A DNA stretch of 54,373 bases from a virus. Position 1 is the first letter of the stretch, and the number at the start of each line of letters is the position of its first letter. The position numbers and the translations under genes were made by a program. The notes under the pieces were generated by a model. It was not told where the DNA came from, made no database searches, and saw only the letters and a program-made list of their open reading frames with translations. Shown here in pieces: positions 1-54,373 of the stretch. The stretch is taken from positions 1 through 54,373 of the IMG/VR virus record IMGVR_UViG_3300027869_000008. The stretch is one strand, 5' to 3'.

Positions 1-137
1 TCTGTAGCTACTCCTCCACTATAGCCGCCGTAGCCTCCGTAGTAGGGGGAGGTTCCGTAGGGACTTCCTCCGTAACTTGAACCGTAGGAACTACCGTAAC
101 CGTATGGTGAGCCACCGTAGCCATATCCATAAGGAGA
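1..137. repeat. Left copy of terminal contig overlap
   Basis: Bases 12-137 are identical to 54248-54373, and bases 1-11 match 54236-54246, with one extra T (54247) in the right copy. This is the signature of a circular assembly or a terminally redundant, circularly permuted phage genome. It lies inside a gene, so it is not a dedicated packaging repeat. Confidence 0.9.
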
Positions 138-992
138 ACTTGAGTATCCATAAGGAGACCCTGAGTATCCAGTGCCCCCATAGCCACTATAACCATAAGG
201 GGAACTAGAGTAGGCAGGGGGATAGGAGGAGCCATAACTTGGAGTATTCCCACCTATAGGCGTCCAAGGACCTGCAACTCCATTTGTAACGGAGGCCATC
301 GCCCCTCCAGGAGTTCCCCCACCTTGTGCTGGATAACTTCCGTACCCATAAGGGCTACCGTACCCAGATGAATAACCTCCACCCATCGATGGCCCATAAC
401 CGTAGCCATTGAAATTACCCATCGTTGGGGGGTAACCATATGAACCCATCATCCCATTGATCCCTCCAGTGAAGGGAGGAGTCATCCCACCTGTTTGACC
501 TACTCGTCCTGCCCAGAGTTGGTAGGGGTTAAGACCTTGGTTGCCACCAGAACTAGCTGGGGGGACTGGGGGAGTTGTGGTGCTTACACCACCGGGTAAC
601 TGAGTGAGGCCGGGGCGATTCGAGGTGCCTGCATCCATAGAGGCTCTGCGGATAGGGGCTTGTTGAGTCTGAAGAGGGGGAGTAGCTGGAGGCATGGGAG
701 CTCCAGTTCCTCCGGTGTTGGTGGGGGTTCCACTTCCACTCCCAGGGGAGGATAGGGAGGGGAGATTCGTACCATATTGGGAATTGAAGAATTGAGTATC
801 TGTCCCTTGACCGCTGAGATATCCTGCGTCGAGACCCATGAGGCCACCGAATTCTTGGATCTGTTCGGGGGTGAGATAGCCCTGCATTCCATCCCAGCTT
901 TCGAGGGTATCCCCTGAGCCGGAGGGATTCGTCTGAGGGGCATTATGGAGAAGCTGCCCAGCGAGTGTGGTGTATGGATCAGTGGTAGCCAT
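1..992 (-). CDS. Gly/Tyr/Ser-rich low-complexity virion-module protein (N-terminal part, cut by contig edge)
   Basis: The frame opens at the ATG at 990-992, five bases after the stop of the nozzle-like gene, and stays open off base 1. It continues as 53912-54373. Joined across the terminal overlap using the right-hand copy, the gene is 1317 nt (438 residues). The first ~140 residues are Pro/Gly/Gln/Ser-rich. From about residue 170 the protein becomes dense SPYGYG/SSYGG-type repeats. No known domain, signal peptide or membrane segment is visible. The left copy of the overlap lacks one T near base 11, which would break the frame; the right copy is in frame, so I take the left base as an assembly or sequencing error. 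Its place between nozzle and ejection-protein genes suggests a virion component. Confidence 0.85.
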   Translation of the reverse strand, partial: MATTDPYTTLAGQLLHNAPQTNPSGSGDTLESWDGMQGYLTPEQIQEFGGLMGLDAGYLSGQGTDTQFFNSQYGTNLPSLSSPGSGSGTPTNTGGTGAPMPPATPPLQTQQAPIRRASMDAGTSNRPGLTQLPGGVSTTTPPVPPASSGGNQGLNPYQLWAGRVGQTGGMTPPFTGGINGMMGSYGYPPTMGNFNGYGYGPSMGGGYSSGYGSPYGYGSYPAQGGGTPGGAMASVTNGVAGPWTPIGGNTPSYGSSYPPAYSSSPYGYSGYGGTGYSGSPYGYSSSPYGYGYGGSPYGYGSSYGSSYGGSPYGTSPYYGGYGGYSGGVAT

Positions 993-997
993 TTGAA

Positions 998-3157
998 TCA
1001 GCCAATCTGTGGGCCTACACCCACGGGTTTATCTACGACGAGCCACTCCAGGGAGTCGATTTCTACGACTCCGGTGCCAGCGACGGCAACGTTCGCGTCC
1101 TGAACGGTCTCACCGACATCGAGAGTATAAGTCCAACGCTTCGCGTTTGCAAGAGGATATGTGGTGGGGGTGTTATTGCGGGGATTGTGAGGGTCAGGGT
1201 TATCTCCACCGTTCACGGTAGGTGTGATTGTGGAGATTGTCCCAGAACCGAATCCACGAATCTGCACCTCTCGGGCGAAGACTCGTTGATGGGCGGCTTG
1301 GGAGCCGAAGATTTCTCGGGAGATGAAGCTCCAGGGGATTGCTCCTCCGCCTTCCTGAGTGAGGTCTCCGCATTGCCAACGGTGAGATGCTCCGTCGCTG
1401 AAGCCTGAGATGATACTGGTGGGCGTGAAGGTCATGCCACGGAATTGAGTGGCGGCGAAGCCTACTAGGCCTAGGGCGGTGTCGAGTTTTACTACGCTCC
1501 AGGCTTGACGTTCGATATCGTAACAGTAGAGAAGGGTCATGGCCCCATAGCCGTAGGTGATGTAGTCGGATAGTCCAGGGGCGAGTAGACAGTACATTAA
1601 GGGTTTGATCGTCTGGAAACCCTTGCTCAAATAAGCAAAGCTCCAATCGATGGCGAGGGAGGAGCTAGCAGTAGGGATGTCGTTGAAGATATAAGGGTGA
1701 ATCGGACCACTGATGCTATTATCCCGGAGGCCGTCGAAGGCGCTGATACCGAGGTGAGTCAAGCGGACGACTCCAATGCGGGGGACGAATTGGATACTGC
1801 GGGGGGCCACGCAGCCTTGGTCTGTCTGGGCTTGCTGGAGGGAGAAGTTAGCATCGCTGATGAGCAAGGGGGGAGCTAGGAAAGCTGATTGATTCTTGAA
1901 GATAACTACAGCGGTTTGAGGGGCGATACCAGTTTCAGCGATGGAGAAGGTGGCGATACCGGTTCCTTCAGTGCCATCGGCTTTACCGATGAAGGTGGTG
2001 TTGGCGGTATTCCATATCGTGGGGTCATTTAGGTTTGACTGGCGGAGGGCACAGGGACCATCGAGACCATTTGAGTGATCTTGGGGGAAGGTGTTCCAGG
2101 CCCAGAGAAAGCCGTTGATGAAAGCACCGTGGGCCATTCCAGGAGGGACGTTGTTAGCTGGGGGGAGGATTGTACCGGAGCCTCCGAGACCAAGGGGGGC
2201 TACGCTCCCACCCCCACCTGGGGGGAGATTAATGTACCAAGGAGGAGCTCCGTTTCCTAGAGCTAGGACGACGTTCCCTAGCATAGGGATTTGGAGGGGA
2301 AGAGAGCTTGAACGACCGAGGATTCCTCCGCTTAGAGTGGCGTTAGTGAAATTACTTAAGGCAGCGGAGCCACTCCAATAACCACCAACTGGGGTAACGC
2401 CACGCCCAGCGGCGCTCCAGAAGTTATCTATGGGGAAGGTTCCGAAGGAGAGGGCTTTAGTGTAGGTGGAAGCGTTACCTAGGCCAATGTAGAAATGTAA
2501 ACCTACTCCAGTTGTGTTTGCTCCAGGGGGAGAAGTGGCATTCGGGGCAGTGTTGCCATCGTCGATGAAGGTGGTGGAGCCGGAGTAGGTAGTGGATTGG
2601 AAGAGGGCATCGTTGATTCCACCGTAGCGTCCCGTGGGGAGAATTTGGGTTTCTGTGCCGGAGGAGCGACCGTAGACGTTATAGCCAATGGGGGAGCCCT
2701 GATAGGTCCAGGTGAGTTTAACGGCGTTGTCGCCACCCGCTAGAACGATGGTTACTTCTACACAGGCGAGAGTCTCTCCGATGGAATCGATGGCGCTGAC
2801 ACGATAAGCGTAGGTGGTACCGGGGATTAGGGTGCCTCCAGCGACATTGACGCTTGTTAAAGTTAGACCTGTGGGAGTTCCTGCGGCGATGCCGGTCTCC
2901 CGGCGAATCATGTATTGAGTGAATCCAGGGAGGGGGGCGGCTTCGTTGGAGAGGATTGTAGGGTAGGTGGGTCCAGCGTCGGTGCAGCTTAGGACCTCAG
3001 CGGTTCCATCGATGGTGCGGAGGGCTCCATTCGTAGTAAAGACCATCCCTTGGATCTGGGGGACAGTATTAGGCGTCTGAGCGAAGACCTGTGAGGTAGC
3101 GTCTACGCCTTGGGCGAAGTTTACTTGGCTGATTACACGTTCACCTTTATTTGCCAT
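998..3157 (-). CDS. Tail nozzle-like protein (podovirus tail tubular B / stabilisation-protein type)
   Basis: 719 residues starting MANKGERVIS. It has a beta-rich, Gly/Thr-rich composition, a fibronectin-III-like segment at about residues 100-175 (a TTYAYRVSAID strand followed by YNVYG), and a C-terminal half with repeated short blade-like strands such as LLYCYDIERQAWSVV, which resemble beta-propeller blades. In short-tailed phages a beta-propeller nozzle gene commonly lies beside the adaptor gene. Here the adaptor candidate is next upstream, separated only by a homing endonuclease. No signal peptide is present. The assignment rests on size, composition and position, not on a diagnostic motif; a receptor-binding tail protein is the alternative. 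Confidence 0.6.
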   Translation of the reverse strand: MANKGERVISQVNFAQGVDATSQVFAQTPNTVPQIQGMVFTTNGALRTIDGTAEVLSCTDAGPTYPTILSNEAAPLPGFTQYMIRRETGIAAGTPTGLTLTSVNVAGGTLIPGTTYAYRVSAIDSIGETLACVEVTIVLAGGDNAVKLTWTYQGSPIGYNVYGRSSGTETQILPTGRYGGINDALFQSTTYSGSTTFIDDGNTAPNATSPPGANTTGVGLHFYIGLGNASTYTKALSFGTFPIDNFWSAAGRGVTPVGGYWSGSAALSNFTNATLSGGILGRSSSLPLQIPMLGNVVLALGNGAPPWYINLPPGGGGSVAPLGLGGSGTILPPANNVPPGMAHGAFINGFLWAWNTFPQDHSNGLDGPCALRQSNLNDPTIWNTANTTFIGKADGTEGTGIATFSIAETGIAPQTAVVIFKNQSAFLAPPLLISDANFSLQQAQTDQGCVAPRSIQFVPRIGVVRLTHLGISAFDGLRDNSISGPIHPYIFNDIPTASSSLAIDWSFAYLSKGFQTIKPLMYCLLAPGLSDYITYGYGAMTLLYCYDIERQAWSVVKLDTALGLVGFAATQFRGMTFTPTSIISGFSDGASHRWQCGDLTQEGGGAIPWSFISREIFGSQAAHQRVFAREVQIRGFGSGTISTITPTVNGGDNPDPHNPRNNTPTTYPLANAKRWTYTLDVGETVQDANVAVAGTGVVEIDSLEWLVVDKPVGVGPQIG

Positions 3158-3160
3158 AGG

Positions 3161-3973
3161 TTATCCCCACGCTACCGTTCGGAGGAATTGTTGTTCTCGG
3201 AAAGCTAGCATAGACTGGCGGATTCTATTCTTTGCTTCGGGAGAGGACTTAAAAACTCCTCTGCCAATTCGATTCCAGCGACTATGGATTCGATTCTTTC
3301 TAGCTTCCGATTGGGCAGGAGTTTCTGGTAGTTCACCAGAAGCATAACGCCTTTTCAGAGTGGCACTGATAGACTTCCGGCGCTCCTCGGGAGTCAGCTT
3401 ACCTCGGTTACTTATAGCCATACGGGTCTTCCATTCTTCAGTTTTAGGGGCGTTTCGCCCAAGACTTAGGTTAGCTTCCACCTTAGCCCTCTTCTCAGGG
3501 GATAGTTCTCGACTCCACGTTACTAACCCTTGGCGGTGTCGATTGACGTACTCAGGATCGCTGAGTTGTTTTTGCTTGGCGACTCTGAGCTTCTCAATCG
3601 TTTCAGGAGAAACAGGATGTCCTATAAGGCTTCGAGATAACTTATCCCTGGATTCTTGAGATAATACCCTTCCAGGCTCTCCCTCCCCTCCATCGCTAAG
3701 GTTAGTTAAGTCACAACCCATATCTCTATAATACTTAATCCATCTCCTTTCCGCTTCAGCCCAATTTCCTCCACTCGGAACTACCTCAACAATTTCCATA
3801 ATGAAACATTCACCGGCTTCGATTAAACAACGAAACCAGTTAGCCTTCCAGGTGTCGTCCTCAGACTCACGCTTCCAATGTTGATACCGCTTCTTAGGGT
3901 CAACAGTCTTACCGACATAGCGAATAGCTTTGTCTCTAGGATCACGGAGAATATAGATCGAAGTTGATTTCAT
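3161..3973 (-). CDS. GIY-YIG homing endonuclease with NUMOD-type DNA-binding repeats
   Basis: 270 residues. The N-terminal catalytic module shows the paired tyrosines (SIYILRD, then RYVGKT), the following Arg (KKRYQHW) and a later Glu (IMEIVE). The remainder is Lys/Arg/Ser-rich with NUMOD3-like units (GHPVSPETIEKLR near residue 115, and LTPEERRKSISATLKRRY). These free-standing nucleases cut intron-less or variant alleles of nearby genes and copy themselves in by repair. It sits between the adaptor and nozzle-like genes with very short spacers and interrupts the usual gene pair, so it is probably a passenger. Confidence 0.88.
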   Translation of the reverse strand: MKSTSIYILRDPRDKAIRYVGKTVDPKKRYQHWKRESEDDTWKANWFRCLIEAGECFIMEIVEVVPSGGNWAEAERRWIKYYRDMGCDLTNLSDGGEGEPGRVLSQESRDKLSRSLIGHPVSPETIEKLRVAKQKQLSDPEYVNRHRQGLVTWSRELSPEKRAKVEANLSLGRNAPKTEEWKTRMAISNRGKLTPEERRKSISATLKRRYASGELPETPAQSEARKNRIHSRWNRIGRGVFKSSPEAKNRIRQSMLAFREQQFLRTVAWG

Positions 3974-3987
3974 TAAGTCCTTTGTTT

Positions 3988-5328
3988 TTAAGGAAGTAGC
4001 CAGCCTCCGCCGTAGCTGCCGCCAAAAATTTCGCGCCCTGTAGCAGCACCCATCTGAAAAGGTCCTGGATAATCAGAAGCTCTCATCGCTCTAATCTGAG
4101 TCTCGAACTCTGCCCGTAACTGAGCGGCCCCTTCTCTATCTTGCTCTGCCTCACGGAAGTAACTGAGGAGATAAAGACTGAGGGGTCCGTGCCATTCATT
4201 AGGGATCTGGAGAGTCTGCGAAGCCATTCCTTGAACATAGTTGGGGAAGTGTTTACGGAGTCCGGCGAAGCGGATGTTGAGTTCGGTGATCGTGGCTCCC
4301 CCGTTGGCGAAGCTGAGGGCGGGAGTTCCACCGAGGGCACGGGTTACGTTAGTCATTTGAGGGGTGGCGTTAATCGCTGAATAAGCAATGATCTCAGTGC
4401 GAGGAGCTCCAGGGTAATAGCCTGCGTTTCCGGGGGAGGGATTCCCGGTGATAGCGGCGAGGCCGAAGGGGAGGACAAAGTTGGCGGAGCTCGTTAGGGT
4501 GATGGTGGTGTCACCGATATTAATCTGAGCTCCATTCGTTGTGGAGCCTGAGGTGCGCTGGGGTTGAGGGAAGACTTCAGCGATGGCTCGTTCGGCGTTG
4601 TAGCTGACAGCGGCTCCCCACGAGTAGCCATTCGTGGAGTTCGCGTAGAAGAAATTACGCTTATTGAAGATCTCCATTACATACCCATCGTACCAACCGT
4701 GGGTGAGACGCTTCCACAGGCCGGTGAGGGTATACATGGGGACAGCGTTGATGCTACCTACTCCAGTGACATCTCGGATTCCTCCAGTGTAATTCGCGGC
4801 GAGACGAAGGCCATTATTTAGCCACATATACATCTGGGCGGCACTGATGAGCTTACCGTCTTGGTCGGGGAGATAGGCGGTAGAGGCTGTGGCAGGGTAG
4901 CCGGTACCGGCGACTTCGTAGCAGGGAGGGGTGACGCTGCCACCTTGATTTAGAGTAAAGGTGGCGGGGAAGAGACCTGAGGTGATTCCAGGGGTGGGGG
5001 GATAGGTGGTGGGGAAGTAGTCGAAGTAGGCATTCTCGCCACCCGCAGTCAGGCCGTAGTAGATACGGATGCGGACAGCGGTGGGATCTGGGGTGAAGGT
5101 TACTTGAATGCTATGATTCGCGCCGACTACTTGACCGGAGGATTCAGCGGACGGAATCGATTCTCCCCAGAGATTGAACTGGGAGACTTTTAGGTAGTAG
5201 GTGGTGGCGGGGATAGGGTTTGCGCCGACTGCTACGACAGCGTAAGATAAGCCAGTGGGCGGTCCAAGGGTAAGGGGCTTATCGGGGCCCAGGATGCGAG
5301 CTTGTACGATGGCGTCTCCGACGGTCAC
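3988..5328 (-). CDS. Head-tail adaptor / tail tubular A-like protein
   Basis: 446 residues from a GTG start with a clear AAGGAG site upstream. Residues 1-130 look like a fibronectin-III-type insertion (TTYYLKVSQF... then RIRIYYG), similar in style to the one in the nozzle-like protein. The middle and end contain helical stretches (ISAAQMYMWLNNGLRLAANY; LSLYLLSYFREAEQDREGAAQLRAEFETQ), as expected of an adaptor that sits between portal and nozzle. Position is the main support: after the capsid and minor head proteins and before the nozzle. A connector or other tail-associated role is possible. Confidence 0.5.
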   Translation of the reverse strand: MTVGDAIVQARILGPDKPLTLGPPTGLSYAVVAVGANPIPATTYYLKVSQFNLWGESIPSAESSGQVVGANHSIQVTFTPDPTAVRIRIYYGLTAGGENAYFDYFPTTYPPTPGITSGLFPATFTLNQGGSVTPPCYEVAGTGYPATASTAYLPDQDGKLISAAQMYMWLNNGLRLAANYTGGIRDVTGVGSINAVPMYTLTGLWKRLTHGWYDGYVMEIFNKRNFFYANSTNGYSWGAAVSYNAERAIAEVFPQPQRTSGSTTNGAQINIGDTTITLTSSANFVLPFGLAAITGNPSPGNAGYYPGAPRTEIIAYSAINATPQMTNVTRALGGTPALSFANGGATITELNIRFAGLRKHFPNYVQGMASQTLQIPNEWHGPLSLYLLSYFREAEQDREGAAQLRAEFETQIRAMRASDYPGPFQMGAATGREIFGGSYGGGWLLP

Positions 5329-5376
5329 CCTTCTCCTTTATGTTCCACATAAATGGGCTGTAGCGACTACTACAGC

Positions 5377-5481
5377 CTAGCGACGGCCTCGTCGCCGTGG
5401 GGCACGCTTGACGATACGCTGTTTAGCGTAGGACTTCCGGCCCCCCATTCTCATTCCTTTGTGTCTGGACATTCTGTGCAT
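5377..5481 (-). CDS. Highly basic microprotein, 34 aa
   Basis: ATG at 5479-5481 preceded by AAGGAGGATAACTCA, a near-perfect ribosome binding site. The product starts MHRMSRHKGMRMGG and ends KRAPRRRGRR; roughly 40% of residues are Arg, Lys or His and there are almost no acidic residues. The leader AAGGAGGATAAC is the same as that of the 18-residue basic microprotein at 9681-9737. It is a protamine-like candidate for DNA or RNA binding inside the head. No family is recognised. Confidence 0.7.
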   Translation of the reverse strand: MHRMSRHKGMRMGGRKSYAKQRIVKRAPRRRGRR

Positions 5482-5526
5482 TGAGTTATCCTCCTTGAAT
5501 TCAGGTGGGAGTGCCCTCTAGATCAT

Positions 5527-5544
5527 AACGCTCCCCCGAGCGTT
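5527..5544. other. Hairpin between small virion gene and basic microprotein
   Basis: Perfect inverted repeat AACGCTC-CCCC-GAGCGTT in the spacer after the 5567-5971 gene. On the minus transcript it is not followed by a U-run, so it is more likely an RNA-processing or stability element than an intrinsic terminator. Confidence 0.5.
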
Positions 5545-5566
5545 TGACCTCACCCCCACCAACTTG

Positions 5567-5971
5567 TTAGTTTCCTGCAACCTCGAAGTCGTACAATAAC
5601 TGTCCGTTGGCCACATTTCCCATGGTGACAATCACACTGATTGAATTGATGGCGATGTCTGTGCAAAAACTTGTTACCTCATCGGGGAGATCAGAAGCCG
5701 CGAAGGACGCACCAGGGCCACGGAGGACACGAGTGTTTGTGCCGTCAGTGGCAGTGACTTTGAGTCCGGTGATTTGGCCTGCACCTGCTCCGGGGTAGCT
5801 TGTAGCCTTAAATCGGAGTTGTCCTTGATGGATGGTGATTCCAGTAGGGAGAGCTGTAGCTGTGGTGGTCGTAGCATTCGTCGCTGCTGTGGTAGCCAAA
5901 GTCGAAGCGTAGACCATCGGAGGGACTCCGAAGTTTGGAATGCGGTCGTAGATGCTGTGAACGAATGCCAT
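5567..5971 (-). CDS. Small virion protein, paralogue B (decoration-type candidate)
   Basis: 134 residues from ATG 5971 (MAFVHSIYDR), preceded by AAAGGA; an in-frame TTG at 6007 is an unlikely start. It is clearly related to the gene upstream: both share a NATTTT run, a YPG.GAG turn, a DGTNT..L strand and a C-terminal NVANGQ...DFE motif. The product is predicted all-beta, without cysteines beyond one. Two such small beta proteins directly after the capsid gene suggest head decoration or stabilisation, inferred from location only. Confidence 0.7.
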   Translation of the reverse strand: MAFVHSIYDRIPNFGVPPMVYASTLATTAATNATTTTATALPTGITIHQGQLRFKATSYPGAGAGQITGLKVTATDGTNTRVLRGPGASFAASDLPDEVTSFCTDIAINSISVIVTMGNVANGQLLYDFEVAGN

Positions 5972-5991
5972 GTCGGTAAGTCCTTTGTTTT

Positions 5992-6435
5992 CTAGGGCTC
6001 CAAGCACAATTCAAAATCTAAAACCGATTGTCCATTCGCGACGTTCGTCATAACTACGACGAAGGCGATAGTCGGGGCGAGCAGAGGGTTCTGGACCGTG
6101 ATAAGGTCTGTGATGAAATCGAAGGTGAAGTCGAATAGGGCGGAGGCCGCTTGAGCGGGGACTTCAGCTAGGATTAGGGTGTTCGTGCCATCGCTGATTT
6201 GGACGGTGACAGAGCTCACAACACCAGCGCCGGTTCCAGGATAGGTGAGGGCGATGGTGTTCTGAGTCTTAACACGAATCTTACCAGCGGTGATCGATAC
6301 CATGCTACCCAACTGGGCGTTGGTGAACGTGGTCGTGGTGGTCGCGTTCGTGGCATTGGTCACCCCGGTCTTGGAGAAGGTGAGTGGGGTACCGTAACCG
6401 ATTGTCGTTTTCTGGAGCGAGTTGATAATCGCCAT
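5992..6435 (-). CDS. Small virion protein, paralogue A (decoration-type candidate)
   Basis: 147 residues, starting MAIINSLQKT, directly after the capsid gene. It is a diverged tandem duplicate of the next gene (shared NATTTTT, TYPGTGAG, DGTNTLIL, TNVANGQ..LDFEL). It is beta-rich and hydrophobic, with no signal peptide. Abundance-type features (strong spacing, position after the major capsid gene) fit a head decoration protein, but no family name can be given. Confidence 0.7.
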   Translation of the reverse strand: MAIINSLQKTTIGYGTPLTFSKTGVTNATNATTTTTFTNAQLGSMVSITAGKIRVKTQNTIALTYPGTGAGVVSSVTVQISDGTNTLILAEVPAQAASALFDFTFDFITDLITVQNPLLAPTIAFVVVMTNVANGQSVLDFELCLEP

Positions 6436-6456
6436 AGTGTTATAGTCTCCTGTGCG

Positions 6457-7443
6457 TTAGCTCGCCAGCGAAGTGATCGCGACCTGATTGCGGGGGCCGA
6501 CGCAGGACACGTTCCAGGTTACGTACATCGAGGAAGTGATGACGCGCTGGTTCGAGGGCTTCAGCCACGGGTCGATTGTGAAATAGTCGTCTTCGTGGAA
6601 GACGGGCCAGAGGTACTTGGTGTTCAGGATGAAGGCGACGCCGGTGGGGGCGAAGCGGTCAGCGAACACGACGCAGTTGTTGAAGAGGAAGTGATAGCGG
6701 AAACCTGCTTGCACGGCCTCTTGGTCCTGCATGTTTGAAGTGAAACGCTCCAGGCCCACGAAGTTCTGCTTGAAGGCGGCGAACTGGGTCTGAGTCATAA
6801 TCATCAGATCGGGTTCGTCGTAGCCGAAGACGGTGGATTGATAGGCAGTCTCAGCGATGGTCGGGGTGAGGTTGCCGCCACCACCGGAGACGTTCGCCTG
6901 GGGGAGCCAGAAGGCATTCGCGGCGGTTGCGCGGTTGATTCCAGCGATGGTATTGTTGGTCGTCTGGACCCAGGAGACGAGATCGTCAACGTCCAAGGAG
7001 GTGTTCTGGGGAGCCGTGTGCCAGAGAGCTCGGCAGAGCTTTTGTAAGAGGGAGGCTGAGGCGATCTGGAACTTCGTCTTTACGATGTCCAGACCCATCG
7101 CTCCGCCACGGTTTAAGATGATGTCCGTGATGGGGAGGGAGAGGGTCTGGCGGTAGAATTTCCAGACTTGGTTCGCGGGTTGGATCGAGTCCACGACTGC
7201 GGTATCCAAGAGCTGGTCACCGTAGTAAGCTCCGCCCGTCATTTCTTCAGTGGTGGCGAGAGGGTAGACGAGCTCGCCAGTGGCGAACTTCTTACCTTCG
7301 CGGGTGAAGCCCCACCACACGGGGGAAGGCAGGAAGACCACATCACCGATGATCGGTTGGATGTGCTTCTCGGTGATCGCGTTCGCCGTGTTCACTAGTT
7401 GAACGGGCGGGGTGTTCATTCCCGTGCCTACTTGAAAACTCAT
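6457..7443 (-). CDS. Major capsid protein
   Basis: 328 residues. It lies at the canonical position, after portal and scaffold-like genes and before small head proteins and the tail adaptor. The mixed alpha/beta sequence has the style of HK97-fold capsid proteins: a long segment around FYRQTLSLPITDIILNRGG, an internal helix with QIASASLLQKLCRALW, and a C-terminal beta region (TKYLWPVFHEDDYFTIDPW, then SMYVTWNVSCVGPRNQVAI). No N-terminal prohead-protease maturation domain is evident, which agrees with a separate scaffold. Size and context make this the best capsid candidate in the genome. Confidence 0.75.
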   Translation of the reverse strand: MSFQVGTGMNTPPVQLVNTANAITEKHIQPIIGDVVFLPSPVWWGFTREGKKFATGELVYPLATTEEMTGGAYYGDQLLDTAVVDSIQPANQVWKFYRQTLSLPITDIILNRGGAMGLDIVKTKFQIASASLLQKLCRALWHTAPQNTSLDVDDLVSWVQTTNNTIAGINRATAANAFWLPQANVSGGGGNLTPTIAETAYQSTVFGYDEPDLMIMTQTQFAAFKQNFVGLERFTSNMQDQEAVQAGFRYHFLFNNCVVFADRFAPTGVAFILNTKYLWPVFHEDDYFTIDPWLKPSNQRVITSSMYVTWNVSCVGPRNQVAITSLAS

Positions 7444-7456
7444 AAGTCCTCCTGAA

Positions 7457-7999
7457 TCAGATAGATACAGCCAAAGTGTTCGAGTCTACTTCGCCTAATT
7501 CCCGCTCCCTTTGGTGCGGGCAGCCTCCAAATTTACCCTTAGCGAAGTTACAGTTCATACACAAGAGACTGTACTTATCTTTCGGGTATCCTTCGGCTCT
7601 AGCCATCCGGTACATCTTAAATCCAGTAATGCCTTTCTCATGCTGCTCCCTTCCATTTACATGGTCGAGAGTTAGAAACTCGTGGCGATCTTCGCCACAA
7701 CACTGACAGCTACCACCGTAAGCTCGGATGAAGTCTCGTTTAGTCCGTGCACGTTCTCCACGCTCATAGTTCCTAAGCTTCTCGGAATTCTGAGACTTAT
7801 AAGACTTAATCCGTTCCAATGACTTCTCCAAGGTCTTCAAAGTCCAACGGCGTTTGTATTCCTTAGCTTTCTCAGGATGGGCTGTTAACCAATCCTTCCG
7901 AACTTTCTTACTAAACTCAAGGTGAGTCTGGTAGTACTTCTTGCATCTACGATTCACCGATGCTCTCGCTGCTTCCGAGTTGGGATCAGCGTAGGGCAT
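7457..7999 (-). CDS. HNH homing endonuclease
   Basis: About 180 residues from ATG 7999, just after the stop of the scaffold-like gene; an earlier in-frame start at 8017 would overlap that gene. The N-terminal ~90 residues are Lys/Arg-rich and helical (DNA binding). The C-terminal half carries a Cys4 zinc-bound HNH core: CQCC, then LTLDHVNGREQH, then CMNCNFAKGK. It is inserted between scaffold and capsid genes, a typical site for phage homing nucleases, and is a second passenger besides the GIY-YIG gene. Confidence 0.88.
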   Translation of the reverse strand: MPYADPNSEAARASVNRRCKKYYQTHLEFSKKVRKDWLTAHPEKAKEYKRRWTLKTLEKSLERIKSYKSQNSEKLRNYERGERARTKRDFIRAYGGSCQCCGEDRHEFLTLDHVNGREQHEKGITGFKMYRMARAEGYPKDKYSLLCMNCNFAKGKFGGCPHQRERELGEVDSNTLAVSI

Positions 8000-8001
8000 T
8001 T

Positions 8002-8871
8002 CTACTGTACACTCCACATCGACGGATCATTCCGGGCGGCATCGATAGCCTGACCGAAGGGATCGTGACGGTTGATCTTGCTCATGTCTACTTTTGGTTT
8101 CTGAACGGGAGAGCCTCCACCACCGGGGCGGGGAATCGAGACGATTCGATTCTGCTGACGCCCTTCAAGCTCCTTGACCTTACCATCGAGTTCTTTCTTT
8201 TCCTCAGACGCACGTCTGAGTTCAGCCTCACGCTTGGCGCTCAAACGGGATTCACGGAGGCGATCTGCGGTGCGTCGGATATTCGGGGTACCGAAGTTGT
8301 CGAGGTCACGGGCGTCATTCGCCATCTTGATGAGGTCGGCTCGGGAGGGGACGGGATCGTCACCGTAGGCTTCCTTCAGGGAGGAGGAGGCGTAGTCGTA
8401 TTGACGGTCCCAACGTTCCTCTGCGAGCATTGTGGCGAGGGCTTGTTGGGAGCGGCCCATCATTTGCAATGACCTAACTAGGGCTTCACGATCCTTCTGG
8501 AGCCAGTCCACGAGGGGGGAAAATTCGACGCTACCTTGATAGGTGCGGAGGGGGGCGTAGTAATCGTTTTGATCGGGAGCACCAGCGGGTGCAGACCCAG
8601 GTGCGACGGAACGTGTCGCAGCGGCTTCTTGGATGGCACGTTCACGCTCTTGAACGCGAGCGAACATGTTTGCTACGTCAGCGGCTTGGGAGTCGAGCTC
8701 GGAGCGGAGACGGGTGAGCTCCTGGTCGCGGGTGCTCAATTTCTGTTCACGCTCAGCGTGGAGGGAGCGTAGCTCCCCGATGGTCGTCTGCTTCCCGTTA
8801 CCTAGGGTGAAGACGGTCTCGTCGGGGAAGTTCTTTTTATCTTGGAGGATTTCGTTCAATACGTTAGGCAT
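8002..8871 (-). CDS. Scaffolding-like protein
   Basis: 289 residues, highly charged and predicted coiled coil through most of its length (residues ~30-75 and ~175-240 rich in Arg, Glu, Gln, Leu). It sits between portal and capsid genes, where phages encode the assembly scaffold. The C-terminus (HDPFGQAIDAARNDPSMWSVQ region) is a short conserved-looking tail like the capsid-binding tails of scaffolds. No protease motif is seen. The role is inferred from position, charge and coiled-coil content. Confidence 0.6.
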   Translation of the reverse strand: MPNVLNEILQDKKNFPDETVFTLGNGKQTTIGELRSLHAEREQKLSTRDQELTRLRSELDSQAADVANMFARVQERERAIQEAAATRSVAPGSAPAGAPDQNDYYAPLRTYQGSVEFSPLVDWLQKDREALVRSLQMMGRSQQALATMLAEERWDRQYDYASSSLKEAYGDDPVPSRADLIKMANDARDLDNFGTPNIRRTADRLRESRLSAKREAELRRASEEKKELDGKVKELEGRQQNRIVSIPRPGGGGSPVQKPKVDMSKINRHDPFGQAIDAARNDPSMWSVQ

Positions 8872-8878
8872 AAGAGGG

Positions 8879-9319
8879 TTACCTCATTGTGGGGGAAGAT
8901 GGACCGGGCATGGGGCCGCCCATTCCAGGGTTAGCTCCGGGCATGGGATTCGGAGAGACCGCACTGGAACCGAGGGGGCCTCCTCCCATTGTGGACATTA
9001 CGTTTTGAGCTTCACGGAAGGCGTCGATGGCTTTGCTGATTGCTTTCATGGCGGCAGTGAGACCGTCGGCGCTCTTTGGGATACGCATAGCGTATTGAGG
9101 GATGAAGGAGATGATTTTCTGTTGCATCGCCTGGAGTTCTTTCAAGCCTGCTTCGGGATCGGCTCCTCGGAGCTCACTCAACTGTTGAGCGACCGCGTTA
9201 GCTGTCGAGGAGGGATCGAAGCCGGAGGGTCCCATGGGTCCACCCATAGGGTTTCCCCCGGGGCCTCGAAAGGCCATCCCTTGGCGGGCGGCGAGCATCG
9301 GATTGGCGGGGGTTGCCAT
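8879..9319 (-). CDS. Head-module hypothetical protein with Gly/Pro/Met-rich ends
   Basis: 146 residues. A central helical part (~40-110: QQLSELRG, LKELQAMQQKIISFIPQYA, AISKAIDAFREA) is flanked by disordered Gly/Pro/Met/Ser-rich ends. It lies between a small Lys-rich gene and the scaffold-like gene. It may be an assembly co-factor or minor head protein; no family is recognised. Confidence 0.7.
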   Translation of the reverse strand: MATPANPMLAARQGMAFRGPGGNPMGGPMGPSGFDPSSTANAVAQQLSELRGADPEAGLKELQAMQQKIISFIPQYAMRIPKSADGLTAAMKAISKAIDAFREAQNVMSTMGGGPLGSSAVSPNPMPGANPGMGGPMPGPSSPTMR

Positions 9320-9338
9320 TTTTGATTAGCCTAGCTTT

Positions 9339-9521
9339 CTACTTCTTAGTGCCTCGGCTGGATGACTTCGAGCCGCCAGGGACGAAGCCTAGAGGGTCGG
9401 AGGCAGTGAGGACACGAGGGTTGTTGACGGGGAAACGGGGGTCGCCCGAGGGGAGCTTGGCATCGAGAGGGGTTACGAAGTTACCGTAGCCGTCTTTGCC
9501 ACTGCTGGATTTCTTTGCCAT
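9339..9521 (-). CDS. Small Lys/Ser-ended hypothetical protein, 60 aa
   Basis: Starts MAKKSSSGKDGYG behind GAAGGAG. The middle is Pro/Asp-rich (PSGDPRFPVNNPRVL) and the end is basic (SKSSSRGTKK). It belongs to the string of small, mostly basic genes of the head module. No domain is recognised. Confidence 0.65.
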   Translation of the reverse strand: MAKKSSSGKDGYGNFVTPLDAKLPSGDPRFPVNNPRVLTASDPLGFVPGGSKSSSRGTKK

Positions 9522-9539
9522 TTCATTCTCCTTCGTACT

Positions 9540-9680
9540 AAATTTGATTCATCAAAAGACCCACGGGGGCCCTCTGCTTAGGACAGAAGGTCCCCGCTGG
9601 AGCTGCCTCCGCCCCGAGCATAACCCGCTCGGCATCTAGTATCTATGCCGGACGGTGTTTGTCCGAGGGGCGCTCCGAGT
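9540..9680 (-). other. Structured intergenic segment
   Basis: Read on the minus strand this ~140-base spacer holds several hairpins: CCGAGC-GGGTTAT-GCTCGG, GGCAT-AGATACTAG-ATGCC, and a GGGG...CCCC pairing near 9567-9600. I looked for a tRNA and found no T-loop or acceptor pairing. It follows the 18-residue microprotein and precedes the 9339-9521 gene, so it may act as an RNA-processing or expression-level element. Confidence 0.4.
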
Positions 9681-9737
9681 CTACTTACGTTTACCTCCCC
9701 GCTTGTGACGGCGGCCTCCACGCTTGTGACGAGCCAT
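9681..9737 (-). CDS. Ultra-short basic microprotein, 18 aa
   Basis: The complete product is MARHKRGGRRHKRGGKRK: two near-copies of a (R)HKRGG unit, with 11 of 18 residues Arg, Lys or His. It has a textbook AAAGGAGGATAACCAAC leader, the same site as that of the basic gene at 5377-5481. The strong translation signal and the repeated motif argue that it is a real gene despite its length. Likely role: nucleic-acid condensation or packaging in the virion, by analogy of composition only. Confidence 0.65.
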   Translation of the reverse strand: MARHKRGGRRHKRGGKRK

Positions 9738-9757
9738 GTTGGTTATCCTCCTTTCGC

Positions 9758-10042
9758 TTAGACTGTTACCATTTCTCTTTCAAACCGGGGGTCGTTGGGG
9801 ATCTCATGGCGGGAGTCACCGTAGATGGAGATCATCTCGGAGGCGCGTCGGCAGAGATAGCTGATCCAAGATTCCTCGGTTGTGAAACGTTCTCGGGTTG
9901 AAGCGTGTTCCATGAATGGGACTGATGGGGTGCCATCGATGGCGATTTGAACTTCGATCCATTCGCTTTGCTTGGGTACGGGGGAGATCTTGAGAATCTC
10001 CACGCGGTGACCTGAGGTGAAGGAATGGGAGAACTGTTTCAC
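9758..10042 (-). CDS. Hypothetical protein, 94 aa
   Basis: Mixed alpha/beta, beginning MKQFSHSFTSGHRVEILKIS and containing a helix with ESWISYLCRRASEMISIYG. It lies between the small HTH-like gene and the 18-residue microprotein. No family is recognised; codon use and frame integrity support a real gene. Confidence 0.65.
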   Translation of the reverse strand: MKQFSHSFTSGHRVEILKISPVPKQSEWIEVQIAIDGTPSVPFMEHASTRERFTTEESWISYLCRRASEMISIYGDSRHEIPNDPRFEREMVTV

Positions 10043-10111
10043 AGTGTTGAGGATAGAGGTGGGGTGGGGAGAGTGTCAATGAGGGTTGGATTTCATACGG
10101 GGATTAGAGTG

Positions 10112-10342
10112 CTAGAGAGAGCGGGGAATCTCTACCCAGACTCGTTTATATTGGTGGTGAGGGGTTTGGTGGAGACGGTAACCGAAGCTCAATAATGAAC
10201 CATCTGAGGCGAGGTTTAGAATGGTGCTGTAGGGGCGGTTAAGGCGTCGGGAGAGCTCCCGGAGGGAGACCCACTCTGTGGAGGATTGGGTGGGTGTCCC
10301 TTGGGGGGGCGCGGCTTTCGCTATGGATGGGGAGGGGGTCAT
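10112..10342 (-). CDS. Small helix-turn-helix-like DNA-binding protein
   Basis: 76 residues. After a disordered start, residues ~27-60 (VSLRELSRRLNRPYSTILNLASDG) read as an excisionase/MerR-type helix-turn-helix with a short wing (YKRVWVEIP). The start codon overlaps the portal stop (ATGA type), so the two genes are translationally coupled. A DNA-binding gene inside the head operon is unusual. It could be a late regulator or a packaging accessory factor. Confidence 0.6.
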   Translation of the reverse strand: MTPSPSIAKAAPPQGTPTQSSTEWVSLRELSRRLNRPYSTILNLASDGSLLSFGYRLHQTPHHQYKRVWVEIPRSL

Positions 10343-12045
10343 CGGCGGGATTTGATATGGGAGAGGGCGGCGAGCTCTTGTTCACGCTGTAAGCCTGCGG
10401 CGATCTCTTCGGCTTCGGGGACCTCCAGCATTTCGAGGGCGTGCTTAGTGTCGAGGAGACCTTCGCTGCGGAGATCCTTGACCATGCTGCGAAGTGCGGC
10501 GGTGGAGACGGGGCGGAGTGAACCGGCGTCGAGTTCGATGGTGTAGTCTTCGAGTTCGTCACCGGAGGTGCCGCTCCATTTTACTTCACCTACTTCTTCG
10601 CCACGACTAAAGGCGGGGAAGGTTCTATCGTTCACGTAGTATTTGACCATCGTGTAGAACAATAATTCACTGAAGCGTTGGATGGGTTCGCTAAACAGAC
10701 GGGCTCTCAAACGGGTGAGATACTGTGCTTGGTAGAGGGTGGCGTCGAAGAGTCCGGGGGATGTGTTACCTGCGCCACCTTCTCCTTGACGGGAAGACGC
10801 GAAGCCCTGGAGTTCACGTTGGAGAGTTAGGAGTCTATCTGGGAACTCTAGAACCTGAGAGGGATAAACATTCGGGGTTTTATATTCAGGGGGCTTAGAG
10901 TTCGCGTGGATTACTCTGACCTCACCGGGGATACCACCAAAGTCATCTGGGTCGATGCCGCAGTCGTCGTAGAGGAAGACTTGGGCGTTATTTACGCGGA
11001 CCATGTTCTCGAAGATTTGGGTGTACATCCTCTCGCTGAGATCCTGGAGTGATTTAGTGAAGCGCATCGGGGGAGGGGGATACCAGCCGAATAAGCAGGG
11101 GAGGGAGGGGAATTTGATGATCGGGAAACGGCGGAGAGGAAAGGGATTGTTGTCATCGAATAGCTTTACGCCTTCGCAGTCTACGATCATTCGACCGTTT
11201 GGGTACTTCATCTTAAATTTAGGTGGGACTGAAAGTCCCCCGAGGTCTCGGGCGAACTCGGAGCCTGCGATATCTTTTACGACTTCAGTGGTGTTATCGT
11301 AGATGAAGGTGTAGCGGACGGTGGCCTTACCGTCGTTCTGGGCACGGTTCTGGAAGTGAGGGCCCATCGTTGAAGTCATGGGGCCGGGTAGCATGTCGAA
11401 CTGACCTGCGGGTTGGTCACCGAGGCCACTAATAAACTGATGGGCTCCAGGTTGGACGTAGGCTCCACGGTCCCAGTATTGGGCGATCTTGTCTACGTAC
11501 ATATCGTCTGTCCACTGGACCCACTGCCAATCGTCTTCGTTGTGGGCGGAGGGGTCGGGGAAGCAACGGGAAGCTAGGATATTCGTGGCGTAGACGAGAC
11601 CTTGACCACGGCGAGCGAAGGCATCGAAGCCTACCATGAGGTAACCGACACCGAAGACCATACTGCTTAGGTAAGTTTCGAGTAGTCGATTGTTGATGAA
11701 GCCCTGACGCCAATGTTGGCGGAATGAATCTTCCCGTTCCTTGTCTCTTTCGCTGTGCTTGGCGACGTAGACTATTGGAGTCGTATCAGATAGGTCTGTG
11801 GCTTCGTTGAGGAAGAGTGTTTGGAGCTGGGGGATACGGACACGGGGTCTAAAAGAGGGGACATCCCCCATGGAGTCTGCGATGTGGTAGAAGTTTTTTG
11901 CATCTTCTTGCCAGCCGACACCGAAAGATGCCCTCTGGCTATCCTGGGAAAGTCTTTGTAACTCGTCTAACTGGCGGAGAAGGCGAGAGTCCGGGGAGTC
12001 GTCACGGCTACTGGACTTCGTGGAGACAGTTCTGAAATTAGCCAC
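10339..12045 (-). CDS. Portal protein
   Basis: 568 residues located two genes after the large terminase, the normal place of the portal. Features are consistent with portal proteins: an N-terminal helical region, a wing with alternating strands and Asp/Trp motifs (EDDWQWVQWTDDMYVDKIAQYW), a long clip/stem region (LQDLSERMYTQIFENMVRVNNAQVF) and a C-terminal helical crown (TAALRSMVKDLRSEGLLDTKHALEMLEVP, then EIAAGLQREQELAALSHIK). The last ~70 residues resemble the usual portal tail. It forms the dodecameric DNA channel at one capsid vertex. Confidence 0.8.
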   Translation of the reverse strand: MANFRTVSTKSSSRDDSPDSRLLRQLDELQRLSQDSQRASFGVGWQEDAKNFYHIADSMGDVPSFRPRVRIPQLQTLFLNEATDLSDTTPIVYVAKHSERDKEREDSFRQHWRQGFINNRLLETYLSSMVFGVGYLMVGFDAFARRGQGLVYATNILASRCFPDPSAHNEDDWQWVQWTDDMYVDKIAQYWDRGAYVQPGAHQFISGLGDQPAGQFDMLPGPMTSTMGPHFQNRAQNDGKATVRYTFIYDNTTEVVKDIAGSEFARDLGGLSVPPKFKMKYPNGRMIVDCEGVKLFDDNNPFPLRRFPIIKFPSLPCLFGWYPPPPMRFTKSLQDLSERMYTQIFENMVRVNNAQVFLYDDCGIDPDDFGGIPGEVRVIHANSKPPEYKTPNVYPSQVLEFPDRLLTLQRELQGFASSRQGEGGAGNTSPGLFDATLYQAQYLTRLRARLFSEPIQRFSELLFYTMVKYYVNDRTFPAFSRGEEVGEVKWSGTSGDELEDYTIELDAGSLRPVSTAALRSMVKDLRSEGLLDTKHALEMLEVPEAEEIAAGLQREQELAALSHIKSRR

Positions 12046-12099
12046 GGGACTCCCTCGGGGTGACCTGTAATCGCAGCACGTGTAGAAGGTACATAAGAA

Positions 12100-12531
12100 T
12101 CAGTTAATTGTCAAGGGGGCTTTTAGGGGAGCGGCCTTGAGGGGCTCCGGACTGTCTACTGAGGCATTCAGCCAATCACGGGTAGCTTGGAGAGGTGTGA
12201 TATCGGCATCTCCTTTATCTTTCTTAGATTTACTGAGGAAGTCTTCGATCTCCATGATGACGCTGAAGAGAGCTTTGAGGTCAGAGATGCCGGTGAGGGT
12301 CCCAAGGTTCGCGGCTAGGACCGTTTGGAAATGGGCGTAGGCTTCCACGATGTGGCCCTTATCTCTCAACTCCTTGAAGCGAGTTCCAGCTACCTGGAGA
12401 AGAGCTCTGGCCTCAGCGACCTGCGAGGGGTTGAAGCTGCTGCTCGATCCGCTCGACGGGCTGCTGATAGAGCTTCCAGGGCTGCTAGTTCCGCATCCGA
12501 TTTTGGAAGTGGGGTCCGGGAATTCTGCCAT
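12100..12531 (-). CDS. Hypothetical protein, 143 aa
   Basis: Starts MAEFPDPTSK behind GAAAGGGA. A Ser-rich linker (~12-35) is followed by a helical domain (VAEARALLQVAGTRFKELRDKG... FSVIMEIEDFLSKSKKDKG). It overlaps the upstream 129-aa gene by 142 nt in a different frame. It sits between terminase and portal. No family is recognised. Confidence 0.65.
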   Translation of the reverse strand: MAEFPDPTSKIGCGTSSPGSSISSPSSGSSSSFNPSQVAEARALLQVAGTRFKELRDKGHIVEAYAHFQTVLAANLGTLTGISDLKALFSVIMEIEDFLSKSKKDKGDADITPLQATRDWLNASVDSPEPLKAAPLKAPLTIN

Positions 12532-12779
12532 TTTGTGTGGTCCCTTTCGTTGATGTTGACTACTGGACGGGAGGGTTCAGAGGGGGGGAGGATGTGGAGT
12601 TGGGCTCCCGGTTTGTGGACTCGGATTGTTACCCTATGGGTGCTAGAGTCAGAGTCCACGCTGAGACAAGTCTCTGGGGGGATCGAGGAGATCTCAGAGT
12701 CGTCGAACTCGATGACTTCTCCTGGGTCTCTGTTGACGAGAGCGATGAGCAATCGAAGGTATTGTTCGGTGATGAGCAT
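12390..12779 (-). CDS. Hypothetical protein, 129 aa, overlapping the next gene
   Basis: The N-terminal ~75 residues look well folded (EQYLRLLIALVNRDPGEVIEF, then THRVTIRVHK). The last ~45 residues, which lie in the overlap, are Ala/Arg-rich and may be a by-product of the overlap. It is the first gene after the terminase. The long out-of-phase overlap makes either this tail or the next gene's start uncertain. Confidence 0.55.
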   Translation of the reverse strand: MLITEQYLRLLIALVNRDPGEVIEFDDSEISSIPPETCLSVDSDSSTHRVTIRVHKPGAQLHILPPSEPSRPVVNINERDHTKWQNSRTPLPKSDAELAALEALSAARRADRAAASTPRRSLRPELFSR

Positions 12780-12876
12780 CTAGTCTCCTAGCATACTAAC
12801 ATACTACGACTTCTACTTCTGACCCACTTCGGGTCGAGAGTGCTTTGCGGTACTTCAGGTGCATGAGAGAGAGAGG
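12780..12876. promoter_or_regulatory. Short spacer sharing motifs with the main control region
   Basis: Between terminase and the 129-aa gene. It contains a small hairpin (GACCC-ACTTC-GGGTC), AGTGCTTTGCGG near 12840 and CTAGCATA near 12788 (TATGCTAG on the other strand). Both motifs are the repeated words of the 18485-18667 control region. It may hold a regulatory site for late genes, but no clear -35/-10 pair is visible. Confidence 0.35.
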
Positions 12877-14637
12877 TCATACTCCCCCCAGGCGGTTCTT
12901 GACGCGACCGCGTTCGATCTTAGATATGTGATCTCGGGCCATCAGAGCACAGTGTTCTTCTGCGAAGCGGCCTAGGGTGACTTGGCCGACTCCCTCTAGG
13001 TATGAGATGGAGGAGCCGCTACGGGCATCGAGGATCGAGGTCGAAGATATCTCCGGGTCCATGTAGTTTGATTTCGCTGCATCGACTAGGCGGGGAGGGG
13101 GATATTGGGTGCGAGCGGCCCAGGCGATCAGGGCGGCGAACATGATATCATCATGCCCACTACGAATTCTCCAGGCTCCCCACTCCTCGACGGCTTTGGA
13201 CATTTGCTGGAGGAGGGCTTCATCACGTACTACCACGAGGCCCTCTCGGAGAGCTGCCCTAAAGTATGTAAAGGCCATCTCACGGGTACGTTGGGTGGTG
13301 TCCCAGCCGCCTAGGTTACGGTCTCCCATTCTACGGATGCGGTCGTCTTTGCCTTTCCACCTGTACAGATTCGGATAATGCATATCGTCACGCATCCGGC
13401 GAAGGGTCTCATAGCCTAGGTTACCTGTGAGCTCCACGTTGACCATGGCGTTGTTGTACCATCTGCCGAGGCCATTACAGAATCTCGCGAGGACCTCTGG
13501 GTTGATGCGTTCAGCGAGTCGTAATACCTGCTCCCCGGTCTCTCCGCAGAACATTACAATAGCAGCGAAGTCCCCTTCTTCCTGACCACGAGCGGCATCT
13601 GCTCCGATGAAGTAGTGGAAGCCGGGGATTGGTTCACGCCACACGAGGACAGGACCATCGGAGCACTTCTCGATCTTTGAGATCCCTGCATCGGTGAGTT
13701 CCATGCGACAGGTGTAGCGGGGGGTCTTGATCGATTCACGCACTCGGGCGATCTCATTCGAGTCGAAGCAGGGGCTTCCACTAGACTGGAAGGCGACCTC
13801 GGGACAATGAGGATATTCCTGGAGGAAGATCTCGATTCTATTTTTACACTCCCCAGCGATCTTCAGGCGACGCCACGCGAGGTTAGAATAGGAGGCTCCC
13901 CATTTTTCCATGAGCTCCTCCTCCTCGTCGTCGATGGCGGGGTCGAGGGGGTAGCCTTCGATGATGCTTGGATCAGCGGTGGCCTCTGGGTCCTCTACCC
14001 AACTCAGGAATATAGGGGTGAAGTCTGTGTCCCCTTCAATGGCCTGCATCCAGTATTCGTAGAATCCCTCCCCTTCGTTTTCAGTACCATTCGCGGTGGA
14101 TTCGAGGACCGTCCAGGAAGTGGGACCGGTAACTGAGGGGAGGAGGGAGGCGAAGGCGGTGTCTGCTGGATAGAAGGCGACCTCGCTGAGATGTAGGAAT
14201 GAAAGGGTCCAGCCACGGCCTGAGGTGGAGTGACCTGCGGTGGCGATGCTGAGTTCACTATTCCCACCTTGGAAGTTGAAGAGGATACTTGACTTCGTGG
14301 GGGGTGTCGTGAGTTTATAGGGGAGAGATTCTACAAGGGAGAGGGGGATCTTGAATAGGGCCTGAGAGGAAGAGTGAGTGTGCGCGAGGATCTTCGCGGT
14401 GGCATTCGCTTGGGCGAGGCAGTGGATCGTGGCGAAGGCATCGAAGAGGCTGGACATGCCGACGCGACGGGACTTCAGGATAATAAACTTCATCGGCCTA
14501 CCTGCCATCTGGGTAGACTTGACGATCTCCACAGCCTTACGCTGATTCGGGTTTAGACGGAAAGGGATGCGAGTACCTCCACGAATCGGGGGGATCGTCA
14601 TCCTTTCCATCAGTCGAACAGCGTTATCGATGTTCAC
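12877..14637 (-). CDS. terL: Terminase large subunit
   Basis: 586 residues from a GTG that overlaps the upstream small gene. The ATPase domain has a deviant Walker A of terminases (KSRRVGMSS, residues ~55-63), a Walker B with catalytic Glu (FLHLSE, ~E152) and a coupling motif (ESTANG, ~180). The nuclease domain shows the first acidic motif GADAARG (~345), a mid motif (NVELTGNLG) and the C-terminal SGHDDIMFAALIAWA (~500-515) with paired Asp. The motor cuts genome concatemers and pumps DNA through the portal. No small terminase is recognised among the flanking genes. Confidence 0.92.
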   Translation of the reverse strand: MNIDNAVRLMERMTIPPIRGGTRIPFRLNPNQRKAVEIVKSTQMAGRPMKFIILKSRRVGMSSLFDAFATIHCLAQANATAKILAHTHSSSQALFKIPLSLVESLPYKLTTPPTKSSILFNFQGGNSELSIATAGHSTSGRGWTLSFLHLSEVAFYPADTAFASLLPSVTGPTSWTVLESTANGTENEGEGFYEYWMQAIEGDTDFTPIFLSWVEDPEATADPSIIEGYPLDPAIDDEEEELMEKWGASYSNLAWRRLKIAGECKNRIEIFLQEYPHCPEVAFQSSGSPCFDSNEIARVRESIKTPRYTCRMELTDAGISKIEKCSDGPVLVWREPIPGFHYFIGADAARGQEEGDFAAIVMFCGETGEQVLRLAERINPEVLARFCNGLGRWYNNAMVNVELTGNLGYETLRRMRDDMHYPNLYRWKGKDDRIRRMGDRNLGGWDTTQRTREMAFTYFRAALREGLVVVRDEALLQQMSKAVEEWGAWRIRSGHDDIMFAALIAWAARTQYPPPRLVDAAKSNYMDPEISSTSILDARSGSSISYLEGVGQVTLGRFAEEHCALMARDHISKIERGRVKNRLGGV

Positions 14638-14785
14638 TCTTCACCCTTCGGACACCGATCTCGCCTGGGGACTCTAGGAGCTTCTTTGCTTTCTCCATCG
14701 CGAGCTCCTGCTCCACAGGGTTCAAGTCTCCCCTCTTTAACAATAGTGCAATCTGCATCGCCACCCTAAAAACCATCGGGCTCAT
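14624..14785 (-). CDS. Small helical protein, 53 aa, coupled to terminase
   Basis: ATG at 14783-14785 overlaps the stop of the preceding gene (ATGA). The product runs MSPMVFRVAMQIALL, then an acidic/basic helix (PVEQELAMEKAKKLLES). Its 3' end overlaps the terminase GTG. The position just before the large terminase raises the possibility of a packaging accessory role, but it is shorter than known small terminases. Confidence 0.55.
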   Translation of the reverse strand: MSPMVFRVAMQIALLLKRGDLNPVEQELAMEKAKKLLESPGEIGVRRVKSEHR

Positions 14786-15348
14786 TGTTTCACCATTGGG
14801 CTAGGGGGAGCAGGGGTCGTGAGGGCCTCCGTCTGCTCCCTCTGAACCTCCTGCCTCCAAGCAGTGTAGCATTTCTCGGAGCAGATGAAGTAAGAGACTA
14901 CCTGCCCGTCGATGATCCGGTCACGTTTGAACTTGAACTGATCCCTAGGGAAGGTGCCCCTACATGTACCGGGAACAGTATTCGCTTTCACGTGGGATTC
15001 GCTGGCCATGATGCATGTGACGGTATCTCCTTGTTCGACGTTCTCACGTTCACGAAGAATAGTCGCCCCTCGTTCAGCGGATAGTCTCACGTCTGCGAGT
15101 AGTTTGTAGCCATCCGCGAGGGGCACGGTGCGCCACATTTCTTTATCTGAGGCGATGAGCTCGTGGTAGGAGTCCCAGCGTTTCTGGACAGCTTGGGACT
15201 GCTGGGGGGCGGCAGCGTGGACGGGCTCCGCTTCGACTGGGGCTTCAATCGGGGGGAGGGGCTTTGGCTTGGGCTTCGGAGACTTCTTCACGGGAGCCAT
15301 AGGGGTGTCGTGATGGGTTGTGAGAGTGGCTGGGATTGTTGGGAGCAT
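14782..15348 (-). CDS. Hypothetical protein with cysteine pairs, 188 aa
   Basis: Starts behind CGAGGTAATACACT. It has a Lys/Pro-rich disordered N-terminus (VKKSPKPKPKPLPPIEAP), then a folded region. Cysteines in TCIMASE, GTCRGTF, FICSEKCY suggest a zinc-binding site around residues 110-165. It lies before terminase and may belong to the packaging or assembly group. No family name. Confidence 0.65.
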   Translation of the reverse strand: MLPTIPATLTTHHDTPMAPVKKSPKPKPKPLPPIEAPVEAEPVHAAAPQQSQAVQKRWDSYHELIASDKEMWRTVPLADGYKLLADVRLSAERGATILRERENVEQGDTVTCIMASESHVKANTVPGTCRGTFPRDQFKFKRDRIIDGQVVSYFICSEKCYTAWRQEVQREQTEALTTPAPPSPMVKQ

Positions 15349-15354
15349 AGTGTA

Positions 15355-15879
15355 TTACCTCGTTTCAAATGTAGTGAAGGACCCCTCACCTGTGCCGAGA
15401 CGTTCTGACTGGGAGATCGCTCCTCCATCTCCGTCACGGCGGGGGCGAGAGGGGCGGGTTGTCTCGATGAGATTGTCGATGGCGTCAGGTTGTTCAGGGA
15501 TAGCTGAGGGCTCAGCGGAGAAGAAGTTCAGGAGTAAATTCGTGAGATCGTTCACGGCATCGTTGGACAAAGGGGGCTGTCCAAGCTGCTCCCAGATCTT
15601 AGCGATAGTCTCCGAGGAGCGTTGGCAGAAGATATCGATATCAAAGTTAACGGGTTCAGTTGGCACAGGTTGACTTTCCGCTCCCCGTCGAGGGGAGCTA
15701 CTCGCGGCAGCGAGCGGGGCGTGGCGGAATATATGTGCTTCGAGGCGGGCGATGACATTCTGGAGAATGGCCTTCGCTTGACCTGAGTAGCCTGAGTCGG
15801 GTTGGATCTCGCGTAGCCAGAAGTCTTCTACGAGGGAATGGAACTGGGGGCGGGATACGTTGAGGGTTTCGTTTGCCAT
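15355..15879 (-). CDS. Hypothetical protein, 174 aa
   Basis: Helical N-terminal part (QFHSLVEDFWLREIQPD..., AKAILQNVIARLEAHIF), a linker, then a second helical part (CQRSSETIAKIWEQLG... NDLTNLLLNFFSA) and a disordered Arg-rich end. It is in a position where small terminases often occur (upstream of terL), but no HTH is obvious. It is a candidate terS at best. Confidence 0.6.
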   Translation of the reverse strand: MANETLNVSRPQFHSLVEDFWLREIQPDSGYSGQAKAILQNVIARLEAHIFRHAPLAAASSSPRRGAESQPVPTEPVNFDIDIFCQRSSETIAKIWEQLGQPPLSNDAVNDLTNLLLNFFSAEPSAIPEQPDAIDNLIETTRPSRPRRDGDGGAISQSERLGTGEGSFTTFETR

Positions 15880-15966
15880 CTTAGCTCCTATGAACTCTCA
15901 CGGCTATTAGCCCCAAACCTCGGGTGGCTTTACCGGGAGCAGGTTTCGGTTCAATTCGTTTAGTAC

Positions 15967-16239
15967 TCAAGCGGACCTCCGGATGTCGAAGTATGTCTTC
16001 TTACGGGCGAGCTCTTGTTCAGAGAGGGTACGAATCCGATCCCGCTTCTGCGCGGCCTCCCACTGAGCACGCATAGATTCCTCGGGCTTCGAGACTACCC
16101 ATGAACACTTACAGCTCTCACACCCAAAGACCCAATGGCTCTCCCCCTCACTCACGATGACAGTCCGGGGGGATAGGCAACGTTGGTGAGTGGAGCCGGT
16201 GGGTAGAAGACGTGAATTAGGGCAAGCGGGGAGGGTCAC
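15967..16239 (-). CDS. Small zinc-ribbon-like protein, 90 aa
   Basis: Cysteines C6, C21 and a CESCKC cluster near residue 40, followed by a charged helix (SMRAQWEAAQKRDRIRTLSEQELARKK). One of three adjacent small Cys-rich genes. Probably binds zinc; function unknown. Its start overlaps the stop of the upstream gene. Confidence 0.6.
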   Translation of the reverse strand: MTLPACPNSRLLPTGSTHQRCLSPRTVIVSEGESHWVFGCESCKCSWVVSKPEESMRAQWEAAQKRDRIRTLSEQELARKKTYFDIRRSA

Positions 16240-16469
16240 TGAGAGATCTCCAGTTTCTTCCCAATGTTCAATGGGGCAGGGGCTTCGTACTCTGCGACCT
16301 CTCCACTAGAGGGACACTCAGGCACAGGGGGGTGCTTCACCTGGATAAATCTCGTGATAACATGCGTCCCATTCATCACTTGTTGTTCTTGGACGCGAGG
16401 GTCTCCGCTCAATAAAACCACGCCGCAGCGAGCACAGACGGGGCACGGGGGATTGAGATAAATAAGCAT
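16236..16469 (-). CDS. Small zinc-ribbon-like protein, 77 aa
   Basis: Starts with CPVCARCG (three Cys) and has another Cys near residue 53, giving a plausible metal site. The rest is Val/Ile/Pro-rich. It lies between two other small Cys-containing genes with 4-nt overlap to the next. Function unknown. Confidence 0.6.
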   Translation of the reverse strand: MLIYLNPPCPVCARCGVVLLSGDPRVQEQQVMNGTHVITRFIQVKHPPVPECPSSGEVAEYEAPAPLNIGKKLEISQ

Positions 16470-16472
16470 GGG

Positions 16473-16691
16473 TTACTTTGTTCCTTTTGGCAGAGGCACT
16501 TCCTCTACCTCAATAGGGATTTGAGAGTGAGGGAGAGCAATTGATAGGCCGTGGTTCTTACATGCATCTTCTCCGTGCTTCCAGATAATGACCGCAGGTT
16601 TATCGGGATGGTAGAAAGGATTAGCGGGTGAGAGTGTAGAACCACACTCTGCACAAACTGGGTATTCGATTGGTTTCGTGTAGACTTTCAC
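16473..16691 (-). CDS. Small zinc-ribbon-like protein, 72 aa
   Basis: CAECG near residue 13, with later His (HPD, KHGED) and one Cys (ACKNHG) that could complete a metal site. Pro-rich C-terminus. Third member of the small Cys-rich cluster. The start overlaps the stop of the upstream gene by 4 nt. Confidence 0.6.
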   Translation of the reverse strand: MKVYTKPIEYPVCAECGSTLSPANPFYHPDKPAVIIWKHGEDACKNHGLSIALPHSQIPIEVEEVPLPKGTK

Positions 16692-17116
16692 TTCGCAGCC
16701 TCCTGGAGGCGCATGGCCTCATATTGACTCTCCCGCTTCTTGTTCAGCCAACGCTTCAATGCCCCCCGCTTCGCACGAGCTGAGTGTACAGAACGCTCCC
16801 CCCTCATCTGCTGCTCCGGGTACAGGAGAGCCTTGGTGATTCCTCCGATGACTCCGGCGTGTTGAATCTGCTTGAGTCCAGTGGGATAAATAAGTTCAAG
16901 CTCTCGCATTCTCTTATCGTACCGCCGAAGCGCCTCCCTTCGCAGATCTTCAGGGAGGAACCAGAAGAGGTCCATACGATTTCTAATCCGGTCCACCCAC
17001 CGAATCCCCTTAACAAGAGGGTGTTTTGGTCTGGACTTAAGATGCTCAAGGGGCCCATGCTTCCTGAGATCTTCGCGTCGCTCAAGCTGTTCGAGGTAAT
17101 AGGCATCTGGCTTCAC
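16688..17116 (-). CDS. Basic helical hypothetical protein, 142 aa
   Basis: GTG start at 17114-17116, overlapping the previous stop (GTGA). Very Arg/Lys/Glu/Leu-rich, helical throughout (LEQLERREDLRKHG, PEDLRREALRRYDKRMRELE) with a basic end (RAKRGALKRWLNKKRES). DNA binding is likely from charge. It has no HTH that I can define. Possible packaging-associated factor. Confidence 0.6.
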   Translation of the reverse strand: MKPDAYYLEQLERREDLRKHGPLEHLKSRPKHPLVKGIRWVDRIRNRMDLFWFLPEDLRREALRRYDKRMRELELIYPTGLKQIQHAGVIGGITKALLYPEQQMRGERSVHSARAKRGALKRWLNKKRESQYEAMRLQEAAK

Positions 17117-17277
17117 CGCTTCTTCCCCCTCCGCTTCGTCCTACGCTTACGACGACGCGACTCCCTCTTCTTCCTCATCGAAGCGGCGACAGCACTTTTC
17201 TGGGAGTGGCCTGAGTGAATCATCTCCCTGATATTTTCACTTACGACTTCGCTGCTGGTACCAGGGTGGAGGGGCAT
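17113..17277 (-). CDS. Small DUF6496-like protein with a protamine-like tail, 54 aa
   Basis: ATG at 17275-17277 behind GGGAAG. The first half (VSENIREMIHSGHSQKSAVAAS) matches the pattern of small phage/bacterial DUF6496-type proteins. The last 20 residues contain 16 Arg/Lys (MRKKRESRRRKRRTKRRGKK). It overlaps the next GTG by GTGA. It belongs with the basic microprotein set. Function unknown; nucleic-acid binding is likely. Confidence 0.65.
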   Translation of the reverse strand: MPLHPGTSSEVVSENIREMIHSGHSQKSAVAASMRKKRESRRRKRRTKRRGKKR

Positions 17278-17278
17278 A

Positions 17279-17503
17279 CTACTTCCCAAGCTCCTTCAAT
17301 TCAATCTGCAACCGTGCGAACTCATCCTCCCACCGTGGACTCCCTGGAAATCGAGAGAGCATCGCCTTCGCTAGATTCAATCTACACGTGAGGATCTTTC
17401 TCTTGGAGCGTGACCTTGAGATCCGCTGAAGGTGCTCCCGGAGAGACACCTCCTTCTCCACCTCCGGTTCACCGCTCGTGTTGGCTAGACTCTCCATTTT
17501 CAA
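17279..17503 (-). CDS. Hypothetical charged helical protein, 74 aa
   Basis: Helical, Arg/Glu/Leu-rich (SLREHLQRISRSRSKRKILTCRLNLAKAML). Two close in-frame Met (residues 1 and 3) could start it. It is tightly packed between its neighbours. No family is recognised. Confidence 0.55.
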   Translation of the reverse strand: MKMESLANTSGEPEVEKEVSLREHLQRISRSRSKRKILTCRLNLAKAMLSRFPGSPRWEDEFARLQIELKELGK

Positions 17504-17505
17504 GT

Positions 17506-17808
17506 CTAAACGTACTGAGCGAGCTCAGTGAGGCTATCCAGATATGAGAAATCAGCGAACGATCCCTCGTAGCCCTCGGTGTCTGTGATCCAATATATCC
17601 CTACATTTGGAGCAGTCACCGGGGTCCATGGACTATTCGGAGCAGGAGGGAGTCCCATCCCGATACAATAATTCCGCTGGAGCTCCTGCACTAGGGCATC
17701 CAGGTTGAGTCTCGTGGGGAGTCCCCCGAAGAGGGTGATTGTATTCCCCTTATTGAGGAGGGGCTTCTGCTGGAACATAGCCGTCGCTTGAACCACTGTG
17801 GTCGCCAT
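17506..17808 (-). CDS. Hypothetical protein, 100 aa, near the start of the late arm
   Basis: Starts MATTVVQATAMF behind AAGGAGATCAAAGAG. Mixed alpha/beta; a segment LDALVQELQRNYCIGMG and an aromatic C-terminus. No domain is recognised. One of the first genes read by the minus-strand arm. Confidence 0.65.
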   Translation of the reverse strand: MATTVVQATAMFQQKPLLNKGNTITLFGGLPTRLNLDALVQELQRNYCIGMGLPPAPNSPWTPVTAPNVGIYWITDTEGYEGSFADFSYLDSLTELAQYV

Positions 17809-17826
17809 CTCTTTGATCTCCTTGAG

Positions 17827-17955
17827 TTAATCTACTGAATCTCTCACCTTCACCCCTATCCACGACAGAATCACCAGTCCTTCTATGAGTAGAGATCCTA
17901 TAGCCGCCACGATCCCCAATCCCCATAAAGCGAAGCGGAGGAGCGAGCCAACCAT
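17827..17955 (-). CDS. Small membrane protein, 42 aa
   Basis: ATG at 17953-17955. The product starts MVGSLLRFALWGLGIVAAIG and continues hydrophobic to about residue 33, so it is one long or two short membrane segments, then a charged end (VKVRDSVD). The ribosome site is weak. It is the first candidate gene of the late arm and faces a second small membrane protein on the other strand at 18072. Confidence 0.5.
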   Translation of the reverse strand: MVGSLLRFALWGLGIVAAIGSLLIEGLVILSWIGVKVRDSVD

Positions 17956-17963
17956 GCTAGGTA

Positions 17964-17992
17964 CTTTGCCCCACCTCAGGGAATCCTGTCAA
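17964..17992 (-). promoter_or_regulatory. Candidate late-arm promoter
   Basis: On the minus strand a consensus TTGACA (complement of 17987-17992) preceded by GGGAC is followed after 17-18 bases by a poor -10 (GCAAAG/CAAAGT). It lies immediately upstream of the first minus-strand gene. The good -35 and weak -10 could mean phage-activated expression. Speculative. Confidence 0.35.
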
Positions 17993-18071
17993 GTCCCACT
18001 CTCTAGGAGTAGGACCATTAGTGAGCCTTTCTGAGCAGACACCTCCTCCTTGAGCATGCTATCTAGAGAAC

Positions 18072-18233
18072 ATGACCATCTATCTAAGTCTCCTCGTTTC
18101 CCTAGTGGGAGTCCTAATGTACGCCCTCTGTGCGAACCCTAAGCTCCAGGAAATAGGCCGCTTATCCTTCTGGGTAGGCCTACTGGCCTTCCTCCTGAGA
18201 GTCGCAGAGCTCCCCAAGGTCGTCGGCGGCTAG
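18072..18233 (+). CDS. Small membrane protein, 53 aa
   Basis: ATG at 18072. Two hydrophobic stretches (IYLSLLVSLVGVLMYALC and LSFWVGLLAFLL) separated by a conserved-looking ANPKLQEIGR turn, so a hairpin membrane protein with a short tail. I recall similar NPK..EIGR microproteins in phages of soil bacteria, but with no assigned function. Isolated on the plus strand at the arm boundary. Confidence 0.65.
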   Translation: MTIYLSLLVSLVGVLMYALCANPKLQEIGRLSFWVGLLAFLLRVAELPKVVGG

Positions 18234-18330
18234 AACCTCCCCTCTCGATACGCTCAGGGGACAGCCCCGTCCCACCCCACCTACCATGATTGCTCCTCCT
18301 CGCCACACCTCCCAATATATTCCTACTATA

Positions 18331-18346
18331 ACCAAACACGTTTGGT
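18331..18346. promoter_or_regulatory. 16-bp operator-like palindrome
   Basis: ACCAAAC-AC-GTTTGGT, perfect 7-bp arms. The preceding word ATAACCAAAC (18328-18337) recurs at 18576-18585, immediately before the second palindrome, suggesting a common regulator site. Confidence 0.45.
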
Positions 18347-18484
18347 AGGGAGTTGTAAATTTTTCCTGTAAATGCCTGCTCGCGTCGCTCGCATCTCGGG
18401 TGGGCCCCCTCTCGCTGTGGCGATGGGGCTCGGAAAACGGCGCTACATTTGATTACTGGTTAGTAACGGGACACTGCGTCGTAA

Positions 18485-18570
18485 AGTGCTTTGTGGGGCA
18501 GAGTGCTTTACAGTGCAGAGTGCTTGACGGCACAGGGATACTCTTCAAAGTAAAGGACTTGACGAGACAG
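18485..18570 (+). repeat. 17-bp iterons (three tandem, one separated)
   Basis: Three contiguous units at 18485-18501, 18502-18518 and 18519-18535 share AGTGCTT....G..CAG. A fourth, AGGACTTGACGAGACAG, is at 18554-18570. AAGCACTT at 18620-18627 is the first word inverted. Head-to-tail 17-bp units are typical of initiator or regulator binding arrays, because the spacing is about 1.6 helical turns and fixed. Confidence 0.65.
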
Positions 18571-18584
18571 AGAGCATAACCAAA

Positions 18585-18602
18585 CGTGATAGGTCTATCA
18601 CG
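18585..18602. promoter_or_regulatory. 18-bp operator-like palindrome
   Basis: CGTGATAG-GT-CTATCACG with perfect 8-bp arms. Its centre GATAGGTCT is repeated at 34438-34446, directly upstream of the promoter at 34446, which suggests that one regulator could act at both sites. Confidence 0.5.
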
Positions 18603-19084
18603 AGAATTCATGGACTCAGAAGCACTTAGCACTAGACACCCGTATGCTAGTAGTCGTACTATGCTAGAAGCATGAGAACAGAGTCAAGTACGGGAGCGGG
18701 ACGGGATCGCGGACAGCACGCGGTAGCGTCCCTGCCGGTATGCGGTAGGCCAGTCGTCTACGGCGCGCGTAGCGTCATAGCTGGTCATGTCCCCGCTTGC
18801 AATCTCCATTGGCTCATGCTTGGCGTGACGCTGTAAAGTCACGTGTGACAACGACCTGCGTAAGGTCCATCGGTACACGGCGATAGCCACGATCCTCAGT
18901 ACGCTTCTGAGACGGCAAGATAGGTTGCGAGCCTTGAGCACGCCAGCACGTAATGGAGAGAGGATCACACCTGTATAGCTGGGTAGACACAAGCGATAGC
19001 TCATGGTTCCGTCCCTACTCGAAATGAGAGCAAGGGGTGACAACGGCACGGAGAGCAAAAGGCCATGACTACCACGCACATAGC

Positions 19085-19115
19085 GCCTTGACTCTCAAGA
19101 CAATGAGAGCAAGGC
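19085..19115 (+). other. Strong hairpin in control region
   Basis: GCCTTG-A-CTCTCA, loop AGACAA, TGAGAG-CAAGGC: a 12-bp stem with a single bulged A. Its 3' arm AATGAGAGCAAGG also occurs at 19023-19035. No U-run follows. It may be part of a structured leader RNA. Confidence 0.5.
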
Positions 19116-19227
19116 CCGACAGCGGAATAAGGGTATACGGTGATAGAGATAAGGATACGGGACCTAGCCGAACGACAGTGAACGTAATTCTGTACTAGGT
19201 CCTGAGTCCTTTTTTGATTGTCTACAC

Positions 19228-19343
19228 TCCGCTCGGGTGTTCAAGGGATCACACCACACACGCCATACGCAACGCTCACACTATTAGAGCTAACGCAACG
19301 TGGCACACTCTCAAGGGTACGGTCCCTTGTATTCCCGAGCGGA
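19228..19343 (+). promoter_or_regulatory. Inverted repeat bracketing the leader of the first early gene
   Basis: TCCGCTCGGG..AAGGGA at 19228-19248 pairs with TCCCTT..CCCGAGCGGA at 19323-19343 (about 16 of 21 positions). It encloses 74 bases of ACAC-rich sequence and ends 27 bases before the start codon at 19371. As RNA this would form a long closed stem before the ribosome site AAAGGAG. A shorter pair GGACCTAG/CTAGGTCC (19160-19202) followed by a T6 run lies just upstream. Confidence 0.45.
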
Positions 19344-19370
19344 CACACTACACACAAAGGAGCACTAGCA

Positions 19371-19829
19371 ATGAGCACGAACAAAGTGAAGGAAACGAAA
19401 AAGAATGGCAATCGCACGCTGACGCAGTATGACGCGATTGCGTACATCCAAGGCGATGAGAACGAACGCGATATGCAGTATGATTTCGCGGGAGTCTCCA
19501 CTATGCCGATGGCCGAGCTGATCGGCGTGGAGGCGGCGGACGCCTTGAAGGCCCAATTCTTCAATTGGCTGCTGATCGCGCCGGAGAAAAAGCGCGCGAC
19601 GGTCAAGGGTTCCAGCTATGCGGGTTTTCTCCGCTACCTGCTGGACCTGGCGCAGCGGAACACCGACAGCTACCTCAAGGCGAACAAGATCGCCGCTTTC
19701 GGTCAGTACACCCTCGATCACCCGATGACGCCGACCGAACGTGTCGAGATTGCTCGCGTTTTCGGTTGTGAGGCCGTGGTGCCCACGGCGGAATTGAACC
19801 CGGCGACCATGACCGTGGAAACGAAGTAG
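19371..19829 (+). CDS. First early-arm protein, 152 aa, unknown function
   Basis: ATG at 19371 (MSTNKVKETKK) after AAAGGAGCACTAGCA; an upstream in-frame start at 19218 lies in the structured leader and lacks a good site. A helical domain follows (FFNWLLIAPEKKRATVKGSSY..., LRYLLDLAQRNTDSYLKANKIA), and the C-terminus is TPTERVEIARVFG. Composition and codon use (GC-rich third positions) differ from the G-rich small genes that follow. The strong site and first position suggest high early expression. No family is recognised. Confidence 0.75.
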   Translation: MSTNKVKETKKNGNRTLTQYDAIAYIQGDENERDMQYDFAGVSTMPMAELIGVEAADALKAQFFNWLLIAPEKKRATVKGSSYAGFLRYLLDLAQRNTDSYLKANKIAAFGQYTLDHPMTPTERVEIARVFGCEAVVPTAELNPATMTVETK

Positions 19830-19878
19830 TTCACGGCACAACACCGTGACAATCCACGGCAAGCGGAGTATTCTCTCA

Positions 19879-19919
19879 CGGGACTCTCTCAGTAAGATGA
19901 AAGGGAGTCCCGTCCCTTT
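19879..19919 (+). terminator. Intrinsic terminator or attenuator after the first early gene
   Basis: CGGGACTC (19879-19886) pairs with GAGTCCCG (19905-19912) and is followed by TCCCTTTT. It stands 50 bases after the 19829 stop, so the first early gene may be a separate, highly expressed unit with partial read-through to the rest. Confidence 0.6.
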
Positions 19920-19941
19920 TCCCTACGCTATTACACGTAGG

Positions 19942-20328
19942 ATGGTTTTACAGGATAGGACTGGGGTACAGAAAGATACGCCTAAGTCCTTCCACTTCCC
20001 CATCGCGTGCGAGCATGGGAGGGAGGTACAGTGGACACAGGGGGGTTTACTTGTATGTGGATGTCCCCTGGAACCGTGCCGTTCTCTCTACACGCAGGGG
20101 AAGGTCATCCGGCCCCGTCCACTCAAACGTGGGACCGTGCATAAGGAACAATTGAGAAAATTTCTGGCCGATGTCCTGAGGCAGAGGATTGAAGCCAAAA
20201 AGATCGCGGCACGGCCCCCCGTGAATAGCGGCGGAAAGAAACGTGCCACGGTGACCATACGGGAGGTGCGTAGCTGTGGGGCTACGTTGCCTCCGGTGTG
20301 GGAGAGGTCAGTGAAGTATGGGAAGTAG
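19942..20328 (+). CDS. Hypothetical Cys-containing basic protein, ~128 aa
   Basis: The frame is open from 19846. I prefer the ATG at 19942 because the earlier one (19897) lies inside the terminator hairpin, but neither has a good ribosome site. Cysteines in IACEHG, VCGCPLEPC suggest a zinc site near residues 20-50. The C-terminal half is basic (RKFLADVLRQRIEAKKIA, GGKKRATVT). No family name. Confidence 0.5.
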   Translation: MVLQDRTGVQKDTPKSFHFPIACEHGREVQWTQGGLLVCGCPLEPCRSLYTQGKVIRPRPLKRGTVHKEQLRKFLADVLRQRIEAKKIAARPPVNSGGKKRATVTIREVRSCGATLPPVWERSVKYGK

Positions 20329-20356
20329 TACAAAGTCTACAGGGAGGGGAGGTGAG

Positions 20357-20569
20357 ATGATAATGAAAAAGAAAACTGTGCGGAAGTCTGTCAGTAAGAA
20401 AAAGGCCGTGAAAGCCAGCAAGCCCAAGGGGGCGGCTGTGTCCAGTAAGGCGCTGGCGGCGTTGGATGCGTTGGATCATTGGTACACGGGATACGCGGGT
20501 TCAGACCGTAGCCGTCTGCTGACGGAGCGCGTGAGGCCGTATATCGAGGAACAGCGCGGCGGGAAGTAG
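20357..20569 (+). CDS. Lys-rich small protein, 70 aa
   Basis: ATG at 20357 after GGGGAGGTGAG. The first 30 residues are dominated by Lys/Ser/Val (KKKTVRKSVSKKKAVKASK), similar to histone-H1-like tails. The remainder is a short helix (ALAALDALDHWYTGY, RLLTERVRPYIEEQR). Probably nucleic-acid binding. Confidence 0.65.
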   Translation: MIMKKKTVRKSVSKKKAVKASKPKGAAVSSKALAALDALDHWYTGYAGSDRSRLLTERVRPYIEEQRGGK

Positions 20570-20598
20570 TCCGGCGACGAGAACTGGGGAGAGACTCT

Positions 20599-20646
20599 GG
20601 GGGAGGTTATTTTGGAGGTTTATTCTGATCCCCTCCCCCGCTTTTT
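20599..20646 (+). terminator. Intrinsic terminator
   Basis: GGGGGAGG (20599-20606) pairs with CCTCCCCC (20632-20639) and is followed by GC then TTTTT (20642-20646). It closes the unit ending at 20569. Confidence 0.65.
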
Positions 20647-20833
20647 AGCATTCACAAGTAATCATAAAATCCCACAGCCCATGTGAGTATCCCGTGGATC
20701 TGTGGTGATCGTCCAGACTACCCCCTGGACGTTTTCCCCTTGCCGTAACTTGGTGGGGGAATGGCGTGGGCTGGCCCCATCCCCAGCTGGCCCACTTGCC
20801 TATCCATTACATAGGGGGATAGAGGAAGGTAGG

Positions 20834-20929
20834 ATGAATCCTCAGGAAGATGACGGAGTAATGGTCCAAGCGTTCGAGGATGTACCGTGGGACTTGGATG
20901 TTGTCAGTCTGCATGACGAAGTGAAGTAA
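20834..20929 (+). CDS. Acidic microprotein, 31 aa
   Basis: ATG at 20834 behind GAGGAAGG. Product starts MNPQEDDGVMVQAFEDVPWD and ends SLHDEVK; about one third of the residues are acidic. Early acidic microproteins of phages are often host-factor inhibitors or DNA mimics, but nothing specific can be claimed here. Confidence 0.5.
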   Translation: MNPQEDDGVMVQAFEDVPWDLDVVSLHDEVK

Positions 20930-21002
20930 TCTCACCTAAACCCCGTAGGCAATCAAAAAAGGATTCACAATCCACTCTACGATTTTACAAGGGGGTTTCA
21001 CA

Positions 21003-21176
21003 ATGAAAACACCACAGGGGATCATTCTCGATTCGTTCCACGGGGATAGTTATGGAGATTGTATTCTCACACGAGCGTGTATGCATCTGGATGCTCTGGA
21101 AGCTGGGGAGAAATTACAGGGAGCATCGAGTGTGGGGGAGTGGGAGTTTTTTATGCAGGAGTCTTTGGGGGAGTAG
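21003..21176 (+). CDS. Hypothetical small protein, 57 aa
   Basis: ATG at 21003 behind a G-run (AAGGGGG). Starts MKTPQGIILDSFHGDSYG, with a helical end (ALEAGEKLQGASSVGEWEFF). No family is recognised; one of a series of small early genes. Confidence 0.6.
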   Translation: MKTPQGIILDSFHGDSYGDCILTRACMHLDALEAGEKLQGASSVGEWEFFMQESLGE

Positions 21177-21208
21177 TTGTGGGAATTTCAACGAGGGAGG
21201 TATTGGAT

Positions 21209-21331
21209 ATGAAAGAAGAACTGAAGAAAGTCGCCCAGCAGTATGACGATGGGGCTATCACGAAGGAGCAATTCGCGGATGCTGTTCTTATGATTCTGGC
21301 GGAGCATCGGGTGATCGGGCTGGCGGAGTAG
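21209..21331 (+). CDS. SHOCT-like short protein, 40 aa
   Basis: ATG at 21209 behind GAGGGAGG. The sequence LKKVAQQYDDGAITKEQFADA has the pattern of SHOCT/short C-terminal oligomerisation domains (leucine-rich helix, then YxxGxIT.EEF). In other genomes this motif occurs at termini of membrane or scaffold proteins. Here it is free-standing. Confidence 0.6.
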   Translation: MKEELKKVAQQYDDGAITKEQFADAVLMILAEHRVIGLAE

Positions 21332-21362
21332 AGGATACAGGTTTATCTAAAGGGGGAGCGGG

Positions 21363-21611
21363 ATGAAGATTGTACATGTTTTCTCTGTGAGGTCACTGAG
21401 GGATCTGAAGGGGCTGAAGGTTCCTCCTGGGGTGAGGGTGTTTATTCACAAGAATGAACATGCGCTCCATTTGGCACTGGAGGCTGGGGTGGTGCTGGCC
21501 ATGCATGAGGGAGTGGAACTGGCGAAGGGCCTGGGGGAGGTTTTGATTGGGGCTGCGCTGGGACATTTTCTTGTGATTATCGCGGGGAGTTTGGGGAGTA
21601 TGGAAGACTAG
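21363..21611 (+). CDS. Hypothetical small protein, 82 aa
   Basis: Starts MKIVHVFSVRSLRDLKGL. Beta strand and amphipathic helix followed by a moderately hydrophobic segment (ALGHFLVIIAGSLGS), perhaps membrane-associated. Ribosome site GGGGGAGCGGG. No family is recognised. Confidence 0.6.
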   Translation: MKIVHVFSVRSLRDLKGLKVPPGVRVFIHKNEHALHLALEAGVVLAMHEGVELAKGLGEVLIGAALGHFLVIIAGSLGSMED

Positions 21612-21628
21612 ACTCTGGGGAGGGTTAT

Positions 21629-21778
21629 ATGACTAAGAAGGATAAGACATCTGAGGTGATCGTGGCGGTTTGTGTGCTGTTGGTCCCTGTGATTTATGTA
21701 GGGGGGTGGGAGGTTTCTACGGTGATTTTCCTACTAGCGGGGGCCCGAATCGCTGTACTGAGGATGAATGGAGAGTAG
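21629..21778 (+). CDS. Small two-span membrane protein, 49 aa
   Basis: ATG at 21629. A polar start (MTKKDKTSE) is followed by VIVAVCVLLVPVIYVGG and STVIFLLAGARIAVL, two hydrophobic spans. Positive-inside residues at both ends suggest N-in/C-in topology. Candidate host-membrane modifier; no family. Confidence 0.6.
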   Translation: MTKKDKTSEVIVAVCVLLVPVIYVGGWEVSTVIFLLAGARIAVLRMNGE

Positions 21779-21833
21779 CCGTGGGCTAACCCCTCGGCAT
21801 CCCCCGTTGACATCATCGAACACTGGAGGTTCT

Positions 21834-22052
21834 ATGAATCTAGGGTACTCTAAGAAGACTATCCCTATTGGTTCTAGTAGTATACAGGGATTTACTCTGT
21901 ACTCTCAGAGAGGGAAGAGAGAGTATATGTATGCTCATACGGATGCTCTCCGGCAAGCATTCATCAAGACTCTCGATCCTTTTCAGGGGGCCCTACCTTG
22001 TTTCATGGGTGATAGGGGTACCCAACTTGTACTCCCTATACTCCAGGGCTAG
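21834..22052 (+). CDS. Hypothetical protein, 72 aa
   Basis: ATG at 21834 behind GGAGGTTCT, in preference to an earlier start at 21768. Starts MNLGYSKKTIPIGSS; Tyr/Gln/Arg-rich (YSQRGKREYMYAHTDALRQ). No domain is recognised. Confidence 0.55.
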   Translation: MNLGYSKKTIPIGSSSIQGFTLYSQRGKREYMYAHTDALRQAFIKTLDPFQGALPCFMGDRGTQLVLPILQG

Positions 22053-22083
22053 GGCTTGACAGGGAGGGGGAGGGGGAGCTAGC

Positions 22084-22362
22084 ATGGTTGGTCAGCTTGC
22101 CCTGAGTGGAATTTTCGGGAGGTTTCATATTTGGTGGAGGTCAAGAAAGATGACTGAACCTGTACAGTATGATGCTGTAGCTGCGGCACGGGCTTGGGTG
22201 GAGATGGCGACTGATCCCAGGACTCAGACTATGCGGAGGGAGAAGTTGAGGATTCTTGTGGAGTCTGGGAGGGTCACGCAGGAGGATGTGGAGGGGATTG
22301 TCTCTAGGCTTGATGGGGTGCCCCGTCGTAGGAGGGCGAAGCTCGATGGGATGACCCTGTAG
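22084..22362 (+). CDS. Hypothetical protein, 92 aa
   Basis: ATG at 22084 behind GGAGGGGGAG; a second Met at 22150 is also possible. The folded part (VAAARAWVEMATDPRTQTMRREKLRILVESG) is helical and ends basic (PRRRRAKLDG). No family is recognised. Confidence 0.6.
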   Translation: MVGQLALSGIFGRFHIWWRSRKMTEPVQYDAVAAARAWVEMATDPRTQTMRREKLRILVESGRVTQEDVEGIVSRLDGVPRRRRAKLDGMTL

Positions 22363-22378
22363 ACATGGGGAGGTCGAT

Positions 22379-22540
22379 ATGCCTGTGCATATTGTGAATC
22401 TGGGGGATGGAGTTGTGAAGGAGGGGGAGGTGGTGGATATTACTACCTCGATTCCATTTCCAGATAATCCGATATTGGGGATGGTGGACTTAACCTTGGT
22501 TGATATCCCGGAGGGGATTTATGCGATTGAGTTTTTGTAG
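22379..22540 (+). CDS. Small beta-rich protein, 53 aa
   Basis: ATG at 22379 behind GGGGAGG. Starts MPVHIVNLGDGVVKEGEVVD and ends VDIPEGIYAIEFL; all-beta and acidic. No family is recognised. Confidence 0.55.
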   Translation: MPVHIVNLGDGVVKEGEVVDITTSIPFPDNPILGMVDLTLVDIPEGIYAIEFL

Positions 22541-22545
22541 TCTGG

Positions 22546-22740
22546 ATGAGTTCCTGGAGCGGGAGGAGGGGATCATGTATTCGTAGACTCTCTGTGAGGA
22601 ATGATATATCTTCGGATGCTGAGGTGATTCTAGTCAGTGCTATGAATCATCTACTGGGAGAACCTCAGGGTCTAGGGGGATCGATGGTGGAGAGGTATTT
22701 TAGGATTCAGGAGGAGGTTTCACATGATACCGATAAATGA
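22546..22740 (+). CDS. Hypothetical small protein, 64 aa
   Basis: Frame open from ATG 22546 to the TGA at 22738. Starts MSSWSGRRGSCIRRLSV. The downstream half reads as a helix (AEVILVSAMNHLLGEPQ) plus a charged end. There is no good ribosome site, and the next gene starts inside it. Weakest of this series. Confidence 0.4.
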   Translation: MSSWSGRRGSCIRRLSVRNDISSDAEVILVSAMNHLLGEPQGLGGSMVERYFRIQEEVSHDTDK

Positions 22741-22903
22741 TCTTGGCTGTGGATGGGTCCTCGCGATTGCTATTGGAGTGTGGGGATTCGTGAGGTTCGC
22801 TGAGCTTGTTTTTCTGCACTCTCAAAAGATGCAGGAGTTGAAGGACCGGAGGGATGTGGCTTTGGTGGAAGCGCAGTATAAATCCAAGGAGGGGGTGAAG
22901 TAA
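22724..22903 (+). CDS. Membrane-anchored coiled-coil protein, 59 aa
   Basis: ATG at 22724 after a strong CAGGAGGAGGTTTCAC site. One hydrophobic span (WVLAIAIGVWGFV), then a charged helix (HSQKMQELKDRRDVALVEAQYKS region). Layout resembles an inner-membrane spanin or a small membrane scaffold, but it is not near the lysis genes. Confidence 0.6.
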   Translation: MIPINDLGCGWVLAIAIGVWGFVRFAELVFLHSQKMQELKDRRDVALVEAQYKSKEGVK

Positions 22904-22904
22904 A

Positions 22905-23066
22905 ATGGCGCAAGTGTACCTGAACAAAGCGACTGGGAAGGCAAGGTCGAGGCGTTATGGGGGGAGATTCGCCTCTCCGGACTCGAAGTGGAAAACGGGG
23001 CATCGCAAGAATCCTGCCCGGAAGCGTCGTATGAAGAAGACGCGGCTTCAGACGATTATCAAGTAG
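22905..23066 (+). CDS. Highly basic microprotein, 53 aa
   Basis: ATG at 22905, one base after the previous stop. About 20 of 53 residues are Arg, Lys or His (GKARSRRYGGRF, KWKTGHRKNPARKRRMKKTR). It is the early-arm counterpart of the basic microproteins in the late arm. Likely nucleic-acid or nucleoid binding, by charge only. Confidence 0.6.
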   Translation: MAQVYLNKATGKARSRRYGGRFASPDSKWKTGHRKNPARKRRMKKTRLQTIIK

Positions 23067-23089
23067 TATTCCAACAAAGGAGAAAAGAA

Positions 23090-23524
23090 ATGAATCTCAG
23101 ACAGACTGACGAGAAGGCTGTGATGTTGGCCATTCTGCGGGGGACTGTGGAGGATGGGGAGCACTCATTGATGCGGTATCTCCCGGAGGGTAATCCCGAT
23201 AAGGGGAAGGGTGGGGAGGTTCGTTCGCTCCTCTATGGGGTGGTGGCGAATTCGGCACCACACCCCCTGGCAGTCCCAGCGATGCTAGCGATGGTGGAGA
23301 TGGGGATTTACGTAGGGAGCCAGCTTCAGAAGATCCAGGACTCTGGGGTGGAGGTGGATGTGGAGGCTCTGAAACAGGAGGTCTTGAAGGATGGGGGATT
23401 GAAGGAGAAGTTGATGAAGATTATGAGTTCTGCTCCCCCTTCCACTCCTGGGGAGGGGGCTCCTGAGGGTACCACGGAGAATCCAATGAAGGATTTTCTG
23501 GGGGGATTCGGGAAGGGAGCTTAG
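23090..23524 (+). CDS. Hypothetical protein, 144 aa
   Basis: ATG at 23090 after AAAGGAGAAAAGAA. Helical and hydrophobic in the middle (SLLYGVVANSA, AVPAMLAMVEMGIYVGSQL), with a charged helix (VDVEALKQEVLKDGGLKEKLMKIM) and a disordered Gly/Pro/Thr end. No family is recognised. Confidence 0.7.
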   Translation: MNLRQTDEKAVMLAILRGTVEDGEHSLMRYLPEGNPDKGKGGEVRSLLYGVVANSAPHPLAVPAMLAMVEMGIYVGSQLQKIQDSGVEVDVEALKQEVLKDGGLKEKLMKIMSSAPPSTPGEGAPEGTTENPMKDFLGGFGKGA

Positions 23525-23526
23525 GG

Positions 23527-23793
23527 ATGGCTTTACATAAAACTGAGTCTCAAGCCCCACCAACTTACATGATCGCAAGTGTTACTAACAACCTAGGCTA
23601 TGGTCCTGATGATACTGAATTTGACCGTTGTAAGTCAATTACGCTCAAGGGAGCCTTGAGGGAGTTCAAGGACGTTCAGAAGCAGTTTAAGAAGGACCAC
23701 GAGAGGAAGACGCGGGTGTTGTTGCTCAAGATTGTGGAGAATGTTGTGGTGGGAGGGGATGATCCATTGGGGAGGCGTTATGCAGAAAGATAA
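23527..23793 (+). CDS. Hypothetical protein, 88 aa
   Basis: Starts MALHKTESQAPPTYMIASVT; a basic helix (LREFKDVQKQFKKDHERKTRVL) near the C-terminus. The next gene starts 14 nt before its stop. No family is recognised. Confidence 0.65.
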   Translation: MALHKTESQAPPTYMIASVTNNLGYGPDDTEFDRCKSITLKGALREFKDVQKQFKKDHERKTRVLLLKIVENVVVGGDDPLGRRYAER

Positions 23794-24109
23794 ACTCGAC
23801 ACAGAACTACTCACTACGATCTTCAGCGATCAGTGGGATCGTTTCATCAAGAATCCACAAGGGGATGTGCTTCTGCATAAACTCGGGGGATGTAAGGAGT
23901 TCCACGAATTGTCGCATCAGATACTTGAGAAGCTGCATAAGGAGGGGGCGGATGGATGCCAAATCAGTCTACTCCTCATGGCTATCGGGGTGAGGTGTGG
24001 GTTGGAGTATAGGGAGTTTCAGAGGGGGGCCCTGGAACTGGAGGGGATGTTTAAGTGCTCTCCGGATGCATCTAAACTACTGGGGGAGGTGGAGAATGCG
24101 GAGGGCTAG
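23780..24109 (+). CDS. Hypothetical helical protein, 109 aa
   Basis: ATG at 23780 behind GGGGAGGCGTT, overlapping the preceding gene. Helical (LDTELLTTIFSDQWDRFIK, FHELSHQILEKLHKEG) with four Cys that show no metal spacing. No family is recognised. Confidence 0.65.
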   Translation: MQKDKLDTELLTTIFSDQWDRFIKNPQGDVLLHKLGGCKEFHELSHQILEKLHKEGADGCQISLLLMAIGVRCGLEYREFQRGALELEGMFKCSPDASKLLGEVENAEG

Positions 24110-24197
24110 GTCGTGGATGCAAATTTTCACGTTCGGGATTATCGTGTTCCAAACCTTTATTATCCTACCACTCCTACGCCAGTACACTGAGGCTTGA
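24096..24197 (+). CDS. Small membrane protein ending at an in-frame TGA, 33 aa
   Basis: ATG at 24096 after GGAGGTGGAGA. A basic start (MRRARSW) and one hydrophobic span (FGIIVFQTFIILPLL). The frame stops at TGA 24195-24197 but stays open beyond it to TAA 24333-24335. The extension is a charged coiled-coil-like helix that begins directly after the membrane segment, so the two pieces look like one anchor-plus-helix protein interrupted by a stop. Confidence 0.55.
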   Translation: MRRARSWMQIFTFGIIVFQTFIILPLLRQYTEA

Positions 24198-24224
24198 TAC
24201 GAGGAGCAAGTAGCTCTGAGGAAG

Positions 24225-24335
24225 ATGTGTGAGGTGAAGCTCAAGGATGCCCAGCGAATACAGGGGGATCTGAGGGTGTGGATTGAGGAGGAGAGTAGGC
24301 TACATAAGCGTTTCGTTTGTACAGAAGTAAAGTAA
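24225..24335 (+). CDS. Downstream piece of the interrupted membrane/coiled-coil frame, 36 aa
   Basis: Same frame as 24096-24197, after its TGA. The first ATG (24225) is only a few bases from AGGAAG, a poor spacing for independent initiation. The sequence VKLKDAQRIQGDLRVWIEEE is helical and charged. It may be translated by reinitiation or stop read-through, or it may be the remnant of a broken gene. Confidence 0.4.
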   Translation: MCEVKLKDAQRIQGDLRVWIEEESRLHKRFVCTEVK

Positions 24336-24349
24336 GAAGGGGAGAGTCT

Positions 24350-24571
24350 ATGGCTACAACTACGTTTACTGGGATCGTGTGGGAGCACGTACCCGCGGAC
24401 CAAAACGGGGGAGGTCCGGAGGATTTACTGATCGTATCTCTTTGTAATTGGGATGATATTCATATTCCAATTCCTAAAGGGAGACTTGAGGATTTTCCGA
24501 TTGATTCTCACGTGAAGATAACTGTGGAGGTTTGCACTGATATGGAAGGGGGGAGGTGTCAACGTGGGTAA
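24350..24571 (+). CDS. Small acidic beta-rich protein, 73 aa
   Basis: ATG at 24350 behind GGGGAG; starts MATTTFTGIVWEHVPADQNG. Beta-rich (LLIVSLCNWDDIHIPIP, HVKITVEVCTDME). Its stop overlaps the GTG of the 1176-aa gene, so the two are coupled. It may be a partner of that protein; no family is recognised. Confidence 0.65.
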   Translation: MATTTFTGIVWEHVPADQNGGGPEDLLIVSLCNWDDIHIPIPKGRLEDFPIDSHVKITVEVCTDMEGGRCQRG

Positions 24572-27500
24572 ACAGGATGGGAAGGTCGTAGGGGGGATTG
24601 AGGTGGGGAAGCAGTATGAGGGGGTCAAAGTAGTCTGGGCGGATGAGTCGGGGAGTATTTCATACCCTCCCCACCCAGAAGTTACTCATGGGAACTTATA
24701 TTGGTGTATATACCCAAGTGGGAAGAAAAGGATGTCACGTTGGGGATCGGGGTTTGCCACTGTGAAGGATTTGATGGGGGTGGAGGATTATGGGAATCCG
24801 AACCCATTTAAGGTTCCGTGGCCCTGGGCTGAGCTACATCCGGGGGAGGTTGACCCTTCGTTGGATTATCCTACCGAGTTTGCTATGCCCGCGTATACAA
24901 CGAAATCCAATCACACCATCGGCCCTGCGTATGTGGATGGAGTGCTCACTCCTGAGACCCAAACTCTAATGGTGAAGTGGAAGACGGGAGATCCGTATGA
25001 GGCTTGGAATAAACAATTTGATGAGTGGGAGGGGGGGTCTGTGACTACGACGAGTATGCCTAACACTACTAGCGGGGGGAAGCTTCATCCTGTTATCCCT
25101 GTGGGACCCGTGAGTCCATTCTATAATCCTAAGATTAAAGTATACGTGGGGGAGACGGATACTGAGACTGGAGTGAGGGTGGTGTGGATTGATCCTCCGG
25201 AGGTTGTGTCTCCTAAGTTGAAGGGATGCAAGGAGTGTTATGGACTGTGGTGTGTGTTCCCGGATGGGAGTAAGGGATTACAGACTACTAGTGAGGGGGA
25301 TTATAAGGATTGTTTAAATTGGCACCATAACAACTATGACAAGGGATGGCCCTGGAAACAATGGCATCCTGGGATTCCTGATCCTTCTTCTGTCTATGTA
25401 ATTCCACAAACGGGGAAGCCTACGGAGGCTCAGGTGGGGATGAAGGGGGTGTCAGAGGGGGAGGAGTTTTGGGTGGTGGGGATGGGGCCTGAGGCACATT
25501 ATTCGTGTGTTGGTTGGCTGAGTGATGGAGTGAATGCAACTATGGTGATTGGGGAGGATTTAGTAATTTATGGGAAGTACTTTAAGTCTCATGTTTCTGT
25601 GAATGATTTATGGAATGTTGGATATGACAAGATCCCCCCGAATCACTCAGAGATCGTAGCAGAGTTCAAGGGGCAGGAAAAGTGGAAGAATCCGCTTGGC
25701 GCAGGGGGGAGTGGAGAGCCTATGAAGACTGTGAAGGAGTTGGCTACGACTACACATAAGGCCATGGCGAAGACTAAGCCTACTATAGCTACTACTCTAC
25801 AGTGTATCAAGGCTATTAAGGAGTATTGTAAGGTTACACCTCCGAAGTATAGGAGTAATGCTGCCTGTTATACCTGGATTCTTGAGAATTACAAGATCAA
25901 GGCTTTCCCGGAGACTCATAAGTGGAGTCACCAGAAGACGGAGAAGTGTATTGAGGAGAATCTGCATAAGATATCAATAGATATCATTGCGGAGGTTCCA
26001 GAGGTATCATTGGGGACTGTAATGGCTGAATATAAGCCAACGTGGACTCCCCCTGTTATCACTCAGCTGAAACAGGCTAAGCCAATCCCTCCAACGTATG
26101 TTCCTAAGACTCAGAAGGAGCAGGGGTATATTGAGCTTGAAAAGGGGATGTACAAGAACTATGTACTGAAATATACGATGGAGCCATTCTATCAAGGGAT
26201 GGGGGAGATCTTCGCGAGGCCGTGTCCGGTGAGACCGAGACATGGATTTGTGGATTCGAGGGTGGTGCATACGATTGAGGAGTATGAGTCTCTCCGGGAG
26301 GAGGTGAGGAAGGCTGACCCCGAGGGGGAGATCATGCTGGTTCCGACGATCAAGGAACCGAAGTGCTCTGCGGTGTATACTCCGGGGAGGATTGAGGTGG
26401 GTGGGGGAAATGATGGGGCTACGGCGGGGAAGGGGGAGGTTGTTTCGTTTAGTATATCTCCGGAGAGGCTACAGGGGGTGAATTATAATAATGGGGGGAT
26501 TAAGGACACGCCGTACTTTGAGATTGTGTATCAAGGGAAGAGTGGGGATATTGATAATCCTACGAAGACTTGGATTACTCAGTTGAGGGATGGTCCTGAG
26601 CTGCCGAAGGGGAGTGAAGATTTTGTTCCTCCTGGGGATGGATTTGTGGTGAAGGAGATTGTGAAGGTGGAGCACCCGGAGGATTATTCACTACTGGAGT
26701 GGGAGGAGAGGGTGAAGGGGTTCCCTGAGGGGACTGTGGTGTGGTTCCCTAAGGGGAATTTAAGTAGTCATATTGTGATCCATGCTGTGGTGAAGGGGGT
26801 GCCGGTATTGACGACGAGGGAGCCGGTTATTGGGGAGAAACTCGTGGCGACTGTGGAGAAGGGGGAGGGGACCGTTAAGTGGAGAAGGGGGCAGGTAGAG
26901 GAAGGGTATGCGGCGGGGATGTTAATAAGGATGCCTGCACAACAAATGATGTGGTGTGTGATGGCGGGTTTACATAATGGGGTGTGGCTGTTCAGGGGGA
27001 GACCTTTTATGTTGGGTCTCACGGCGGCGCTGGGGGTGAGGCTGGCGGGGGCTTTGGGGCAGGGGGAGTTGAGATATTACACTAAGGCTGATACAGGATC
27101 GAAGCTCTGGAACACAGGGAAGTCTAGAGGGACTGTTTACCATGAGGTACTACAGGATTATAAATGGTCTCTAGAGTGTCTACGGTGGGCTCCCCTGCTT
27201 TATCATGCGAAGGGGCATTGGTCAGGGTCATTTGGGGGCCCGAAGTGGGGGAGTTCGATGGATGCAGCTGTGGCGGTGAATGATTCTGTGACCTCTGGGG
27301 AGACGGAGGAGATGGTTATTGAGAAGTTGAATATTTTAGTAAACTCCTGCCACAACGGGGGGAAGTTATTTACGAAGGTGGGCCGCCCGAATCAGATATC
27401 TAATAACATCGAGCTCGGGGCTGTGCTCGTGGCGCATTACTGGTGGGAGGCGCTGGGGATGGCGAGGGAGAGGGGGGAGGAGATTGCTCTTGTCAGGGGG

Positions 27501-28094
27501 GAGATGGGAGTTATCCAAGCTGTGAAGGATATGAAAGTGGCGGAGCTTTGTCTTCTTGAGAAGTTACAGGTGCTTGAGAAGAAGCCGCAGTATGTCTCAG
27601 AGAATTATCAGACCATCCCTAAACTACCTCCGAAGCCTAAGGTACCCATGGGGGTTAATTTGATTCAGATTAGGAATGTTAAGGAGGGATATGTAAGAGT
27701 ACAGTGGAGGTATGTTGATGGGGTGCATCACGAGTGGGATACGAAGGGTAGTCAACTCACGGAGGCGTTCTTCACATGGCTAAACGGAGAGAAAGAGGAC
27801 ACGGTAAAGACAGGTCCAAGCCTCGTCTCAGGGGCGGGGGTTCAGTATCCAATCGTTCTACAAGAGGGAGTGGGCGGGGGAAAGGTGTACGCCCCTCTCG
27901 GAAAACAAAGCACCGCAAACATTCTAAAGGAGATAAATCACCAATGTCTAATGAGTGGGTATCCTCAAATAAAGCCTCCCTCGTCGTGGACCTCGGAGTC
28001 ACCAGAGCTGTTCCCGGTGCCGGAGGCGACGCCGGTACCGGTGGAGATGGAGGCTCTGGAAACGGAGGAGCCGGAGTCCCCGGAGGACTTCTAA
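24564..28094 (+). CDS. Giant multidomain protein with PEP-utilising (phosphohistidine) mobile-domain motif
   Basis: 1176 residues from GTG 24564. Residues ~10-110 and ~190-280 are two copies of one domain (V.V.W.D, then LWC.(F/Y)P.G, then PWPW..(L/W)HPG..DPS); a related strand set recurs near 1030-1075. A helical part (~380-470) follows. At ~551-565 lies FARPCPVRPRHGFVDSR and at ~613-624 GGGNDGATAGKG, both compact conserved-looking motifs. At ~730-755 GNLSSHIVIHAVVKGVPVL matches the PEP-utilising-enzyme mobile domain, with His736 in the phosphorylated-His position. The C-terminal ~400 residues are mostly helical. PEP synthase-type enzymes pair this His domain with an ATP-grasp domain, which I suspect around residues 530-720 but cannot prove. 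The 3' 319 nt are also coding in another frame for the phosphatase gene. Confidence 0.7.
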   Translation: MGKQDGKVVGGIEVGKQYEGVKVVWADESGSISYPPHPEVTHGNLYWCIYPSGKKRMSRWGSGFATVKDLMGVEDYGNPNPFKVPWPWAELHPGEVDPSLDYPTEFAMPAYTTKSNHTIGPAYVDGVLTPETQTLMVKWKTGDPYEAWNKQFDEWEGGSVTTTSMPNTTSGGKLHPVIPVGPVSPFYNPKIKVYVGETDTETGVRVVWIDPPEVVSPKLKGCKECYGLWCVFPDGSKGLQTTSEGDYKDCLNWHHNNYDKGWPWKQWHPGIPDPSSVYVIPQTGKPTEAQVGMKGVSEGEEFWVVGMGPEAHYSCVGWLSDGVNATMVIGEDLVIYGKYFKSHVSVNDLWNVGYDKIPPNHSEIVAEFKGQEKWKNPLGAGGSGEPMKTVKELATTTHKAMAKTKPTIATTLQCIKAIKEYCKVTPPKYRSNAACYTWILENYKIKAFPETHKWSHQKTEKCIEENLHKISIDIIAEVPEVSLGTVMAEYKPTWTPPVITQLKQAKPIPPTYVPKTQKEQGYIELEKGMYKNYVLKYTMEPFYQGMGEIFARPCPVRPRHGFVDSRVVHTIEEYESLREEVRKADPEGEIMLVPTIKEPKCSAVYTPGRIEVGGGNDGATAGKGEVVSFSISPERLQGVNYNNGGIKDTPYFEIVYQGKSGDIDNPTKTWITQLRDGPELPKGSEDFVPPGDGFVVKEIVKVEHPEDYSLLEWEERVKGFPEGTVVWFPKGNLSSHIVIHAVVKGVPVLTTREPVIGEKLVATVEKGEGTVKWRRGQVEEGYAAGMLIRMPAQQMMWCVMAGLHNGVWLFRGRPFMLGLTAALGVRLAGALGQGELRYYTKADTGSKLWNTGKSRGTVYHEVLQDYKWSLECLRWAPLLYHAKGHWSGSFGGPKWGSSMDAAVAVNDSVTSGETEEMVIEKLNILVNSCHNGGKLFTKVGRPNQISNNIELGAVLVAHYWWEALGMARERGEEIALVRGEMGVIQAVKDMKVAELCLLEKLQVLEKKPQYVSENYQTIPKLPPKPKVPMGVNLIQIRNVKEGYVRVQWRYVDGVHHEWDTKGSQLTEAFFTWLNGEKEDTVKTGPSLVSGAGVQYPIVLQEGVGGGKVYAPLGKQSTANILKEINHQCLMSGYPQIKPPSSWTSESPELFPVPEATPVPVEMEALETEEPESPEDF

Positions 28095-29449
28095 CTGAAC
28101 GGGGGCGGATTCGTCTGTGGGGTGGGAGTAAGTTCGATATCAAATCGGGGGATGGAGATATCTTCATCAATCTTACCAGTGATAAGAAGTGGAGTGACTT
28201 TAAGTTCACTGGGAAGTGGAAGTGGTTGAATAAGTACTATGGTGTTCCACCGGAAGAGGTGGTGCTTAATTGGGAAGATATGAAGGCTCCCGTTTATCCC
28301 GCAAGCTTCTGGGTGGAGTTCTGGAAAGAGCTCAAGAGGGAGCTGTGGGCGAATGGAAAGCTGGAGCCTATCGAGGAGGCGTCTAAAGGGGAGATCGGCG
28401 CTCCTGAGGGCGCTGGAGCTCAAGGAGAGGGTGTCCAGCAGAGGGTCTTGGATGTTGTTTTTTACTGTACAGGTGGGAAGGGCAGGACCGGGACTGCTAT
28501 TGCTTGTCTGATGGTCACGGCGGCTCAGATTGATGGTTATAGGGCTATCTTGAAAGTCAGGAAGGCGTATAAGTCTGAGGCTGTGGAGACACAGGGGCAG
28601 GTGGATTATATTAAGAATCTCCAGGAGACACTGTATCCTCAGGCGTCTGAAGAGTGGGGGAAGGGGCAGGGTGGGAATGGGGAGAGTATTCCTGGGCCTT
28701 CGCAGTCGCATATGTTCAATGGATCTACAGGGTATAACTATAGCCAAGGGGATTATCTCTGCCGTGGTTATGGAGCGAGGAGTCCTCAGCCAACGCCACA
28801 GGTGGCGGGGCAGATTATTGTAGCTTTGATGGAGACTGTGGAAGGGGTCGTCAAGGCGGAGTGGGACTTCAAGGCGAAGGAGATTGTGATCTGGGAAGAC
28901 GAGACTGTCCAAACGGGGCCTGTCAAGGCTGTGATGTGTAAGTACAATGTCGATGGGTGGGATATTCGGATTAAGAATGGGAAGAATCTCAAGAAGTCCT
29001 CCTCCTCCTCTACAGGCTCCTCAGGTTCATCGAAGGAATCTAAAGACAAGGAGGAAGATACACTTACCAATTCCCATACGGGGAAGAGGACTACTGGGGA
29101 GTTTAAGAGCGTGGGTTCGTCGGGGTATCTCTCATCGATCTCGGGGGTCCAATCGAAGGGCCAGAAACTCCTCCCCTTCAAACAACAGTCTGTAATCGGT
29201 GGACCGAGGGAGCAGAAGATCAAGCGTGTCGCGGGGGTCCTCGCGATCTGTAGACACGAGCTCATGCAGATACCGAATGTTGACTGGGTGGGGCAGGGAT
29301 ATGGGGATATTCCTACATTGCGGCTGGGGACGTACCATAAGCACTATGATTCTATGAAGATCATCAATGCGGCTACGGCGATTATTGCGAAGTATGGGTA
29401 TGACATCGTGGGGGATGAGGGGGTGAATTTAGAGGTGACGAGGGGGTAG
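27776..29449 (+). CDS. Cysteine-based protein phosphatase (PTP/DSP-like) with basic N-terminus and extra C-terminal domain
   Basis: 557 residues from ATG 27776 (GGAGGCG site nine bases away); an internal ATG at 27944 behind AAAGGAG is an alternative. Residues 1-56 are strongly basic and 70-105 Gly-rich; both lie over the end of the 1176-aa gene. The catalytic loop is CTGGKGRTGT (Cys231, Arg237), the CX5R signature of tyrosine/dual-specificity/PTEN-like phosphatases. It is preceded by a candidate general-acid segment NWEDMKAP and followed by VRKAYKSEAVETQGQVDYI, which fits the family's C-terminal helices. A Ser-rich linker and a ~90-residue domain (about 465-557) follow. Likely a partner of the upstream phosphohistidine-domain protein. 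Confidence 0.75.
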   Translation: MAKRRERGHGKDRSKPRLRGGGSVSNRSTRGSGRGKGVRPSRKTKHRKHSKGDKSPMSNEWVSSNKASLVVDLGVTRAVPGAGGDAGTGGDGGSGNGGAGVPGGLLTERGRIRLWGGSKFDIKSGDGDIFINLTSDKKWSDFKFTGKWKWLNKYYGVPPEEVVLNWEDMKAPVYPASFWVEFWKELKRELWANGKLEPIEEASKGEIGAPEGAGAQGEGVQQRVLDVVFYCTGGKGRTGTAIACLMVTAAQIDGYRAILKVRKAYKSEAVETQGQVDYIKNLQETLYPQASEEWGKGQGGNGESIPGPSQSHMFNGSTGYNYSQGDYLCRGYGARSPQPTPQVAGQIIVALMETVEGVVKAEWDFKAKEIVIWEDETVQTGPVKAVMCKYNVDGWDIRIKNGKNLKKSSSSSTGSSGSSKESKDKEEDTLTNSHTGKRTTGEFKSVGSSGYLSSISGVQSKGQKLLPFKQQSVIGGPREQKIKRVAGVLAICRHELMQIPNVDWVGQGYGDIPTLRLGTYHKHYDSMKIINAATAIIAKYGYDIVGDEGVNLEVTRG

Positions 29450-29452
29450 GTT

Positions 29453-29680
29453 ATGAAATGTGCTTTTTGTCTTCAAGAGCTTGAAGCCTCATTCAGGAAG
29501 ATCCCCAAGACCAAACGGAAAGCGTATGGGTTGAGTATCGTTGGGGAGGAGAATGCTCACGTGCTCTGCCTAGCCAAAGCGGAGCAGAAGAGGCGGGAGG
29601 ATGATCCGGGATACAAAGGGTATTTTGAGGGGCATACCTTCGGGACTGACCCTGTGAAGTATGAACGGGGACAAGATTAG
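29453..29680 (+). CDS. Small Cys-containing protein, 75 aa
   Basis: Starts MKCAFCLQELEASFR, with a later HVLC that can complete a Cys3His-type zinc site, then a charged Lys/Arg/Glu helix. It begins three bases after the phosphatase stop and ends the operon before the repeat-rich interval. Confidence 0.65.
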   Translation: MKCAFCLQELEASFRKIPKTKRKAYGLSIVGEENAHVLCLAKAEQKRREDDPGYKGYFEGHTFGTDPVKYERGQD

Positions 29681-30041
29681 GGGGTCCTACTCCAATCCAT
29701 CGGGACTCTAGCCCCTAGAAGGGTATAGAGGGGTACAAGAGGGGGGAAATTCATTGCAGGTTTGCAGGATGAGGTATATACTATTGAAAAGGAAAGACTT
29801 GCAAACCTGCAAAAGGGTCTGCAACACGTTGCATCATTGCAGGAACTACTATAATGACCCTTTGCAGGACCCTACGTGGAATCAACATCTTGCAATGACT
29901 TTTTAAAGGAATGCAGGACCCTGTTGCAGGAGATATCTATATATATTTCATATAGATAGACCTCTTTTGGGCTCTCCCTGCAACGGTTTCCACGTATTCC
30001 ATCCCATAGGCCGTAGGCCATCGGGGGGATACTCTTTAGAC
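29681..30041. other. Repeat-rich, AT-rich convergent spacer: candidate replication origin
   Basis: No gene. It holds about eleven copies of TTGCAGG/CCTGCAA-like words between 29754 and 29983, in both orientations, an AT-rich stretch with a palindromic character (29931-29960), and an outer inverted repeat TACGTGGAA (29873-29881) / TTCCACGTA (29988-29996). Iterons plus an AT-rich melting region beside a RecA-like ATPase gene fit a phage origin. A bidirectional termination zone is the alternative. Confidence 0.6.
29754..29983. repeat. TTGCAGG repeat cluster
   Basis: TTGCAGG at 29754, 29762, 29837, 29862 and 29924; ATGCAGG at 29911; TTGCA(A) at 29799, 29829 and 29890; CCTGCAA/CTGCAA at 29806, 29819 and 29977. 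Within it, TTGCAGGTTTGCA (29754-29766) is the inverted match of TGCAAACCTGCAA (29800-29812), a 13-bp pair. Confidence 0.75.
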
Positions 30042-30917
30042 CTAGGACGGTTTGAGGATCTTGACGCGGCCCTTGCCGATGGGTAGAAGGGTGCCCTCTT
30101 TTTTCATTCGACTCAGGAAGTTGTAGGCGGATTTCTCAGAGCAGATGCCTGAGGACACAGCGGACATCACGAAGTCTCCTGTGTTGAGTTCTCCGGTGGT
30201 GTAGGTTTCGAGGAGCTTAAGGAGGTCTGCCTCGACTCCATTTGGGGCGGCTCCTGCGAGTTCAACGAAGCGGCCACACTTGTCTAGAAAGTAGTAGAAT
30301 TCCGCTTCAGGGGCATTACGGGGGAGGAGATTGAGGATTCTTTGATTGTGGGTTTCGGGATGGCGTTCGAGGAGGAACATTGTTTCGGTGAGGCCAGCGT
30401 AGGCTACAGAGCCGAGGGCTCGTTGGCGTTTGTCGGTGTAGACTTCGGTGGGCTTTAATTTGGGGGAGTGGGCGTGGGCGATGATTGTTTTGTCGTGTTG
30501 CTTGAGGCAGTTTAGGACGCTCCTCAACCACTTACCTGTGGATTGGTAAGAGTTCATCGAGTTCCCGTTCTTGCTGTCGGGCATCAATAACATGAAAGAT
30601 TCGATGATGATGAGGGGGTGTGGGGACCATTTGATGATTGCTTCGATGGTGTTTCCGGGGAGTTCATCGAAGCCGTAGACGAGTTCGGGAGGGAGTTTAA
30701 CGTCCATTCGAGCTAGGGTGCGCTTCATCCCTTCTTTGGAGCGGTCACCAATGTAAGCGAAGGTGGTGGGGGTGGATTTGTAACCTAAAATGGGGCGGCC
30801 ATCGAGGAGGTCTAGCAGGGCTTGGAAGGCCCAGGTTGTTTTGCCGACTCCTGAGGGACCTGCGATGGTGTGGATTTCGTGGGTTGGAAGGATTTCATCG
30901 ATGATGAATTCAGACAT
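30042..30917 (-). CDS. RecA-like (RepA/AAA_25-type) replicative ATPase, helicase candidate
   Basis: 291 residues. Walker A GPSGVGKTT (residues ~20-28) right after a short N-terminal strand, Walker B LIIIES (Glu106), and a later sensor-like strand TIIAHAHSP. The last ~60 residues read as a winged helix (LLKLLETY... EKSAYNFLSRMKKEGTLLPIGKGRVKIL). This layout is seen in RepA-like hexameric helicases and related RecA-fold ATPases of phages and plasmids. It is the only minus-strand gene inside the early arm, has its own promoter, and flanks the candidate origin, which supports a replication role. Confidence 0.75.
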   Translation of the reverse strand: MSEFIIDEILPTHEIHTIAGPSGVGKTTWAFQALLDLLDGRPILGYKSTPTTFAYIGDRSKEGMKRTLARMDVKLPPELVYGFDELPGNTIEAIIKWSPHPLIIIESFMLLMPDSKNGNSMNSYQSTGKWLRSVLNCLKQHDKTIIAHAHSPKLKPTEVYTDKRQRALGSVAYAGLTETMFLLERHPETHNQRILNLLPRNAPEAEFYYFLDKCGRFVELAGAAPNGVEADLLKLLETYTTGELNTGDFVMSAVSSGICSEKSAYNFLSRMKKEGTLLPIGKGRVKILKPS

Positions 30918-31020
30918 AGATTGTCTAATCCCTTTCTTGCACTCAAATGGGCCGTTCCCCGATGGAAAGGGGGGGCGAGGGAGCTACCCCCGCCCCAGGG
31001 GTTAGACATGAACGACTTCA

Positions 31021-31061
31021 CCGAGTCGAGATAGTGTACTGACTCGGGTTAGACCTGTCAA
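31021..31061 (-). promoter_or_regulatory. Sigma70-type promoter of the RecA-like ATPase, with operator
   Basis: On the minus strand: TTGACA (31061-31056), 17-base spacer, TACACT (31038-31033). The -35 is flanked on both sides by AGGTCT. The -10 lies inside an inverted repeat CCGAGTC (31021-31027) / GACTCGG (31041-31047), a likely repressor site. Confidence 0.75.
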
Positions 31062-31124
31062 GACCTAGGGGTTTCTACTAGGACTACTCTATTCAGTGGG
31101 GGTCCTAATCGATCACGCTGGGTC

Positions 31125-31154
31125 TTGACAGTATGTGGGTGCGAGTAGTAGATT
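31125..31154 (+). promoter_or_regulatory. Sigma70-type promoter of the replication operon
   Basis: GGTC-TTGACA at 31125-31130, 18-base spacer, TAGATT at 31149-31154. It is divergent to the ATPase promoter ~90 bases away and drives the operon beginning at 31183, which has a strong AGGAGGAG site. Confidence 0.65.
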
Positions 31155-31182
31155 ACAATTCAACTCTTAGGAGGAGCTAAGT

Positions 31183-31605
31183 ATGTTAGGAACATTGAAG
31201 AAGTACTATCCGTGGATCACGAAGGTTGTGGATGCGAAGCGGGCCGTTACCATTGAGGTGACGAAGAAAGACTCCGCCACTGGGAAGCGGCGAAGCCACA
31301 AGACATGCGCGATGGCTGTCGCGTGTGAGAAGATGTTCAAGGCGGATGGGGTGGTGATTAGTCGCTCCAATGCCTACATCATCAAGAAGGATAAGGCGAT
31401 TAAGTTCGCCATCCCTCAGAGTGTGTCTAGGGAGATCGTCTCATTTGACCGGGGAGCGGGATTTGAGCCGGGGATTTATCAGTTGTCGAAGCCCAAGAAG
31501 TCATATCCTAAATCCAGTGGGGAGCACACTGGAAATGGTAAGCGCAAGTCCCATCGGCACATCACAGATAACGTCCGAGTGAATGTGCATTCGGATATTG
31601 AGTAG
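31183..31605 (+). CDS. Hypothetical basic protein, 140 aa
   Basis: Starts MLGTLKKYYPWITKVVDAKR. Basic alpha/beta protein with a segment RRSHKTCAMAVACEKMFKADG and a His/Lys-rich C-terminus. It is first in the replication operon, so it may be a DNA-binding accessory factor. No family is recognised. Confidence 0.75.
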   Translation: MLGTLKKYYPWITKVVDAKRAVTIEVTKKDSATGKRRSHKTCAMAVACEKMFKADGVVISRSNAYIIKKDKAIKFAIPQSVSREIVSFDRGAGFEPGIYQLSKPKKSYPKSSGEHTGNGKRKSHRHITDNVRVNVHSDIE

Positions 31606-31615
31606 GGAGGTTTCC

Positions 31616-31831
31616 ATGCGACCTGAAGCCATCAAGTTGGAGAACTTCTCCAAAGAAAAGCCTACGGTTTACCTGTCGGGGATTGAGCTTGTGGAAGGCG
31701 ACCCAATCATCCCCCACTTTGGAGAGCTAATCGATTTGGCCCTATTCTCCCCTTCAGAGGTTGTAAAGTTTAGATGGGTTGGGGCTAAGGAAGAATGGGT
31801 CGTGGCTCCGGATATCTTGGGAGGTAAGTAA
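31616..31831 (+). CDS. Hypothetical protein, 71 aa
   Basis: ATG at 31616 behind GGGAGGTTTCC, in preference to 31583. Starts MRPEAIKLENFSKEKP; beta-rich, Pro/Glu-containing. It ends immediately before the nuclease gene. No family is recognised. Confidence 0.65.
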   Translation: MRPEAIKLENFSKEKPTVYLSGIELVEGDPIIPHFGELIDLALFSPSEVVKFRWVGAKEEWVVAPDILGGK

Positions 31832-33052
31832 ATGTGGCAGATTGATCGCTCTCGCGTCGCAACCTTCGAGCAGTGTCCACGCAAACGCTATCTACAGTAT
31901 CACTACGCAGGCTCCGGCATCGAATCTGGACACAAGGATGTACACTTGTGGAATGGGTCGATGGTCCATGATGGATTTGATTTACTGGCCCAGGGACAAG
32001 ACCTTGAGGCAGTGGTCAATGTGATCCGGGAGAAGGCGATAGTGGAGGCTCAAGCGGAGGGGCTACTGGAATCGGATGATCCTGAGTATCTCAAGGGGAT
32101 CACCGACTACATGGACTTTCAGGAGGGGATGCTGCGGGCGCATGAGAAGTTCTTTTGGCCTCGGTTCTCTCAGGAATATCAGCTTGTGGCGGGGGAGCAG
32201 GAGGTATCTTGGCCCCTCGGACATGGGATGGAGTGGATGTCCCGTTTGGATAGGATCGTGCGGAGGAAGCACGACGGGGCTGCCTTTGTCGTAGAGTATA
32301 AGACTACAGGGTACCTTGATGAGGGGTGGCGTAGGGGGTGGAGGTATGATATGCAGGTGATTTCTGAGGTGGAGAGCCTGCGTAGATTCCTTGAGTCCCC
32401 TGGGGTATCCAATCACAATCCCAACTGGAAGCATCTAGGGTGGAACGATCCTCCCCCTCACATTGGACTAATCATCGTAGGTCTCTACAAGAACACCTAC
32501 CGTAAACAACTCCAATCACCACTAGTATTTACGTGGATGTCACAAGGGGATGGGATTAATCCGCCGATGTTCGAGAGGGAGTTTGAGTGGCAGTGTACTG
32601 CGCCACATGCGAAGTGTCCTGGGGGGAAGAATCATCGGCTCGGTAAGGATTACCGACGTGTGCGGGTACGGGATGAATATCCGGGGGGAGTGAAGGCGTG
32701 GGTGGAGCAGCTTCCACAGGACTTCGTGGATAGGCAGATTGTGGCACTGGAGCCGATTGTACCTAGTCCGTATGAGACGCATCGTTGGACCGTCACGATG
32801 CAGAATCAAGAGACTAAGATTCAGACGGCTATAGCGGCTGTGGGGAGTGGAGTGAGTCTAGATGCTGAGTTTGAAATGCACACCAACGGAAACAACTGTA
32901 CCCGTGGAGACTATGGGAGGCAGTGTATGTTCTTTGATGTATGTTGGGGGTCGGCGGGGATGGATTTGAATGGGCAGTTTGTTCGTAGGAAGCCTAATCA
33001 TCCGCAGGAGATTGTGCAGATTGAGGGGGCATTGCCTCCGTTGGAGGAGTAA
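31832..33052 (+). CDS. PD-(D/E)XK nuclease of the Cas4/RecB type with putative Fe-S cluster
   Basis: 406 residues. An N-terminal FEQCPRKRYL box (Cys15) is typical of Cas4/AddB/RecB-like nucleases. The catalytic core is WMSRLDRI (Asp140), then FVVEYKTT (Glu155-x-Lys157), followed by a helix with RYDMQV (the Q of motif IV). Three further Cys in NNCTRGDYGRQCMFFDVC near the C-terminus complete a four-Cys set that, in the family, binds a 4Fe-4S cluster. It probably processes DNA ends for recombination or replication together with the Sak4-like ATPase and SSB downstream. Confidence 0.85.
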   Translation: MWQIDRSRVATFEQCPRKRYLQYHYAGSGIESGHKDVHLWNGSMVHDGFDLLAQGQDLEAVVNVIREKAIVEAQAEGLLESDDPEYLKGITDYMDFQEGMLRAHEKFFWPRFSQEYQLVAGEQEVSWPLGHGMEWMSRLDRIVRRKHDGAAFVVEYKTTGYLDEGWRRGWRYDMQVISEVESLRRFLESPGVSNHNPNWKHLGWNDPPPHIGLIIVGLYKNTYRKQLQSPLVFTWMSQGDGINPPMFEREFEWQCTAPHAKCPGGKNHRLGKDYRRVRVRDEYPGGVKAWVEQLPQDFVDRQIVALEPIVPSPYETHRWTVTMQNQETKIQTAIAAVGSGVSLDAEFEMHTNGNNCTRGDYGRQCMFFDVCWGSAGMDLNGQFVRRKPNHPQEIVQIEGALPPLEE

Positions 33053-33055
33053 ACT

Positions 33056-33316
33056 ATGGCGAAAATGAAGAAGGTCGGGCCTAAGGGGAGCGTCGAGCGG
33101 GGCGAGACGCGACCATCCAACGCACTCCCTCGCCACAGTAAAAGGGCGAGACACGAGCGAGGTATACCACAAGCTAAAAACGAGCCGCGAGAGGCACGAC
33201 CAACCGAGTCACCCTCTCGCCGTGGGAAAACGAGACACATGGTCCACAAACTCATCCTTGATGAAGGTGGGATAGACACCGCTTGTGGGAGTTCTCTACG
33301 ACTGAGGAAACTATGA
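33056..33316 (+). CDS. Arg/Lys-rich hypothetical protein, 86 aa
   Basis: Starts MAKMKKVGPKGSVERGETR; strongly basic and probably disordered for 65 residues, then a short folded end (VHKLILDEGG). It contains a repeat-like DNA stretch GAGCGTCGAGCG..GGCGAGACG (33086-33110), also found near 37863. It may be a mobile or expanded sequence within a small gene. Confidence 0.5.
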   Translation: MAKMKKVGPKGSVERGETRPSNALPRHSKRARHERGIPQAKNEPREARPTESPSRRGKTRHMVHKLILDEGGIDTACGSSLRLRKL

Positions 33317-33450
33317 GTGCGTATAATTCCTTTCACCAATATCGGAGGATGAAACTGAGGGTTCGGGGGAAGGGGCATATACTGTATTTGCAACAGACTA
33401 TAGGTCTAGTTGAGGTGCCAGCGTTGAAGGAAAGTGAGGAATCTAAGTGA
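33313..33450 (+). CDS. Small basic protein, 45 aa
   Basis: ATG at 33313 overlaps the preceding TGA (ATGA). Starts MSAYNSFHQYRRMKLRVRGK; basic N-terminus, then a strand-rich end. The stop overlaps the GTG of the HTH gene (GTGA). No family is recognised. Confidence 0.55.
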   Translation: MSAYNSFHQYRRMKLRVRGKGHILYLQQTIGLVEVPALKESEESK

Positions 33451-33644
33451 CTGAAACTAAAGTAGATCATGTGACAGCACGTGAAGCGGCGAGAGCTCTT
33501 GGGATCTCGATTGACCGGGTGTACAAGCTAATCTGGGAGGCCCGTCTCGTGGGGAAGAAGAGTCCACGGGGGTTTTGGATGGTCTCTCGGGATTCTATTG
33601 AGACGAGGGCGGCTTGGAAGGGGGAGGTGCCGAAGTGGGAGTAG
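33447..33644 (+). CDS. Helix-turn-helix DNA-binding protein (excisionase/MerR-like), 65 aa
   Basis: GTG start at 33447. VTAREAARALGISIDRVYKL is a clear helix-turn-helix of the excisionase/MerR (HTH_17) type, followed by the wing (ARLVGKKSPRGFWMVSRDSI). It is the only confident regulator gene of the early arm and might bind the palindromes or iterons in the control regions. Confidence 0.75.
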   Translation: MTETKVDHVTAREAARALGISIDRVYKLIWEARLVGKKSPRGFWMVSRDSIETRAAWKGEVPKWE

Positions 33645-34429
33645 ATGCTAAGAATGAAGTATGCGGAGCTAAGAATCCCAACCAGCTTACAGCGTGTGTA
33701 CTCCCGAAAGGGCATATGGGAGGGCACATTTGGCAACCTGTTGAAGCTGGCTCCCCCACGATGAATTCCTCGATGGGCCTGACGATCCAACAACTTCAGG
33801 CTCATAAAGAGTATCTGAGTATGAAGATCAAGGAGGCCCAGAAGACGATCCCGGATTCTCAGAAGTTTCTGGAGTTTGTCACTCCTATTGCTGTGGAGAT
33901 CAACGAGGTCAACAAAGAGATCGAACAGGCTTATGGGAGTTCCTCAGACGCTATGGAGTTCAAGCACATCCCCACCCTCCCTGGTTCGACATGGGCCACG
34001 CCTTCCTTGGAGTGGAGTGATCTTGGTATCACCAAGATGTCGAAGGCTCAGGAGATGCTCGCCAGTAATATATGGACATCCGGGGTCGATAAGCCTGAGC
34101 CTACACCGGGACAGTGGCACGGAACCATTGGCGGGATTGTGCTTGGGAAGACGTATCCGCAAGCTGAGCTAGAAGGGGGAGTCTACATGACTAAGAAACA
34201 CTTCGCAGCCATCGCTACGATCCTAGCGAAGAATCGTCCGCATCCGGATATGAAAGGGATGCTTCAGCTTTGGGAGGGGCAAAGGGATGAGTTGAGTAAG
34301 TACTTTAAAACACTCACGCAGTCTTTTGATACTCAAAAGTTTAAGCTCCTGACGGAGGCGAAGCTCACGGAAGACCCGAAGCATCCTGGATTTGCCATCG
34401 CGACTTATCCTGAGGGAAAGAAGCCCTAA
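33635..34429 (+). CDS. Hypothetical protein with N-terminal Cys/His motif, ~264 aa
   Basis: I place the start at GTG 33635, overlapping the HTH stop; an earlier TTG (33614) and a later ATG are possible. The N-terminus has CGAKNPNQLTACVLPKGHMGGHIW, a Cys2His2 arrangement common in small phage and actinobacterial proteins. A helical region (~55-100) and an alpha/beta C-terminal part follow. No catalytic motif is recognised. Confidence 0.65.
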   Translation: MGVDAKNEVCGAKNPNQLTACVLPKGHMGGHIWQPVEAGSPTMNSSMGLTIQQLQAHKEYLSMKIKEAQKTIPDSQKFLEFVTPIAVEINEVNKEIEQAYGSSSDAMEFKHIPTLPGSTWATPSLEWSDLGITKMSKAQEMLASNIWTSGVDKPEPTPGQWHGTIGGIVLGKTYPQAELEGGVYMTKKHFAAIATILAKNRPHPDMKGMLQLWEGQRDELSKYFKTLTQSFDTQKFKLLTEAKLTEDPKHPGFAIATYPEGKKP

Positions 34430-34445
34430 CCCATCACGATAGGTC

Positions 34446-34473
34446 TTGACACGTTTTGAGAATAGAGTATACT
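34446..34473 (+). promoter_or_regulatory. Sigma70-type promoter before the recombination genes
   Basis: TTGACA at 34446-34451, 16-base spacer, TATACT at 34468-34473: near consensus. It is preceded by ATCACGATAGGTC, related to the 18-bp palindrome of the main control region. It drives 34503 onwards. Confidence 0.8.
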
Positions 34474-34502
34474 CGGGGGGCTTTCCCCATCAGGAGGATC
34501 AC

Positions 34503-34883
34503 ATGAAGGATGTCGCAGTTAGTAAGTCTACGTTACTCGAACGGCTCTACGCAAATCGGGAGAGCCACAAGAAGATGTTCCAGGAGGCTCTGGAGGGGTT
34601 CTGCAAGGCTGCGGAAGCGGCCTTAAAACTTGAGCTTAAACGCCTCAAGGAAGGCAAGCCTCGTAACGTCTTCGTCCACACTGAAGTCCCAGTCGATCAG
34701 ACTGTCCAGTATAACCGAGTGATCGAGATGATCGAGATGTCACTCGGAGATACGGTAATGCTCAGTGAACAGGACTTCAAGCAGTATGTGATGGACGACT
34801 GGACTTGGAGCCGGGAGTGGTTACATAAGAATCAACAGTATGGGGATACGGTGCTGGCGGCACTTTCAAAGTATGGGGAGTAA
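34503..34883 (+). CDS. Hypothetical helical protein, 126 aa
   Basis: ATG at 34503 after AGGAGGATCAC; the upstream frame overlaps the promoter and is not coding. Starts MKDVAVSKSTLLERLYANRE, long helices (KMFQEALEGFCKAAEAALKLELKRLKEG) and a C-terminal TWSREWLHKNQQYGD. It resembles small phage DNA-metabolism accessory proteins, without a named family. Confidence 0.75.
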   Translation: MKDVAVSKSTLLERLYANRESHKKMFQEALEGFCKAAEAALKLELKRLKEGKPRNVFVHTEVPVDQTVQYNRVIEMIEMSLGDTVMLSEQDFKQYVMDDWTWSREWLHKNQQYGDTVLAALSKYGE

Positions 34884-34884
34884 G

Positions 34885-35040
34885 ATGACTTGTACTCGCT
34901 ATGGATGTAGCGGAGCAGCGACGAAAGAGCTCAAACTCCCCTGTGGAGTCGTCTGGGAGAGGCTCTGTGAGGAGTGTCATCAGGAGTTGTCCACTGAAGC
35001 GGAGGGGGAGGAAGAATGCGAAGAGTCACAGATTTGTTGA
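34885..35040 (+). CDS. Small zinc-ribbon protein, 51 aa
   Basis: ATG at 34885 (overlaps the previous stop region). C3, C8, C20 and a CEEC pair (28/31) form a zinc-ribbon-like set. Acidic C-terminus. One of several small Cys-rich early proteins. Confidence 0.65.
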   Translation: MTCTRYGCSGAATKELKLPCGVVWERLCEECHQELSTEAEGEEECEESQIC

Positions 35041-35105
35041 TGCTCGTGGCTATTATGGTGGTCATGTGGGCCAGTAGGGTGATATTGAGGAGGGGGCGGC
35101 GGTGA
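35016..35105 (+). CDS. Small membrane protein, 29 aa
   Basis: ATG at 35016 after GGAGGGGGAGGAAGA, inside the end of the previous gene. A hydrophobic span LLMLVAIMVVMWAS is flanked by Arg (MRRVTD, RVILRRGRR). Its TGA overlaps the next GTG (GTGA). Function unknown. Confidence 0.55.
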   Translation: MRRVTDLLMLVAIMVVMWASRVILRRGRR

Positions 35106-35305
35106 CTAAGTTGAAACATATTTACTATGTGGTTATTGAGGAGCGAGTCCCCAAAGGTAAGACTCCTACGCCTCCTAAGGAGTTGGAGGGAGAGTTGGCG
35201 ACCATCTTGGGATACGAACTCCCCATGCCCATGCAGGTATCATACATCCGTAGAGCATCATCGGCATCATTCAATCATTCAAAGAAGAAGGGAGTCAAAT
35301 GCTGA
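35102..35305 (+). CDS. Hypothetical protein, 67 aa
   Basis: GTG at 35102. Starts MTKLKHIYYVVIEERVPKG; ends KKKGVKC at TGA 35303-35305. The frame is the same as that of the ATPase that follows, separated only by this TGA. The ATG of the next gene at 35299 overlaps the end. Confidence 0.6.
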   Translation: MTKLKHIYYVVIEERVPKGKTPTPPKELEGELATILGYELPMPMQVSYIRRASSASFNHSKKKGVKC

Positions 35306-36247
35306 AGCAACAATGGAAGGCAGATTGTCTTTTATGGGGCAACCGGAACATGGAAGACCTCGAACATCGGCAAGGCAGCTATCTACATTCATCGTAAATA
35401 CGGCCTCAAGACACGGTTAATCTCAATGGATGGAGGAGGTTACGAGCCTATTGATTCCTTGGTGAGTGCGGGAGTCGTAGAGCCGTGGGTTCTGCCACTC
35501 AGGGAGAATAAGATCGAGGCCCTGGATCTTGCATGTCTAGGGTACTGGCCTGAGAACGTGGATGACCCGAAGTCGAAGATCGTTGCACCAAGTGACAGCA
35601 CGTGGACCAAAGTGGGGATGGTCGCTTTCGAGGGGATGACTTCAGGGGGGGATATGATGATGGGGGCTCTCCGGGATAAGAGTGTCTCCCTCTCACAGGA
35701 CCCTTCGTATAAATACGTGGAGGGATCGAAGACCTACAGCGGCAGCAACATGGCCTACTTCGGGTTCGTGCAGGATCGCATCTATGACTACGTGAAGAAG
35801 TCTCACCTGATACCTTGTGAGAAAGTCCTCTGGAGTGCCCTGGAGTCAAGGGGAGAGGAGGACGGCGTAAAGGTCTACGGTCCTGCTATCGCTGGTAAGA
35901 AGGCCACGGGGAAGGCGGGGCAGTGGTTTGGGAATACACTTCACTTTGAGATGCTTCAGTGGGAGGAAAGTATTGAGATCGAGCCTGAGAAGGGGAAGAA
36001 GCTTAAACAAACCGTGGTACAGTCGAAGCCGATTATGTATCTGCGAAACCACGCGGACCCCGTTACGAAGATGACCTTCCCCGCGAAGACTCGTGCCCCA
36101 TTTCAACTAGCCGGGGAGGTCCCCACCTGGATGGAAGCGGATCTAGACAAGTTCTACACGTTCCTCGATGAACTGCGGGAGCGTGCTAAGAAGACGCAGT
36201 TTGCAGTTCCCTCAGCTACATCAACGAATGCATCAACAACCAAATAA
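35299..36247 (+). CDS. Sak4-like RecA-fold ATPase (recombination mediator), 5' end frameshifted
   Basis: The ATPase frame shows RQIVFYG, then Walker A GATGTWKTS (35336-35362), and further on MDGGGYEP, HNADP-like and C-terminal helix motifs; about 310 residues. AAA_24/Sak4-type ATPases sit beside SSB genes, as here. No ATG, GTG or TTG exists in this frame between the TGA at 35303 and the Walker motif. The well-placed ATG 35299 (GGGAG site) is in another frame, and one base must be skipped, most simply in CTGAAGC, to join. Either the contig has one extra A, or translation shifts frame, or an ATT start is used. Confidence 0.75.
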
Positions 36248-36265
36248 AGGAGCCAATGAGTTAAC

Positions 36266-36919
36266 ATGAGTGATATCACACAGCTTGAGAATCTGCCCGA
36301 AGAAGTATCGGGTGAGGTGAATTGGGACGCCCCGGAATCAGGGAGTTTCCCGCCGACGATCTACCCTGGGGTGTATCCCTTCCTATTCATGCTCCCTGAG
36401 AGCCAGGAGGATCAATTCGAGGCCGTCCGGATTGATAACAGGGATTACCTTCAGGTGAATTTTACGGCGGCCATCCCCATCAGTGAGGTCCCCGAGGAGC
36501 GATTCGTGTTCGGGAAGCCAGAGGGGGAGGATTACGTCTATGTACGGTTCGAGAGGGCGAATGCGTATAAGACGGAGAAGATGCCGAATCACTCCCTGGG
36601 GGAGCTTTGTCGATCTCTGGGTGTCAAGGTGGAGCCCTTCACTAAGTCCATGATCATCGACACCCTCCGCTCAGCGGACGGGAAGGCCCGTGGGCTTGCG
36701 GAGTTCAAGTGGGATGCGTATGTGAAGAGTGATGAAGTTACGATCACTACGAGCCCCCGTAAGAAGCCCAAGCAGGGTAAGAAGACAGATATCCCGTGGC
36801 CCAAGGATAAGAATGGGAAGCTTATCACAGCGGCGACTGCACCGGATGGCAGTCAGGTCTATGGGAGGGAGAGGATTAATCGATTCAAGCTCCCTCCCAG
36901 GGATGACATCCCGTTCTAA
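36266..36919 (+). CDS. ssb: Single-stranded DNA-binding protein
   Basis: 217 residues, starting MSDITQLENLPEE behind AAAGGAG. A central OB-fold-like beta region (~30-110: YLQVNFTAAIPI, YVYVRFERANAYK) and a disordered Lys-rich linker lead to the C-terminal tip RDDIPF. That tip is the hallmark peptide of bacterial and phage SSBs used to dock partner proteins. The gene follows the Sak4-like ATPase, a common pairing in phage recombination modules. It is longer than E. coli SSB, so the fold may be a phage-specific variant. Confidence 0.8.
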   Translation: MSDITQLENLPEEVSGEVNWDAPESGSFPPTIYPGVYPFLFMLPESQEDQFEAVRIDNRDYLQVNFTAAIPISEVPEERFVFGKPEGEDYVYVRFERANAYKTEKMPNHSLGELCRSLGVKVEPFTKSMIIDTLRSADGKARGLAEFKWDAYVKSDEVTITTSPRKKPKQGKKTDIPWPKDKNGKLITAATAPDGSQVYGRERINRFKLPPRDDIPF

Positions 36920-37069
36920 GATTCTCTCCACCAAACCACATTCGGGGCTCCCAAGGACTCGGATGACTCAGACTGGAGAGATTAGAGGGGGAGTGGAGAA
37001 CCGGAGCGGATTGGGAAACCTAAGCTATGGGAAACTTTAGACCTACACGGGCTAGAGTGGGCTCACATA

Positions 37070-37083
37070 CCTAGTTAACTAGG
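37070..37083. promoter_or_regulatory. Perfect 14-bp palindrome
   Basis: CCTAGTTAACTAGG, upstream of the 37153 gene and of the candidate promoter at 37104; an operator candidate. Confidence 0.45.
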
Positions 37084-37103
37084 ACCGTAGTGGACGCTCC
37101 CCC

Positions 37104-37131
37104 CTGAACTAAGATCGTTCAGTGTTACAAT
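37104..37131 (+). promoter_or_regulatory. Candidate promoter before 37153
   Basis: A good -10 TACAAT (37126-37131), 16 bases after a weak -35 CTGAAC. CTGAAC and GTTCAG form an inverted repeat in the spacer, so regulation is possible. The rest of 36920-37152 holds no gene. Confidence 0.4.
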
Positions 37132-37152
37132 CGAAGCAGAGGAGAAACAAAC

Positions 37153-37356
37153 ATGGCAGATGTTAAGGTAACAACGATTCAGGTGATTGATTATTTCGCG
37201 GGGGCCCCCCTGGAGATTGCGCGGGAAGTGTTGGCGCTCTCTCAGGAGACGCTCAATCGACGGGCAGCGAAGGGTGCAGCCATCAAGGCGGCGGTGAAGA
37301 AGAGTCATCATAAGAAGAAGCCTGCTGGAGATCAAGCCGCTCCCACCGCTGAGTAG
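37153..37356 (+). CDS. Small protein with Lys-rich end, 67 aa
   Basis: ATG after AGAGGAGAAACAAAC. Helical start (IQVIDYFAGAPLEIAREVLALS) and a basic tail (AAVKKSHHKKKPAG). No family is recognised; may bind nucleic acid. Confidence 0.65.
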   Translation: MADVKVTTIQVIDYFAGAPLEIAREVLALSQETLNRRAAKGAAIKAAVKKSHHKKKPAGDQAAPTAE

Positions 37357-37462
37357 TTTAGGCTGGGGGAGAGCTCTGCTAGTGGAGATTGCCAAGGTGC
37401 GCCAAGACCTTGGACCACTCCAATGCCTCCCCCCTTTTACTCTAAGGGTATGGGGCCATACT

Positions 37463-37762
37463 ATGGCTGGAGTCGCTTCGATATCAAAGCCGGAGACTCT
37501 GACGCGGTTGGCCCCTCCGCTTTGTTACACTGATGAGACTGGCGAGTATGTCTCAGGGCTTACCCCGCCCAAGGGATGCAATGTCCCCTTACTCATGTTG
37601 GCGCGTACTCGGGGCCACTGGCGAGGCCAAGACCAGTGGTTTTGTTTTAGAGGTAGGGAGGGAGGGATGCCTTGTGCCAGGGAAGTTGACTCCAACTCCT
37701 ATAACTCCATACGGGTAAAAGTGGGGGAGCACCGAGCCACTTTGAATAAACGAGTGCTTTGA
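37463..37762 (+). CDS. Hypothetical protein, ~99 aa
   Basis: Starts MAGVASISKPETL. It has a beta-rich middle (LCYTDETGEYVSGL, WFCFRGREGG) and scattered Cys. The ribosome site is poor, and an earlier GTG (37382) is in frame. Moderate coding support only. Confidence 0.45.
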   Translation: MAGVASISKPETLTRLAPPLCYTDETGEYVSGLTPPKGCNVPLLMLARTRGHWRGQDQWFCFRGREGGMPCAREVDSNSYNSIRVKVGEHRATLNKRVL

Positions 37763-37959
37763 ATATGGGGCCTGAAAAGGAGATGTTCATGCTTGGATCG
37801 GCGTCCAGTCAGGGCGGATTCTAATTTGGCCCCACCAGTTTCGATAAAGGTAGGGCCTAATAGCGAGCGTCGAGCGAAGGCGAGACGTGAGCCTCAGAGC
37901 ACACAGGGGAGCGAATGCGAGGTACGAGCTTCAGGTCACCTAATACTAAGGGGAGCGTC
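37763..37959. other. Spacer with GAGCGTCGAGCG repeat
   Basis: No convincing gene (a 13-codon frame MFMLGSASSQGGF follows AAAAGGAG and could be a leader peptide). GCGTCGAGCG..GGCGAGACG at 37863-37889 closely matches 33088-33110. Confidence 0.4.
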
Positions 37960-38166
37960 ATGATTCCAGATAGTCTGTTAGAGAGTCGCAAACGGACAGT
38001 ATCGAGGAAACTTTGGTGGATGACCTTGAGGTGGAGACTGTGGAAGCTGATTGGTGTTGAGACGGCTGTGGCCTGTGCGACGTGTGGAGCTACGCTGCCA
38101 TTGACACTGGAGAGCTTCTGGGCGCATCAGATGAATCATTGGAGGAATCGAGGGGAGATTGAATGA
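37960..38166 (+). CDS. Small CATCG-containing protein, 68 aa
   Basis: ATG at 37960 behind AAGGGGAGCG. Basic Trp-rich helix (KLWWMTLRWRLWKL), then CATCG and a C-terminal HQMNHW, a plausible C2H2-type zinc site (treble-clef or finger-like). Overlaps the next gene by ATGA. Confidence 0.6.
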   Translation: MIPDSLLESRKRTVSRKLWWMTLRWRLWKLIGVETAVACATCGATLPLTLESFWAHQMNHWRNRGEIE

Positions 38167-38585
38167 TCTTACCACCAATCGAAGTCTATTGTGCTAATTG
38201 TGGGGGGAAGTTCAGACAAGGATTGATCAATAACCACCGGGACCTCCACCCTGAGTGTAGGCCGGAGTGGGAGTGGAGGTATGCTGCTGCGATCCTTGGG
38301 CGTGATACTAGTCGCGAGGCCTTCAAAAGTAATAGGGAGGCTGCTAAAATTGTGGAGTCGTCCGAAGCAATGAAGAAGTCGAGACCGAAGATTGCTCCCT
38401 ACCTGCACTGGCTCCGTGGCGTCCAGGCTCATGGTGGGGGATTCCTCAGGGCCTTCCATGAAGCATGGATAGTAGCGGACCCTAGTAACCGGGAGATCCT
38501 TGAGGCTCCTCTTAGGAAGCTGATGGAGAAGTATCCTGATTACATTAAGTTAGGGAGAAAATTGAATGGGGAGGTTGAGGAATGA
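38163..38585 (+). CDS. Zinc-finger protein, 140 aa
   Basis: An N-terminal CANCGGKF, then NNHRDLHPEC, gives a Cys2-His-His/Cys zinc finger. The rest is helical (AAAILGRDTSREAFKSNREAA, FLRAFHEAWIVAD). Part of the ATGA-coupled string that leads to the DNA polymerase. Function unknown. Confidence 0.7.
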   Translation: MILPPIEVYCANCGGKFRQGLINNHRDLHPECRPEWEWRYAAAILGRDTSREAFKSNREAAKIVESSEAMKKSRPKIAPYLHWLRGVQAHGGGFLRAFHEAWIVADPSNREILEAPLRKLMEKYPDYIKLGRKLNGEVEE

Positions 38586-38815
38586 GTGAGCTGATTCAAA
38601 TTCCATACATCGAGAATCAAGATGAGAGGGAACGAGCGGCCTATCGAGTGGCATCGAATCGCCGCTTCGAGACTTCTCTCCGGGAGCATCCTGAATACTG
38701 GGACACTGAGTCGAGGGAGTACCTGGAGGGGGAGCTTCAGGTTGATGTACTGGATCTCCTGATTCGGTGTGAGCGGGGAGAGATCGATGAGTGTAAGGAG
38801 ATCGAGGCATTATGA
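38582..38815 (+). CDS. Acidic helical protein, 77 aa
   Basis: ATGA overlap at both ends. Starts MSELIQIPYIENQDERERAA; acidic, helical (YLEGELQVDVLDLLIRCERG). Coupled to the polymerase operon. No family is recognised. Confidence 0.65.
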   Translation: MSELIQIPYIENQDERERAAYRVASNRRFETSLREHPEYWDTESREYLEGELQVDVLDLLIRCERGEIDECKEIEAL

Positions 38816-39063
38816 GCAAAGGTAAAACCTGGATCAGTCTTGTCGATAAGCATACGAAGAATAATCTTGGCTTCATGCTATTCGACACTCACGTAGATGT
38901 GATGTCAGTAGAACTGACTGAGGAAGAGTTTCAGGAGGCTATACGGGACGCCTCCCCAAGAGAGCTTGAATTCTATAAGACAGCCAAGAGGGGAGTTGTA
39001 TTACACCTTGAGGATGTAGATGCTCCAATGGTTAATGCAAACGGGAAGCTCATAAAGGAATAA
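38812..39063 (+). CDS. Hypothetical protein, 83 aa
   Basis: ATGA overlap with the previous gene; ends one base before the polymerase start. Starts MSKGKTWISLVDKHTKNNLG; alpha/beta, acidic. No family is recognised. Confidence 0.65.
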   Translation: MSKGKTWISLVDKHTKNNLGFMLFDTHVDVMSVELTEEEFQEAIRDASPRELEFYKTAKRGVVLHLEDVDAPMVNANGKLIKE

Positions 39064-39064
39064 A

Positions 39065-41671
39065 ATGGTCTGTGGCCCTCACTGTAACGACTGCCCTCAG
39101 CAACCTATCGGGAATAAGTTCATCCCCCCCAGTGGCACAGGTTCCTCAGGGATGATGCTAGTTGCGGATAGTCCGTGGATCGATGAGATTCGTCTTGGTT
39201 ATCCCTTCGCTGGAGCAGCGGGGAGTATGTTAGACCGGATGCTCAAGAGAGCAGGAATCGACAGACATACTCTCACAATCGTTAACACGATCCAATGTCA
39301 ACCCCCACGTCTGGGGTGGATGGATAATTCCCATAAAATCCCTGAAGCCGCTGCCGCCATTAATCACTGCCGTCCCCACCTTGATGAGCTGATCGCTCAG
39401 CGGCAACCCAGGGTGATTGTTCCGATGGGGAATGTAGCCTTGGAGCGGGTGTGTGGAGTCAGGGGGATAGAAGAGAGGCAGGCGTATTATCACCCGACTC
39501 AGGGCTACGGGTGCTGGGCTATCCCCACCTTTCATCCCTCAAACATCCTACAGGGGAATCAGAAGTTCGTCCCCGCCTTTCTATTTGCACTACGTAGAGC
39601 TAAGGAAGCCGCAGAGGGAATAGGACTAGATCACTTTAATCTGATCCTCGATCCCTCCCCGATGGACCTAGAGGCATACATCGACTCCCTCCCTGAGCAC
39701 CTCGAATACATCGTCCTGGACATCGAGACTCCCGAGTCGTCATCTCTAGATGAAGATGAGCTAGAAGAAAGTGGCGTCAGCTTCAACATTGTGAGAGCTG
39801 GTTTCTGCGCCCGAGAGACTGAGGGAGTATCATTCCCCTGGACCCCCCCTTACATCCCCCTCCTCCAGAAGGTGATTGATCGAGCAGGATTCATTGTAGA
39901 GTGGGCCACGAATCACTTTGACTCGCGTAGACTTCGAGCTCACGGTATTACCATCCCCCCCGAGAAATCCGTCAGTGGAATGTGGCAGTGGCATTTCCTC
40001 CACTCTGATCTCCCCAAGGGCCTCGGTAAGGTAGCTCCCTTCTTTATGAGGCTGGAGCCCTGGAAACATCTATCCAGCGCCCAACCAGCCTACTACAACG
40101 CAATGGACCAAGCAGTTCCCTTCACGATCTGGAAGAAGTGTGAGGAGGCTCTGCGTAGAGAGGGGAGGTGGGATGCTTATCGTAGACATATCCTCGACAT
40201 GGAAGGTCCTTTCGCGGAGATGCACTCCGCTGGGATTCTCATCGATACAGTGGCCCAGGATAAGCTAAAGGGAGAGCTTGAGGAGGACTACAAGGTAGAG
40301 GTCTCGAAGATCCAACCTCTCATCCCTGAGAGTATCTTGAAGGAAAAACTCTGGAAACGCCCCCCGAAGGATATGCAGGGAGTTCAGTCTAGGATCATCG
40401 ACTGCTTCGTCTGCGACGCCACAGGTCTCCAAGAGGGAGGCACGAAGCCTTGTAAGACTTGCAAGGCCACCGGGAAGGTCACAGAGTACTTCAAGAAGCT
40501 CCCCTTTAACCCACATGGGAGCGCCCCGGATACGAAGAACCTAGCCCGTCACCTAGGGCTAAAGCTCCCCAAGTCTAGAGAAACTGGCGACGACACCGCC
40601 CAGGAGAAGCACCTGAAGGTCTTCGCGAGGAAGTTTCCGATCTTCTTGGACATCCTACGAGCTAGGAAGATCTCTAAGATGGGGAGTGCGTACATTTGGC
40701 CTACGGATAGCCAAGGTAGAATCCATACGACCTTTGGCTTTCATCCATCGACGCTTCGTAAGTCAAGCCGCTCCCCCGCGTTACAGACGATCCCCAAGAG
40801 AGATCCCATCTTAGCTGCGAGGGTGAGGAGGACGATTAAGTCCTCCCCTGGCCATAGATTACTAACAGCAGACTCCGCCGCAATCGAAGCCGTCCTAACA
40901 GGATACTGGGCTAAGTCGAAGCCCCTCATGCGCTTATCTACAGCGGGTATCCACGATTGGCTCCTCGCGAAGAAGCTGGGCCAACCGATCCCCTTAGACA
41001 TCCCTGATGACGAATTAAGGGCCCGTTGTAAGGCCGCCAAGAAACTAAACCCAGTCCTGCGGGAAATGTGTAAGCGCGTGATCCACATGTCAAACTATCT
41101 TGCGACCCCCAATCGCATCCTCGAAGAATACCCCGATGACTTCAAGTCTCTAAAGGAAGCCAGGGAGCTCCAGGATTTCTACCTTGATACTGAACCTGGG
41201 CAGGACCTTCGTAGATGGCACAAGCAAACCTGCGACGAAGCCTCCTATCACACCTATCTCGACAATAGCTTCGGCTACCGTCATTACTTCTTTGATGTCT
41301 ACACCTTCAGCTACTCCCGCTATCGATCCCTTAAGTCAAAGGGGATGTGTGATGCGGATGCCCGTAGCGGCGCGTGGACCTGGGGAGATGACGCGAAGAG
41401 GGCCATCGCTTTCCGGCCTCAGTCGGATGCCTCAGCGATCCAGACCCTCATCGTCCTGTGGCTCCGTGAACACTACCCTGAGATCGCCCAGTGGCTTCGA
41501 CTCCTGATCCATGATGAACTCGTCTTTGACATGCCGGAGGCTCTCATTGAACCATCGGTCCCCATCGTCAAAGAAGCAATGGAGCAACCGTGGCCCCAGC
41601 TTCAAGGACTTCGGATAGGATGTGAAATGAAGGTAGGATTGAATCTAGCAGATATGGAGGTGATAGCATGA
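39065..41671 (+). CDS. DNA polymerase, family A, fused to an N-terminal UDG-like domain and with a zinc-knuckle insertion
   Basis: 868 residues. Residues 1-200 match the family-4 uracil-DNA-glycosylase pattern: Cys7/Cys10, YPFAGAAG, NTIQCQPP, NHCRPHL and TFHPSNIL, so four Cys for a 4Fe-4S cluster are present. The usual GEAPG catalytic loop reads VADSPW. The 3'-5' exonuclease has DIET (Asp219/Glu221), NHFDSRRL and YYNAMD. A CFVC...CKTC knuckle (Cys447/450/463/466) is inserted before the polymerase domain. Polymerase motifs: A DSAAIE (Asp603), B RxxxK (Arg666/Lys670, with His674 where family A usually has Phe or Tyr), and C HDE (816-818). SPO1-type polymerases have a comparable UDG-like front. 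No 5'-3' exonuclease domain. Confidence 0.9.
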   Translation: MVCGPHCNDCPQQPIGNKFIPPSGTGSSGMMLVADSPWIDEIRLGYPFAGAAGSMLDRMLKRAGIDRHTLTIVNTIQCQPPRLGWMDNSHKIPEAAAAINHCRPHLDELIAQRQPRVIVPMGNVALERVCGVRGIEERQAYYHPTQGYGCWAIPTFHPSNILQGNQKFVPAFLFALRRAKEAAEGIGLDHFNLILDPSPMDLEAYIDSLPEHLEYIVLDIETPESSSLDEDELEESGVSFNIVRAGFCARETEGVSFPWTPPYIPLLQKVIDRAGFIVEWATNHFDSRRLRAHGITIPPEKSVSGMWQWHFLHSDLPKGLGKVAPFFMRLEPWKHLSSAQPAYYNAMDQAVPFTIWKKCEEALRREGRWDAYRRHILDMEGPFAEMHSAGILIDTVAQDKLKGELEEDYKVEVSKIQPLIPESILKEKLWKRPPKDMQGVQSRIIDCFVCDATGLQEGGTKPCKTCKATGKVTEYFKKLPFNPHGSAPDTKNLARHLGLKLPKSRETGDDTAQEKHLKVFARKFPIFLDILRARKISKMGSAYIWPTDSQGRIHTTFGFHPSTLRKSSRSPALQTIPKRDPILAARVRRTIKSSPGHRLLTADSAAIEAVLTGYWAKSKPLMRLSTAGIHDWLLAKKLGQPIPLDIPDDELRARCKAAKKLNPVLREMCKRVIHMSNYLATPNRILEEYPDDFKSLKEARELQDFYLDTEPGQDLRRWHKQTCDEASYHTYLDNSFGYRHYFFDVYTFSYSRYRSLKSKGMCDADARSGAWTWGDDAKRAIAFRPQSDASAIQTLIVLWLREHYPEIAQWLRLLIHDELVFDMPEALIEPSVPIVKEAMEQPWPQLQGLRIGCEMKVGLNLADMEVIA

Positions 41672-41823
41672 GCGAGGATGACCTCAGAGTAATTAGCCAC
41701 AGACTAACTTCCCTACGTTCCCTACTAGCGGGGAAGAAATCCGAGATTGATTTCCTGGAGAAGGAGATCAAGAGGTTAGAAGACCAACTTGAGGAGGCAC
41801 TAAAATGCACGTCGAAGGCCTAA
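41668..41823 (+). CDS. Small coiled-coil protein, 51 aa
   Basis: ATGA overlap with the polymerase stop. LLAGKKSEIDFLEKEIKRLE and the following EDQLEEAL form a heptad-like coiled coil. The next gene starts within it. Possibly a polymerase accessory or oligomerisation peptide. Confidence 0.65.
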   Translation: MSEDDLRVISHRLTSLRSLLAGKKSEIDFLEKEIKRLEDQLEEALKCTSKA

Positions 41824-42050
41824 CCATTGTACAATCGTCAGAGATCAAGGAGCTCCTCCTAGACTACCGTGGAGGTGGGGAGGGGAACTGGATTATCGAT
41901 AGGGAGAGCGGGGAGCTCGTTTCAGAGATCCTTAGGATCATAAGCTACAAGCCCCCCACCTCCCCAAGGGCTACGGCTGTGGCGTTGCAGGAGGAGTCGT
42001 CGGCACAGCGCCAAACGCCTGCCCGAAGATCGACTCCGCCACCACGATAG
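41805..42050 (+). CDS. Hypothetical protein, 81 aa; last early-arm gene
   Basis: Starts MHVEGLTIVQSSEIKELLLD. The first ~45 residues look folded; the last ~30 (Pro/Ala/Arg/Gln-rich) lie antisense over the minus-strand gene 41971-42147 and may be non-conserved. Confidence 0.55.
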   Translation: MHVEGLTIVQSSEIKELLLDYRGGGEGNWIIDRESGELVSEILRIISYKPPTSPRATAVALQEESSAQRQTPARRSTPPPR

Positions 42051-42147
42051 CGCCGACGATCTTCTGAGACTGTGGATTGTGGATGAAGACTGGGAGCACG
42101 GCTTCCTCAGTTTGCATCAGGGCTTGGAAGAATTTTTGCCAATTCAT
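41971..42147 (-). CDS. Small protein, 58 aa; last late-arm gene
   Basis: ATG at 42145-42147 after AAAAAGGAGAACTGACAAA, a strong site. Starts MNWQKFFQALMQTEEAVLPV; C-terminal Pro/Thr-rich (VPTTPPATPQP). The segment IVGAIVVAESIFGQAFG is Ala/Val/Gly-rich. It overlaps the last early gene tail-to-tail by 80 nt. Such small proteins are frequent after phage lysis genes. Confidence 0.65.
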   Translation of the reverse strand: MNWQKFFQALMQTEEAVLPVFIHNPQSQKIVGAIVVAESIFGQAFGAVPTTPPATPQP

Positions 42148-42174
42148 TTTGTCAGTTCTCCTTTTTGGGTACTA

Positions 42175-42864
42175 CTATACCTTCGATTTCACTTCTGAGT
42201 CTCCTAATAGGTCTCGGTTAGATGCGACAAACAACGCCATCCACAGCCCCGTGCTATTAGTAATTTCAGGGTGCTTCTTCACAACACTGGAGATTATATC
42301 TCCAAATTTGCTCTCCAGGGAGAGCATCATCAAGTAATCGAAACGCTCCTCCCCTGGAACCGATTTAGTCTCCAATTCCACAACTGAGCGGTGGGTATCA
42401 AAGAATTGCGTCAACTCTTTGCGGTACTGGGCGAAGTCTCCACGGACTGAGGGGGAAATAAGACTGAGAGGGGAATTCTCCACGAAGGCCCCTGCACGAA
42501 TACCGTCTATCTTCCCCCCGCGCATAATATGAGCCCACATCCACTCAGTTTGAAGCCTGAGCTTAGCCATCTCTTCCCGGCGAATTATTTCCGACTTCCG
42601 CGCGTCCTTCAGTTCTTCTTCGATCTGCTCTATACTTCGGATGACGGCCAAGAATAGTTCATATTGCTCCTCAGTTAGCTGTTTTCCAGTTGGACGGGGG
42701 CGGCTCTCAAGTTCGGCAAGCCGACGTAGAACTTCCCCATCCCCCTGAGTGTTCTGGATTCGCAAGGCGATTGCCTTGAACACAGGGTTTAGTATTAAGT
42801 AAAGTAACCCAATGCACGCCCCAGCTATCCCAAGTTTCGACCAAACGTCCCAAGCGGCGTTCAC
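42175..42864 (-). CDS. Membrane-anchored coiled-coil protein of the lysis cassette
   Basis: 229 residues from GTG 42864 (GTGA overlap, GGAGG site). One N-terminal span (GIAGACIGLLYLILNPVF), then a long charged coiled coil (LRRLAELESR, LFLAVIRSIEQIEEELKDARK). It follows endolysin and the holin-like gene, so a spanin-like envelope-disruption role is possible. It is larger than typical i-spanins, and no nested o-spanin lipobox was found. Confidence 0.55.
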   Translation of the reverse strand: MNAAWDVWSKLGIAGACIGLLYLILNPVFKAIALRIQNTQGDGEVLRRLAELESRPRPTGKQLTEEQYELFLAVIRSIEQIEEELKDARKSEIIRREEMAKLRLQTEWMWAHIMRGGKIDGIRAGAFVENSPLSLISPSVRGDFAQYRKELTQFFDTHRSVVELETKSVPGEERFDYLMMLSLESKFGDIISSVVKKHPEITNSTGLWMALFVASNRDLLGDSEVKSKV

Positions 42865-43136
42865 GAAGGGCCTCCACTTATTTTCACCGCTGAGTCTTTT
42901 TGCACCGTCGTACCGTCCGATGCTGTGACGGTTGAGTGGGTTTCTTGCACGAATCCCGGCAACGGTGGAGCCTTGAAGCTTGCGATGCGATGGATCACTC
43001 CGTAGAGCACGGCATACGCCCGACCTGGAATGCAGTTGTCACATGTTCCGGGGTCTGGAAGTATGCGCAACAAGCACGTCGCCCCGAACACTATGTAGAT
43101 CCCGTAATTAACTGCCTGTGTCAAGGTGATGTTCAA
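42861..43136 (-). CDS. Holin-like small membrane protein, 91 aa
   Basis: TTG start at 43134-43136 (TTGA overlap with the endolysin stop, GGAGG eight bases upstream). An N-terminal span (AVNYGIYIVFGATCLLRIL) and a second moderately hydrophobic region (AYAVLYGVIHRIASF) precede a polar tail. Size, membrane segments and position between endolysin and the coiled-coil membrane gene fit a holin, but no family signature is visible. Confidence 0.5.
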   Translation of the reverse strand: MNITLTQAVNYGIYIVFGATCLLRILPDPGTCDNCIPGRAYAVLYGVIHRIASFKAPPLPGFVQETHSTVTASDGTTVQKDSAVKISGGPS

Positions 43137-43642
43137 GCCGCAACCTCCATGCCCGCGAGAGTCCACACCGCCTTAATTCCCTCATCCCCTCCATTTGCTG
43201 CTAGGAAAGTAGCCTTTGTCTGAGCATCCGGACTAACAGGGAGGGAGCCAGTCAATTGAAAATGGGGGGCGTCTGGGATAGTCCTCCAGGTAGATCCGGA
43301 AACTAATCCAAGGGCCTCCCCAGTGGACTCCATTAGTTTCCAGTCAGGGTGAGATGGGTTCCAGTCGGGATTATAAGGGGTCCCTGGGCCTTGGGTGGAA
43401 GGAACGCAATCAACGGCTAAGCCATAGTTATGCCAGGATGTCCCACCGGGAGCATTCGTCACGATATTCCCTGGGGTTGTGCGACCCTGAGCGTAGAGTG
43501 CATCCTGCTCCCCCCATGTTCTCAGTCCTTGGACAACACGAATCTCGATCCCCTTTTGTTCAAGCCCAGCAGAGAGCTGGCGAATTAGATCCGCGAGCTT
43601 CGGGTGAACTTGAGATAGTCGAGTTTCAGAGACGTTATCCAC
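43133..43642 (-). CDS. Endolysin: M15-type D,D/L,D-peptidase
   Basis: 169 residues. The metallopeptidase motif SWHNYGLAVD (His71, Asp78) and the second zinc His in DAPHFQL (His127) match the M15 family (VanY / T5 endolysin-like), which cuts peptidoglycan stem peptides. RVVQGLRTWGEQDALYAQGR is the usual substrate-side segment before the zinc motif. No signal peptide, so release depends on a holin, candidate for which is the next gene. Confidence 0.9.
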   Translation of the reverse strand: MDNVSETRLSQVHPKLADLIRQLSAGLEQKGIEIRVVQGLRTWGEQDALYAQGRTTPGNIVTNAPGGTSWHNYGLAVDCVPSTQGPGTPYNPDWNPSHPDWKLMESTGEALGLVSGSTWRTIPDAPHFQLTGSLPVSPDAQTKATFLAANGGDEGIKAVWTLAGMEVAA

Positions 43643-43672
43643 GAATATTCCCCTACGATCCCACGGCGAACA

Positions 43673-43993
43673 CTACACCTGTGGATAGAGTCCGATTGAG
43701 CCGCTTCCGTCCAAATTCAGACCGCTGTGGACGGCTTTGATTCCAGGGAACGAGTTACCGTCACCGATCAGTCCTGGCGTGATCGACGCGTCAAAGCCCG
43801 ATAACGCCGCTTGCAATTGGGCATTCGTGATCTGTTGATCCGCTGTGCCCATTAAGATATTCCCGTTTGCGTCCACGCCGACAACGGGATCGTTTTGAGT
43901 ACGTGTGTGGCCTATTGGGATGATGCCGAAAGGCAACCACGCATCATCCGCTCCTTGTAGGTACTGCCGTATTTGTCCTAGTGTGTAAGCCAT
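43673..43993 (-). CDS. Hypothetical tail-associated protein, 106 aa
   Basis: ATG at 43993 behind AAAAAGGAGAAACAACA; an earlier in-frame start (44041) overlaps the collagen-like gene. Starts MAYTLGQIRQYLQG. DPVVGVDANGNILMGTADQQITNAQLQAALS and similar turns suggest a beta-rich, fibre-associated protein. No domain name. Confidence 0.65.
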   Translation of the reverse strand: MAYTLGQIRQYLQGADDAWLPFGIIPIGHTRTQNDPVVGVDANGNILMGTADQQITNAQLQAALSGFDASITPGLIGDGNSFPGIKAVHSGLNLDGSGSIGLYPQV

Positions 43994-44019
43994 TGTTGTT
44001 TCTCCTTTTTGACTATGCT

Positions 44020-44826
44020 TTACTGAAAGAGGACCGAGCAACCACTTGGAGTGGCCGAATTAGAACCCGCCGAGTTCACAATCTGAAAATCAACCAAGTC
44101 TCCTGCATTTGTAGAAACTGAATGTGATGTATCTCCGTACAGCCCTGCTCCTGAGCCGGCTGAAATTGTAAACGTCAGCGCCGTACTAGATGCCGAACAA
44201 GTGAGTGGGGAACCTGACGGGGTGCAACTTCGCAAGGTCACGGTTAAAGTACTACTTGCCCCCTGTGCGGTTGCAGTGTTGCAATACAAATTAGACCATG
44301 TACCCGCACGGCCCATCGGAAATTGGCGGTTGGCCTCAGTCCCAGACCAAGCGGAAATACTACTCGCTGAGCTTGCCGTGCCGAGAATTGAGCCTGCATA
44401 CACGGTCGCACCAGAGCCGAGGAAAGTAGCGTTCACGAATATCTCAAAAACTTGTCCTCCCCCCGTTGGCCCCGTCGCTCCCGTGGAGCCGGTCGCGCCA
44501 TTTGCCCCATTCGTACCGTTAGTCCCGTTGGTCCCATTTGCTCCCGTTGCTCCTGTTGCGCCATTGGAACCATTGGTTCCATTCGTACCATTAGTTCCAT
44601 TAGCTCCTGTTGGTCCGGTAGCGCCGGTGGCCCCCGTCGCTCCCCCTCCCCCACTCAAACACCCCACATTCCCAAATGAATCAATACTCCCTACTGCATT
44701 CGGTGTACAATTCCCCCCAGAGATCTGAGGCATGGGGGAGAAGGCTGTGAGGAGGATGATGGCTACTAGAATCAAAGCCATGACCACCCAGCCAAATTCC
44801 CACCGATATTTCTTAAGAGTACCCAT
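44020..44826 (-). CDS. Membrane-anchored collagen-like appendage protein
   Basis: 268 residues. N-terminal span (WVVMALILVAIILLTAF), then about 24 Gly-X-Y triplets (GATGATGATGPTGANGTNG type, residues ~60-125), then a beta-rich C-terminal domain with four Cys. Collagen-like repeats form trimeric stalks in phage fibres. The N-terminal hydrophobic span is unexpected for a cytoplasm-assembled fibre. Start overlaps the preceding stop (TAATG). Confidence 0.8.
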   Translation of the reverse strand: MGTLKKYRWEFGWVVMALILVAIILLTAFSPMPQISGGNCTPNAVGSIDSFGNVGCLSGGGGATGATGATGPTGANGTNGTNGTNGSNGATGATGANGTNGTNGTNGANGATGSTGATGPTGGGQVFEIFVNATFLGSGATVYAGSILGTASSASSISAWSGTEANRQFPMGRAGTWSNLYCNTATAQGASSTLTVTLRSCTPSGSPLTCSASSTALTFTISAGSGAGLYGDTSHSVSTNAGDLVDFQIVNSAGSNSATPSGCSVLFQ

Positions 44827-46793
44827 TAGATCGTTGTGTATTGCAATAGCACGATCCTAAGATCGTAGCTAACTGTCCCTACGACGGTCGTGGTGAATGT
44901 GATTGATGTTCCTGCGAGGGCATTGAAGGCTGGAGAGAGGAAACCTTGGCTTCCTGAACCTAAGGTCCCACAAGTCAAAGCTGAGCCGAGACTGGAACTC
45001 TGGGCAGTGTTACTAGTATCGGTCCAATTAATCGTCATTGTCACCGTGCCCGTCCCTGAGATGCAATCCATCGGGGCGATCACTTGGTAGGAAGCATTAG
45101 TGGGGACACTAGCGAGTAAGTTCGTGCTAGATATCGAAGATGTTTGGGCTGTGGATACTGAAGTACTGACGATGATTGGAACTCCAGCAGCTACTTGGGT
45201 TGTAGAATTGGGGAGAGCGGCGGTCAGGAGGTTCTTAAGGTAATACTTGTTCGCGACGATGGACTCCCCGAGAGCATTAGGGTGAATACCATCCGGGTTG
45301 AAGTACAGAGCGTTCGTGTTCGCCCCGGTGATTCCAATATCAGGATCGGCTCCTTGGTTTGAGATGATGTCACCGTAGATCAAACTGGGATTAGCTAGCA
45401 GAAGGGCGTTCGCTGCTTTTCGCACGGTATCATTACAACCTGTGCAGGGGAGGATTGTGGCTGTGATGACCTTCAGGGTGACACTTGCGGTGGTTGCTGC
45501 GGAGCGTTGAGCCGCAACGTATGTAGCAATGCGGCTAGCGATGGTGGCTGCATTGACACTGTTGAGTAGATCATTTGTACCACATTGTACCGTTAGGACA
45601 TTCACCCCATAACTTGTGCTGTAGAATCCACTTGGATCATCAAGGCCGTTGCACTGTAATCCTCCGTGACCAAAGTTCATAATCTTATAAGTTGGGTTGA
45701 TCTGCTTAGCTTGGGTTACCCATCCACGACTACTAGATACCAATCCGGGGGGCTGGAGAGTTAGAGAATCACCCACTGCTGCCACAAAAACGGAGCCATT
45801 GTTATTGAACGCCGTCCCGTAGTGACGTTGGCGGTATTGCTTAAGGAGAGTAATCTCCGTTTGAGTCAAGGCTCGGTTGTAGATCAGGACTTCATAGATA
45901 TTAGCATTCAAGGCGAAAGGGTCAGAGAATCCGTCGAAGTATGGGGAGTACCCCATATATCCACCAATTACGGTAGCTGATGTCACCCCAGGCGTTCCGA
46001 CTTGAACGCCAACATCTTCAGTCCATACTTTGGCTGACGAGCCTGATACGGTAATTCCCGTTAGCAAGGGCTCGACGGTGCTTGGGGCTTGAGATGCGGA
46101 GCTCAGGTTAGATCCGCTGGAATGAATATTCAGGTCACCAAAGAAGTTATAGTTCGTTAGTACTGTCAGCGTATTGCTCGCACCAAGTTGTACGATAGTC
46201 CCCGTAGGGTCTTGGGATAGATTCTCTCCGATGACGAAAATTGATACAGAATTCGTGTTCACAGACATCCCAGAGGGTAGGTTCAAGCTAGCCTTGGTCG
46301 CCGTACCAGTGCACAACCCTGCTGGAGTCGATGCACTATTCCCTGTAAATAACACCGCCGGGAGTCCCGAGATGGTTGCGAGGTTATAGACTGGCCCCCC
46401 ATTATTTGCGGACACAATTGGTAGCGCGTTTCCGGACGAATCTAACCAGGTCGTGACGCCAGCACAAGAGGATAGAGCTAAGGCGGAGCTACGATAATAT
46501 GGGATTAGTCCACTTACAACTGGGGCCATTTCGGTCCACAAGCCATTCTCCAAAAGGCCCACAGGGTTGCCTGAACTATACCCACCTTTCCCTGCGACAG
46601 CATTAGCTGTCTTGCAAGGAGCAGTGTAGACATTACAGGCATTTGAATCATTCCCGTTAACAGGATCAACAAACCAAGTGAATTGGGGATTCGTCTGATT
46701 AGCCGCTCCCCCTGAGCCTGTACCGGGATTATTGATCTGCGCGGAGCACAGGGAGGCTAGGAGGATTATGGATACTAATAGAACTCGTTTCAT
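44826..46793 (-). CDS. Exported tail-spike-like protein with SGNH/GDSL esterase domain
   Basis: 655 residues. A Sec-type signal peptide (MKRVLLVSIILLASLCSAQ) is followed by a short region, a LamG/concanavalin-like domain (~100-335) and an SGNH hydrolase (~340-525): block I VGDSLTL, a Gly-rich block (NFGHGG), block III GTNDL and block V DGIHPN (Asp/His). Such esterases deacetylate capsule or exopolysaccharide. The last ~130 residues are a beta-rich module. Within a phage tail region this would be a receptor or capsule-degrading protein, but the signal peptide implies it enters the periplasm or outer membrane first. Confidence 0.85.
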   Translation of the reverse strand: MKRVLLVSIILLASLCSAQINNPGTGSGGAANQTNPQFTWFVDPVNGNDSNACNVYTAPCKTANAVAGKGGYSSGNPVGLLENGLWTEMAPVVSGLIPYYRSSALALSSCAGVTTWLDSSGNALPIVSANNGGPVYNLATISGLPAVLFTGNSASTPAGLCTGTATKASLNLPSGMSVNTNSVSIFVIGENLSQDPTGTIVQLGASNTLTVLTNYNFFGDLNIHSSGSNLSSASQAPSTVEPLLTGITVSGSSAKVWTEDVGVQVGTPGVTSATVIGGYMGYSPYFDGFSDPFALNANIYEVLIYNRALTQTEITLLKQYRQRHYGTAFNNNGSVFVAAVGDSLTLQPPGLVSSSRGWVTQAKQINPTYKIMNFGHGGLQCNGLDDPSGFYSTSYGVNVLTVQCGTNDLLNSVNAATIASRIATYVAAQRSAATTASVTLKVITATILPCTGCNDTVRKAANALLLANPSLIYGDIISNQGADPDIGITGANTNALYFNPDGIHPNALGESIVANKYYLKNLLTAALPNSTTQVAAGVPIIVSTSVSTAQTSSISSTNLLASVPTNASYQVIAPMDCISGTGTVTMTINWTDTSNTAQSSSLGSALTCGTLGSGSQGFLSPAFNALAGTSITFTTTVVGTVSYDLRIVLLQYTTI

Positions 46794-47612
46794 CTAGAAC
46801 TCCTTCCCGGTATATTTATGGCCCGTCGTGGTGGCGACTACGTTGATTTGTTCTGTGGTGATTGCTCCAGCGCACATGAAGTATGTCCCACCGGGGGTGA
46901 GTTCGATGGAGGTGCCAGCGGAGGTGCTAGCTGAGGAAGTGAAGTTGATGAATAGGCTCTCGGCGGCTCCGATTCCTTGGGTCGTGGCGGAGGCTGGGTT
47001 CTCAATAACGATACACTTACGAGATGTGTTGGAGGATGCGAGGGTCTGCGAGGTACCTCCGGTTGAGATGGAGCCGGAGCGGTCAGTGAAGGTTCCAGTG
47101 ACGGGGGAGGTGGTGACGGAGATTGTCCCCCCTCCGCTACCTTGGACGGTTACGACTCCTGCTCCGACGCCGTTTGTACTAGTGAAAGCTACGACGATGG
47201 GGCCGCTAGAGAAGGCGGAGGCTCGGGCTCGGATGGCAATGAGGCCACCAGTGAATAATTGCCACGTGTTGGCGGTTGTGGCGGAGCTTACGGCAGTTCC
47301 CCCTCCAATGGGGGTGCCAGTGATGGAGGCCCAGATACAAGCATTTGTTCCCCCATTGGCTACGGAAGGGTCGCAGCTTGTGGGGCCTGAAGTCTGCTCG
47401 AATTGAACTGTTCCACTAAAGGTTCCGCTGAGTTGAATATTGGTGATGCCGGGGCCGGGGGAGGTTGGGACGCTGGGGAAGGTATAGAGGACACAGCTCC
47501 CTGCGGTGGAACAGTCAGTGCTGGAGGCAGTGAGGCTCCCTCCCTTTTGCTGTTGAGCTTTGAGGATGAGTGTGAATAGAAGTAGACTGAGAATTAGGAC
47601 TGACCTACGCAT
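46794..47612 (-). CDS. Exported beta-rich appendage protein
   Basis: 272 residues. Signal peptide (MRRSVLILSLLLFTLILKA), then a Ser/Thr/Gly-rich beta protein with five Cys, including CSTAGSC near the start. Similar composition to tail or surface proteins; no catalytic motif. Immediately precedes the SGNH gene (stop and ATG adjacent), so the two are likely made together. Confidence 0.7.
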   Translation of the reverse strand: MRRSVLILSLLLFTLILKAQQQKGGSLTASSTDCSTAGSCVLYTFPSVPTSPGPGITNIQLSGTFSGTVQFEQTSGPTSCDPSVANGGTNACIWASITGTPIGGGTAVSSATTANTWQLFTGGLIAIRARASAFSSGPIVVAFTSTNGVGAGVVTVQGSGGGTISVTTSPVTGTFTDRSGSISTGGTSQTLASSNTSRKCIVIENPASATTQGIGAAESLFINFTSSASTSAGTSIELTPGGTYFMCAGAITTEQINVVATTTGHKYTGKEF

Positions 47613-47614
47613 AT

Positions 47615-47761
47615 CTACCTCCGGGAACCTCTCTTCGATTTACGCTTCTTGATGCGCTTACTGCGACGGCCACTACCTACGGGATGGGGACCCTTTTGCC
47701 CACCTCTACGGAGACCGGCTAGATTCTCTGTGTCGTAACTCTCGTGAAGACACTCTTTCAT
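47615..47761 (-). CDS. Highly basic microprotein, 48 aa
   Basis: ATG at 47759-47761 after GAGGAGGTCCCTAC. Short acidic start (MKECLHESYDTENLAG), then a basic tail with about 18 Arg/Lys among 30 residues (GRRSKRIKKRKSKRGSRR). Member of the basic microprotein set; stops two bases before the next gene's ATG. Confidence 0.65.
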   Translation of the reverse strand: MKECLHESYDTENLAGLRRGGQKGPHPVGSGRRSKRIKKRKSKRGSRR

Positions 47762-47834
47762 GTAGGGACCTCCTCGCCCCCAGAGAGTAGCATTTTCTTG
47801 AAGATGGCGTTGGGTGGGGTGGATTTCATACGAT

Positions 47835-50800
47835 TTATGGGGTCGCCAATGCCTTCAGTTTACGGCGTTGGAAACTATTCGCATCCCGGAGGGCTAGGGA
47901 GCTAATGAGTTTCCAGTTGAGGTGATTCGCTCCAGCCGCTCCTGCGAGGGTTTTGATACGTTCGGTGGCGGAGGAGATTCCTTTATTATCCTTAGAATCA
48001 GTAGATTTTCGGAGATCCTGGATAGCTTGAGAGAGTTGTTGAACTGCTGCTTCCTGGGTGAGGCCGTGGGAGGTGGGGATACCGTAGTAGCTATTTGAGG
48101 CTCCCGGTTTAGATACTTTACCGGGGTATGCTTTCGAGAGTTTCTCCTGGATCGAACGGGTCATGGGAATAGGAACGAAGGCATCTAAAGCAACTTCTCC
48201 CCATTGTTTCTTACCGAGGCCAGCTTGAATGGTGTCGTAGGTGAGACGGGGGAGGCCACCGGCTTTACCGAGGGCGAGTTCAGTCTTTTGCTTCAGCGTG
48301 CCCCCGGCTTCGATGAAGAACTCTTGCATACCACGAGGGTACGGCATGAAAATTTGTTGAGTCGGATTCCCCTTGTCGTCATAAGCATATCCCATCGAGA
48401 CATCGAAAGAGTGATCGGTGAGGCCACTGGGGTATTCCTGACCGGGGATGCCTGTATGGAGGGGAGCTCCGGGATTCGAGAAGGTGAGGTGACCTCCTTT
48501 ATTACCATCCTTATCTGGCATGTTGTAGTGCTTAGTGATGGCGTAGTTAAGAAGCTGAGATCCAATGTACCAAGCAACTGCGTGGCCAAGGAAATAACTA
48601 GCAGCGAGTTCAGGTCTACCCTTTCCACCGAGAGCTTGTGTGGCGATCTTGAGGTTGCTGAAGCCCCAAGCGGGGGCGAGCATCAAGAGATTGAGGCCAT
48701 TCTGGAAGTCTCTCGATAGTAGAAGACGCTTGAAGCTGATGGCTCCGAAGGCATTATTGACGGTCTCATTCGTGGCCCGCTTGAACGAAGCGAGTTCCTC
48801 AGGGGTCATGTTGGGATTATTCAACTGCTTCCCGGCGATGATATTCTGATACGCCGTGTTCATCATCCCCGTCATGTAGTGCTCGAAGATGGCGTGGTTC
48901 CATCCGGCTAGAGCCCGTGGAAACCTCCCCCACTTCTCCATAAGGAATACAATATCCTCGCTGGCGTCGTGGGCACTTGGATTCCCACCGTGCTTCAAGC
49001 GATCCTCGTAGATCTCTCGATCCTGGAAGGCGGGACGGGTGCGGGGGTCTGCTCTACGACCTCCAATCTCCCCTACTGCCTCCATAGTTCCTCGCCACAT
49101 ATGAGGATTCAGGAAGAAGATACTCTGGAGAGAATCATAGAGGGCCTTCCCAGAGAGCTTCATATTCTCCCCAGCTAACCCTGGATTCCCTTTCGCCATC
49201 TCCCATCCTGCTTGAGCCCCCCTGCGGACAGACTCCCCTGAATTCAGCCACATCCCTTGCCATGAGAGGGCAGTGGGATGGAATAGGGAGAAGGTGAGCT
49301 TCATATACTTCATCCAAGCACGGATGGGGTCGAAGATAGAATATAATCCCTCGCCAGTCCCAAAGTATGAAGGCTTCTCAGATGGGAGCATTGTGTACAC
49401 AGCGGGGTAAGCCATCGGGTGGACAGCAACCCTTAACCATTCTGTCTTAGATTCCTTAGTATTTGGCTTACCATGAACTTCTTGTGCAACAACCTCATGG
49501 GTAGATTTCTCAGTCCCGTAAATGGCAGTGGCTAATAGGTAATGTCGCCACAACTTCCAATTATCAGGGGTTTCTCCATTTAAGGGCTTAATTACTCCAA
49601 GCTCCTTTAGCATCGCTACGACTTCTGCACGAGCGTTATCCAGAACGGCGAACTTAGACCATTTCTCTGTGAGTTCACTGATGCTCTTAAACTTAGGCTT
49701 CAGGCCAAGCCAATCCCCACGGGTGGGATCGTCAGCTAGGAGCTTTAGTACTTTAGCTCTCTCTGGAGTCCCCTTCGCGGGGAGTTCCCAGAGTTCATCA
49801 AGGACACCCCCAGCGTACTCAGGGTGGAGTCTACCTCCCCCCGCTTTACGTAGGAGGGTCGTGGCCCACTTCATCATGTTCCGAGCAGACTCTAGCTGGG
49901 GGAGATTGCTCTCTCGGAGACCCTTTACTGTACGAAGATTCTCTGGGACATCCTGGAGATTAAGTACAGTAGAGTCAATCTGATGGCCACGTACATTTGA
50001 ATTATCCATCACCGTCCCTACAGCATCACGAGACTTCCGGAAGGTCTCATTCGCTGCACGATCAGTGAGGGCATTCGAGGCTACTTGAGTCCACCAAGAC
50101 CACTGGATGGGCTTTGGGGCTTCAATTCTAAGGAAGCCACCTGACTTTTGCATCATTATGAGTCTCTTACGGATAGCCGTGGCTTCATCACGGAGAGAGC
50201 TCTTCACTTCTTCTGATAGGAGGGGGTCAGCGAGAGCTTTATTAATACGGTTTAACCGTTTAGTATTCTCCTCAATAGTATTCATTAAGCGAGTGTTGCG
50301 GGAGGTGGCGGCAGCTCCAGTGAGTCTGCGCTCTGGGTGTGGCTTACCGATAGTCTCAATACGTTTCCGCGTAGCTTCAACTCGTTGTGCTAGCTTATCG
50401 TCAGGAGTCTCCATGACCTCCCTGGTACGGTTGGGTTGAGAAAGGTCAGGAGCTCCAGGGGGAAGCTGCTGGGACTTCGTAGATTTATCTCCTGTAACTC
50501 TCGCGGATTCTACAGCTTCATGGGGTAAGTCCCATATAGGTATTCGTTGTTCATTGGGGGATGGTTTGGGGGTGTCCCAAGGACTCGCAGTCTTCGCGGC
50601 TTCATTCTTCAAGCGAGACTCTCGATTCCGCAGGTTCACCTCCCCCGCTAGGTCAATTATTCCTCCTACGCCGAATCCAACGTCTGAGGCGAGTCCTGAA
50701 GCAGCCTTCGCTTTATCGTAGGGGGACTTAGCTTCACTGAGATTAATACCACTCTTGATAGCATCTACGATTTGCTTCGTGGTGAATCCAAGCTTAGACC

Positions 50801-51284
50801 ACCACCTAATCTGGGCAGCATACTTAGGGAATGCCTTAAGGAGTCCAGCGATCCCCGCCTCAGCCCCGAACATGAGGGCGATGTTACCAGGGCTGAACAT
50901 TCCGGAGCCTACTCTACCTGCTCCGGCAGCGATGCCACTTACGATGGGGTGACGTTCCTTTACATCTTCAGGAATCGTAGCCTCAACGTTAATCGGTCCC
51001 TCCCAAAGGGAGTCCCAGAGGTTACCTAGTTTATTCTCAGGTTGATAAATAGTGGCACTGAGCTTACCGATTCCTCCTGTGGTGAGCATATCGGCCCACC
51101 TCGAAGGCTCCTCTGCTCTAGGGAGGGTCTGGGGCTTCCAACCTTCTGCTCCTCGTACAGCAGTGACGAGGGCAGATAGCTTCGCCTTTTTATCAGGGGG
51201 AGTCGAGGGGGACATCAACAAGGGAGTGGCTTGTTTGATAATCTCTCGACGGACTTCTGGGGAGACTTTGGAGAGGTCGGGCAT
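47835..51284 (-). CDS. Giant internal virion / ejection protein candidate
   Basis: 1149 residues with no signal peptide. A hydrophobic Gly/Ala-rich stretch (~115-165), a charged linker (~220-360), long helical regions and several membrane-active-looking segments (SYFLGHAVAWYIGSQLLNYA ~945; SLFHPTALSWQGMWLNSG ~690). No catalytic motif (transglycosylase or protease) could be identified. Its size, location after the nozzle and low-complexity genes, and helical makeup are like the largest internal proteins of podoviruses, which form the trans-envelope DNA channel. Confidence 0.6.
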   Translation of the reverse strand: MPDLSKVSPEVRREIIKQATPLLMSPSTPPDKKAKLSALVTAVRGAEGWKPQTLPRAEEPSRWADMLTTGGIGKLSATIYQPENKLGNLWDSLWEGPINVEATIPEDVKERHPIVSGIAAGAGRVGSGMFSPGNIALMFGAEAGIAGLLKAFPKYAAQIRWWSKLGFTTKQIVDAIKSGINLSEAKSPYDKAKAASGLASDVGFGVGGIIDLAGEVNLRNRESRLKNEAAKTASPWDTPKPSPNEQRIPIWDLPHEAVESARVTGDKSTKSQQLPPGAPDLSQPNRTREVMETPDDKLAQRVEATRKRIETIGKPHPERRLTGAAATSRNTRLMNTIEENTKRLNRINKALADPLLSEEVKSSLRDEATAIRKRLIMMQKSGGFLRIEAPKPIQWSWWTQVASNALTDRAANETFRKSRDAVGTVMDNSNVRGHQIDSTVLNLQDVPENLRTVKGLRESNLPQLESARNMMKWATTLLRKAGGGRLHPEYAGGVLDELWELPAKGTPERAKVLKLLADDPTRGDWLGLKPKFKSISELTEKWSKFAVLDNARAEVVAMLKELGVIKPLNGETPDNWKLWRHYLLATAIYGTEKSTHEVVAQEVHGKPNTKESKTEWLRVAVHPMAYPAVYTMLPSEKPSYFGTGEGLYSIFDPIRAWMKYMKLTFSLFHPTALSWQGMWLNSGESVRRGAQAGWEMAKGNPGLAGENMKLSGKALYDSLQSIFFLNPHMWRGTMEAVGEIGGRRADPRTRPAFQDREIYEDRLKHGGNPSAHDASEDIVFLMEKWGRFPRALAGWNHAIFEHYMTGMMNTAYQNIIAGKQLNNPNMTPEELASFKRATNETVNNAFGAISFKRLLLSRDFQNGLNLLMLAPAWGFSNLKIATQALGGKGRPELAASYFLGHAVAWYIGSQLLNYAITKHYNMPDKDGNKGGHLTFSNPGAPLHTGIPGQEYPSGLTDHSFDVSMGYAYDDKGNPTQQIFMPYPRGMQEFFIEAGGTLKQKTELALGKAGGLPRLTYDTIQAGLGKKQWGEVALDAFVPIPMTRSIQEKLSKAYPGKVSKPGASNSYYGIPTSHGLTQEAAVQQLSQAIQDLRKSTDSKDNKGISSATERIKTLAGAAGANHLNWKLISSLALRDANSFQRRKLKALATP

Positions 51285-51289
51285 TTGCT

Positions 51290-52390
51290 TTAGTGACCTC
51301 CGAGGGCTTGTTTGATAATGTCAGCGGCTTGACTGGCGGAATCGCTTCCTCCAGGGGAGGCTCCACTCTTTCCAGGGCCAGGGCCTCCTGAGGCTTGACT
51401 GGCGATGACGATGAGCTTTTGGTAGTCTACGCCAAGTAGAGCTTGGACTCCCTGCTCGATCTCAGAAGGGGAGGGTTTGTAGTTAGGATTCGTGAGTTGG
51501 TTCTGCTTCATTAATTGAGCAGTAACGTACTCACGAGTTCTCAGGAGAGTATTCATGGCCTGATACGGATTCACAGGCTTGTTCTGAGCGAGATCCATTC
51601 TTTGTTGGGCGAGTTGCATATAGAGTTGCTTCGCCTGGATATTCCCCTGGGTAGCTCGGATCTGGAGTTGCTTCTGGGCGAGTTGAGCCCTTTGAAGCTC
51701 CCCTTGTTGCTTCAGGTAGCCTGAGAGAGGGTCTGGAGCTCCAGGGTTCGCCGCTCCGAATGCTTGGATTGCTTGGTCGGTCTTAGCCTCAGCGGTGCGC
51801 TGGCCGGGAGTCTCAGTCGCCGGGGAGACTTCGATGCTACCATTTCGATAACGGTAGACGTTATAGTAAGAGTTTGGATTGATCGTAGTGGGGTCGATGG
51901 GCTTACCCAAGAGATCCTTTACCATTGGATTCATGGAAGTGGAGTTGAAGCTACTTCCAGGTCTGCCGGTGTCAGCAGGGTCGAGTTGGGTGTTTGGAGT
52001 CAGAGAGATCCCATTGGGATTCGATTGACCTCCCCCGCTACCAATGATCCCGAGGAGCTCTGATCCCTTGTAGGTCCCGCCTGCACTAGAAATAGGACTC
52101 GCCTCCATCTCCTCCATACGATACTTATGCTGACGCTCCTCAGCGTCGATCTCTTCTTGGATGCGCTTGGGGTCAGTGGAGTATTGCCACTTTTGCTGGT
52201 CAAGCTGATTCCGGAGACGATCCATTTGAAGCTGTTGTTGCTGCTCCCATTCCTGCCAACGGAGACGCTCCATGTCCGCTTGGAATTGTTTCTGGCGGAG
52301 TTGGAGATCCTGTTGGGCTTTGAAGGCATCCCCGTAGCCCTGACCGAGAGATCCGATTCCGAGTAGTGTACCTGCGGCTGCGAAGCTCAT
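51290..52390 (-). CDS. Gln-rich coiled-coil virion protein (ejection-protein candidate)
   Basis: 366 residues. A short Gly/Ala-rich start (MSFAAAGTLLGIGSLGQGYG) is followed by a Gln/Arg coiled coil (~28-70: RQKQFQADMERLRWQEWEQQ), a disordered region, a second Gln-rich coiled coil (~230-275: RAQLAQKQLQIRATQGNIQA) and a Gly/Ser-rich end. This pattern is common in phage internal or ejection proteins. Transcribed with the 1149-aa gene. Confidence 0.6.
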   Translation of the reverse strand: MSFAAAGTLLGIGSLGQGYGDAFKAQQDLQLRQKQFQADMERLRWQEWEQQQQLQMDRLRNQLDQQKWQYSTDPKRIQEEIDAEERQHKYRMEEMEASPISSAGGTYKGSELLGIIGSGGGQSNPNGISLTPNTQLDPADTGRPGSSFNSTSMNPMVKDLLGKPIDPTTINPNSYYNVYRYRNGSIEVSPATETPGQRTAEAKTDQAIQAFGAANPGAPDPLSGYLKQQGELQRAQLAQKQLQIRATQGNIQAKQLYMQLAQQRMDLAQNKPVNPYQAMNTLLRTREYVTAQLMKQNQLTNPNYKPSPSEIEQGVQALLGVDYQKLIVIASQASGGPGPGKSGASPGGSDSASQAADIIKQALGGH

Positions 52391-52399
52391 ACTTTACTC

Positions 52400-53902
52400 C
52401 TAGAAGTATCCGTTGTAATCGTAAGCGCCGATGCCATCCCCACCAGTGTCTCCAGAGGGGCCACTTGGGTAGCCGGGAGTGGTTCCGAAGATGGGGTTAG
52501 CGGGGTTGTAGGTAGATCCCAATCCTTGGCCGGGAGCGAAGCCATCATAGCTATAATTGGGATTGTATCCACCGAGGTAACCAGTGGGATTCCCTGGACC
52601 CCCTCCAGCTCCATAGGCTCCTCCCCCATATTCACCTGGATTTAATGGAACCCAATTACCATTTTGGTCGTAATAACCTGATGGATAATTAATTCCTGAG
52701 CCTACATTTTCTGTAGGATTATAACCTACTCCAGGATTATTTGGGCTATAGGGTGGCAAAGGGAGTTGATTGCTAAATCCCGGATAGTTAGGGTTATATG
52801 GAGGATTAGGTGGGTTAGGTGGGTTAGGAGGATAAGGAGGGTTGGGACTTCCTCCAGGACTTCCGTATCCTGATCCTCCCACGCCCGTTCCACCAACTGC
52901 GCTAGGATTCGTATTCACGTCGATCACCGGTGCGAACTGAATAGCACCACCCTGAGATCCTCCTGTGCCAGTGCCACTTCCCTGCATGAGAGCTTGGATG
53001 AGGCCGGAGAGGTCTGTGTTAGCCATTGGTTGGACAGAAGGGGGGAGGGCTGGGTTACCCAGGGGGGATTGAATATTCGGGATCGGTACTTGATTGGGGA
53101 GACCGAGCTCGTTGAAGTAGTTTTGACTGGCGAGTTGTTGTTCCTGCTGAACATAAGGAGCGAGATCTTGAGCCATCAGGGTGCTGAAGGTAGCGGGGCT
53201 ACCAGAGAGACCACGAGCTCCTACTTGACCTTGGACGATGTTACTGACTTGATTTACGAGGTCCGAGGAGAGGGGCTGCTCCATTGATTCGATGCTACTG
53301 GTTACACCTGTGGGGGTTAGATTCGCGTAGGTGTTTGCGAGATTGGAGTAGAAGGGGATACGGGAATCTGTAGCTGAGAATTGAGAAGCATAGTCCGTGC
53401 CGACACCTGTAGCGGTGTTTAATTGGGTCTGGAAGGGCTGAGCGTAGTTGCTGAACATTCCAGATAGAACATCCTCGTAGGAGCCGTAGGCTTGTTGGTT
53501 GGCGATGTTTCCAGCGAGACCTGTTCCTAGGAGGCCATAGAGGAGGGCTTGATTCACTGCACTTGTAGCGGAACCGAAGAGTCCTCCGCTTCCGTTTCCT
53601 GAGGCATTCGTGGCTCCTCCCATCGTGGGGTCGTTGACGATGGTTCCACTGCCTCCACCTGGGGAAGGGGGGTAGCCAGGGTAACCGGGGATGGTCGTTG
53701 GGTATCCGGTGGGGCCCGTTCCATAGGGGCCGGAGGGGTAACCGTAGGTTCCGTAGTAGGGGATAGACTGATCGACACTTCCTCCCTGGTAGACTCCGGT
53801 GGGGCTACTCGGGTCGTAGAGTACAGGAGTCCCGTTGGGGTAGTTCTGGGTGGGAGCTCCAGGAGGGGGGACGGTCATCGGGGTGTGATAATTGAGATTC
53901 AT
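52400..53902 (-). CDS. Low-complexity Pro/Gly/Tyr/Asn-rich virion-module protein with helical core
   Basis: 500 residues. Residues 1-95 and 340-500 are Pro/Gly/Tyr/Asn-rich (PNPPYPPNPPNPPNPPY; GYNPNYSYDGF). The core (~110-290) is helical, with Gln/Asn/Ser and a membrane-like VNQALLYGLLGTGLAGNIAN segment. No enzyme motif. Its neighbour (53912 across to 992) is another low-complexity protein. Likely a virion or ejection-complex component. Confidence 0.65.
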   Translation of the reverse strand: MNLNYHTPMTVPPPGAPTQNYPNGTPVLYDPSSPTGVYQGGSVDQSIPYYGTYGYPSGPYGTGPTGYPTTIPGYPGYPPSPGGGSGTIVNDPTMGGATNASGNGSGGLFGSATSAVNQALLYGLLGTGLAGNIANQQAYGSYEDVLSGMFSNYAQPFQTQLNTATGVGTDYASQFSATDSRIPFYSNLANTYANLTPTGVTSSIESMEQPLSSDLVNQVSNIVQGQVGARGLSGSPATFSTLMAQDLAPYVQQEQQLASQNYFNELGLPNQVPIPNIQSPLGNPALPPSVQPMANTDLSGLIQALMQGSGTGTGGSQGGAIQFAPVIDVNTNPSAVGGTGVGGSGYGSPGGSPNPPYPPNPPNPPNPPYNPNYPGFSNQLPLPPYSPNNPGVGYNPTENVGSGINYPSGYYDQNGNWVPLNPGEYGGGAYGAGGGPGNPTGYLGGYNPNYSYDGFAPGQGLGSTYNPANPIFGTTPGYPSGPSGDTGGDGIGAYDYNGYF

Positions 53903-53911
53903 TTGAATTAT

Positions 53912-54373
53912 CTAGTATGGTCTGCGGATGGGAGTTCCTCCACCTGAGACTCCTCCGGCGCTAGAACCACCGGGGAGCTGGACTTGATTCAGGCCGCCAC
54001 CGATTGCTTGAGCAGGGGGAGTGGAGCCCCAAGACATATAGGGGAGTTGACCGTAGCTACTACCTCCTCCGTAGCTTCCGTAGTATGGACTGTAGCCTCC
54101 TCCACTGGAGCCTGGGGTGTAGTAGCCGGTTGAGGGGTTGTAGCTGTAGCCACTCGTGGGGCCGTAGCCTTGGTAGCCATAGCCTCCGTAGGCTGAGCCG
54201 TAGGGGGAGCTATAGTTACCCATTGAGGGGGGGTATCTGTAGCTACTTCCTCCACTATAGCCGCCGTAGCCTCCGTAGTAGGGGGAGGTTCCGTAGGGAC
54301 TTCCTCCGTAACTTGAACCGTAGGAACTACCGTAACCGTATGGTGAGCCACCGTAGCCATATCCATAAGGAGA
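53912..54373 (-). CDS. Gly/Tyr/Ser-rich low-complexity protein (C-terminal part, continues at base 992)
   Basis: Continuation of 1-992 across the contig ends. In this part SSYRYPP, YGGYGYQGYG and SGGGYSPYYGS units give way to a less repetitive end (GLNQVQLPGG...TPIRRPY). Frame is intact from 54373 to the stop at 53912; an internal ATG (54223) is not the real start. Confidence 0.85.
   Translation of the reverse strand, partial: SPYGYGYGGSPYGYGSSYGSSYGGSPYGTSPYYGGYGGYSGGSSYRYPPSMGNYSSPYGSAYGGYGYQGYGPTSGYSYNPSTGYYTPGSSGGGYSPYYGSYGGGSSYGQLPYMSWGSTPPAQAIGGGLNQVQLPGGSSAGGVSGGGTPIRRPY
54236..54373. repeat. Right copy of terminal contig overlap
   Basis: Same sequence as 1-137 plus one T at 54247. 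Used in the joined gene because it keeps the reading frame. See 1-137. Confidence 0.9.

Follow-up and report, generated by a model that had tools for sequence, protein, structure and literature searches.

The window, a 54,373-nucleotide stretch of viral DNA analysed at its whole length, harbors a giant protein gene (24564..28094, + strand) that begins with GTG behind a Shine-Dalgarno-like GGAGG and encodes 1176 aa, followed by an overlapping phosphatase gene on the same strand. From the N- to the C-terminus, the giant protein is laid out as a duplicated N-terminal module, an ATP-grasp domain, a swivel His domain, an all-helical domain and a C-terminal tail. Its motifs comprise FARPCPVRPRHGF at residue 550, GGGNDGATAGKG at residue 613 and His736 within GNLSSHIVIHA; the two open reading frames and these motifs had been picked out in a first-pass annotation of the same DNA, and all of them are in place. 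The N-terminal duplication noticed at that time is borne out as well: self-BLASTP of the giant protein aligns copy 1 (residues ~20-102, 24621..24869, +) with copy 2 (residues ~203-278, 25170..25397, +) at 32.5% identity over 83 columns (E 3e-8), and neither copy has a relative in the other loci examined. Searches of the giant protein against Pfam, PHROGs, NCBIfam and PDB sequences found no family.

Domains of the giant protein and its neighbor

The AF2 model of residues 501-1029, built from 39 sequences (pLDDT 84.6, pTM 0.84), divides into three parts: a miniature ATP-grasp domain, a swivel His domain and an all-helical C-terminal domain. The miniature ATP-grasp domain (residues ~516-680, 26109..26603, +), delimited by invariant columns, the AF2 model and Foldseek, carries a signature composed of TQKxxG with Lys518, RPCPxxPRHGF with Arg552, GATxxG, Glu653, and QLR with Gln673/Arg675. 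A Foldseek search of the PDB gave ATP-grasp enzymes with prob 0.99-1.00 and weak E-values of 0.006-0.05 (best 0.0055), by which the domain is predicted to adopt the ATP-grasp fold, and the ATP-binding domain that the first-pass annotation was unable to prove was recovered in this form. PPDK stood at rank 20 (prob 0.47) in the same comparison, and the best viral match of the model was Bacillus phage G gp139, a PPDK-like protein (38% to DLP5 PPDK, E 1e-49). Nothing in the window matched PF01326 (PPDK_N) at E<=1; in a profile comparison, the catalytic Glu and the Q-x-R of PPDK_N line up with the miniature ATP-grasp domain, a weak similarity that is only suggestive (E 0.02).

The swivel phosphohistidine domain (residues ~682-765, 26607..26858, +), placed by hhalign and the AF2 model, contains the predicted phosphate carrier His736 (26769..26771, +), which is invariant in all relatives covering it. 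Profile comparison aligns His736 with the SH of PPDK-type swivels, and the AF2 model around it displays the order strand-loop-SH-helix. In hhalign, the His region matched the phage PPDK-type swivels with E 5.6e-5 and a score of 35, against control scores of 8.6-20.4 in 14/15 families and 25.3 in one, which supports the initial proposal of a swivelling-His phosphotransfer enzyme; the window family stays below the cut-off of PF00391.

The C-terminal all-helical domain (residues ~771-970, 26874..27473, +), here named HNxG, bears Glu835, Arg837, GG891-892, Trp895, His930-Asn931 and Lys938. It matches phrog_20946, a phage protein family that consists of HNxG alone and has no Pfam family, with prob 98 and E 7e-14 in hhalign, and it shows the signature of that family, namely E-x-R, GGxxW, HN and K, the columns of which (E, R, GG, W, H, N, K) are 99-100% conserved in ~107 sequences. 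The standalone HNxG protein DLP5 gp142 was modeled with a pLDDT of 94.4, and neither a fold match (best E 1.3, prob 0.09) nor a sequence match was found for it in the PDB; by the same model, HNxG does not correspond to a RIF-binding-like acceptor domain.

The next gene was read as a CX5R phosphatase in the first-pass annotation, an assignment supported by the phosphate-binding loop CTGGKGRTGT (28466..28495, +; Cys231 in the long ORF, Cys175 in the 501-aa numbering) together with a predicted general-acid Asp (28277..28279, +; Asp168 in the long ORF) whose column is 100% Asp in a 131-sequence alignment. The Pfam PTP-SAK match reaches 27.9 bits against a cut-off of 27. While the maximal ORF assigned to this gene does exist (27776..29449, +, 557 aa), its start was probably misplaced, and the sequence favors 27944 over 27776 (27944..29449, +, 501 aa), because AAAGGAG precedes the ATG at 27944 and the GC content by codon position in the overlap tracks the frame of the giant gene. 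The preferred start, which gives a 151-bp overlap with that gene, stays provisional because the ATG at 27776 has an upstream GGAGG too.

Relatives, pairing and architectures

Because neither the full-length protein nor a two-sequence alignment matched anything in IMG/VR, a motif pattern was needed to collect relatives. The sole tblastn match in 50,697 phage records was a remote relative in the Manatee Spring phage (four near-identical records) over residues 513-746, where a dual-specificity phosphatase is likewise annotated for the following gene. Screening at the DNA level with a pattern encoding RPCPxxPRHGF retrieved 39 IMG/VR stretches, every one of them within an ORF carrying the same signature, and nine stretches of bacterial genome contigs, among which L043, L048, L049 and L050 are clear relatives. 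Across ~40 relatives, K518, E653, Q673, R675, His736, E835, R837, GG891-892, W895, H930 and K938 vary little or not at all, and the same holds for TQKxxG, GATxxG, QxR, ExR, GGxxW and HN; since none of those residues, from K518 to K938, belongs to the search pattern, their conservation is beyond chance, whereas the invariance of RPCPxxPRHGF is built into the pattern itself.

The locus tallies are counts instead of probabilities, because the loci are phylogenetically non-independent: the phosphatase is adjacent in 27/27 loci with the ATP-grasp motif (26 downstream, one upstream), HNxG lies directly upstream of the phosphatase in 53/54 loci found through the phosphatase loop only, and a phosphohistidine gene occurs in 23/28 phosphatase-found loci with at least 5 kb upstream. 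The first count, which takes in the window and the Manatee phage, is restricted to loci whose downstream flank is 600 bp or longer. A regular-expression scan for the phosphatase had left four loci without a match, three of which were detected by HMM; the fourth, L029, has a flank of only 524 bp, and its contig has a phosphatase match as L061. Searched as a whole, 22 of the 26 records of 30 kb or more whose retrieved locus contained no full kinase gene yielded PF01326 or PF00391, five of the 22 being swivel-only loci known before. No phosphohistidine gene was detected in four records of at least 30 kb with HNxG and the phosphatase, and some records hold a swivel-only protein with no ATP-grasp detected.

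Among the 50,697 phage records, HNxG was found in 40 and PPDK-like matches in 56, with equal host counts for the two (33 Vibrio, 4 Stenotrophomonas, 2 Rhizobium and 1 Rhodobacter), a correspondence based on comparing host counts and most accessions instead of on a formal intersection. The other PPDK-like matches were 14 unannotated Listeria, Enterococcus and fecal records and Bacillus phage G (one genome, two copies); the Listeria, Enterococcus and fecal "phage" records, which are mostly short, all unannotated and may be bacterial DNA, were set aside.

In the cultured Vibrio, Stenotrophomonas, Rhizobium and Rhodobacter phages, the parts are encoded by separate genes in the order of PPDK-like gene, phosphatase, HNxG, often a second phosphatase, and DNA polymerase I, the second phosphatase not being evident everywhere; standalone HNxG occurs in siphophages. 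Other architectures comprise a mini ATP-grasp-His protein adjoining HNxG, a swivel-only protein of ~110-138 aa adjoining HNxG, and, in L069 and L091, HNxG joined behind a classical PPDK half, the order that the window type also has. In the HNxG tree, which is poorly resolved, the window type clusters (36 rows, SH-aLRT 96) apart from L069 and L091, so that the parts have probably been fused in this order on two or more occasions. The pairing of a kinase-type gene with a phosphatase, as first proposed from this single locus, is conserved across distant phages, and the homologues retain both the His and the CX5R motif, so that the loss named beforehand as a refuting outcome did not occur. The module is a real and widespread phage gene set; the first-pass annotation overlooked HNxG as the conserved partner of the phosphatase, and it also missed that the module is already present, unrecognized, in cultured phages annotated with "pyruvate phosphate dikinase".

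Phage PPDK-like genes

A phage PPDK has been called a glycolytic auxiliary gene, Vibrio phages being among the carriers (PMC12038007, PMC9229204). The separate phage "PPDKs" have clear PPDK_N and PEP-utiliser (swivel) domains, with PF01326 matched in these versions. A whole-record search for the pyruvate/PEP-binding barrel PF02896 detected it neither in 12 phage records nor in the window, whereas 14/14 control genomes were positive. Moreover, the match between the phage PPDK profile and solved PPDK is confined to residues ~4-534 (E 1e-186), such that the similarity ends where the His domain ends, and in the fused form HNxG occupies the position that the barrel would have. In open-access PMC papers, PPDK annotations were found and no description of the module was found.

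A candidate phosphorelay and its alternatives

Taken together, the module is probably a phage-encoded swivelling dikinase with a new acceptor domain, HNxG, and a partner phosphatase. The ATP-grasp domain would take phosphate off ATP, and the swivelling domain would carry it as phosphohistidine on His736 to HNxG, the likely acceptor site of the relay, which would replace the pyruvate/PEP barrel of PPDK and bind the acceptor, with a second active site formed by the invariant HNxG residues Glu, Arg, His, Asn and Lys. The adjacent CX5R phosphatase may have that phosphorylated product, or an intermediate further along, as its substrate, whereby the phosphate would serve as a removable handle or switch.

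This dikinase reading is favored because of the ATP-grasp fold, the swivel homology above controls, the profile identity of HNxG, the adjacency of phosphatase and HNxG, the matching host counts, the occurrence of separate, split and fused forms, and the second fusion. The PPDK-like nature of phage G gp139, the confinement of the PPDK profile match and the lack of PF02896 point the same way, as do the known dikinases RPH and HpeHI, which swap the acceptor domain or split the parts. It is weakened by the unmatched PF01326 in the window, the weak Foldseek E-values and the rank of PPDK, the marginal PPDK_N similarity, the four records devoid of a detected phosphohistidine gene, and the swivel-only records.

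Comparison with the nearest known systems indicates where the module agrees with them and where it departs. PPDK and PEP synthase share with the window protein the order of ATP-grasp followed by swivel His, whereas the phage module has HNxG in place of the PEP/pyruvate barrel, and the window ATP-grasp domain is far smaller than that of PPDK and is missed by PF01326. RPH is a dikinase with ATP-grasp, a swivel His and a separate acceptor-binding domain, the same three parts as here, and in it the phosphate being transferred is bound by Arg, Glu, Lys and Gln, a set that resembles the invariant residues of HNxG (PMC4844700); in contrast, its His domain is C-terminal and its acceptor domain lies in the middle, and HNxG has no PDB fold match. 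In HpeHI, the dikinase parts are split over genes and the Hpe pathway removes the phosphate in a later step (PMC12167813), and HpeHI, CreHI and PpsAB all spread the same parts over genes; HpeH, however, joins the swivel to a RIF-binding-like domain, while here the swivel is free or fused to ATP-grasp, and HNxG has no fold match among solved structures. The swivel design hence tolerates swapped acceptor domains and split genes, as RPH and HpeHI show. The family phrog_20946 equals the C-terminal domain of the window protein but stands alone in siphophages, whereas the window HNxG is fused to the kinase half. The phosphatase shares the CX5R loop and the general-acid Asp with PTP-SAK/DSP-like phosphatases (PF22784, PF22785) and deviates from them in its long low-complexity flanks and its constant HNxG partner.

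The module thus joins a known enzyme design to a domain without a known fold. Whether it represents an unrecognized class of phage phosphorelay, in which HNxG as a new fold is the phosphoacceptor or acceptor-binding site, a dedicated phosphatase takes part, and separate, split and fused versions are spread over many unrelated tailed phages, is in our estimation evenly balanced. If true, the target of the relay would be either a host switch or a phosphorylated compound of a novel type that the phage makes, and this phosphorylation target is a testable question; gene removal is feasible now because cultured phages carry the module, and HNxG, as a confidently predicted fold, is a target for structural work.

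The "signalling" role first suggested for the module is one option among several, and a protein phospho-switch, in which HNxG (e.g. at its invariant His930) or a protein of the host receives phosphate from the relay and is cleared of it by the phosphatase, is unlikely. In its favor, switches are classically built from a kinase and an opposing phosphatase, the phosphatase is associated more closely with HNxG (53/54) than with the kinase half (23/28), and phosphatases flank HNxG on both sides in several cultured phages; nevertheless, the Glu/Arg/His/Asn/Lys set of HNxG resembles a small-molecule phosphate site such as that of RPH, and CX5R enzymes of this phosphatase class rarely act on phosphohistidine.

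It is rather improbable that the module (de)phosphorylates DNA, RNA or a nucleotide, for instance to modify bases or repair ends. RNA ends are substrates of some DSP-superfamily enzymes, and the module resides beside DNA polymerase I in the cultured phages and a few genes away from a RepA-like ATPase and a PD-(D/E)XK nuclease in the window. Proximity to a polymerase is, however, commonplace in phage genomes, and no recurrent modification enzyme was found in the neighborhoods, the clustering of which, with many clusters being antisense ORFs, gave DNA polymerase and portal as the only functional hint.

A ligase of the D-Ala-D-Ala ligase type with a look-alike SH motif is very improbable: such ligases are the top PDB matches in Foldseek, but the SH motif does not vary and is linked to true swivels by profile comparison, and classical PPDK halves and swivel-only genes substitute in the same gene set. 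Least credible, and already weakened, is the published glycolytic auxiliary metabolic gene that makes or uses PEP via pyruvate phosphate dikinase, which draws on the clear domains of the separate versions and founders on the missing barrel, on the similarity that stops with the His domain, and on the constant HNxG and phosphatase partners that it leaves unexplained.

Recognition of the dikinase module would correct these glycolytic claims. The gene set was overlooked because its parts are labeled "pyruvate phosphate dikinase", "thymidylate synthase", "tyrosine phosphatase" or "hypothetical"; reading the second phosphatase as ThyX from its "thymidylate synthase" label was dropped, the protein being a DSP by Pfam.

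Variant residues, N-terminal extensions and a mislabelled phosphatase

In HNxG, the all-helical C-terminal domain of the 1176-residue giant protein encoded by the window, the near-invariant histidine of ExRH is replaced by Tyr838 (27075-27077), and the CxGGHGR loop of the phosphatase carries a lysine in place of its near-invariant histidine (28478-28480). Long, cysteine-rich N-terminal extensions resembling zinc ribbons were observed on the HNxG proteins of four related loci (L066, L095, L096 and L121). The second phosphatase, exemplified by L161 9014-9802, is labelled as a thymidylate synthase, as is phrog_17568, despite the Pfam assignment of this and similar proteins to DSP-type phosphatase families.

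Swivel-only proteins, HNxG-phosphatase records and bacterial contigs

Swivel-only phosphohistidine proteins of approximately 110-138 residues adjoin HNxG in nine loci (L060, L066, L077, L085, L092, L095, L113, L119 and L127), and no nucleotide-binding PPDK_N domain was found across the records of L066, L077, L092 and L095. The 41-82 kb records of L093, L103, L121 and L129 harbor both HNxG and the phosphatase, and no phosphohistidine gene was detected in them. The window-type pair, namely the giant protein with its adjacent CX5R phosphatase, is also carried by bacterial contigs from Acidobacteria (two) and Chloroflexi (one), designated L048, L049 and L050.

PPDK-like proteins outside the gene set

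Gp139 of Bacillus phage G (L179 4713-5810), a protein resembling pyruvate phosphate dikinase (PPDK-like), is adjoined by an FtsZ-like gene, and neither HNxG nor the phosphatase lies within 5 kb of it. PPDK-like matches were also observed in INPHARED records such as OR848379, OR846604 and MT839606, which are unannotated, mostly short and of Listeria, Enterococcus or fecal origin; these purported phage records possibly represent bacterial DNA.

Other genes of the window

A uracil-DNA glycosylase domain is fused with DNA polymerase A in a single gene (39065-41671), and the minus strand encodes a 655-residue protein containing a GDSL lipase domain (44826-46793).
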